From NCBI GenBank assembly GCA_027493025.1, contig JAPUDQ010000044.1, positions 1-34,051 on the forward strand: a stretch of 34,051 nucleotides of DNA. The letters run 5' to 3'. Shown here one piece after another: positions 1 to 34,051 of the stretch (within the stretch, counting starts at the first letter, position 1; each line of letters begins with the position of its first letter). A program made the position numbers and the translations under genes. The notes under the pieces are model-generated. The model searched no databases and had not been told where the DNA came from. It saw only the letters and a program-made list of their open reading frames with translations. The DNA is from Candidatus Saccharimonadota bacterium. Its GTDB lineage: Bacteria > Patescibacteriota > Saccharimonadia > Saccharimonadales > Saccharimonadaceae.

Positions 1-150
1 AACCGCTGTTGGTTGGATGACCTGACAAAAGTGATGTTATGCGAAGCTGGGGTTACTATACTGTTTTTGAGTCTCAGATCATGTAAAATCAGCACGATAT
101 ACGCATCAGATATGTGCCGCAGGCGACAAGCAAGTGATAATGCAACCCTA
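1..150. other. Left-edge stretch without a supported gene
   Basis: No convincing coding region is visible. A short open frame exists on the plus strand but it runs into the antisense of the next gene and has no family resemblance. A small inverted repeat (AGCCCTAGTAGGGTT, minus strand) lies just after the stop of the minus-strand gene ending at 151, too weak and without a clear T-run to call a terminator. Confidence 0.4.
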
Positions 151-819
151 CTAGGGCTTATGCTCTGGATGACGATTGTTTATCTCATCAGCAAGCCACA
201 AACCAGCTTGAAACATTTTCTCAATCTTGGCAGGAGTCGGCGTATCTGTCTGCGCCAGTACTAATAATCGGTCATGAAACAGCTCAAAATCAAATTGTTT
301 AAAATGATGACCTAATACGCTTGCTGTTTCTGGAGTCAGAAGATGAGCTATATCTGTCATATGCTGCAGTGGTGCATACACTCGGAAGGCTGAAGCAAAT
401 TGCCGATCTATTGCAGAGACAGCAAACTGATCATATAGTTGCATTGTCCGATGCCGTAGCAGCAGAGTACTATAAAGAGTGTCGTCATGACAGTTACCGT
501 TTAGCAGAATATGAACCGCAATCGGCTTTACTAAATCAATCTGAAGCACAACCCATCGATATTTTTTTGATGGTTTATCAGGAAACGATATAGTATCCGT
601 ACGCTCCAGTAGTATAACGTCTTTGCCAGCAACCGTTCCAACACAATAGTGCCGATCCGTATGAGTCGGCGAAAGCGTAAAACCGCGCACCATCTGATGT
701 TCGTCAGAATGCTGTGAAACGCTACCAAAGTATACGAGATCAAATCGATCACATACAATTTTGTAGGTTTTTTTCGTATCCAGTCGTTTCTGGGTAAGTT
801 TAAATCCATAAAAAGGCAT
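151..819 (-). CDS. Unknown protein, last gene of the glucan operon
   Basis: I do not recognise the family of this 222-residue protein. It has no signal peptide or membrane segment and reads as a soluble, mixed alpha/beta protein, with a beta-rich N-terminal half (residues about 1-110) and a more helical C-terminus. Its start codon overlaps the stop of the GH15 gene (TAATG on the minus strand), so translation is probably coupled. It is the fourth gene of a run with GT4, GH57 and GH15 genes, so by context it may bind or process the same glucan or regulate its enzymes. That is inference only. The ATG at 819 is supported by the overlap. Base composition resembles its neighbours. Confidence 0.75.
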   Translation of the reverse strand: MPFYGFKLTQKRLDTKKTYKIVCDRFDLVYFGSVSQHSDEHQMVRGFTLSPTHTDRHYCVGTVAGKDVILLERTDTISFPDKPSKKYRWVVLQIDLVKPIAVHILLNGNCHDDTLYSTLLLRHRTMQLYDQFAVSAIDRQFASAFRVYAPLQHMTDIAHLLTPETASVLGHHFKQFDFELFHDRLLVLAQTDTPTPAKIEKMFQAGLWLADEINNRHPEHKP

Positions 820-2753
820 TATGAAGACCCTTCTTGCGGTATGGTATCCAACAAACAGTTCACGTATTCGGCTTGGCTCCAGACGAACGGTGAGACCGAA
901 AGAGGTTTACCCGATACGGAACCACACTGTTCAGCGAGCATGCTCGTCGAAGACATCTGAGAAGTGACCCATTCGATAATCTTCATACCTTCATCCATTT
1001 GATCTTTCTCGAAATAGTATTGTGCCATCCAAAGTGAGGGAACATACCACAGATTACTCTGCTGGCTGGACTCAGATTTGCGGTAGTCGTCACCCTCAAA
1101 TCGCATAACCCCATACGGGAACGCTTGACAATGAAGTCGTGTTCGAATCTGAGAAATACTACTCGAAATTTGTGGTGAATCAACGCCATATAACCCAAAC
1201 ATATATGCCCCATACACACTGGCACTATCAAGTGTTTTATCGGGCGTGCCGTCAGCCAAAAAACCCTTAATAACGCAACTGGTTTCCTGATCAAAAAACG
1301 TATCACGATTTTGTTTTATCATATCAGCAGTTGACTTCCAATGTACCGCGCTATCTGGGTCTTGCATTATCTCAGCCAGTCGAGCAGCCCCTACAAGCGC
1401 GCCGTAGACTAGTCCTGTCGTATAGGTTGTCGTTTGAAAATCATGTTCCCAAATATCATAGGACGCTTTCGGCAAACCTCGTGACTCATCAAAATATGTG
1501 GCCAAAAAACTCGCCATCGGCTTAACAAGGCTCGGGTAATACGTCTCCAGGTCAGTCCGTTTCTTATGCACTTCATAGTAGCGCGCAAACATAAACACTA
1601 CAATCGCTGTCTCATCCTCCTGGATGGGCGGCATCGTTATACCATTATGAAAGTATGGATTCCACGTTGAGCCAACCGTGCCATTCGGAAGATAGCGCTG
1701 CTGCAAGAAACCTTCGGGCTCCATCACCTGAATACAAAAATCAAAAAATCGTAATACCTCATCGGCATAACCTAGTCGAATAAGCGGCCAGAGTGCATAG
1801 GTAGCATCTCGAGGCCATATATAGTTGTACGTATCAGTTTCATGATCAAGAATCGAGCTATCACTACTCGCGACAATCCCACCGTGGCTGTCAATGTGAG
1901 CTTTAATGATCATCATACTTTCGATAATATGTGAACGGACATTTCTCGGTAGACGATCGGCAGCACAGAGCGTACGCTGTAGCCATTTCTGCCACCATTG
2001 ATCTGTTTTCAGCATATGATAGAGGACACCGTCTTTCCGCATTTGTCGATGAACCCGCTCAACCGAAGCCATAGAGCTGCCCGTAGCAATCCAATACTCG
2101 AGTCGACTTGAGTCATTCCCGTTCACCGACAGCATAAAACCAATCACTCCATCAACTCTTCCATGATCAACCGGATTTTGGCTGAGCTGTCCATCTTCGG
2201 CATCCCGAAACGTACCCGAACTTGTTCTAGAATGATACCGCCCAACTGCATACTGCTGGAAACCTTCGCCATGAATCGTAACGCCTCCCACCATAACATA
2301 TCGGTCGGCTTTATATTGTACAATTGCATGATTATCCGGTAACGCCTGGATCGTATCGGGCAAGTTTGTATCTCCTAGCACGAAGTTTTGTTGAATATAG
2401 ACAGTAATTTCTCGTTTAGAAGAATGAGCATTAATAATATTGATACTGCTGATATAAACTGGAAGCTCGGCATCAACCGCCATATACAACTCCAGCCCAA
2501 TACCTATCGTTGGATTGTGAGCGCGCACAACGCCAATCAATGCCTGATCGATGTATCGGAAATTCACATCCCATAACCCATTGTCTAACCAGTGCATCGT
2601 ATCATCAATATAGACACCAATTCTCTGGTATTCTCCATGTGTAGCGCAATGATTTTCATAACCCACATACGGGAATGAAAAAACTTCGATCAACCCAAAC
2701 TGGTTAATCCCTACTTGCACGCTTCCATTGCCGAGAACTATCGGCCGCGGCAT
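819..2753 (-). CDS. GH15 family glucoamylase-like glycoside hydrolase
   Basis: This 644-residue protein has the bacterial/archaeal glucoamylase layout: an N-terminal beta-sandwich-like domain (about 1-250) that begins with GNGSVQVGINQFG, a linker, and an (alpha/alpha)6 catalytic domain (about 265-640). Visible hallmarks are YIWPRDATYALWPL at 311-324 and PIQEDETA at 376-383, whose Glu381 is the likely general acid. WSQAEYV near the C-terminus probably carries the general base Glu. The family releases glucose from alpha-glucan ends; some members act on trehalose or isomaltose, so the exact substrate is open. There is no signal peptide, so the enzyme is probably cytoplasmic. The start abuts the GH57 stop directly (2753/2754), which fits an operon that degrades or trims a storage glucan. 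Confidence 0.9.
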   Translation of the reverse strand: MPRPIVLGNGSVQVGINQFGLIEVFSFPYVGYENHCATHGEYQRIGVYIDDTMHWLDNGLWDVNFRYIDQALIGVVRAHNPTIGIGLELYMAVDAELPVYISSINIINAHSSKREITVYIQQNFVLGDTNLPDTIQALPDNHAIVQYKADRYVMVGGVTIHGEGFQQYAVGRYHSRTSSGTFRDAEDGQLSQNPVDHGRVDGVIGFMLSVNGNDSSRLEYWIATGSSMASVERVHRQMRKDGVLYHMLKTDQWWQKWLQRTLCAADRLPRNVRSHIIESMMIIKAHIDSHGGIVASSDSSILDHETDTYNYIWPRDATYALWPLIRLGYADEVLRFFDFCIQVMEPEGFLQQRYLPNGTVGSTWNPYFHNGITMPPIQEDETAIVVFMFARYYEVHKKRTDLETYYPSLVKPMASFLATYFDESRGLPKASYDIWEHDFQTTTYTTGLVYGALVGAARLAEIMQDPDSAVHWKSTADMIKQNRDTFFDQETSCVIKGFLADGTPDKTLDSASVYGAYMFGLYGVDSPQISSSISQIRTRLHCQAFPYGVMRFEGDDYRKSESSQQSNLWYVPSLWMAQYYFEKDQMDEGMKIIEWVTSQMSSTSMLAEQCGSVSGKPLSVSPFVWSQAEYVNCLLDTIPQEGSS

Positions 2754-3959
2754 TTACGAAGATCCTTTGTGATTTTCAAGAATACGCCATCGCATATCGC
2801 GTACCGCATTCATAAAATACAAAAATGCATCATACGGAGATTCGTACGGGCTAAAGTACGCATGCACATCTCCGTCGCGGAACCATTTTGTGCACATATA
2901 ATATACATGATCAGATGTCTGCAATCTACGCCAGTCAGCTACTAACGGTGTATCGTCAGCATCTAGTACTGCCTCTTCCAGCTCATAGAGGTAACGCAAC
3001 GCTTCTTGTTGCATGGCATTGCCGAGCCACGCACTAAGATCACGCTCCGTATCAGCCCAGGTAACGGTATAGGGCATAGAGACAACATCTCGCGGCTCAA
3101 GCGCCGCTGCTTCTGTCACTGTCTTAAAGGTATACCACGGACTATCATTCACCCGAGCAACAAAAGAGCGCATAAATTCAAAAATGCCGGTATCGTCCCA
3201 TTGATGCTCGCCAAACGTCTCATAATCCATAAAGAGATTGATGACCTGCTCGTTACCAGTCGGGAGCCAGCTCATATATTTATCGACCGTCAAGGGCCAT
3301 TCACCCCAAGAACGGTTTGAAAAACGAAAAGCAACATCATCACTCAAGCGATAGTTCTTGAGCAGCAAACGAATATTAGATGTCTGTGGCGGACGATAAA
3401 CAAAATTTGGACTGCGCCAACCCAAAATCGGATCCCAGCCCTCAGCAAGGACGGCTTTGTAGCCAGCCTGGTCTGCCCAAGCGCCAATCTCATCATAATA
3501 CGCCAACTCAGTATTCCGGAAAGCTGTTGGTGTCACGCCAAACAAACTCTGGATTTTTTCACGATGCATCGTAACCTGTTTCTCAAACTCGGACTGACTA
3601 TAGAAAAATGCGAGAGAGTGATAGTATGTTTCCGCAACAATCTCCACCTTTCCGGTCGCAACAAGCTGCTTGAAACTATCAAGAATTTCCGGTGCCCACT
3701 GTTCACACTGCTCAATGAATGTTCCAGTAATACTCAGGCTAACCTTAAACTCCGAATGTTTTTGAAGTAACTCGAGCAACATAGCATTAGTCGGAATATA
3801 GGATTTTTTGGCAACTTTTTTAAGAATCGTTTGATTCTGGGCAGATTCTTTCGCCCGATGATCAGCAAAATAATCATGCTCATACCCAGCGGAAAATATG
3901 CTGTACGGTGAAATCCGATATGGTTGATGTACGTGCAGATAGAGAACAACTGATTTCAT
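2754..3959 (-). CDS. GH57 family glycoside hydrolase (alpha-amylase or branching-type)
   Basis: The 401-residue protein opens with the GH57 motif HVHQPYRI (residues 9-16). It also has FRNTELAYYDE at 148-157 and FMDYETFGEHQW at 243-254. By family knowledge Glu151 is the likely nucleophile and Asp245 the acid/base. The length fits the short GH57 alpha-amylase group rather than the longer 4-alpha-glucanotransferases, but branching activity cannot be excluded from sequence alone. No signal peptide is seen. Its ATG overlaps the stop of the upstream glycosyltransferase (ATGA, 3956-3959) and its stop abuts the GH15 start, so the three enzymes are probably made together from one mRNA. Confidence 0.92.
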   Translation of the reverse strand: MKSVVLYLHVHQPYRISPYSIFSAGYEHDYFADHRAKESAQNQTILKKVAKKSYIPTNAMLLELLQKHSEFKVSLSITGTFIEQCEQWAPEILDSFKQLVATGKVEIVAETYYHSLAFFYSQSEFEKQVTMHREKIQSLFGVTPTAFRNTELAYYDEIGAWADQAGYKAVLAEGWDPILGWRSPNFVYRPPQTSNIRLLLKNYRLSDDVAFRFSNRSWGEWPLTVDKYMSWLPTGNEQVINLFMDYETFGEHQWDDTGIFEFMRSFVARVNDSPWYTFKTVTEAAALEPRDVVSMPYTVTWADTERDLSAWLGNAMQQEALRYLYELEEAVLDADDTPLVADWRRLQTSDHVYYMCTKWFRDGDVHAYFSPYESPYDAFLYFMNAVRDMRWRILENHKGSS

Positions 3960-5134
3960 GCGGGTATCCCCACGCGATTATACTGATCGATAAAATGACC
4001 CGCCACATCTTGCCATGATTTACCGCGGACTTCTTCAGAAATGTTAGCCTTGAGATGAGCGGTGAGAGCAGAGGAGGTAGCAAGGTTAATCAGCATATCG
4101 GCCAGTCTATCCTCATCCCAATAATCATATTTGAGACTGTTGTGGAGTATCTCGCCAGCACCAGTTTGTTTTGTAATGATGACAGCAGTATTATGAGCCG
4201 CTGCCTCCAACGGGGTAATACCAAATGGTTCACTAACTGAGCTCATCACAAACACGTCAGACACCTCAAAAATATCCCGCCACTGCGCACCACGAACAAA
4301 GCCAGTAAATAGTACCTTATCGGCAATTCCCAGCTCGGCACTCATCTGAATCAGCTCATCACGTTGTTCGCCACTACCCCCAATAATAAAGACAAACCGG
4401 CTCAAACGGCTTGAGGCTTTCGCAGCCGCACGCATAAAATGCGTCAAACCTTTTTGCACTGTTAATCGATTTACGACACCCACAATACAATATCCATCTT
4501 GTTTCATGCGCTGAGCGTAACGATAGGTTTCACCAGTTACAGGTTCAGCAAAATCCGCATAATCAATCGTGTTGTAGACGACCTCAACTTTATCCTCAGG
4601 GATATCATATTGCTCAACAATAATTTGTTTCGTTAGCTTACTGACAGCAAATATCCGATCCGCCATCAGCAATCCCATTTGTTCAATCTCATGAATCATC
4701 GGATTACCCGTGCTACCGCCAGCGCGATCAAACTCTGTCGCATGAACATGCGCGATCAACGGCAGATTAGTGGCTTCTTTAACCGCCATACCCGCTTTAA
4801 GCGTCAGCCAATCATGAGCGTGAATGACATTTGGTCGAGACTTTTTCGCGTGATTAATCGCGACTTGGGTAAATTCATCGTTGAGCGCCTCAAACGTTTT
4901 TTGCGCGCCATGCCAGGCGTCATATACCCATGTTCCATCATCTCTCACAGGGTTGCGAGAAGACGTACTGATAATATTCATAAATTCACTGTTAGGGTGA
5001 TGCGCGGTATAAGGAACGACAAAATCAATAGCAATACCCTGGCCGGCTAATGCTCGCGCCATTTGATAACAGACCACACCCATGCCGCCCGCATTGTGTG
5101 GAGGTAGCTCCCACCCTAGCATTAATATTCGCAT
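3956..5134 (-). CDS. GT4 family glycosyltransferase, glycogen-synthase-like
   Basis: A 392-residue GT-B fold enzyme. The N-terminal Rossmann domain starts with MLGWELPPHNAGGMG (the glycine loop of synthase-like enzymes), followed by VIHAHDWLT at about 110-118 and VHATEFDR. The C-terminal nucleotide-sugar domain has NRLTVQKGL and the GT4 signature SEPFGITPLEAAAHN, with the EX7E glutamates. Co-transcription with GH57 and GH15 genes suggests it builds an alpha-glucan from an NDP-glucose donor. It is shorter than classical GlgA (about 470), and a role in another polysaccharide remains possible. It is the first gene of the operon, with a promoter about 45 bases upstream and only a weak ribosome site. 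Confidence 0.88.
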   Translation of the reverse strand: MRILMLGWELPPHNAGGMGVVCYQMARALAGQGIAIDFVVPYTAHHPNSEFMNIISTSSRNPVRDDGTWVYDAWHGAQKTFEALNDEFTQVAINHAKKSRPNVIHAHDWLTLKAGMAVKEATNLPLIAHVHATEFDRAGGSTGNPMIHEIEQMGLLMADRIFAVSKLTKQIIVEQYDIPEDKVEVVYNTIDYADFAEPVTGETYRYAQRMKQDGYCIVGVVNRLTVQKGLTHFMRAAAKASSRLSRFVFIIGGSGEQRDELIQMSAELGIADKVLFTGFVRGAQWRDIFEVSDVFVMSSVSEPFGITPLEAAAHNTAVIITKQTGAGEILHNSLKYDYWDEDRLADMLINLATSSALTAHLKANISEEVRGKSWQDVAGHFIDQYNRVGIPA

Positions 5135-5180
5135 TTGAAGTCTTCTTTATGGTGAACCAAATGTTTTATTTATAACTATG

Positions 5181-5209
5181 AGTATAAACCCCATACTCCA
5201 AGATAACAA
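5181..5209 (-). promoter_or_regulatory. Promoter of the glucan operon
   Basis: Read on the minus strand there is TTGTTA, a 17-base spacer, and TATACT. The -10 lies at 5186-5181, giving a leader of about 40 bases before the glycosyltransferase ATG at 5134. The spacing is ideal and it sits upstream of the first gene of the coupled operon. Confidence 0.6.
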
Positions 5210-5242
5210 TAGTACTTATGGTTTTTTATCTATACTAGTATG

Positions 5243-5908
5243 TTATTGAATCGAGCGACTAGAGATTATTGTCTGCATCATCCGACTTCGATGACTATCC
5301 TGACCCAATTCACAAAGCGTTTCAACAAGCTCTTCGCGGGAAAGGCTGTCCGTCTCCAAGTTGTTTTGACAGGCGATGACGTATCCTTGTATAACATGTT
5401 TGAGATGTAACACGTCGTCCTTCCACAGATGGCGAATTGTGAAATGATCATCAGAGCTTAGGACTCGGGTTGCAAAAGTCAGTGAGCCAAAGAACGGGCC
5501 AACCGTTGCCGATACATTGAGTATGTCCTCGATGCGAATACTCATCACATCAGCCATGAGAAATGATCGTCGAGTTATCGTCAGTTTTGTTCGATCCAAA
5601 ATGATCGTATCAGGAAAAACATCGATAGGAAATACTGTTGTCGCGGTTACAAGTTGCTCATTGGATCGTTCAACAATTTTAAACAGTTTTTGGCGCGATA
5701 TCGAATCATTCCACAGAACTTGTTTGATTTGGGCGAGTGAAGGTCGTGGTAGGGCAATATCCTTCGTAAGTATCTTGTGCGTCTTGACAATCGCTCCTGT
5801 CGCCGTTTGACCCAACTTGCGACCGATGGAATGAAAGAATGGAATATGTCGCTGCAACGCAGTGGCAATCTCTAGAGAACCATTAGTGTTGATAGGCTCG
5901 TCTTTCAT
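5243..5908 (-). CDS. PH-like-domain protein of unknown role
   Basis: I chose the ATG at 5908 (221 residues) because AGGAGGG sits 7 bases before it; an in-frame upstream ATG at 5992 would add 28 residues with no such site. The centre, from about residue 95 (VFPIDVFPDTIILDRTKLTI) through MSIRIEDILNVSATVGPFFG, looks like a bacterial PH-like beta-barrel, with a strand pattern ending near FTIRHLWKDD. A helix at about 170-190 follows. No signal peptide or membrane segment is evident. The N-terminal 80 residues are basic and helical. The function is unknown. It is a single gene between the glucan operon and tRNA-Trp, with TATACT at 5941-5936 as the likely -10. Confidence 0.75.
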   Translation of the reverse strand: MKDEPINTNGSLEIATALQRHIPFFHSIGRKLGQTATGAIVKTHKILTKDIALPRPSLAQIKQVLWNDSISRQKLFKIVERSNEQLVTATTVFPIDVFPDTIILDRTKLTITRRSFLMADVMSIRIEDILNVSATVGPFFGSLTFATRVLSSDDHFTIRHLWKDDVLHLKHVIQGYVIACQNNLETDSLSREELVETLCELGQDSHRSRMMQTIISSRSIQ

Positions 5909-6095
5909 GATTGCACCCTCCTGAGTGATACCTCCAGTATACGGGAAATTATCAACAAAAGCTATGATAAATCGTAGTATTATGATCAACATACAACAGA
6001 TTGAGATGAAACAAATTTTTTAGTATAGATAAAAATGTAGTTGACATTATAGCTACATACTGTTAAACACGATTTGTGCAACATCAAATCATGCG

Positions 6096-6124
6096 TTGTC
6101 TGAAGGGCGCTTTTTCTGTATACT
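6096..6124 (+). promoter_or_regulatory. Promoter of tRNA-Trp
   Basis: TTGTCT at 6096-6101, a 17-base spacer, then TATACT at 6119-6124 preceded by TG. Transcription would start near 6131, a few bases before the mature tRNA end at 6137. A second, weaker candidate lies upstream (TTGACA at 6041-6046, 17-base spacer, TAAACA). Confidence 0.75.
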
Positions 6125-6136
6125 ACCAGGAGATGA

Positions 6137-6212
6137 AGGGGAGTAGCTCAGTTGGTAGAGCACCGGTCTCCAAAACCGGGTGTCGCAGGTTCAAGTCCTG
6201 TCTCCCCTGCCA
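6137..6212 (+). tRNA. trnW: tRNA-Trp (anticodon CCA)
   Basis: The cloverleaf folds cleanly. Acceptor AGGGGAG pairs with CTCCCCT, followed by discriminator G and an encoded CCA tail. The D-arm contains AGCTCAGTTGGTAGAGC. The anticodon stem is CCGGT/ACCGG with loop CTCCAAA (anticodon CCA). The T-arm is GCAGG-TTCAAGT-CCTGT. It stands alone with its own promoter and a terminator directly downstream. In many bacteria tRNA-Trp lies just before secE; here secE is about 4 kb further along. Confidence 0.98.
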
Positions 6213-6215
6213 TAG

Positions 6216-6238
6216 ATGCCGCAAGAAGCGGCATTTTA
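6216..6238 (+). terminator. Intrinsic terminator after tRNA-Trp
   Basis: Stem ATGCCGC / GCGGCAT with a 5-base AAGAA loop, followed by TTTT. It lies four bases after the tRNA CCA end and stops before the convergent channel gene. Confidence 0.8.
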
Positions 6239-6256
6239 TAATGGCTCTATCCTTAT

Positions 6257-7192
6257 TTAGTCTTTTGCGTCTTCACGATCAGCCATACGGACTGCTCGGC
6301 GAAAGGTGTTCTCCGCCTTGTCATCAGCATAGCGCGAGATCGGTGGGCGCACAAACGTTTTGGGACCTTTGCGACGCTCATCGAGCTCCTGAAGAGACTC
6401 AATAAAATACCGATCCATCAACCATTCGCGGCCTGGCGGCATTGTACCGATGACCGTGAAATACCAGAGCTTTTCACCCCATTTTTCAGCGCGTGAAATG
6501 TGCGGTTTTTTCGTTAGTTTTAAGGTACCGCGTGGCATCGTATCAATCGCTTTTTCAATTAGTGTTCGTCCAATCGTCTCGTTATTGGCAAAGATGTCAA
6601 CGGCGATGGTTCGCACACCGCCTGGTGTTACGTGTACGCCTTGGATGTGTTGGTTGTGCAGCCAGATAACTTCGCCATTGAGACTACGGATTTTGGTCGA
6701 CCGTAGCGTCATACGCTCAACGACACCGCTAACATCCATGAATGGCTCGACCTTGATAAATTCGCCAACCGTAAACCATTGCTCGACGATCATCGCTGAT
6801 CCAGCGGTGATATCCCGGAGTACCATCCCGATTGTCGCACCAGCAATCACAATAAAAAATGTACCAGCACCAATCGTTGCAGCCGCATTGTTGCTGGCAG
6901 GGCTGAGATACTGCCAAGCATAAAACGCCGTGAAGCCGACGATTGCCGCCCGCAAAAGTGCAATAGTCACACTCAGGTATGTTTCCACCCGACGTAACTG
7001 AATTTTTTCTTCCTCGTCATCCGTATTGTCCGATCGAACCGCGACCATCTGCGCGATCTTAATAACAATCATTGCCACAATCCGGCTCAAAAAGAACGCC
7101 AACAAGACGGTAATAAGCAGTATGAGGATAGATCGAAAGCTATTCGGATGCGTAAAAAACTGTTTGATTTCTTCGGATATGGATTCATTCAT
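6257..7192 (-). CDS. MscS-family mechanosensitive ion channel
   Basis: This 311-residue membrane protein releases small solutes under hypo-osmotic tension in the family model. Three hydrophobic helices are visible (about 20-40, 75-100 and 105-130). The third carries the small-residue pore pattern (AAATIGAGTFFIVIAGATIG), followed by GMVLRDITAGSAMIVEQWFTVG, which matches the MscS pore helix and start of the beta domain. The beta domain has MTLRSTKIRSLNGEVIWLHN. A charged C-terminal tail follows (about 270-311). Upstream, TATACA ends 8 bases before the ATG and no Shine-Dalgarno is seen, so it may be leaderless. It converges with tRNA-Trp. Confidence 0.93.
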   Translation of the reverse strand: MNESISEEIKQFFTHPNSFRSILILLITVLLAFFLSRIVAMIVIKIAQMVAVRSDNTDDEEEKIQLRRVETYLSVTIALLRAAIVGFTAFYAWQYLSPASNNAAATIGAGTFFIVIAGATIGMVLRDITAGSAMIVEQWFTVGEFIKVEPFMDVSGVVERMTLRSTKIRSLNGEVIWLHNQHIQGVHVTPGGVRTIAVDIFANNETIGRTLIEKAIDTMPRGTLKLTKKPHISRAEKWGEKLWYFTVIGTMPPGREWLMDRYFIESLQELDERRKGPKTFVRPPISRYADDKAENTFRRAVRMADREDAKD

Positions 7193-7200
7193 TTTTTAAG

Positions 7201-7206
7201 TGTATA
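7201..7206 (-). promoter_or_regulatory. -10 element of the MscS gene, probably leaderless
   Basis: TATACA on the minus strand lies 8 bases before the ATG at 7192. AGTTGA is found 17 bases further upstream. There is no room for a ribosome-binding site between the predicted +1 and the start codon. Confidence 0.5.
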
Positions 7207-7256
7207 TGATCGTAGGCACTCGCTCAACTGATCCCTGTCATTTCGTGACATAAATT

Positions 7257-7265
7257 TGCTATACT
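7257..7265 (+). promoter_or_regulatory. Extended -10 promoter, leaderless start of the kinase gene
   Basis: TGCTATACT with the hexamer at 7260-7265, nine bases before the ATG at 7275. Transcription would begin about 2-3 bases before the start codon. No good -35 is present, as expected for an extended -10 site. Confidence 0.65.
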
Positions 7266-7274
7266 AGCATACAT

Positions 7275-7913
7275 ATGAGGTCTTTAAATCTTGACACGCC
7301 ACTGATTATCATGATGGTGGGAATTCCCGGTTCAGGAAAGAGTTTTTTTGCGCGGAACTTTTCAAAAGTCTTTCAGACGCCGCTGGTTAGTTTTGATGAG
7401 ATTCAGTATACGCTATTCGCGCAACCGACGTTTTCACGCGAGGAAGAGATTTTGATCGCCAATGTGATGCGGCTACAAATCACTCAGTTACTCAAAACTG
7501 GCAAAACATTCCTGATTGATGGCAGCCTCAGTACGCGAACATCCCGCATGGCTATCGAACGACTAGCTGCCAAAAATGGCTTTGCGACCTTAACGATCTG
7601 GATTCAGACCGATGATGCATCGGCACAGTATCGAGCAATCAAACGCTCTGCAAAACGTTTGGGCGATAAATATAACTATCCGATGAACGAAGAGCAGTTT
7701 GCTGAGGGCGCCAACAAAGTAACCTTTCCAGAAGAAAAAGAAACCCATGTGGTTATTAGTGGCAAACACACCTTTGCCTCACAAGTCAAAACTGTTCTCA
7801 AAAAAATTATTAAACCTCGATCCTCGCAATCACCACCTGAACGACCAACATCGAACTCACCAGCTACTCGGACAACCTCTACGCGCAATCGCCGCACAAT
7901 AGCATTGTCGTGA
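7275..7913 (+). CDS. Predicted P-loop kinase (AAA_33 / zeta-like)
   Basis: A 212-residue predicted ATP-binding kinase. Walker A GIPGSGKS lies at residues 16-23, SFDEIQY follows at about 40-46, and LIDGSLSTRTSR carries a second family motif. The lid region has RAIKRSAKRLGDKYN. The fold resembles small phosphotransferases of the AAA_33 group, whose substrates range from polynucleotide ends to small metabolites, so the substrate here is unknown. The tail from about residue 180 is low-complexity Ser/Pro/Thr/Arg and probably disordered. The start is supported by a TGCTATACT promoter nine bases upstream. The end overlaps the next gene by four bases (GTGA). Confidence 0.82.
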   Translation: MRSLNLDTPLIIMMVGIPGSGKSFFARNFSKVFQTPLVSFDEIQYTLFAQPTFSREEEILIANVMRLQITQLLKTGKTFLIDGSLSTRTSRMAIERLAAKNGFATLTIWIQTDDASAQYRAIKRSAKRLGDKYNYPMNEEQFAEGANKVTFPEEKETHVVISGKHTFASQVKTVLKKIIKPRSSQSPPERPTSNSPATRTTSTRNRRTIALS

Positions 7914-8614
7914 GTGCATCCGAATACATCGACACCGAGTTTGGCGTAATTTCAATTAAACGTCTTTCCTCATCGCGCCATATACGCCTGCGAATTCATG
8001 GCGATGGGACGTTACGCGCTACTATGCCGCGGTTTGCACCAGTGTTTATGCTCAAACAGCTCGTTGACTCCTCAAGGGAAGAGTTGCGAAAAAACCTCCA
8101 AGACAATCGAATAACTCCTCGCACAACTATATATCAAGATGGCATGAAAATAGGTGCGTCACACCGTATTCGCCTAAAGCAAACTGATCGAAGTACCGCT
8201 GTTGTCCGCGGACAACTGATCATCTGGAATATTCCTCATGGGGACGACTCTACAGCTCCCACGCATCAAGCGGTGGTTCGGAGTGCCGTACGACGCGCCT
8301 TAGATGCGGAAGCTAAGGCGTATTTAACACGAAGGCTTGCATATTTAGCGGAACTCCATGGCTTTACGTATCGCAACGTTGGCTATGGAAATGCAAAAGG
8401 CCGTTGGGGAAGTTGCACCAACCGCGGCGTAATCACTCTCAACGTCGCCCTCATGAACTTACCTATGAGTTTAGTGGATTACATTTTAATTCATGAACTA
8501 TCCCATACTGTTCATCTCAATCACTCATCAGAATTTTGGGCTGAAGTTGAGCGTTGCTATCCCGTCTATCGTTCTGCCAGAAAACAGCTCAAAACATTTA
8601 GTCCATATCTTTAA
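7910..8614 (+). CDS. YgjP/DUF45-type zinc metallopeptidase
   Basis: A 234-residue protein with the zinc site HELSH (195-199) and third ligand His205 in HTVHLNHSSEFW, which is the DUF45 (WLM/SprT-like) layout HExxHxxxxxHxxxFW. The upstream motif GRWGSCTNRGVITLN (164-178) is also typical of the family. No signal peptide is visible, so it acts inside the cell. Family members are poorly characterised putative proteases, often beside restriction or housekeeping genes. The GTG start at 7910 overlaps the kinase stop, so the two are coupled. Confidence 0.88.
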   Translation: MSASEYIDTEFGVISIKRLSSSRHIRLRIHGDGTLRATMPRFAPVFMLKQLVDSSREELRKNLQDNRITPRTTIYQDGMKIGASHRIRLKQTDRSTAVVRGQLIIWNIPHGDDSTAPTHQAVVRSAVRRALDAEAKAYLTRRLAYLAELHGFTYRNVGYGNAKGRWGSCTNRGVITLNVALMNLPMSLVDYILIHELSHTVHLNHSSEFWAEVERCYPVYRSARKQLKTFSPYL

Positions 8615-8639
8615 AATTCTATTCCAATACATTCGAGCA

Positions 8640-8648
8640 TGCTATACT
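8640..8648 (+). promoter_or_regulatory. Extended -10 promoter, leaderless start of the histidine kinase
   Basis: TGCTATACT with the hexamer at 8643-8648, nine bases before the ATG at 8658. The arrangement is nearly identical to that before 7275, including the AGCA that follows the hexamer. No -35 match is seen at the usual distance. Confidence 0.65.
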
Positions 8649-8657
8649 AGCAATAAC

Positions 8658-10304
8658 ATGGGTGGAACATCGGAAAATGGAAGTGATAAATACTCGCTTC
8701 TCATCGCCGCTTCACTGCGAAAAATGGCGATCATCTTATCGTTATACATAACGTTGTATGTAATTTTTGCCGAATTCGGGATTGTCTCAACGTCGGTACA
8801 TTATAGTCTCGCGGCTGCCGTAAGTGTCGTTATCCTTACCATCGTCGGCGCAATATGGGTGTATTTTCATGTACATCGTAGTCTTAGAAGTGTTCGTCCA
8901 TATATCATTCCATTTCACATCCTTGCTATCTTAATGACGGTTTATATTACAGGGCTTTGGAACCCCTTCTCGCTATTTTGGGCGGTTTTAATTGCTGCAA
9001 CAGGTATGGTTTTTCACCGCAAGGCGATGCTATATAGTCTTGTGGTCTTTTTTGGAATCATTCTTTTTGATATTATTTCACTCCCCTCCATTACTATTCT
9101 TGATGTCATCAGTCGAATCATTATGTTTATAACAATTTGGGTCATAGCATGGTTCATTAGCTCGCTCCAAGCCGTTCATGACAAGCAGCATACCGATCTT
9201 TTGCGCGAGAAATCAGAACGATTTACCGAGCAAACGCGCCTGTTTACTCTTGTAAACAATGTCAATGAAGCAATCGTAAGCATCAATCCTCGAGGGGTTG
9301 TGCAATTTTATAATGCTGCTGCCCTCGATCTGCTCGACACAAACGAGGTCTTAAAAGGCAAACGTATTACGACGTTTTTAAAGTTGTTTGATGAAGACGA
9401 AAAACCAATTAATCTTATCAAGATGCTCACCGATGGTCCGGCCCACATAAATCGTGATGATATTTCTCATAAAGCTGCCGATGGTCAATCGATAAATATT
9501 CTTATGAGTAGTTCTCGCATCAAAGCCAATGACGACAGTAATCAAGGCTATATCCTTATGCTCCGTGACATTACCAAACAAAAAACACTTGAAGATGAGC
9601 GTGATGAATTTATATCGGTCGTATCTCATGAGCTACGGACGCCAGTGACGATTGTCGAGGGATCGCTCTCAAATGCAAAATTCCTTATGGAGAGAGGCGC
9701 CACATCAACGGTTGTATCGGATGCCCTAAATGTCTCTTACGAACAAATCCTGTATCTTGCCCGAATGATAAATGATCTGAGTACACTATCTCGCGCAGAA
9801 CGGGGCATTGGTGGTGATGCGGAGTATATAGATGTTCGACAACTTGTTCATGATCTTTACAACGACTATAGTCCCAAGGCTCAAGCCAAAAATCTCCAGT
9901 TCAACCTTGATGCTCAACATGTTACTGCTAAAATATTCGTTAGTCGGCTTTATATCGAAGAAATCCTACAAAACTTTCTTACCAATGCCATTAAATACAC
10001 CCAAAAAGGCAGTGTCACTCTTGAGATTACTCAGTCAGCGCATGACATAACCTTTGGTGTTATAGATACCGGTATAGGTATTAGCAAAGCCGATCAGACA
10101 AAAGTATTTAAGAAGTTTTACCGATCCGAAGACTATCGGACTCGCGAAACCAGCGGAACCGGTCTAGGGCTATATGTTGTAGAAAAGCTAGCTCACAAGA
10201 TCAATACAAAGATTGAGTTAGAGAGCCGTCTAAATCATGGCTCAGCCTTTCGTTTTCGATTACCGGTTGCAACGGAGATTGACAGCACTGCTCAAGAAGC
10301 GTAA
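8658..10304 (+). CDS. Membrane-bound PAS sensor histidine kinase
   Basis: A 548-residue sensor. Five or six transmembrane helices lie in residues 20-170, followed by a coiled linker and a PAS domain (about 193-310). The HisKA dimerisation domain has the H-box SHELRTPV (phospho-His324). The HATPase domain has the N-box NFLTNAIKY (439-447), DTGIGI (470-475) and GTGLGL (500-505). It should autophosphorylate in response to a membrane or small-ligand signal. I set the start at 8658 because an upstream in-frame ATG at 8493 lies inside the metallopeptidase gene, and TATACT sits nine bases before 8658. No response regulator is adjacent, so its partner is elsewhere. Confidence 0.93.
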   Translation: MGGTSENGSDKYSLLIAASLRKMAIILSLYITLYVIFAEFGIVSTSVHYSLAAAVSVVILTIVGAIWVYFHVHRSLRSVRPYIIPFHILAILMTVYITGLWNPFSLFWAVLIAATGMVFHRKAMLYSLVVFFGIILFDIISLPSITILDVISRIIMFITIWVIAWFISSLQAVHDKQHTDLLREKSERFTEQTRLFTLVNNVNEAIVSINPRGVVQFYNAAALDLLDTNEVLKGKRITTFLKLFDEDEKPINLIKMLTDGPAHINRDDISHKAADGQSINILMSSSRIKANDDSNQGYILMLRDITKQKTLEDERDEFISVVSHELRTPVTIVEGSLSNAKFLMERGATSTVVSDALNVSYEQILYLARMINDLSTLSRAERGIGGDAEYIDVRQLVHDLYNDYSPKAQAKNLQFNLDAQHVTAKIFVSRLYIEEILQNFLTNAIKYTQKGSVTLEITQSAHDITFGVIDTGIGISKADQTKVFKKFYRSEDYRTRETSGTGLGLYVVEKLAHKINTKIELESRLNHGSAFRFRLPVATEIDSTAQEA

Positions 10305-10310
10305 TATAAT
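10279..10310 (+). promoter_or_regulatory. Likely promoter of secE-nusG
   Basis: TTGACA at 10279-10284 lies inside the end of the kinase gene. The -10 is either TAATAT at 10302-10307 (17-base spacer) or the consensus TATAAT at 10305-10310 (20-base spacer). Transcription would start near 10314-10317, just before a terminator-like hairpin. Confidence 0.55.
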
Positions 10311-10318
10311 ACTTGACA

Positions 10319-10340
10319 AGGCTGCTAAGCAGTCTTTTTT
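10319..10340 (+). terminator. Terminator-like hairpin between the kinase gene and secE
   Basis: Stem AGGCTGC / GCAGTCT (one G-T pair) with loop TAA, followed by six T. It could end the kinase mRNA. Because the secE promoter starts almost at the hairpin, secE transcripts would carry it at their extreme 5' end, where it is unlikely to terminate. Confidence 0.6.
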
Positions 10341-10360
10341 GGTGGAATAAAGGAGAAACC

Positions 10361-10624
10361 ATGGCTTCGAAAAAACAACCGACGAAAAGATTTGATGTTA
10401 GCCGTTTTAAGCTACCGAAGCTGCGACGCCCCACAAAACGAGCTGATGAAAAGGTTAATTATTTTTCCGGTGCGTGGCGAGAGCTGCGTCAGGTTCGCTG
10501 GCCAAACCGCCGCGCAACCTGGAGCTTAACACTTGCGGTCATTTTATTTTCGGTATTTTTCGCCGCTCTCATACTCGGTCTTGATTATGTATTTAATGAA
10601 CTATTCAGAAAGGTAATTCTCTAA
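10361..10624 (+). CDS. secE: Preprotein translocase subunit SecE
   Basis: An 87-residue SecE of the short single-span type. The cytoplasmic amphipathic region has the conserved ELRQVRWPNR (41-50), followed by one membrane helix at about 53-77. The basic N-terminal 30 residues are a lineage extension. It stabilises SecY in the protein export channel. The start at 10361 follows AAAGGAG with seven-base spacing; an in-frame ATG at 10313 lies over the hairpin and is rejected. The stop overlaps the nusG start (TAATG), the classical secE-nusG pairing. Confidence 0.95.
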   Translation: MASKKQPTKRFDVSRFKLPKLRRPTKRADEKVNYFSGAWRELRQVRWPNRRATWSLTLAVILFSVFFAALILGLDYVFNELFRKVIL

Positions 10625-11169
10625 TGACCAAACAACGCTATGACTCTACTCGCTCCTGGTATGCAATCCATACCTACAGTGGTTATGAAGAAAAAGTCGC
10701 CGAAAGTATTCAGCAGCGTGTCGAGTCCGTCGATATGGCTGACAAGATTTTTGGCGTCATGGTTCCCAAAGAAAAACAAATCGAAATCAAAAACGGTAAA
10801 CGCAAAATCGTTGAGAAAAAGATCTTTCAAGGTTATGTACTCGTTGAAATGAAAATGACCGAAGATGCGTGGTACATTATCCGTAATACACCAGGCGTAA
10901 CTGGGTTTGTCGGTACCGGCTCCGACCCGACTCCGGTGAGCGACGCTGAAATCTCCAAGATCAAAAAACGTATGGGGGTTGACGATCCAAAGCATCAGAT
11001 TGACTACCAGATCGGCGAAGTCGTTAATATCACCGATGGTCCGTTCAAAGGCTTTGATGGCGCGATTAACGAAATTGACACTCAAAAAGGCAAGATCAAA
11101 GTACTTGTAAGCATGTTTGGCCGCGAAACACCCGTTGAGCTTGACGCCTTACAGGTTAAAAAGGTATAA
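10624..11169 (+). CDS. nusG: Transcription termination/antitermination factor NusG
   Basis: A 181-residue NusG with the normal two-domain build. The NGN domain runs from RSWYAIHTYSGYEEKV and includes GYVLVEMKMTEDAWYIIRNTPGVTGFVG. The C-terminal KOW domain has IGEVVNITDGPFKGFDG. It binds RNA polymerase and links it to the ribosome or Rho. The gene is coupled to secE by a TAATG overlap and is followed by rplK, the standard order. The last codons carry a promoter for rplK. Confidence 0.97.
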   Translation: MTKQRYDSTRSWYAIHTYSGYEEKVAESIQQRVESVDMADKIFGVMVPKEKQIEIKNGKRKIVEKKIFQGYVLVEMKMTEDAWYIIRNTPGVTGFVGTGSDPTPVSDAEISKIKKRMGVDDPKHQIDYQIGEVVNITDGPFKGFDGAINEIDTQKGKIKVLVSMFGRETPVELDALQVKKV

Positions 11170-11170
11170 T
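11141..11170 (+). promoter_or_regulatory. Promoter of rplK inside the end of nusG
   Basis: TTGACG at 11141-11146, an 18-base spacer, and TATAAT at 11165-11170 that overlaps the nusG stop codon. The resulting leader of about 55 bases contains an AT-rich hairpin (ACTAAATAT at 11186-11194 pairing with ATATTTAGT at 11207-11215). Confidence 0.65.
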
Positions 11171-11232
11171 ATACATTTGTTACGCACTAAATATTGCTTC
11201 AACTATATATTTAGTAATTAAAAAGGGAAACT

Positions 11233-11658
11233 ATGGCAAAAAAAGTTATTGGTAATCTCAAGTTTCGCGTTCCTGGTGGCCGTGCCACCGCTGGTCCTCC
11301 AGTCGGCTCAACCCTCGGTCAGTGGGGCCTGAATATGATGGATTTTATCAATCCGTTCAATGACGCTACCAAAGAGTTTAATGGGAAAGATGTTATCGTT
11401 CATCTCAAGGTTTATGAAGATCGAACGTTCACCTGGACTTGTCTCGGCCAACCAGTCGATGAGCTGATCAAGGAAAAAACCGGCATCAAAGCCGGCTCAG
11501 GCAAACCACACAGCGATAAAGTCGGCAAAATCACTCGTGCGCAACTCGAAGAAATTGCTGAAATCAAGATGAAACAACTTAATGCGAATGATTTGGATGC
11601 CGCTGTTAAGGTTGTCGCGGGAACTGCCCGCAGTATGGGCGTCACTGTAGAAAATTAA
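11233..11658 (+). CDS. rplK: Large-subunit ribosomal protein L11
   Basis: A 141-residue L11 of standard length. The N-terminal domain keeps the proline-rich GGRATAGPPVGSTLGQWG and the C-terminal rRNA-binding domain has KTGIKAGSGKPHSDKVGKIT and the closing GTARSMGVTVE. It forms the GTPase-associated centre stalk base with 23S rRNA. The start follows AAAAAGGGAAACT. It is separated from rplA by a strong terminator and a new promoter, so rplK and rplA are not simply one transcript. Confidence 0.97.
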   Translation: MAKKVIGNLKFRVPGGRATAGPPVGSTLGQWGLNMMDFINPFNDATKEFNGKDVIVHLKVYEDRTFTWTCLGQPVDELIKEKTGIKAGSGKPHSDKVGKITRAQLEEIAEIKMKQLNANDLDAAVKVVAGTARSMGVTVEN

Positions 11659-11676
11659 CGGTCTATGCATCCTCTT

Positions 11677-11716
11677 ATTACCCCCTCTGTCTCTAGGGGG
11701 TAATTTTTATTTTTTA
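11677..11716 (+). terminator. Intrinsic terminator after rplK
   Basis: A perfect ten-pair stem, ATTACCCCCT / AGGGGGTAAT, with an eight-base loop, followed by T-rich sequence (TTTTTATTTTTT). It separates rplK from rplA. Confidence 0.85.
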
Positions 11717-11725
11717 TGATATAAT
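11717..11725 (+). promoter_or_regulatory. Extended -10 promoter of rplA
   Basis: TGATATAAT with the consensus hexamer at 11720-11725, directly after the rplK terminator. The -35 region is only T-rich. The predicted mRNA leader of about 58 bases holds the L1-binding motif. Confidence 0.65.
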
Positions 11726-11746
11726 AGTAGTATTACCAATTAATTC

Positions 11747-11778
11747 GTGGGAGCATTGTATTGATGCGCTAGTACCAC
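11747..11778 (+). promoter_or_regulatory. Probable L1-binding mRNA leader (autoregulatory)
   Basis: Outer stem GTGG / CCAC and inner stem GCAT / ATGC are separated by an asymmetric internal loop (GA on one side, GCTAGTA on the other). The edges GTGGGAG and TACCAC match the base of the 23S rRNA L1 stalk (helix 76), the known target that L1 mRNA leaders imitate. It lies just before the AGGAG of rplA, so L1 binding would block its own translation. Confidence 0.7.
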
Positions 11779-11789
11779 AGGAGAAAATT

Positions 11790-12791
11790 ATGGCAAAAAA
11801 AGCTGAGCTTTTAGAGGAAGCCAAGACGCGTAATATTGACGTGTCAGATAAAAACACCATAGCCGAAATTGAAGCGGCCCTTAAAAATGCAGATAAAAAC
11901 CCTGAAAACGACGACAAGGATATTGTTTCCGAGCGTAAGGCTGAAGTAGCCAAGTCCGGCAAACGCAGCGCCAAAGCGTCTGAAGAGGCCGAGGCAAAAG
12001 CCGAAAAGGAGGCTCGCAAAGAAGCTGGCGATACGACTGCTCAGTCAGAAGAAGCAGTTGCTCACACTAAAAAGGGACCAGCACCAAAAATTCGTCCTCA
12101 TCATGAACGTAAGGGCAAAAAATACCGTGAAGCCTTTGCGAAGTTTGATCGAACAAAAGCATATAGCTTAGCTGACGCCCTAAAGCTCGCAACCGAAACA
12201 AGTCCAGCATCATTCGATGCCAGCGTCGAAGCCCATATTGTTCTCGGTGTTGACCCTCGTCAAGCTGATCAAAACATTCGTGCAACCGTCACCTTACCCC
12301 ATGGTACAGGTAAAACAATACGAGTAGCCGCCTTTGTGGCCAGTGAGGATATCGACAAAGCAACGACTGCTGGTGCAGATATTGCTGGTGAGGATGCCGT
12401 CATTGCACTCCTCGATAAAGAAAAGCTCGACTTTGATGTGCTGATCGCCACCCCTCAGCTCATGCCAAAACTCGGCAAATACGCCCGACTCCTTGGACCA
12501 CGTGGTCTCATGCCAAATCCAAAAAGCGGCACCGTTAGCGCTAACCCTGTCCAGGCTGTCAAAGAAGCTAAGGGCGGTAAAGTTGAATACCGCGTTGACA
12601 AACAAGCTATTGTACACTTAGCATTTGGTAAAGTTAGTTTTGGCGCAGACAAGCTTACTGATAATGCCAAAGCTATCTTGGCAAGTCTACAAAACGTCAA
12701 GCCTTCAAGCCTTAAAAGCAGCTATATTATGAGCATACATGTAACGACCACCCTGGGACCAGGCATCAAAGTAGACATATCCTCTCTCTAA
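11790..12791 (+). CDS. rplA: Large-subunit ribosomal protein L1 with long N-terminal extension
   Basis: A 333-residue protein, about 100 longer than usual L1. The normal L1 body starts near residue 105 (RKGKKYREAFAKFDRTKAYSLADAL) and includes VTLPHGTGKTIRVAAF, the domain II motif LGRYARLLGPRGLMPNPK-like segment (here LGKYARLLGPRGLMPNPK) and the closing STTLGPGIKVD-like end. The extra N-terminus has a two-helix segment (ELLEEAKTRNIDVSDKNT) that resembles HeH/SAP-type folds, then a highly charged Ala/Glu/Lys linker. L1 forms the mobile stalk at the ribosomal E site. The start follows AGGAG with normal spacing and a 5' L1-binding motif. Confidence 0.95.
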   Translation: MAKKAELLEEAKTRNIDVSDKNTIAEIEAALKNADKNPENDDKDIVSERKAEVAKSGKRSAKASEEAEAKAEKEARKEAGDTTAQSEEAVAHTKKGPAPKIRPHHERKGKKYREAFAKFDRTKAYSLADALKLATETSPASFDASVEAHIVLGVDPRQADQNIRATVTLPHGTGKTIRVAAFVASEDIDKATTAGADIAGEDAVIALLDKEKLDFDVLIATPQLMPKLGKYARLLGPRGLMPNPKSGTVSANPVQAVKEAKGGKVEYRVDKQAIVHLAFGKVSFGADKLTDNAKAILASLQNVKPSSLKSSYIMSIHVTTTLGPGIKVDISSL

Positions 12792-12807
12792 CACCAGCCT
12801 GATATTC

Positions 12808-12848
12808 TCCTAAAACACCCCGTATCACCATACGAGGGTGTTTTAGGA
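12808..12848. terminator. Long bidirectional-looking terminator after rplA
   Basis: TCCTAAAACACCC at 12808-12820 pairs with GGGTGTTTTAGGA at 12836-12848. An inner CGTAT / ATACG stem and a short TCACC-type loop lie between. The stem edges contain A4 and T4 runs, so it may work in both directions. Its right edge touches the -10 of the next gene. Confidence 0.75.
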
Positions 12849-12854
12849 TATACT
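12849..12854 (+). promoter_or_regulatory. -10 element of the GH16 gene, leaderless
   Basis: TATACT lies seven bases before the ATG at 12862 and starts one base after the rplA terminator stem. Any -35 element must lie within the terminator hairpin. No ribosome-binding site is present. Confidence 0.6.
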
Positions 12855-12861
12855 AATTATC

Positions 12862-13644
12862 ATGAGCATTACCTCACGTCGACATATTCGCTCTAAACGC
12901 TACCTACCATTAGGCGCACCGGGAGCCTGGCAGCTTGTCTTTAACGATGATTTTGATGCAGCCACCATCAATACTTCTATTTGGAAACTCCAGCGCGGTA
13001 CCGTTACTCCACCTGAATATAGCTGGCCTGATCCGTTTAATCGTGACTCGGAAGATGCGGCGTACCTCGAAACAATTCCTTACACCACAAACGGTTCGCT
13101 TGTACTGACAATGACGCAACAAAGCTATACATCGTCTTTTCGCGAGTATCCTTACGTTTCTGGCATGGCTTCAACACATCATGGTTTCTTTTGTACCTAT
13201 GGCTTTTTTGAAGCTCGCGTCAAAGTACCCAGTGGCGCAGGTTGCTGGCCAGCATTTTGGATGATTCCTCAAGATGATACACAGTGGACACCAGAAATTG
13301 ATATCTTTGAATTCTGGTATGACGGTACAAACGCTGCAACAGCTCATCCGTATTTCAACTTTCACTATAAAGACGAGTTTGGGAATTTTAAACAATACAA
13401 TATTAAACAATATGGTCCAACCATCGACTACAGTTTGGACTATCATACCTACGGAGTTCTATGGTCTCCTTCTAGTATTCAGGTTTATTTAGATGGTATT
13501 GCTGGTCCGAGTTACACCGATACAGCCTACATTCCAAATACACCAATGTATATCATTGTCAATCTTGCGCTCCAGAAGGGCTACACTCCGTCTAGTCCGC
13601 AAAAGATGTACATCGATTATGTGCGTGCCTGGCAGCCAGGATAG
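12862..13644 (+). CDS. GH16 family glycoside hydrolase (beta-glucanase-like)
   Basis: A 260-residue single-domain GH16 enzyme. It has WQLVFNDDFDAATINTSIW at 23-41 and the catalytic motif EIDIFE at 145-150 (nucleophile Glu145, Asp147, acid/base Glu150). GFFEARVKVPSGAGCWPAFWM precedes the motif and the closing strands (MYIDYVRAWQPG) follow it. The family cleaves beta-1,3 or mixed beta-1,3/1,4 glucans, among others. Unusually, the basic N-terminus (MSITSRRHIRSKRYLPLGAPG) has no hydrophobic signal core, so export by Sec is not supported. It appears leaderless and lies alone between rplA and the thymidylate genes. Confidence 0.93.
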   Translation: MSITSRRHIRSKRYLPLGAPGAWQLVFNDDFDAATINTSIWKLQRGTVTPPEYSWPDPFNRDSEDAAYLETIPYTTNGSLVLTMTQQSYTSSFREYPYVSGMASTHHGFFCTYGFFEARVKVPSGAGCWPAFWMIPQDDTQWTPEIDIFEFWYDGTNAATAHPYFNFHYKDEFGNFKQYNIKQYGPTIDYSLDYHTYGVLWSPSSIQVYLDGIAGPSYTDTAYIPNTPMYIIVNLALQKGYTPSSPQKMYIDYVRAWQPG

Positions 13645-13664
13645 TTTTTTGAATCTAGGCTTTT

Positions 13665-13673
13665 TGCTACAAT
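13665..13673 (+). promoter_or_regulatory. Extended -10 promoter of the thymidylate operon
   Basis: TGCTACAAT with the hexamer at 13668-13673. A start near 13680 would give a short leader that contains AGAGGAGG before the GTG at 13696. Confidence 0.6.
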
Positions 13674-13695
13674 AGGTGAATTAGAGGAGGAAATC

Positions 13696-14379
13696 GTGGG
13701 AGTATATAGTAATGCTGAAATTGAAGAGGCAATCACGCGCGGCCATATTGTTTTTTATCCATATCAAAAAAATCACATTAATGGCAGCAGCATTGATGTG
13801 ACTCTTGGTGAATGGTATTACCGAACTGATCGAGGTAGCGCGGCGACCGTCTACAACCCGTTTGACGAAGATGCGGTCCATAAATACTTTGGTGAACCTC
13901 ACCGAGCTATCACCCATAACGAATGGTGCATACAAAACCGTGCCAAACCATTCAAAAACATCCCTACAGATCATCCGATCATTGTTCTAGAACCGGGTGA
14001 ACGCATTTTGGCTCACACACACGAGTTTATCGGCATTAAAGCTCCCGGGACCACCAGTATGCAGTCGCGCAGTACTTGGGGACGCAACGGTGTAGCCTGT
14101 TGTTTTGATGCTGGCTGGGGCGATCCCGGTTACATCAACCGATGGACGATGGAGATATATAACCTTAATGCCCGTCATAGCGTGGTATTGCCAGTCGGTG
14201 AACGAATTGCCCAGATTGTTTTTCAAAAAACCGGTGAAGTCACTGGTGAATATAGCAATCTCAGCGGTAAATATCAGTCCAGCACCGACCTGGGTGACCT
14301 TATCAAAAGCTGGTCTCCAGAACAAATGCTGCCTCGGGCCTACAAAGACAAACGCAGCCTACCAATGGAGATGAAATAA
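13696..14379 (+). CDS. dcd: dCTP deaminase-family protein
   Basis: A 227-residue trimeric-dUTPase-fold protein. It has the dCTP deaminase hallmark INGSSIDVTLG (about 28-38), then LEPGERILAHTHEFI, then the active-site stretch SMQSRSTWGRNGV with the Ser/Arg pair, and WTMEIYN with the catalytic Glu. It should deaminate dCTP to dUTP, or directly to dUMP if bifunctional, feeding ThyA downstream. It is longer than E. coli Dcd (193) because of an insertion at about 48-85. The GTG start follows AGAGGAGGAAATC. The stop overlaps the tmk ATG (TAATG). Confidence 0.88.
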   Translation: MGVYSNAEIEEAITRGHIVFYPYQKNHINGSSIDVTLGEWYYRTDRGSAATVYNPFDEDAVHKYFGEPHRAITHNEWCIQNRAKPFKNIPTDHPIIVLEPGERILAHTHEFIGIKAPGTTSMQSRSTWGRNGVACCFDAGWGDPGYINRWTMEIYNLNARHSVVLPVGERIAQIVFQKTGEVTGEYSNLSGKYQSSTDLGDLIKSWSPEQMLPRAYKDKRSLPMEMK

Positions 14380-15056
14380 TGGGAATCTTTATCGCTATCG
14401 AGGGTGGTGACGGTTCCGGCAAAGGCACTCAAGCTCAAAAACTGACAGAGCGCGCCACCAAAGCTGGTTATGATGTCATGACTATCAGTTTTCCGCAGTA
14501 CGGTAAAGTCTCCGCGCAAATCGTTTCCAACTACCTAAATGGAAACTATGGTCAAGCAAATGACATACATCCGCATCTAGGTAGTCTGCCCTATGCCATT
14601 GATCGATTTGCTGCCAGCGAAGAGATTCGCGCTCACCTCGCAAAGCCAAACTCGATGGTAGTTGCCGATCGATATGTCGCCTCCAACTTAGCCCACCAAG
14701 GAACAAAGCTTTCTGAGAAAACGAAACGTCGGGAATTTTATAACCTTCTTCGCGAACTAGAATATGACATATTAAAGCTTCCAAAGCCAACACTCAACAT
14801 TGTTCTGCTCGTACCAAGCACTCTTGCGCAAGCAAATGTCGATAGCAAAGAAGCTCGCAGCTATACCAGCAAAAAACGTGACATTCATGAGGCGGACGCT
14901 GACCATCTTGAACGCGCCAAAGCTAACTATGAGGAGCTGTGTGAACTATTCCCAGATGAATTCACAAGAGTAGAATGCATCATCCACGACAAAATGCGCC
15001 CCATCATCGATATCCACGAAGACATTTGGCATAATGTAACGCAACTGAAAGGCTAG
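14379..15056 (+). CDS. tmk: Thymidylate kinase
   Basis: A 225-residue dTMP kinase. It has P-loop GGDGSGKGTQ at 9-18, ISFPQYG near 37-43, and the DR motif VADRYVASN at about 94-102. The lid has SKKRDIHEADADHL. It phosphorylates dTMP to dTDP. Its sequence is closer to the longer, eukaryote-like thymidylate kinases seen in several CPR lineages than to E. coli Tmk, judged by the SFPQYG and DRYVASN motifs. It is coupled to dcd and followed four bases later by the HD protein. Confidence 0.92.
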   Translation: MGIFIAIEGGDGSGKGTQAQKLTERATKAGYDVMTISFPQYGKVSAQIVSNYLNGNYGQANDIHPHLGSLPYAIDRFAASEEIRAHLAKPNSMVVADRYVASNLAHQGTKLSEKTKRREFYNLLRELEYDILKLPKPTLNIVLLVPSTLAQANVDSKEARSYTSKKRDIHEADADHLERAKANYEELCELFPDEFTRVECIIHDKMRPIIDIHEDIWHNVTQLKG

Positions 15057-15060
15057 GCGT

Positions 15061-15936
15061 ATGCACGATACCAACTCCAGACACGATGCTTCAACAGCCG
15101 AAACGCTTCTAGCCGCCTTTCGCGAAACCCCGCACGGTCAAAAACTGGCCGACGAATCGCGATTTTGGCCCTATGTCGATGGGCATATGTCACATGCTGC
15201 ATGGCAAGAATTAGCAGGACCTGACGTCAATAATCTTGAGCATATGCGTTATACCCTTGCTCTGACTAACTATTACATTCGCACGACACTTGATCATTGT
15301 CCTACCACATTCGCAGATGAAGATGCGGAACAATTGCGTATTGCCGCTGCTATTCACGACTGTGGCGAGTCAATTGCCGGAGATATATTGGCGCCACTCA
15401 AGGATGAATCAATCGTACATGCCGAGCAGCAAGCTTATCACGACCACATCCAAGAGTTCTTTCCTGGAGAAAGTGAAGAAACATACGCCTATCTACTCCG
15501 TATCGTCGATGAAGTCGTCTTCGGCAAGGATACGCCACTTGCAAAACACTTTAACGCCATCGAGAACCTCGGTTATTTGCAGACAGCACTCAAACTATAT
15601 GCGCGCATCCACCATACCCCCGAAAGTATTCCTAATCAGCCCGCCCTTGAGGGTATGAATGCTGCCGTCGCGAGTGTCATTGCCAATTCTCTCAACCGCA
15701 CCGGGGCGTATTATGATGACCCTACTTTTCCTGCGGTGCGGGCTTTTGTAGATAACCGGCTTGAGCTGCTATATAAGGCAACAAAGGACATACCATGGTC
15801 GAGCTTTAATTTTTTCAAAGAGCCACTTAGACAACAGGAGAAAAACAAATTCGTACAAGCAGCTGGATTCTGGCAAGCAGAATATAACAAAAGGGCTATA
15901 AGACGTAAAAGGAGATGGTATGAAGCAGTATCTTGA
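15061..15936 (+). CDS. HD-domain hydrolase in the thymidylate operon
   Basis: A 291-residue helical protein with an HD-type metal site. The likely ligands are His61 (LEHMRYTL), the HD pair His99-Asp100 in [15 protein letters not shown], and a later Asp in IVDEVVFG (about 149-156). This pattern is like YfbR-type deoxynucleotide 5'-nucleotidases and related phosphohydrolases, and its position between tmk and thyA supports a nucleotide substrate. The exact reaction is unknown. The C-terminal third (about 215-291) is extra and basic, ending [10 protein letters not shown]. Its end overlaps thyA by 17 bases. Confidence 0.82.
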
Positions 15937-16846
15937 CCTACTCGCCGAGATTAAAACCAACGGCACAAAAAAAGACGATCGGACTGGCACAGGTACAATA
16001 AGCGTGTTTGGACGGCAAATGCGGTTTGATCTTAGTGACGGGTTTCCGCTCCTCACCACCAAAAAAATGTATCTGCGCAGTATCATCCATGAGCTACTAT
16101 GGTTCATTGCCGGTGATAACAACCTTGAATATCTCGCGAAAAACGACGTGCATATCTGGGATGAATGGCCGTATCGAAATTACGTCCAACAGACTGAGAA
16201 ACGTAACGTTACTCCAGAGGAAACGCTATCTGAGAAATGGCGATCCGGGATGAAATCCTTTGTTGCGCGTGTTGCGAACGACCATGAATTCGCCCTCAAA
16301 TGGGGCAACCTTGGACCAATTTACGGCTATCAGTGGCGGCATTGGCCCGATGGGAAGGGCGGCGAAATTGACCAACTCGCACGCGCAATCGACACCATCA
16401 AAAACAACCCTGACTCGCGACGGATTATCGTGAGCGCCTGGAATGCAGCGGATATTGATGAAATGGCAATTGCTGGCTTGCCCCCTTGCCATACATTGTT
16501 TCAGTTTTACGTGCTTGATGGCAAACTGAGTTGTCAGTTGTATCAACGTAGTGCCGATACGTTTCTTGGCGTACCATTCAACATTGCAAGCTATGCACTC
16601 CTGACGATGATGGTGGCACAAGTCACTGGTCTAAAGCCAGGTGATTTTGTCCATACCATTGGCGATACCCATTTGTATCTCAACCATCTCGAACAAGTTG
16701 ACGAACAACTGTCACGCGAGCCTTTAACACTGCCCACAATGAGACTCAACCCTGAGGTAACCAGTTTATTTGACTTTACCTTTGAGGACTTTACACTCGA
16801 AGGCTATGACTCGCACCCACCAATTAAAGCACCGATTGCGGTCTAA
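15920..16846 (+). CDS. thyA: Thymidylate synthase
   Basis: A 308-residue ThyA that converts dUMP to dTMP with methylene-tetrahydrofolate. It has [13 protein letters not shown] at 19-31, the nucleophile Cys190 in [14 protein letters not shown], the phosphate-binding [14 protein letters not shown] at 162-175, and the [17 protein letters not shown] motif. A 40-50 residue insertion around 84-128, absent from the 264-residue E. coli enzyme, makes it resemble the longer Lactobacillus-type enzymes. The start follows AAAGGAGATGGT inside the end of the HD gene. Production of dihydrofolate by ThyA explains the nearby folA gene. Confidence 0.97.
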
Positions 16847-16855
16847 GGAGATACT

Positions 16856-17188
16856 ATGACATTTGATAAGTACCAACAAAAAGCCCTCAAAACACGTCTC
16901 ATGAAGGCAGACGATCCAAACCTCATGTATTATCTTGCGCTTGGCCTAACGGGCGAGGCTGGCGAAATAGCCAACAAGTTAAAGAAAATTATTCGAGATC
17001 ACGATGGTGATGGAGCGACTATTGATAAAGATGACATTAAAGGCGAGCTTGGCGACGTGCTATGGTACCTGGCAAATCTTGCCGACATCATTGGCATCAG
17101 CTTTGATGATGTCGCGACGTACAACGCCGAGAAACTTGCCAGTCGCAAAGAACGCGGTGTCCTAGGAGGCTCCGGCGACAACCGCTAA
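16856..17188 (+). CDS. MazG-like nucleotide pyrophosphohydrolase
   Basis: A 110-residue protein of the all-alpha NTP pyrophosphohydrolase superfamily. The metal-binding motifs EAGEIANKL (about 34-42) and ELGDVLWYLANL (about 63-74) are clear. The family removes pyrophosphate from (d)NTPs, which keeps unwanted nucleotides low. It is the single-domain short form rather than full-length MazG. It lies nine bases after thyA, preceded by AAGGAG, and its end overlaps the convergent folA end by three bases. Confidence 0.88.
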   Translation: MTFDKYQQKALKTRLMKADDPNLMYYLALGLTGEAGEIANKLKKIIRDHDGDGATIDKDDIKGELGDVLWYLANLADIIGISFDDVATYNAEKLASRKERGVLGGSGDNR

Positions 17189-17742
17189 GCGCGTGATTTC
17201 TTGCGTATATAGGTAACTTGATAGGATGGATAGGTGTTGTGTTTGCGCGACGAGGGAATATCATTTTCTTTGCCGACAGGCACAAACATATTCTCCGTTT
17301 TTTCCCATTCGGTTTCTGATAGCTCAGGAAATCGCGTATGCTCATCATGCGGCAGATCCGCATCAACTTCCGTCGCATAAATGATATCCACGTAGGGAAG
17401 GGCGCTGCGATAGACTTCACCACCGCCAATCACCAACGGATCGTGGCGCGCCATAGCTAGCGCCTCTTCGATCGAGTTAGCGACATCTACGTCTGGGATA
17501 GCAATCGATTCTTTCGGCCCGCGCGTTAACACAATCACTTGATCGATTTTTGGAAACGGCCGCTTTGTCAGATCAACCTGGTCGTTCAAGAGGGCTTTTC
17601 GTCCCGCAATAATCGTTCCGGCTGCCCGACTAAGCTCACGAAACCGCGCCATATCATGCGCCATTTCATACGGCCCCCATAAAAGTTCCGCACCTTTGCC
17701 GATACCACGGCTTCGTTCATAGGCCACAACCATACTAACCAT
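17185..17742 (-). CDS. folA: Dihydrofolate reductase
   Basis: A 185-residue DHFR that recycles the dihydrofolate made by ThyA. Visible motifs are GIGKGAELLWG (about 13-23, the Met20-loop region), the acidic Asp in EMAHDMARFREL, GTIIAGRKALL (NADPH loop) and VIGGGEVYRSALPYVD. It is on the opposite strand to the rest of the thymidylate block and converges tail to tail with the MazG gene. A perfect 16-base palindrome covers its -10 and the ATG lies six bases after TATACT, so it may be leaderless. An in-frame ATG three codons later (17733) is the alternative start. Confidence 0.92.
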   Translation of the reverse strand: MVSMVVAYERSRGIGKGAELLWGPYEMAHDMARFRELSRAAGTIIAGRKALLNDQVDLTKRPFPKIDQVIVLTRGPKESIAIPDVDVANSIEEALAMARHDPLVIGGGEVYRSALPYVDIIYATEVDADLPHDEHTRFPELSETEWEKTENMFVPVGKENDIPSSRKHNTYPSYQVTYIRKKSRA

Positions 17743-17744
17743 AC

Positions 17745-17760
17745 AGATAGTATACTATCT
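17745..17760. promoter_or_regulatory. Palindrome over the folA -10 element
   Basis: AGATAGTATACTATCT is a perfect 16-base palindrome. It contains TATACT in the folA direction (17754-17749), six bases before the folA ATG. It may simply be a symmetric -10 region, or an operator for a dimeric repressor. Confidence 0.5.
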
Positions 17761-17828
17761 ATCGCTGTCGCAACCGAAATTATCTAACTACTCTTTTTAA
17801 AATAACCTAAGTACCTTTAACCGCAAAA

Positions 17829-18154
17829 GCCTCCAAAACACCTCCCCTTACTTTTCGTCTTAGCAAAAACGTAACAAAAAAGCCAACTCCCTATCCTCTC
17901 TACCTCGATTCGTCTCGTTGTCAAACATCCGAATCAGCGATAGTCGGATGGGGGACGTTTGTAGCGAAACGGTTCGGGGCATCCGCAATCATCCAAAGAA
18001 GCGAAGGATATGGAAACAAGGAATCATACCTGAGATTCCTGGGATGATGAGGACAGCCCTGAGACACTATCACCCCACGAAACATGTTTCGTGGGGACCC
18101 CAACTTTGGTACTTTTGGTCACGAAAGTAGGGATACGGGTTTTGTTATTAAGGC
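17829..18154. repeat. Structured non-coding element, probably a dispersed repeat or MITE-like copy
   Basis: No convincing gene occurs here. The two ends are imperfect inverted copies: CCCTTACTTTTCGT on the left (from 17845) and CCCTACTTTCGTGACC on the right when reverse-complemented (from about 18132). Inside are several hairpins: CATCCGA/TCGGATG (17926-17950), ATCATCC/GGATGAT (17988-18048) enclosing AGGAATC/GATTCCT (18019-18040), and a perfect 24-base palindrome at 18073-18096. The GAAGCGAAGGAT segment resembles the core of palindromic repeats dispersed in many bacterial genomes. There is no transposase, so if mobile it would need help. Confidence 0.5.
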
Positions 18155-18215
18155 AAAAGAAGGATGAACTGTTATTTGAGATTAGTTATTGTCAATATTA
18201 TTGGAGGCGCAAGGA

Positions 18216-18244
18216 TTGTCAAAAACCACCAAATACACTATAAT
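18216..18244 (+). promoter_or_regulatory. Promoter of rplJ-rplL
   Basis: TTGTCA at 18216-18221, a 17-base spacer and a consensus TATAAT at 18239-18244. Transcription would start near 18251, at the 5' edge of the L10 leader. This is one of the best sigma70-type promoters in the window. Confidence 0.85.
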
Positions 18245-18254
18245 TACTGCTAGT

Positions 18255-18365
18255 CGTTACCAAAGACAGTAGCGCCCTATCAGGCGATAGCGGTTAAGAA
18301 TGCTACCGAGGCAACTCACGCTTTTATAAAGCATGTCTTTTGGCTACCGATGGTAGCTTTTTTGT
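18255..18365 (+). ncRNA. L10 leader (ribosomal protein autoregulation)
   Basis: The transcript upstream of rplJ carries the L10-leader pattern CCAAAGACAGTAGC ... TTAAGAATGCTACCGAGG, seen in many Gram-positive and CPR genomes, which binds the L10-(L12) complex. The strand TGCTACC at 18301-18307 can also pair with GGTAGC of the downstream terminator, giving a mutually exclusive antiterminator. The leader ends in that terminator. Confidence 0.85.
18343..18363 (+). terminator. Attenuator terminator of the L10 leader
   Basis: GCTACC - GAT - GGTAGC stem-loop followed by six T, located 70 bases before the rplJ start. It is the off-state of the leader switch. Confidence 0.85.
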
Positions 18366-18435
18366 AACGGACGAACCTTCACAATCCGGACACTTTTACT
18401 ACCCGTAACCGTTTTTAATAAAAGGAGTGCTCACT

Positions 18436-18960
18436 GTGGCAATTTCCCGAGATAAAAAACAGACGTTGGTAGCCGAGTTTAGCGATATTCTCAGCACATC
18501 TAAAATGACCGTTGCCGCCAAATATGACGGTACGAGCGTCGCTGATCTTCAAGAATTACGCCGCACTGCACGTGAATCAGGTGTTGGTATCAAGGTTATC
18601 AAAAATCGACTTGTCCGTGCCTCTATGGTACAGACAAAAGGTTTTGAGAAAACTAACACAACATCTCTCGCGGGACAGCTGCTCTATGCGTACAGCACAG
18701 AAGACGAAGTAGCACCTGCTCAGGTCGTAGATAACTTTGCAAAAACTCACCCGAGTATTGAGCTTGTCAGTGGATTTAGCGACAAAGGTGTCTTGCTCGA
18801 CACCCAAGAAGTCAAAGCACTGGCGGGTCTTCCAAGCAAAAACCAGCTTATCGCCGAAACAATCGCGCAACTGCTTTCACCAGTTCACGATGTTACCAAC
18901 GCCCTTTCCGGTAACCTCCATGCACTTTTGGATGGGGTTTCCGACAAAGTCGCAGCTTAA
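18436..18960 (+). CDS. rplJ: Large-subunit ribosomal protein L10
   Basis: A 174-residue L10. The N-terminal rRNA-binding domain begins AISRDKKQTLVAEF and contains LRRTARESGVGIKVIKNRLVRAS. The C-terminal helix (LSPVHDVTNALSGNLHALLDGV) binds L7/L12 dimers. I place the start at the GTG at 18436, eight bases after GGAG; an in-frame GTG at 18427 overlaps that ribosome site and is less likely. Expression is set by the upstream L10 leader. It lies 40 bases before rplL. Confidence 0.96.
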   Translation: MAISRDKKQTLVAEFSDILSTSKMTVAAKYDGTSVADLQELRRTARESGVGIKVIKNRLVRASMVQTKGFEKTNTTSLAGQLLYAYSTEDEVAPAQVVDNFAKTHPSIELVSGFSDKGVLLDTQEVKALAGLPSKNQLIAETIAQLLSPVHDVTNALSGNLHALLDGVSDKVAA

Positions 18961-19000
18961 TGCTGCGCATCATTTACCTTAACGTTAATAGGAGATCATT

Positions 19001-19384
19001 ATGGCTGATGTAAAAAAATTAGCTGAAGAGCTAACAAAGCTTACCGTTCTCGAAGTGAACGAATTAAAAAACGTCCTTAAAGACGAATACGGCATTGAGC
19101 CAGCTGCGGCCGCTGTTGCGGTTGCTGGACCTGCTGCTAGCGGTGACGCTGGCGCTGGCGCTGCTGACGAAAAAACTGAGTTTACCGTTACTCTCAAAGA
19201 TGGCGGTGCTCAGAAAGTTTCCGTTATCAAAGCCGTCAAAGACTTGACCGGTCTTGGTCTTGGCGAAGCGAAAGCACTCGTCGATAACGCCCCAAGCCCA
19301 ATTAAAGAAAAGGTCAGCAAAGACGAAGCTGAAGCGGCCAAAAAAGCCCTCGAAGACGCTGGCGCGTCTGTTGAGCTTAGCTAA
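19001..19384 (+). CDS. rplL: Large-subunit ribosomal protein L7/L12
   Basis: A 127-residue L7/L12. The N-terminal dimer domain is [20 protein letters not shown], followed by an alanine/glycine-rich hinge (about 34-55). The C-terminal factor-binding domain has [20 protein letters not shown] and [15 protein letters not shown]. It recruits translation GTPases. The start follows AATAGGAGATCATT. rpoB, which normally follows rplL, is absent; a terminator and an unrelated gene follow. Confidence 0.98.
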
Positions 19385-19413
19385 TCCAACATGTGTCCGG
19401 AAAATGACCTCTG

Positions 19414-19442
19414 TACCCACTCAGAAATCGAGTGGGTATTTT
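19414..19442 (+). terminator. Intrinsic terminator after rplL
   Basis: A nine-pair stem TACCCACTC / GAGTGGGTA with a seven-base loop and TTTT. It ends the rplJL transcript. Confidence 0.85.
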
Positions 19443-19506
19443 GGTTATGACAATATTTACAACAAAATTTGTACGACCTCATATGATTTTGTGGATAAGG
19501 ATTGGC

Positions 19507-19535
19507 TTGACGAATGGCGCGTCAGGTGCTAGGGT
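19507..19535 (+). promoter_or_regulatory. Promoter of the unknown gene at 19574
   Basis: TTGACG at 19507-19512, a 17-base spacer that ends in TGC, and TAGGGT at 19530-19535. The -35 is strong, the -10 is weak but has the extended TG. The predicted leader of about 32 bases has AAGGAA nine bases before the ATG. Confidence 0.55.
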
Positions 19536-19573
19536 GGAGGTAATATTACAAAAACAGACAAGGAATGCGAGCA

Positions 19574-20080
19574 ATGTCTGAATTACCAGAAAAACAGGTC
19601 AAACGACTACGGTCACTTATTCAAGAAGCTGAGACAAACTTAGCTGCTGCAAAAGAGCTTTTAATCAGTGTCATGGGCGACGAGGAAATGCCGCGTGGCA
19701 ACGTAGAAGATGTAGCCGGTAAGGTTATCGAGGGTGTCTTTGACGGACAAGCTATGGTTGGGCCAGACGGAAAGTCCTATCCAGTCCCCGCTAACTATGC
19801 CAGTAAGTCTAAACTTATTGAAGGCGATATCTTAAAGCTAACAATTGCCGATGATGGCGGATTTATCTACAAACAAATTGGACCGGTCGCTCGTCGACAG
19901 ATTATTGGCACGCTTGTGCAACATGATGGCGGCTATTATGTCGAGGTAGGTGGTCAAGAATACCGAGTTCTTCTTGCAAGCGTAACGTATTTTAAAGCAA
20001 GAGTTGGCGATCAAGTCAGTATTATTATCCCCGAAGACAATCGCGACGCGGTCTGGGCGGCTGTTGAAGCAGCTCTCTAA
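19574..20080 (+). CDS. Conserved-looking protein of unknown function
   Basis: I do not recognise the family. The 168-residue protein has an N-terminal helix or coiled coil (LPEKQVKRLRSLIQEAETNLAAAKELL, residues about 4-31), a short acidic linker, and a glycine-rich, beta-rich C-terminal part. That part reads as two small barrels: EGVFDGQAMVGPDGKSYPVP through GDILKLTIADDGGFIYKQIG, then IGTLVQHDGGYYVEVGGQEYRVL through GDQVSIIIPED. The arrangement of a coiled coil and beta-barrels suggests a nucleic-acid or complex-binding adaptor, but this is inference. The start at 19574 is preferred over ATG 19565 because of ribosome-site spacing. No signal or membrane segment is seen. Confidence 0.8.
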   Translation: MSELPEKQVKRLRSLIQEAETNLAAAKELLISVMGDEEMPRGNVEDVAGKVIEGVFDGQAMVGPDGKSYPVPANYASKSKLIEGDILKLTIADDGGFIYKQIGPVARRQIIGTLVQHDGGYYVEVGGQEYRVLLASVTYFKARVGDQVSIIIPEDNRDAVWAAVEAAL

Positions 20081-20213
20081 CGAGCGCCTCTTTAGCGGCG
20101 GACTCTACCTTTCTTTGTACGGTTATGGGCATCATTTATCATAGCTAGTCTGTATACCAACGATAGAAATCGGTGATGTGATAACTACGTCGCGTGGTTT
20201 GTATTATTCGGTA

Positions 20214-20219
20214 TATAAT
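20214..20219 (+). promoter_or_regulatory. -10 element of the dnaX operon
   Basis: Consensus TATAAT 25 bases before the GTG start, followed by a short leader with GAGGGAAG as the ribosome site. No convincing -35 is seen. Confidence 0.5.
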
Positions 20220-20243
20220 AGTATCTAGAAAAAGTGAGGGAAG

Positions 20244-21644
20244 GTGAGCCAGGCATTATACCGCAAATATCGCTCGCGTGGATTTGATGAAGTTGTCGGA
20301 CAGCAACATGTCACGAATCTGCTAGCTACAGCCGTCAAAGATGGTGCTATTTCGCATGCCTATCTTTTTACAGGACCACGTGGTACCGGTAAAACCAGTG
20401 TTGCTCGTATCTTAGCCCATGCCATTAATGATTTACCTTACGCTGATGACGCCACTCACCTTGATATCATTGAGATTGATGCTGCGAGCAATCGTCGGAT
20501 AGATGATATCCGTGATCTTCGAGAGAAGGTGCACATTGCCCCAACCAGTGCAAAATACAAAGTCTACATCATCGATGAAGTCCACATGCTGACAACCGAA
20601 AGCTTTAACGCGCTCCTCAAAACTATCGAAGAACCACCGGCACATGTCGTTTTTATTCTGGCAACCACCGACGTAAATAAAGTGCCAGCAACGATCATTA
20701 GTCGTACGCAGCGCTTTCATTTTCATCCAGGCAGTCGCACGGCAATTGCAGAACACCTTCGTACAATTGCCGAAAAAGAATCGATCCGTATCGACAAAGA
20801 CGCCCTAGAGCTTATTGCCGAGCACAGTGGCGGCGGATTTCGCGACAGCGTTAGCTTGCTTGATCAGACAGCTAGTTTAAGCCAGGAGACGATTTCACGC
20901 GATATGGTAGAGTCTCTTTTAGGGTTAGTACCCGCTCGACAGATACAAGAGATCGTCCGTCATATTATCGCAAATGACGCCAGTCAAGCGCTTACCACCG
21001 TACATATTTTGCTCACAAACGGTATCGCTCCACCGACTATTGTTGGACAGCTCTGTCGAGAGCTCCAAAACCATCCTCTTGACCAACGTCTTTACGAGCT
21101 CCTCTATGAGCTGATTGAAGTTCCAAAAAGTCATGCTCCTGACATTAAGCTACTCGCTGTTATAGGAAAATATAGCTCTTCGTTTTCCGAAGAAACCCAA
21201 TCACAAACAGACTCTAAACCAGCCGCTCGTCCTTCTGTCGCATCAAAGCTTGAGTCAACCCAGAAAAAAACACCGCCAATTCCATCTGTGTCCGTATCTC
21301 AAAACGATACGACTAGTGATGTCTCTGATGTAACTATTGATGATGTAACCGTCGACTGGGATGCTGTCATGGTGGAACTTAAAAAAACCGCTCCTACGCT
21401 TCATAGTATTGTTAAAAATGCATCCGTAAACAAAGACAAAGATGGCATAACACTCGTTTTTACCAAGGCATTTCATAGCAAAAAACTCCGTGACGACAAA
21501 CACCGTCAACAATTAACTGCGGCTATTCAAGCAGCCTGTGGTGTATGTCCCCCTATTATTATTGCCGAGGGAACCACAGAACTAAATAATACGGCGAAAG
21601 CCGTAGTTGAACTCATGGGTGGTGGAGAGGCAGTTGTTATATGA
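20244..21644 (+). CDS. dnaX: DNA polymerase III tau/gamma subunit lacking the zinc module
   Basis: A 466-residue clamp-loader ATPase. It has Walker A GPRGTGKTS at 44-52, Walker B YIIDEVHML at 108-116, sensor 1 ILATTD, and a domain III region to about residue 310. A Ser/Thr-rich linker (about 315-365) and a C-terminal domain follow. Between the P-loop helix and DIIEIDAASN (74-83) there is only INDLPYADDATHL, so the four-cysteine zinc module of typical DnaX is missing. The GTG start follows GAGGGAAG. It overlaps dnaB by four bases (ATGA), pairing clamp loader with helicase. Confidence 0.95.
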   Translation: MSQALYRKYRSRGFDEVVGQQHVTNLLATAVKDGAISHAYLFTGPRGTGKTSVARILAHAINDLPYADDATHLDIIEIDAASNRRIDDIRDLREKVHIAPTSAKYKVYIIDEVHMLTTESFNALLKTIEEPPAHVVFILATTDVNKVPATIISRTQRFHFHPGSRTAIAEHLRTIAEKESIRIDKDALELIAEHSGGGFRDSVSLLDQTASLSQETISRDMVESLLGLVPARQIQEIVRHIIANDASQALTTVHILLTNGIAPPTIVGQLCRELQNHPLDQRLYELLYELIEVPKSHAPDIKLLAVIGKYSSSFSEETQSQTDSKPAARPSVASKLESTQKKTPPIPSVSVSQNDTTSDVSDVTIDDVTVDWDAVMVELKKTAPTLHSIVKNASVNKDKDGITLVFTKAFHSKKLRDDKHRQQLTAAIQAACGVCPPIIIAEGTTELNNTAKAVVELMGGGEAVVI

Positions 21645-23029
21645 GTCGCACAACGTCAACAGCTAACACGGCAAGGAGTACCTCAAAGAAACAAATTGAG
21701 GGAAAGATACCGCCGCATAATCTCGATGCTGAAATGAGTTTGCTTGGTGCTATTCTTATCGACGAAGAAGTGCTGTCCGATGTCACAGATAAGATTAATG
21801 CCGATGATTTCTATGAGCGACGACACCAACTGATTTATGCTGCCATCATTCGGCTCTATGAAATTCATCGTCCCGTAGATTTATTAACGCTTAGCGATGA
21901 GTTGGAGAAAAAAGACAACCTTGAGATGGTTGGTGGTTCGAGTTATTTAAGTGAGCTCACCAACTACGTACCAACCGCAGCAAATGCCAGCACGTATGCT
22001 GAATTAGTTGCACAACGGGCAGTTCGGCGTCGCCTAATAAAGGCTAGTACCGATATTGCAGAACTGGCCTATCAGGATGACAGCAATACGCAGGAGATTC
22101 TCGAACAAGCTGAAGCTCAGCTTTTTTCGGTTAGCGACACATCACTCAAACAAGACCTAGTATCTCTTGAGCAGATTTTAACGGAAAGCTTTGACCGCAT
22201 GGAAGAACTTCATCGTGACCGCGGTAAATTACGCGGTGTTCGAACTGGTTGGCGTGATCTCGATAACATGACCGCTGGGCTGCAACGATCCGACCTTATT
22301 ATTCTAGCGGCGCGCCCAGCCATGGGTAAAACAACTCTTGTCACCAATCTTGCCTATAATGTTGCTTCCAAAGAAAAACAATCGGTACTCTTCTTTAGCC
22401 TTGAGATGAGCAAAGAACAACTAGTTGATCGCATGCTTGCTGATGCCAGCGGAGTTGATGCCTGGAATATCCGTACCGGCAATCTTAGTGATGATGATTT
22501 TGAAAAAATCTCAACAGCCATGGGTGATATGGCTGAAGCGCCTATTTATATCGATGATACCCCTGGTCTGACCGTTCTTGAAATGCGCACCAAAGCACGC
22601 CGTCAGGCCCATATTGCACCATTGGGTCTAATCATCGTAGATTATTTGCAGCTCATGCAGGGTCGCGCGCGAGGAGGAGAAATCAATCGCGTCCAAGAAG
22701 TCAGCGAGATCAGTCGTGGGCTAAAACTAATCGCGCGTGAACTGAACGTTCCGGTTATTGCCCTCTCTCAGCTTAGTCGAAGCGTCGAAAGTCGTAATCC
22801 ACCAATTCCTCAGCTCAGCGATCTACGTGAATCTGGATCTATCGAACAAGATGCTGATATCGTGCAATTTATCTATCGTCCGGGCTACTACAATCCTGAT
22901 GATCCAGAGCTCCAAAACATCACCGAACTGCATATAGCAAAACATAGAAATGGGCCAACTGGAAAAATTGAGCTCTTTTTCCATCCAGAGCGACTGCGGT
23001 TTATGTCACTTGATAAACACCGTGATTAA
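21641..23029 (+). CDS. dnaB: Replicative DNA helicase DnaB
   Basis: A 462-residue helicase. The N-terminal helical domain begins IPPHNLDAEMSLLGAIL, and the RecA-like domain has Walker A AARPAMGKTT, SVLFFSLEMSKEQLVDRMLA, Walker B LIIVDYLQLM, and LSQLSRSVESR. The sequence ends HIAKHRNGPTGKIEL...FHPERLRF, a full-length enzyme. It unwinds the fork ahead of DNA polymerase III. The first 20 residues are Ser/Thr-rich and specific to this lineage. It is translationally coupled to dnaX. Confidence 0.98.
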   Translation: MSRTTSTANTARSTSKKQIEGKIPPHNLDAEMSLLGAILIDEEVLSDVTDKINADDFYERRHQLIYAAIIRLYEIHRPVDLLTLSDELEKKDNLEMVGGSSYLSELTNYVPTAANASTYAELVAQRAVRRRLIKASTDIAELAYQDDSNTQEILEQAEAQLFSVSDTSLKQDLVSLEQILTESFDRMEELHRDRGKLRGVRTGWRDLDNMTAGLQRSDLIILAARPAMGKTTLVTNLAYNVASKEKQSVLFFSLEMSKEQLVDRMLADASGVDAWNIRTGNLSDDDFEKISTAMGDMAEAPIYIDDTPGLTVLEMRTKARRQAHIAPLGLIIVDYLQLMQGRARGGEINRVQEVSEISRGLKLIARELNVPVIALSQLSRSVESRNPPIPQLSDLRESGSIEQDADIVQFIYRPGYYNPDDPELQNITELHIAKHRNGPTGKIELFFHPERLRFMSLDKHRD

Positions 23030-23037
23030 TCGCCTGT

Positions 23038-23045
23038 GTTATACT
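23038..23045 (+). promoter_or_regulatory. -10 promoter element of the membrane glycosyltransferase gene
   Basis: TATACT at 23040-23045 lies ten bases before the preferred ATG at 23056, leaving no room for a ribosome site. The in-frame ATG at 23047 would fall upstream of the predicted +1. Confidence 0.55.
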
Positions 23046-23055
23046 TATGTCAACG

Positions 23056-24519
23056 ATGCGCAAATCGATAGTTCGAGAGATTTTGTTGTATAAGTACCGA
23101 TATGGTATGAGTTTGTTACTCTTTGGTATTTGTCTGATGAGCCTACTGCTCCTTCGCAATGACTTAGCGCCGGGCGGGCTTTCGCTGGGTGACATGAATG
23201 CTGCCGCTCATAGCGCTGGATTAACATTGACACAACTTCATACGTCACCAATTGTCGATTTGCCATACCACCTCATCCAGAAAACATCTTTGCATTTTCT
23301 AGGCATAACAGAGTTTGCCGTTATTCTTCCTTCAATTATGTTTGCTATCGTTACGGGAGCAACCTTTCTTTTTATGGTATACCGTTGGTTTCAGCTTAAT
23401 GTCGCTCTCATTACCGGATTAATCTTTATTACCTCAGCAACATTCCTGTCTATTGGACGGAGCGGAGAACCCACTATCATGACAACCTTCTGGTTATCAA
23501 TTCTATTACTTGCCGCCACGAACGTTTTACACCCAGAAGGCAAAACACGCATCTGGCTTCTTATCGCCATACTTATTTTACCGCTCAGCCTCTATACGCC
23601 GCTTATGATATATCCACTAATTGCTACAGGCATTGCCGCACTACTTCACCCTCATGTTCGGTTTGCACTTCGTTCAATTAAACCAGTGGTATTTATTGTC
23701 GCCAGTCTATACATCGCTACCGCTCTTATTCCGCTCATCATGTCGTGTAGTGTCGATCCTACTCAGATTACCACACTATTAGGTTTGCCTTCTCAGCCCC
23801 TAACCATACAAGTAGTACTAGATAATGCACGGTTGGTTGGCGGGTCATTGTTTAATCTATGGGACGTAGCAATTGGAATTATCCCACAGCCGCTACTGGG
23901 CGCTGCCTCACTTATTATCGTTCTGCTTGGATTTTTGAAAACAGTAGAAGATAGATTTTCTGCCCGTGCGTATATGTTACTTATTTGGTCAGGACTGATG
24001 ATCCCATTGATTATTGTTAACCCAGATAAGCTGCTTATTTTTCTGATCCCTATTTATCTCTATTTGGCCATCGGTATAGAGACGCTTATCCGAGAATGGT
24101 ATCGATTATTTCCCGCGAACCCATATGCCCGACTCACCGGACTTATTCCTCTCGTGATTCTGCTTGGCGGTATTATGTATTCTAATGCAGTGCAATATTT
24201 TGGTGGTCATTTTTTTGGCACGCAAACTACTGTGTACTCGCAAGCCCTGCGACAAACAACCGCTCTCATTACATCACCGGCGTATAAAAATAAGCCTCTT
24301 ACGGTTATCGTTAAGCCAGAAGAAACGACATTTTTCAACCTATTATCAAAGCAGTATTCCAATATTATTGTAGCATCTCAGGCACCTTCCCCTGTAAGAA
24401 CAACGACGATTATTCATGATGGGGCAGTGATACCGACAGACTACAGACCGCCCATCATGATCGTGCCATCTCACCGGACAAACGAGCATCAAGTTGTACT
24501 TCGTATCTTTACCCCATAG
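23056..24519 (+). CDS. Polytopic membrane protein, GT-C/PMT-like
   Basis: A 487-residue integral membrane protein with about ten or eleven hydrophobic helices, from ILLYKYRYGMSLLLFGICL near the N-terminus to GLIPLVILLGGIMY near residue 370. A soluble C-terminal domain of about 110 residues follows. The layout, with a first extracytoplasmic loop containing DLPYHLIQKTS and later multi-helix bundles, resembles the GT-C glycosyltransferases related to protein mannosyltransferases, which use lipid-linked sugars. The loop lacks a clear catalytic DxD or DE pair, so the assignment is tentative. The start at 23056 is chosen from promoter position. Confidence 0.65.
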   Translation: MRKSIVREILLYKYRYGMSLLLFGICLMSLLLLRNDLAPGGLSLGDMNAAAHSAGLTLTQLHTSPIVDLPYHLIQKTSLHFLGITEFAVILPSIMFAIVTGATFLFMVYRWFQLNVALITGLIFITSATFLSIGRSGEPTIMTTFWLSILLLAATNVLHPEGKTRIWLLIAILILPLSLYTPLMIYPLIATGIAALLHPHVRFALRSIKPVVFIVASLYIATALIPLIMSCSVDPTQITTLLGLPSQPLTIQVVLDNARLVGGSLFNLWDVAIGIIPQPLLGAASLIIVLLGFLKTVEDRFSARAYMLLIWSGLMIPLIIVNPDKLLIFLIPIYLYLAIGIETLIREWYRLFPANPYARLTGLIPLVILLGGIMYSNAVQYFGGHFFGTQTTVYSQALRQTTALITSPAYKNKPLTVIVKPEETTFFNLLSKQYSNIIVASQAPSPVRTTTIIHDGAVIPTDYRPPIMIVPSHRTNEHQVVLRIFTP

Positions 24520-24564
24520 GTCTTTATTATCTAAGACGGTCTGGTACATACGTACGCTTCTCGG

Positions 24565-24570
24565 TATACT
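24565..24570 (+). promoter_or_regulatory. -10 element upstream of ybaB
   Basis: TATACT 38 bases before the ybaB ATG. Unlike the leaderless genes, this leader includes AAAGAGGAA as a ribosome site. The -35 region is weak. Confidence 0.45.
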
Positions 24571-24608
24571 AGAGTATAGCCTAATAATCTAAAGAGGAAC
24601 TGCCTACT

Positions 24609-24896
24609 ATGATGGATCAAGCAAAAATGATAATGCAGCTTAAAAAAGCTCAAAAAGAGCTTACAAAACTAGTTATTGAGGGAACGGCTGGTGATGGAGC
24701 AGTAGTGGTTTCTGTAACCGGTGAATTAAAAATCAAAAAAGTAACCATTGATCCTGAATATGTTGATTTGGACGATATTGGGGTATTGGAGCGCTGGATT
24801 GAACAAGCAACGCGTGAAGCAATGACAAAAGCCCAAGAAGTTGCTGCTGAAAAAATGAAGCCGCTCATGGGTGGTCTTGGCAGTCTGGGATTGTAA
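24609..24896 (+). CDS. ybaB: YbaB/EbfC nucleoid-associated protein
   Basis: A 95-residue YbaB-family DNA-binding protein. It has the N-terminal amphipathic helix (MIMQLKKAQKELTKLVIEG), a central beta sheet (VVVSVTGELKIKKVTIDPEY) and a C-terminal helix (VLERWIEQATREAMTKAQEVAAEKM). It is shorter at the N-terminus than the E. coli protein (109). The family binds DNA as a dimer and is commonly encoded next to recR and dnaX, as here, although dnaB and a membrane protein separate it from dnaX. The ribosome site is AAAGAGGAA; ATG 24612 is an equal alternative. Confidence 0.93.
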   Translation: MMDQAKMIMQLKKAQKELTKLVIEGTAGDGAVVVSVTGELKIKKVTIDPEYVDLDDIGVLERWIEQATREAMTKAQEVAAEKMKPLMGGLGSLGL

Positions 24897-24935
24897 TAAA
24901 ACATCAGGCGTTACACAAAGGTCAATCTATTATCA

Positions 24936-25541
24936 ATGCTTCCAACTGCTCTTCAACAATTGATTGATGCTCTCGGTATACTACCGGGAGTAGGACCTCG
25001 TAGTGCCGAACGATACGCCTATTATTTACTCAAAACTACAGATCGTAATCGCATAGAACTCAGCGAAACAATTGCCCATATTGCACGTGACGTGAAGCTT
25101 TGTCCCATTACCTACGCATTAATCGATGCGAAGGAAGAGGTATCGCCACTCTACAGCGACACAAACCGCAACAAACAAATCGTCGCTATCGTTGAAGAGC
25201 CACTTGACGTCATCGCGCTTGAAAAAACTGGCTTATTTAAAGGAACGTACCATGTGCTAGGAGGTGCCTTAAGTCCGCTCGATGGTATTGGCCCAGAGCA
25301 GCTACATATACCCGAACTTCTCGATCGGTTGAAGAATGACTCGGTTGAAGAAATTATTCTTGCTACAAATGCATCTGTCGAAGGTGAGTCAACTGCGCTT
25401 TACCTTCAAAAGCACATAGACGAAGCTGATATACCTATCAAAATTACTCGTCTTGCACGTGGTATCCCCGTGGGGGTCGACCTCGAATACGCCGACCAGA
25501 TCACCCTTAGTCATGCCCTAGAGGGTCGACAAACTCTCTAA
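24936..25541 (+). CDS. recR: Recombination protein RecR lacking the zinc-finger cysteines
   Basis: A 201-residue RecR. The N-terminal helix-hairpin-helix is ALGILPGVGPRSAERYAYYLL (residues 12-32), the Toprim domain begins IVAIVEEPLDVIALEKTG, and the end RLARGIPVGVDLEYADQITLSHALEGR is highly typical. The usual C4 zinc finger between them is degenerate: only Cys56 remains (LCPITYALIDAKEEVSPLY). RecR works with RecO/RecF to load RecA at gaps. The spacing of the nearest AAAGG to the ATG is long (14 bases), so it may rely on translation from ybaB, 39 bases upstream. Confidence 0.95.
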   Translation: MLPTALQQLIDALGILPGVGPRSAERYAYYLLKTTDRNRIELSETIAHIARDVKLCPITYALIDAKEEVSPLYSDTNRNKQIVAIVEEPLDVIALEKTGLFKGTYHVLGGALSPLDGIGPEQLHIPELLDRLKNDSVEEIILATNASVEGESTALYLQKHIDEADIPIKITRLARGIPVGVDLEYADQITLSHALEGRQTL

Positions 25542-25564
25542 AATGTCCTCTCAGCATACAGGCA

Positions 25565-25573
25565 TGTTACAAT
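25565..25573 (+). promoter_or_regulatory. Extended -10 promoter, leaderless start of the DHH gene
   Basis: TGTTACAAT with the hexamer at 25568-25573, eight bases before the ATG at 25582. Two upstream in-frame starts (25543 and 25564) would precede the predicted transcript. Confidence 0.55.
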
Positions 25574-25581
25574 ATACCTAC

Positions 25582-26595
25582 ATGTTTGATTCTGTAAAAT
25601 CACTAATCGAAGACGCTTTGCGCATTGTCATTATCCAACCAGAAAATCCTGATGCAGATAGCTTGGGAACATCAATTGCTCTTGAGGAACTCTTGAGTCC
25701 ACTCGGTAAAACAGTATCATTATTTTGCGCGATTGATATGCCAAAATACCTCCGCTACATCGATGGTTGGGATCGTGTCAGCCAGGACTGGTCCGGTCAA
25801 TATGACCTAGCTATTATTGTTGATACCGCAGCCGAGGCCTTACTTATAAAAACACTCGAGACACCCGGTGTTCGACATTTTTTCGAAACTCATCAAACCA
25901 TTATATTTGACCATCATGGCGATGAAGATGAGGCTGATAACGATTTGTCGTTTCCCCATACCTTCATTCTTGACAGTAAGGCTGCTGCGACTAGTGAAGT
26001 TATTTTTCGACTAGCCCAAGAGAGTCGTTGGGAGGTCACTTCATCGGCAGCAAATGGAATGCTTGCCTCGATCCTTGGCGACACCCTTGGACTTAGCACG
26101 CAGAGTGTTACAATCCGCACGTTCGAAACCGTTACGGCGTTAATGCGGTACGGTGCTCATCCAGCAAACATCGATCAGAAACGACGTGAGTATATGAAAA
26201 AGCCGGCCGACATCCTAACCTACAAGGGCGAGTTAATTAAACGAATTGAATATCACTGTGACGGACACCTTGCGACCGTCCACATTCCATGGGAAGATAT
26301 TGCGCAGTACTCCGACCGCTACAATCCGAGTGTCTTGGTGCTTGATGAGATGCGCTTGGTTGAGGGTGTCGAGGTGGCAATTGCTATCAAAACATATCCA
26401 GACGGCAAACTAACTGGCAAGATACGCAGCAACCTCCCGATTAGCGACCACATTGCAGGTTATTTCGGCGGTGGAGGGCATTCGTATAGCGCGGGCTATA
26501 AAATTCATGAACCATATCAGTCAGCCCTCAATGAACTTATTACAGTCTGCGACAAAATTCTGAAAGACGTTATTCGGCATGATAAAACTACATAA
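25582..26595 (+). CDS. DHH-family phosphoesterase (NrnA-like)
   Basis: A 337-residue protein of the DHH/DHHA1 family (nanoRNase, pAp phosphatase or cyclic-dinucleotide hydrolase relatives). It has motif I NPDADSLGTS (22-31), motif II Asp81 in IIVDTA, the DHH triad 110-112 in IIFDHHGDED, motif IV ILGDTLG, and the DHHA1 substrate motif GGGGHSYSAGY near the C-terminus. The histidine that normally precedes NPDAD in motif I is replaced (IIQPENPDAD), so one metal ligand seems absent. The start at 25582 is chosen from promoter position and family alignment. It overlaps cysS by 17 bases. Confidence 0.9.
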   Translation: MFDSVKSLIEDALRIVIIQPENPDADSLGTSIALEELLSPLGKTVSLFCAIDMPKYLRYIDGWDRVSQDWSGQYDLAIIVDTAAEALLIKTLETPGVRHFFETHQTIIFDHHGDEDEADNDLSFPHTFILDSKAAATSEVIFRLAQESRWEVTSSAANGMLASILGDTLGLSTQSVTIRTFETVTALMRYGAHPANIDQKRREYMKKPADILTYKGELIKRIEYHCDGHLATVHIPWEDIAQYSDRYNPSVLVLDEMRLVEGVEVAIAIKTYPDGKLTGKIRSNLPISDHIAGYFGGGGHSYSAGYKIHEPYQSALNELITVCDKILKDVIRHDKTT

Positions 26596-28012
26596 CACAC
26601 TAACGGACACTCGCGATATCTTTACGCCACTCCAGAATTCATCGGTTTCTCTTTATACATGCGGCCCCACTGTTTATAGCGAACCTCATATTGGTAATTG
26701 GGTTGCCTTTATCCGTTGGGACACGCTGGTACGAACGCTACGATCCTCTGGCTATAGCGTTAATCGAGTTATGAATATTACTGATGTTGGACACCTCGTA
26801 AGTGATGGAGATGAGGGTGAAGATAAGATACAAAAAGGTGCTCGTCGCGAAGGCATAACTGCTTGGGAGATTGCCGAGCGCTACACAGAACGTTTTCTTG
26901 ATGGCATGGAGGCTTTAAACCTTTTACCACCGGAGCACCTCACCAAAGCTACCGAACATATCGGTATTCAGATTGAGCTCGTCCAAACCCTAGAGGCAAA
27001 AGGCTATACCTATCGGATCGATGACGGAATCTACTTTGATACTGCAAAATTTCCGACATACGCTGATTTTGCTCATCTAAAACTCGATGCTCTTCAAGCG
27101 GGTGCTCGTGTCGAATATAATCGTCAAAAACAAAATCCAAGTGATTTTGCTCTCTGGAAATTCAGCAACCCAGCCGAAAAACGCGATATGGAATGGGAAA
27201 GTCCGTGGGGAAAAGGCTTTCCGGGATGGCATCTTGAGTGTAGTGCTATGGCGATGCACTATTTGGGTACAAGCATCGACATTCATTGTGGTGGTATCGA
27301 TCATATTCCGGTACATCATACAAATGAAATCGCCCAATCTGAAGCAGCCACCGGACAACGATTTGCAAACTACTGGCTACATTGCAATCATCTACTCAGC
27401 AACGGCACAAAGCTAAGTAAAAGCTTGGGTAATAGTTACACGTTGCGGCAGCTTGCAGAAAAGGGGTTCTCACCGATGGACTTTCGATTGTTTATTCTAC
27501 AGAGTCATTATCGTACTGAGACAAACTTTACTTGGGACAACCTTACTGCTGCACGCAATCGCCTAGAACGATGGCGAACGATAGCGTGTCTACGCTGGCA
27601 GGTAAATGACACCCTTGTCAATGATGATGACAAAGACTCCAGACATGATAGTAATGGTGCCATTCTCGCCGCTCCTCATGCTGCTATGGAGGCTTTCGAA
27701 GATGACCTTAATACACCGCAAGCACTTAGTAAAATCGATGCCGTATTTGACCTCGTTGAGTTAACCGATCCTTCTCACATCCAACATAGTGCATTAACTG
27801 CGCTCATTGTATGGATTGATGAACTACTTGGCTTGCGGCTACAAGAAACGACTCCAGATATATCTCACGAGCAAAAACAATCTATATTTCGACGAACGCA
27901 AGCCCGTATCAACAAAGATTGGCAACAAAGCGATAGTATTCGAGATGAGCTTGCCGCACAAGGAATATATATTCGCGACACCTTGTCAAAAACAATTTGG
28001 TATCGAAAATAA
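26579..28012 (+). CDS. cysS: Cysteinyl-tRNA synthetase
   Basis: A 477-residue CysRS of normal length. It has the zinc ligands Cys28 (LYTCGPTVYSEPHIGN), Cys221 (WHLECSAMAM), His246 and Glu250. The HIGH variant is PHIGN at 36-40 and the KMSKS variant is KLSKS at 278-282. The C-terminal anticodon-binding domain is complete and ends TLSKTIWYRK, the usual editing-free end. It charges tRNA-Cys. It begins inside the DHH gene and has no clear Shine-Dalgarno, so it is probably coupled to it. It converges with the AI-2E gene with one base between stops. Confidence 0.98.
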   Translation: MIKLHNTLTDTRDIFTPLQNSSVSLYTCGPTVYSEPHIGNWVAFIRWDTLVRTLRSSGYSVNRVMNITDVGHLVSDGDEGEDKIQKGARREGITAWEIAERYTERFLDGMEALNLLPPEHLTKATEHIGIQIELVQTLEAKGYTYRIDDGIYFDTAKFPTYADFAHLKLDALQAGARVEYNRQKQNPSDFALWKFSNPAEKRDMEWESPWGKGFPGWHLECSAMAMHYLGTSIDIHCGGIDHIPVHHTNEIAQSEAATGQRFANYWLHCNHLLSNGTKLSKSLGNSYTLRQLAEKGFSPMDFRLFILQSHYRTETNFTWDNLTAARNRLERWRTIACLRWQVNDTLVNDDDKDSRHDSNGAILAAPHAAMEAFEDDLNTPQALSKIDAVFDLVELTDPSHIQHSALTALIVWIDELLGLRLQETTPDISHEQKQSIFRRTQARINKDWQQSDSIRDELAAQGIYIRDTLSKTIWYRK

Positions 28013-28013
28013 T

Positions 28014-29144
28014 CTACGATTTTAATTTTGCGGCAATCTTTGCCACGGGATTTTTCTCAGAGACTTCTTCTCGTTCCTTCTTGGCATGTTCAAGATAATC
28101 AACCATAAGCACTCGGATACAACCAGCAAGTGGAATTGAAATAAGCCCACCCAACAAGCCGAAGAGTTCTACGCCGATCAAAATAGCGACAAGTACGGAA
28201 AGAGCAGACAGTTCAACTTTTTTAGACTGAATCGCTGGGGAGATAAAATTATTTTCAATCTGCTGATAAATAATAAAGTATACCAAGAAGATAATAGCCG
28301 CAGTCGTGTTATTCAGTAGTAATACGAGGGCAATTAAGATAGCTCCGATCGTAGCGCCCACCATGGGGATAAGGCCTGTGAAGAAAACGATCGTCGCTAG
28401 TGGCAACGCAAGGTTGCTTGGCAACGAAAAGAACATACTGAGAAGCAAGATAGTGAGTAACGTACCTGATGCCGCAATAAGCGCCACGAGCATTTGCCCG
28501 TTTACATAGCCCACAACAACCTTATACATCTTGTAGACGACTTGTTTATGACGTTTGAGACGCGCAGGATCTTGATATAATCCCCAGATACGATCCATCC
28601 AAAGCGGACCTTCGATAAGCATCAAAAAAGTTAGCACCAAAACAAAAATCGTCGTTAATGCACCATTAAATACAGAAGCCACACCATTAACGAGCGTTGT
28701 GCCAATACCATTTGCTACAGACGACGCTTGATTTTTAGCACTTTCAATACTAGAGTTTAACTGCTCTTCCAGGCCATAACGTTTTACAAAATCATTCACC
28801 ATATGCCGTTGACTGCTTACCTGATCGATGATTTGCGGGACTGTTTGGGCAAACTTTGATGACTGTTCAATGACCGGCGGAACTACCAAAAACAACATTG
28901 TACCCAAAATCGTTATCACGAGCAGATACGATAGTGCGGTGCCACCAATTCGAGATTTTTGTGGTAAATGATGTGCTATATAGGAGACGGGAGGATTTAA
29001 CGCAAGCGCGAGAAAAAGGGATATACCTACAAGGGTCAACGGCTGACGCGCCTTGATAACCAAAAATATAGCGAGAACAAACGCTAAAGCAACTAAGCCA
29101 AATCGGATGAAAATTTTTGTATCGAGATCAATGCGAATTTTCAT
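28014..29144 (-). CDS. AI-2E family permease
   Basis: A 376-residue polytopic membrane protein with the AI-2E/UPF0118 pattern: two or three N-terminal helices, a long central region (about 75-145) likely outside or peripheral, and C-terminal helices with the typical GLIPMVGATIGAILIAL and a closing PLAGCIRVLMVDYLEH. Members export autoinducer-2-like molecules, act in Na+/H+ exchange, or have unknown cargo, so the substrate is open. The ATG at 29144 is preferred because CATACT lies six bases upstream; in-frame upstream starts at 29159 and 29171 remain possible. The charged tail ends KIAAKLKS. Confidence 0.88.
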   Translation of the reverse strand: MKIRIDLDTKIFIRFGLVALAFVLAIFLVIKARQPLTLVGISLFLALALNPPVSYIAHHLPQKSRIGGTALSYLLVITILGTMLFLVVPPVIEQSSKFAQTVPQIIDQVSSQRHMVNDFVKRYGLEEQLNSSIESAKNQASSVANGIGTTLVNGVASVFNGALTTIFVLVLTFLMLIEGPLWMDRIWGLYQDPARLKRHKQVVYKMYKVVVGYVNGQMLVALIAASGTLLTILLLSMFFSLPSNLALPLATIVFFTGLIPMVGATIGAILIALVLLLNNTTAAIIFLVYFIIYQQIENNFISPAIQSKKVELSALSVLVAILIGVELFGLLGGLISIPLAGCIRVLMVDYLEHAKKEREEVSEKNPVAKIAAKLKS

Positions 29145-29192
29145 ACCATCAGTATGCATGACCGCTGACAAAAACGCAACAAGCTATCCTGT

Positions 29193-29200
29193 GCTATACT
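29193..29200 (+). promoter_or_regulatory. Extended -10 promoter, leaderless start of the ABC operon
   Basis: TGCTATACT with the hexamer at 29195-29200, eight bases before the ATG at 29209. No -35 element and no ribosome-binding site are visible. Confidence 0.65.
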
Positions 29201-29208
29201 CATAGTCA

Positions 29209-29940
29209 ATGAAAGATAGCATTATATCCATACAGGACTTTATCATGAAGTTTGGCGATACAACGGTTATTGACGGTTTATCGTTTGATGTTAAACGGGG
29301 CGAAACGTTTGGTCTCCTTGGTAGTAATGGTTCGGGAAAAACAACCACAATCCGTGCCTTACTCGGCATCTACAAAGTCAGTGGGGGCCAGCTCCATATC
29401 AATAGGCGAGCCTATCGTGTTGATAGCGGCATTCGACTCGGTTACTTACCAGAAGAACGCGGTTTATATAAAAAAGAAACAGTGATCGATATCATGACAT
29501 ACTTTGGAAGACTTAAAGGTATGGAGGCTACGCGGGCTCGTGAAGAGAGTATGTCATATTTACGTCGAGTTCAGTTGAATGATAAGGCGACTACCCGACT
29601 CGACAAATTATCAGGTGGACAACAGCAAAAAGTTCAGCTCGGGATTACCATTCTTAACGACCCGGAACTCTTAATTCTTGACGAGCCAACAAAGGGCTTC
29701 GATCCCGTAAACCGACGACTACTCATGAATATTATTGAGGAACATCAACAAAAAGGCGCAACCGTTGTTTTTGTCACCCACCAAATGGAAGAAGTGGAAC
29801 GTCTCTGCGACCGGATTATTCTTCTCAAAAACGGTAAGGCCGTTGCCTATGGTACCGTTTCTGAGGTCCGTAAACAACATGACGATAACAACCTCGATGA
29901 TATATTCGTGAAATTATATGGAGATGAAAATAATGAATAA
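29209..29940 (+). CDS. ABC transporter ATP-binding protein (NatA-like)
   Basis: A 243-residue nucleotide-binding protein. It has Walker A GLLGSNGSGKTTT at about 35-47, a Q-loop region GYLPEERGLYKKE, the signature LSGGQQQKVQLG, Walker B LLILDEPTKGFDP and the H-loop FVTHQMEE. The GYLPEERGLY stretch is typical of NatA-like exporters. It powers the permease encoded next. It appears leaderless (TATACT eight bases before the ATG). The end overlaps the permease start. Confidence 0.95.
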   Translation: MKDSIISIQDFIMKFGDTTVIDGLSFDVKRGETFGLLGSNGSGKTTTIRALLGIYKVSGGQLHINRRAYRVDSGIRLGYLPEERGLYKKETVIDIMTYFGRLKGMEATRAREESMSYLRRVQLNDKATTRLDKLSGGQQQKVQLGITILNDPELLILDEPTKGFDPVNRRLLMNIIEEHQQKGATVVFVTHQMEEVERLCDRIILLKNGKAVAYGTVSEVRKQHDDNNLDDIFVKLYGDENNE

Positions 29941-31150
29941 TATGCACAATCTCTCAACGGTCATTCAGTTCGAGATCACTAGAACTCTCAAAAAGAAAAG
30001 TTTTTGGATTATGGCACTGCTTTTTCCGCTTATGCTCGCAGGAATTTTTGGCATCATTTTTTTCTCAAACAAAGCAACTGCTGATGCCGCCAAAGAAATG
30101 GAAAAACAAAAATTTTCAATCATCTATATGGATGAAGCCAACAAGATTAATCCTGGGATGGCCTCAGCGCTTGGAGCGACTCGTGTCACCGACAAACAGG
30201 CCGGCATCGACAACGTGCAATCAGGAACGGTGGACAGTTTTTTCTACTATCCAGATTCACTAAACACGTCACAAATAGAGGTTTATGGCAAGGAGGTTGG
30301 AATTTTTGACAATGGTCGATACGGTGGGGTAGCAAAAGTCCTTCTTGAGCAGTCTGCGGCAAGCACGGTCGATGCAAATACACGAGCAGTACTTCAAAAA
30401 ACCGTTTCATACAATACAACTATCTATAAAGAAGGACAGGTCTATGACGGCTTTAAGCAACTCATTGCGCCAGGTGTATTTCTCGTTCTGTTCTATATCC
30501 TGATTGCCATGTTTAGCAACCAGATGCTCACCAGTACAACCGAAGAAAAAGAGAATCGAGTGATCGAGATGATTCTCACTACTATCGAAGCCAAGACACT
30601 TATTGTTGGGAAGATTATTTCATTGATGATGCTTTCTATCATTCAGATGCTTCTTATTCTCCTACCGAGCATTCTTGGATACATCTTATTCCATGACAAA
30701 CTATCCCTACCAATTATTGACCTTAGCTCAATTCCGCTTGATCCTTCGCGCATCTTTATAGGCTTCTTGATATTTGCCCTCAGCTACAGCCTCTTTACTG
30801 GTCTCCTTGTCATGATTGGAGCAGCCACTCCAACGGCCAAAGAAGCCGGTAGTTTCTTTGGTGTCATTATGATGCTGATTTTTGGTCCTCTCTATGCAGC
30901 GCCTCTGTTTATTTCTGCGCCGCATTCACCACTTGTACAATTTTTGTCTTATTTTCCATTGACTGCACCCATCCCACTTTTGCTTCGAAATGCAGTGGGC
31001 AATTTAACAACTATTGAAGCTTGGATCTCTATAGCTATTTTGGCAGTAACGGCAGCAGGAGTTATAAAAGTTGCGGTTCAAGTATTTCGATACGGCGCTC
31101 TTGAGTATTCTCGCAGATTATCGTTGAAAGAAATTTTTGGCGCAAAATAG
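29933..31150 (+). CDS. ABC-2 type permease (NatB-like)
   Basis: A 405-residue permease. One N-terminal helix (WIMALLFPLMLAGIFGIIFF, about 24-43) is followed by a large extracytoplasmic region (about 45-175) and then five or six C-terminal helices. The cytoplasmic motif TTEEKENRVIEMILTTIEAKTLIVGKII is the ABC-2/NatB signature. With the ATPase it probably exports sodium or a drug or peptide; the cargo is not fixed by sequence. The start at 29933 follows GGAGATG with normal spacing and overlaps the ATPase gene by 8 bases. Confidence 0.92.
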   Translation: MNNMHNLSTVIQFEITRTLKKKSFWIMALLFPLMLAGIFGIIFFSNKATADAAKEMEKQKFSIIYMDEANKINPGMASALGATRVTDKQAGIDNVQSGTVDSFFYYPDSLNTSQIEVYGKEVGIFDNGRYGGVAKVLLEQSAASTVDANTRAVLQKTVSYNTTIYKEGQVYDGFKQLIAPGVFLVLFYILIAMFSNQMLTSTTEEKENRVIEMILTTIEAKTLIVGKIISLMMLSIIQMLLILLPSILGYILFHDKLSLPIIDLSSIPLDPSRIFIGFLIFALSYSLFTGLLVMIGAATPTAKEAGSFFGVIMMLIFGPLYAAPLFISAPHSPLVQFLSYFPLTAPIPLLLRNAVGNLTTIEAWISIAILAVTAAGVIKVAVQVFRYGALEYSRRLSLKEIFGAK

Positions 31151-31167
31151 ATATTTTATCTGTATTA

Positions 31168-31196
31168 TTGCATATTTGTAAAATCTATGCTATAAT
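31168..31196 (+). promoter_or_regulatory. Promoter of the DUF922 gene
   Basis: TTGCAT at 31168-31173, a 17-base spacer ending in TGC, and TATAAT at 31191-31196. A leader of about 20 bases with AAAGGGAG precedes the ATG at 31224. Confidence 0.75.
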
Positions 31197-31223
31197 ATCC
31201 ATATTCCACTAACAAAGGGAGCT

Positions 31224-32096
31224 ATGGATATTTATTCTGTGGGCACTATGCGCCAAACAGCGCGCATGTCAAAGTCACACCCGACTCTATCTACTGTTGC
31301 ACGCTCAGTTATTGGGCTGTTGTGTATCGTAATGGGGTTTATTGCTAGTTATGTGACCACCGCTAATATTACTCCTATACGTAACGCTATATCAGAAACC
31401 GCTACAAAAAGTGCGTCGCTTGCGGCATCAGTTGGAACAACTCCTGTAGCAGCTGCAACACCGGCTACACAACCTCCTGAAGATACAGTGAGAACCTCCA
31501 TACCCCCCAAACCATCTCAACCTGCAACCATAGCGCCAACAGCAATCTGTCAAACTACGCCGTATACAAATCAGCCTACGCTTGATATTAATCCTAATAG
31601 GGAAGGACTTATAAAACAAATAGATAGTCCGGTTTATTATCAAACTTCTAGTGCATCGACGTTTGCCGATACCTATGCAAACCTTACTGCCTGCGCCAAA
31701 CAACAGCCTGGACTCAATGGGTATCACGCAGCCACATCGTATACGATAAAATGGGCTTACGCTATACAAGAGACTAGCAGCCAACAGTGCGTAATACGCC
31801 GTGCTACCATCGGTATACGGGTCACCCAACTTTTACCTGACATCGAAACGAACTCTATGTCCGAGCCAGTACGCAGCCAATGGCGGCAAAAAGCCGCTCA
31901 ACTTGCAGCCCATGAGAATGAACACACGGCTATCGATGTTGGCTATGCGGAACGTCTTTATGAATCCCTCCGTACACTATCCGGAGATTGTAACTCCATT
32001 GGCATGGTCGCTAACGCGCATATCCAGTCAACACTATGGGCAATTGAAACGGCAAATATCCACCTTGATGAACGGTCTGCTCACGGCACTCTCTAG
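31224..32096 (+). CDS. DUF922 family putative secreted or anchored zinc protease
   Basis: A 290-residue protein. A membrane helix or signal anchor (SVIGLLCIVMGFIASYV, about 28-44) leads to an Ala/Pro/Thr-rich linker (about 60-105) and a C-terminal DUF922-like domain. That domain ends with the metal motif HENEH (230-234) in AAHENEHTAIDVGYAERLYESL, the HExxH of the family. A Cys-containing beta region (ACAKQ ... QQCVIRR) precedes it. DUF922 proteins are predicted metalloproteases, not well studied. It should sit outside the membrane. The promoter is its own; no partner gene is obvious. Confidence 0.82.
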   Translation: MDIYSVGTMRQTARMSKSHPTLSTVARSVIGLLCIVMGFIASYVTTANITPIRNAISETATKSASLAASVGTTPVAAATPATQPPEDTVRTSIPPKPSQPATIAPTAICQTTPYTNQPTLDINPNREGLIKQIDSPVYYQTSSASTFADTYANLTACAKQQPGLNGYHAATSYTIKWAYAIQETSSQQCVIRRATIGIRVTQLLPDIETNSMSEPVRSQWRQKAAQLAAHENEHTAIDVGYAERLYESLRTLSGDCNSIGMVANAHIQSTLWAIETANIHLDERSAHGTL

Positions 32097-32140
32097 ACAT
32101 GAGAAAGATTACTGACATTGCCACCCTCGTACGTTTCAGT

Positions 32141-32878
32141 CTATCCTACTGCCACACCGAATACATGACCAATACCATATGTTACGACAGCCGCTGCAAG
32201 TACAATAACAAATTGTCGAATCGCCCCATAGGCAATACTTTTGCCACTACTTCGTGCGATATACGCCCCTACTAACAAGCTTACAGCAGCAGTTAAACAG
32301 ACCGACCAGATTGATGCGTTTATACCTCCACCATAGAACCAGGGAGCGAGTGCCACTAACGATCCGACCGTAAAGAGCGCAAATGACGAAAAGGCCGCTG
32401 TCCACGGCGATCCAAGCTCGTCCGGATTAACGCCGAGTACTTGTGTGGCATATAGGACTGAGAAGTGTTTGTCTTTTGTTGCCATATCATGAGCAGCGTT
32501 CTTCGCTGCTTTTGGGTCCATGCCTGTTTCAACTAATTTTAGCTCTAAGGTATCCCGAAGTAAAGGCAAATCATTTTTTACCATTTTTTTCAAGTCTTTT
32601 AGGATCCCCTCAAATAATTCTACTTGAGATTTAACGGATATCCATTCTCCAGCCGCCATGCTGAACGCACCCGCTACCAAACCGGCAAAACCTGCAAGCA
32701 TAACCGCTTGTTGACTAGATTGAGATGCAGCAGCCACCCCGAGCACCAGACAAACCGTACTGACCAAACCATCGTTTATACCAAGTACTGCGGCTCGCGC
32801 CGCACCTCCCTGAACCTGTTTTGCCCGTTTGGCCAAAAGCTCACTATCACGTTTGCGCGCTTCACTCGTATTTGTCAT
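32141..32878 (-). CDS. VIT1/CCC1-family metal transporter-like protein
   Basis: A 245-residue membrane protein with the VIT1/CCC1 layout. The first helix has AAVLGINDGLVSTVCLVLGVA (about 28-48), the second has LAGAFSMAAGEWISVKSQ-like (here GLVAGAFSMAAGEWISVKSQ). A cytoplasmic helical segment follows (about 85-155), then three C-terminal helices. Family members move Fe2+ or Mn2+ out of the cytoplasm. It has its own promoter (TGTTATACT, hexamer 32912-32907) and GGAG before the ATG. Confidence 0.93.
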   Translation of the reverse strand: MTNTSEARKRDSELLAKRAKQVQGGAARAAVLGINDGLVSTVCLVLGVAAASQSSQQAVMLAGFAGLVAGAFSMAAGEWISVKSQVELFEGILKDLKKMVKNDLPLLRDTLELKLVETGMDPKAAKNAAHDMATKDKHFSVLYATQVLGVNPDELGSPWTAAFSSFALFTVGSLVALAPWFYGGGINASIWSVCLTAAVSLLVGAYIARSSGKSIAYGAIRQFVIVLAAAVVTYGIGHVFGVAVG

Positions 32879-32906
32879 ACCTACTCCGTCATTAGTATTT
32901 CCTTAA

Positions 32907-32915
32907 AGTATAACA
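32907..32915 (-). promoter_or_regulatory. Extended -10 promoter of the VIT gene
   Basis: On the minus strand TGTTATACT with the hexamer at 32912-32907. The leader contains CGGAGTAGGT directly before the ATG at 32878, so unlike neighbours this gene is not leaderless. Confidence 0.6.
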
Positions 32916-32997
32916 TTTAAGGCTCTTCATATAATTTAATTTATAAAACATTGTCTATCACATAGCCCCCAAATCATGTTTCGTGTATGCTACATAT

Positions 32998-33921
32998 ATG
33001 CGTAACCACAAGAAAGAGCTGATAGCAGCCGTTGTTTTGTTGGGCAGTATTAGCTTTTGTACCATCGTATTTTTTACGTTTGACTCCTTTCGTCACACAG
33101 TTCTACGCGGTTATAGCTCAATTTTCAAGTCGGCAGTCTCAGATCGTGTCTTAGCAGATAATGGAATAGTCTACTCTAACCTTCAGTACTGTAAATCAAA
33201 TGACCCGTATCAGACCCTTGATATCTTCCTTCCCCAGAAAGGCGTCACTCCTTATCCACTGGTAATTTTTATTCACGGCGGCGGATGGCGAATGGGCGAT
33301 AAGTCAAATCGCGAGCTCTCATATTATGGCGAAGATTTATTAAATACAGGAATAGCGATAGCTTCGGTAAATTATCGACTCGGTCCGACGTATACCTACC
33401 CTTTTCAAGATAGTGATATTGCGTGTGCATTAGAATATCTATCTCTCCACGCTCAAGACTATCGAATTCAAAAAGCTCGGTGGGGTTTGTTCGGTGATAG
33501 TGCCGGAGCTCAACTCGCAGCTGCAGCCATGGCTAATCCTAGAATAAATAGTCCACTTGTTGCATTTGTCGGTTTCTATGGGCCATACGATTTGGACCTG
33601 CAAATATATCGAAAGCCAATAGCCGACAAAGATGCTCGCGACTACACGAACAATGCTCACAATAGTCGCTCTGCCAGCCCTTACTATCTACCGCCAGCGA
33701 AGCATGCCCGATATCTACTCTATCATGGCATCAAAGATCGCATTGTTCCAGCTGAGCAATCAGAACGTTTTGCTGATAAGCTACGTCAGCAGGGAATTGC
33801 CGTAACCTATGTTCCTGTTCATGAGGCTGGCCATTCATTTACACCGCGCACTAAACCATCGAGTGCGGAAATTAAGCGACAAATGGTTGAATTTTATAAA
33901 CTAAACCTTACATCCCGATAA
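32998..33921 (+). CDS. Membrane-anchored alpha/beta-hydrolase (esterase/lipase family)
   Basis: A 307-residue hydrolase. An N-terminal hydrophobic anchor (LIAAVVLLGSISFCTIVFF, 8-26) places the enzyme outside the membrane. The catalytic domain has the oxyanion motif HGGGW (93-97), nucleophile Ser168 in GDSAG, Asp247 in HGIKDRIVP and His279 in EAGHSF, the set expected for the BD-FAE/hormone-sensitive-lipase group. The natural ester is unknown; acyl or acetyl groups on carbohydrates are plausible. The ATG at 32998 (six bases after TATGCT) is preferred to an in-frame GTG at 32983. Confidence 0.9.
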   Translation: MRNHKKELIAAVVLLGSISFCTIVFFTFDSFRHTVLRGYSSIFKSAVSDRVLADNGIVYSNLQYCKSNDPYQTLDIFLPQKGVTPYPLVIFIHGGGWRMGDKSNRELSYYGEDLLNTGIAIASVNYRLGPTYTYPFQDSDIACALEYLSLHAQDYRIQKARWGLFGDSAGAQLAAAAMANPRINSPLVAFVGFYGPYDLDLQIYRKPIADKDARDYTNNAHNSRSASPYYLPPAKHARYLLYHGIKDRIVPAEQSERFADKLRQQGIAVTYVPVHEAGHSFTPRTKPSSAEIKRQMVEFYKLNLTSR

Positions 33922-33937
33922 AGAATAGGAGAATTCT

Positions 33938-34051
33938 ATGTATTTTTTACGGCAAAAACTTAGTAGTGCGAGCGTAGGAGAGCGCATTTTTTATACTTTA
34001 ATCCATCCCTCGCAATTCCCCGAGCGGCAGCTCGTGGGATGTAGCCCCTCC
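33938..34051 (+). CDS. Partial gene cut by the right edge
   Basis: An open frame of 38 codons runs to the window end from ATG 33938, which follows AGGAGAATTCT with good spacing. It begins MYFLRQKLSSASVGERIFYT. The N-terminus is too short to assign a family. It lies 16 bases after the esterase gene and is probably co-transcribed with it. Confidence 0.6.
   Translation, partial: MYFLRQKLSSASVGERIFYTLIHPSQFPERQLVGCSPS

Follow-up and report, generated by a model that had tools for sequence, protein, structure and literature searches.

A probable MITE-like repeat between folA and rplJ of a Saccharibacteria genome carries terminal hairpins resembling those of intergenic repeats in other phyla

BOX elements of Streptococcus pneumoniae have conserved ends and inner modules that vary in number and choice, and we know of no description of their ends as pseudoknots. 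The element described here, set against them by description, likewise has conserved ends and variable inner modules. Bacterial MITEs, including RUP, NEMIS/Correia, bcr1 and QMITE, are short, non-coding, strongly folding dispersed repeats with terminal inverted repeats, which occupy A+T-rich intergenic sites and hold no transposase (PMC10969869), and our element resembles them in all these respects. It also shares with REP/REPIN sequences and their RAYT enzymes, and with the TIRtron/TIRYT systems (PMC3733652, PMC6006769), the combination of palindromic intergenic repeats with Y1 transposases in the same genome. The inverted-repeat families of TIRYTs, for which TIR families without coding capacity have been described (PMC3733652), are the nearest published analogue; since they were compared with the element by description, one of them may be identical to it. 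In IS200/IS605 derivatives, in contrast, the hairpins lie on the same strand, whereas the ends of our element are inverted copies of each other. No described family matching the element was found in the literature, by topic or by sequence string.

In the window (the whole stretch of 34,051 nucleotides that was analysed), folA (17185-17742, minus strand) and rplJ (plus strand, start at 18427 or 18436) form a divergent pair. The gap ahead of rplJ, 693 nt long, is large beside the 252-nt median of relatives, in agreement with the preliminary description of this DNA, which had considered a non-coding insert of about 330 bases beside ribosomal genes unusual. The features of the insert, whose coordinates are accurate to about 5 nt, are as follows; C2, C4, C12, C27, C34 and C39 denote host contigs with related copies, and G382 a related genome.

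17823-17829, no strand assigned: left direct repeat GCAAAAG, candidate target-site duplication, exact match to 18153-18159
17830-18152, no strand assigned: whole element, taken as a MITE-like repeat copy from its dispersed copies and inverted ends; likeness to other copies begins at about 17834
17848-17874, plus strand: left-end hairpin TTACTTTTCG-loop-CGTAA, decayed in the window copy and perfect in C4, C12, C27 and C2
17875-17887, plus strand: A-rich linker CAAAAAA and GCCAAC, the would-be loop partner (five of six pairs in C4 and C27, four of six in the window copy)
17890-17954, plus strand: left internal arm CCCTATCC...GGATGGGGG, its whole helix replaced in copy C34
17971-18063, plus strand: core long stem GGTTCGGGGCATCCGCAATCATCC ... 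GGATGATGAGGACAGCCCTGAG enclosing GAAGCGAAGGAT, its tip swapped for CTATATCG/CGAGATAG in C12
18065-18101, no strand assigned: module M3, CACTATCACCCCACGAAACATGTTTCGTGGGGACCCC, with the perfect 24-nt palindrome at 18073-18096; also in host copy C39 and in G382
18096-18129, minus strand: predicted right-end pseudoknot, read inwards as hairpin TACTTTCG-TGACC-AAAAGTA and linker CCAAAGTTGG, the loop GACC pairing with GGTC (18096-18099)
18153-18159, no strand assigned: right direct repeat GCAAAAG, candidate target-site duplication, exact match to 17823-17829

The element lies upstream of a promoter-like rplJ site (18216-18244; sigma-70-like, 11/12) and also of an L10-leader-like region (18242-18372; 34.7 bits against an Rfam cut-off of 44). 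The latter is a diverged ribosomal-protein leader; scores of 45-62 bits were obtained for the L10 leader in five related genomes. Situated upstream of the coding regions of folA and rplJ and of the rplJ promoter-like site, the insert is probably tolerated rather than used. Two short open reading frames within it matched no protein family.

The preliminary description had drawn attention to nested hairpins, a perfect 24-base palindrome and imperfectly inverted ends, and each of these was verified. Folded as RNA, the element reached -106.5 kcal/mol, against -85.8 +/- 4.7 kcal/mol for shuffled sequences (z = -4.4; 0/100 shuffles), and the opposite strand gave z = -3.2. The palindrome, CCCCACGAAACA/TGTTTCGTGGGG (18073-18096), has no loop, and the ends, CAAAACACCTCCCCTTACTTTTCG and, after reverse complementation, CAAAACCCGTATCCCTACTTTCG, are imperfectly inverted. 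Each end is built from one hairpin, (T)TACTTT..TTTG-loop-CAAA..AAAGTA, with an A-rich linker, and the two copies are inverted relative to each other: the left-end layout is TTACTTTTTG-loop-CAAAAAGTAA followed by CAAAAAAG, and the right end repeats this design inverted on the minus strand as TACTTTTG-ACCG-CAAAAGTACCAAAG. The interior is made of nested, exchangeable palindromic modules, M1 (..CTGCGGAACTCG..CAAACAGTCCTCG..), M2 and M3, each itself a nested palindrome and each present or absent independently of the others; M1 is deleted from the window copy at about 17918-17928, within the left internal arm.

The host genome (0.91 Mb in 45 contigs) is assigned to Saccharibacteria by its gene content and size. 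Related copies, mostly truncated, were found at six other places in it, on contigs C39, C4 (two pieces), C12, C2, C27 and C34. The element is therefore dispersed as well as short and non-coding, and it carries terminal inverted hairpins (imperfect in the window), which bears out the earlier suggestion of a MITE-like mobile copy or lineage repeat. Both ends are kept in the window and C12 copies, the remaining ones being truncated or lying at a contig end, so that most host copies miss one end. Module content varies from copy to copy: C4, C2 and C34 contain an internal AACTCG//CTCARACA module that the window copy has lost. Stems change with their complement kept (TTACTTTTTG/CAAAAAGTAA, TTACGTTTTG/CAAAACGTAA, TTTACCTTCTTTTG/CAAAAGAAGGTAAA), and helix sequence has been replaced with complementarity retained in the left hairpin (C12, C2), the arm (C34) and the tip of the core stem (C12). 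The genes adjoining the host copies are unrelated to one another, and no transposase was found within or beside these copies. As to target-site duplications, which had been named earlier as something to search for, the window copy has a candidate in the exact 7-nt GCAAAAG on both sides, for which we estimate a chance match in short flanks at roughly 5-10%; none is proven at any copy. No polymorphic or empty site for the element was seen, and at folA-rplJ itself the empty-site comparison met lost synteny, the nearest relatives being other genera without folA beside rplJ.

The core, M2 and left-arm sequences are known from the host genome alone. By sequence, the element family was absent from 60 relatives, except for the bare palindrome of M3 in two, G045 and G016; the core sequence was absent from 379 other genomes of the phylum, M2 was found in the host only, and a BLAST search of the whole element against plasmids returned nothing. 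Three other genera of the family nevertheless have divergent elements of the same architecture: G382 holds such an element, G639 and G359 hold related end-plus-module loci, and the matching end hairpin is present in all three. The exact core patterns (CAAAGAAGCGAAGGAT, GTTCGGGGCATCCGC and the core pair) failed as markers, their matches in the viral and genome collections being all coding or due to chance, and the earlier idea that the GAAGCGAAGGAT core recurs as a palindromic repeat of unrelated bacteria was not borne out. The features that do recur there are two that had not been singled out, the end hairpin and the AACTCG//CTCARACA module.

Within the viral collection, the M1 motif led to two contigs of non-coding proteobacterial DNA, in both of which the matching end hairpin stands a few tens of nt before the motif CTGCGGAACTCG..TCAGACAGTCCTCG; a combined right-end and module pattern had no match among viral contigs. 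The end TTACTTTCTTTG-loop-CAAAGAAAGTAACCAAAGAAA is present in at least six copies on Ilyobacter (Fusobacteriota) and on replicons of Variovorax, Comamonas, Chitinibacter, Caballeronia and Pseudoalteromonas, plasmids being among the proteobacterial sequences that carry it. Of 100 genomes from the order around a Hydrogenophaga genome, 7 have it too. The groups with an unannotated end hairpin and AACTCG//CTCARACA module are thus Betaproteobacteria, Gammaproteobacteria and Fusobacteriota; all the cross-phylum places with annotation are intergenic, and reversed-pattern controls gave zero matches. One Caballeronia replicon carries about ten complete elements, in which roughly 0.5 kb separates the paired inverted ends and the terminal inverted repeats measure about 90 nt. 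Across three phyla, the AACTCG//CTCARACA module is bounded by covarying outer stems (0/20000 swaps), and host copy C2 and an Ilyobacter end have in common the loop CCTTGATG, with its partner ATCAAG(G).

RNA H-type pseudoknots have an A-rich linker that crosses a stem. The end-hairpin loop and a segment behind the A-rich linker are complementary in 25 distinct ends from Proteobacteria and Fusobacteria, with loop and partner reading TCGCC/GGCGA in Variovorax, CGGGC/GCCCG in L219, GTGGC/GCCAC in L208, TTCCCC/GGGGAA in L207, GCTGC/GCAGC in Caballeronia and TGCC/GGCA or, at a right end, CCTTGAT/ATCAAGG in Ilyobacter. Over 25 distinct loops, the mean best duplex was 4.16, against 3.17 with downstream segments swapped (0/20000). 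In stem S2 of a gapless alignment of 25 distinct ends, 91% of cells were paired compared with 57.5% after shuffling, 27 cells showed double changes, and covariation was 0.777 against 0.19 (0/500 shuffles), counts that related sequences inflate and whose signal is carried by independent loops of distant taxa; sliding S2 by 1-3 columns lowered pairing to 18-48%. The first stem owes part of its conservation to the search pattern, of which the second stem is not part. Of the 91 paired S2 cells, 2 hold G-U pairs, and changes on one side only hardly occur. The covariation analysis proposed earlier thus returned covarying helices, and from sequence the proteobacterial and fusobacterial ends are predicted to form an H-type pseudoknot, which is weaker yet present in Saccharibacteria, where the stems are shorter, the pseudoknot pairing is weaker and the effect for these ends alone is smaller (45/20000 swaps, with loop limits set by eye). 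The window copy has the hairpin, the A-rich linker and the loop-complementary segment, weakly so at its decayed left end. No Rfam covariance model matched the end structure above cut-off.

A MITE-like element moved in trans is the reading suggested by the dispersal, the inverted ends, the absence of genes and the modular decay, and we consider it probable that the folA-rplJ element is a non-autonomous mobile repeat of this kind, with its folded ends as recognition sites. It differs from described MITEs in that its direct repeats are candidates only and no parental insertion sequence was found (Y1 was searched genome-wide), as well as in its covarying pseudoknot ends, its modular nest of palindromes and the related ends in at least three phyla; it is, in short, a repeat of an ordinary kind whose end structure is unusual, open to testing and shared across phyla. 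The strong folding, the covarying helices and the A-rich linker crossing a stem would also be expected of a functional structured RNA, cis-acting or small, kept in several copies and using the pseudoknot as a riboswitch-like or protective 5' element fold. Such an RNA accords poorly, however, with module content that differs among copies most of which miss an end in the host, with a fold at both ends on opposite strands, with unrelated neighbouring genes and with the lack of an Rfam match for the end structure, and the scarcity of G-U pairs and of one-sided changes in S2 would be unusual for RNA. The unrecognised structured RNA of the preliminary description therefore keeps the covarying helices in its favour, but folded DNA accounts no less well for the few G-U pairs and the inverted ends, and we hold this explanation to be quite improbable. 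S2 being nearly free of G-U pairs and the ends being mirror images, the data suggest that the fold acts in DNA; the loop complementarity could alternatively be kept by DNA-level repair of palindromes and not by selection.

The likeness of ends across phyla might instead reflect convergence of A+T-rich hairpins, which would make the host element a lineage-specific MITE only. The confinement of the core, M2 and left-arm sequences to the host genome and the shorter stems and weaker pseudoknot pairing of Saccharibacteria ends agree with this, but convergence would have to account for CTGCGGAACTCG..TCAGACAGTCCTCG following the matching end hairpin in both proteobacterial contigs, for the CCTTGATG loop common to C2 and Ilyobacter and for the empty reversed-pattern controls, and it seems unlikely to us. 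A further candidate is a REP/REPIN-like unit mobilised by the host's own RAYT. Host contig C30 does encode a RAYT-like Y1 transposase (L190:1291-1932) with its own inverted repeats, GGTTCACCCCTGAAAGGTGTTAA / TTAACACCTTTTAGGGGTGAACC, the elements are palindromic, intergenic and without transposase, and TIR families tied to RAYT-like TIRYT enzymes have been described (PMC3733652). The repeats flanking this gene, GGTTCACCCCT..AAGGTGTTAA, are nevertheless unlike the element ends, on which ground we rejected the host Y1 as mobiliser and regard the link to a RAYT-like enzyme as weak. The element also measures about 320 nt (about 320-500 nt with nested modules) against 20-40 nt for REPs; no GTAG/CGTC-tagged unit of 20-40 nt was seen, its ends yielded no match to the GGGGWSAS motif known from TIRYT repeats, and G639 has a related, element-like locus and no Y1 match. 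Mobilisation of a REP-like unit by the host RAYT is accordingly very unlikely. The genome-wide transposase search in the host covered the Y1 family only. In each of three related genomes, a palindrome of its own flanks the Y1 gene.

Y1 transposases are a type of enzyme that handles folded single strands. For the MITE-like element moved in trans, we propose that the ends would fold when extruded or exposed as single strands and would then be recognised in trans by a transposase or another DNA-processing enzyme, for which the candidate would be an HUH/Y1 enzyme of RAYT/TIRYT type, the best one present in the host. This enzyme would excise the element or copy it into A+T-rich intergenic sites, and palindromic modules would then insert preferentially into existing hairpin loops, giving rise to the nested structure. 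Much more tentatively, these repeats might represent an undescribed class of bacterial mobile element spanning Patescibacteria, Fusobacteriota and Pseudomonadota, with inverted ends needing a DNA pseudoknot for recognition, a putative trans-acting enzyme and growth by nested palindrome insertion into hairpin loops. If so, one class, marked by a defined end structure that can be tested, would take in many unannotated intergenic repeats of distant bacteria. That structure would also provide a specific pattern for hunting the mobilising enzyme, and among the recognition signals of mobile DNA a covarying pseudoknot at inverted ends would be unusual.

Four further observations concern sequences at or near these repeats. 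The outermost shell of the Caballeronia element (L222:825-911 and 1403-1542) resembles Rfam RF02421 Bp1_684, a predicted Burkholderia small RNA, at 35.2 bits, below the cut-off of 44; the model covers neither the conserved end pseudoknot nor the Saccharibacteria element, and the Bp1_684 family may, judging by this similarity, be part of a mobile repeat. On host contig C4 (15801-16984), a right-end piece and a left-end piece flank a HicA/HicB-like toxin-antitoxin gene pair, as identified by eye. In G045, the palindrome CCCCAC.AAACA..TGTTT.GTGGGGACCCC directly adjoins apparent tRNA genes at two places (L088 and L089), at one of which it is ringed by partial tRNA-like repeats. Finally, a perfect 16-nt palindrome, AGATAGTATACTATCT, lies just upstream of folA in the window (17745-17760) and is a possible operator.
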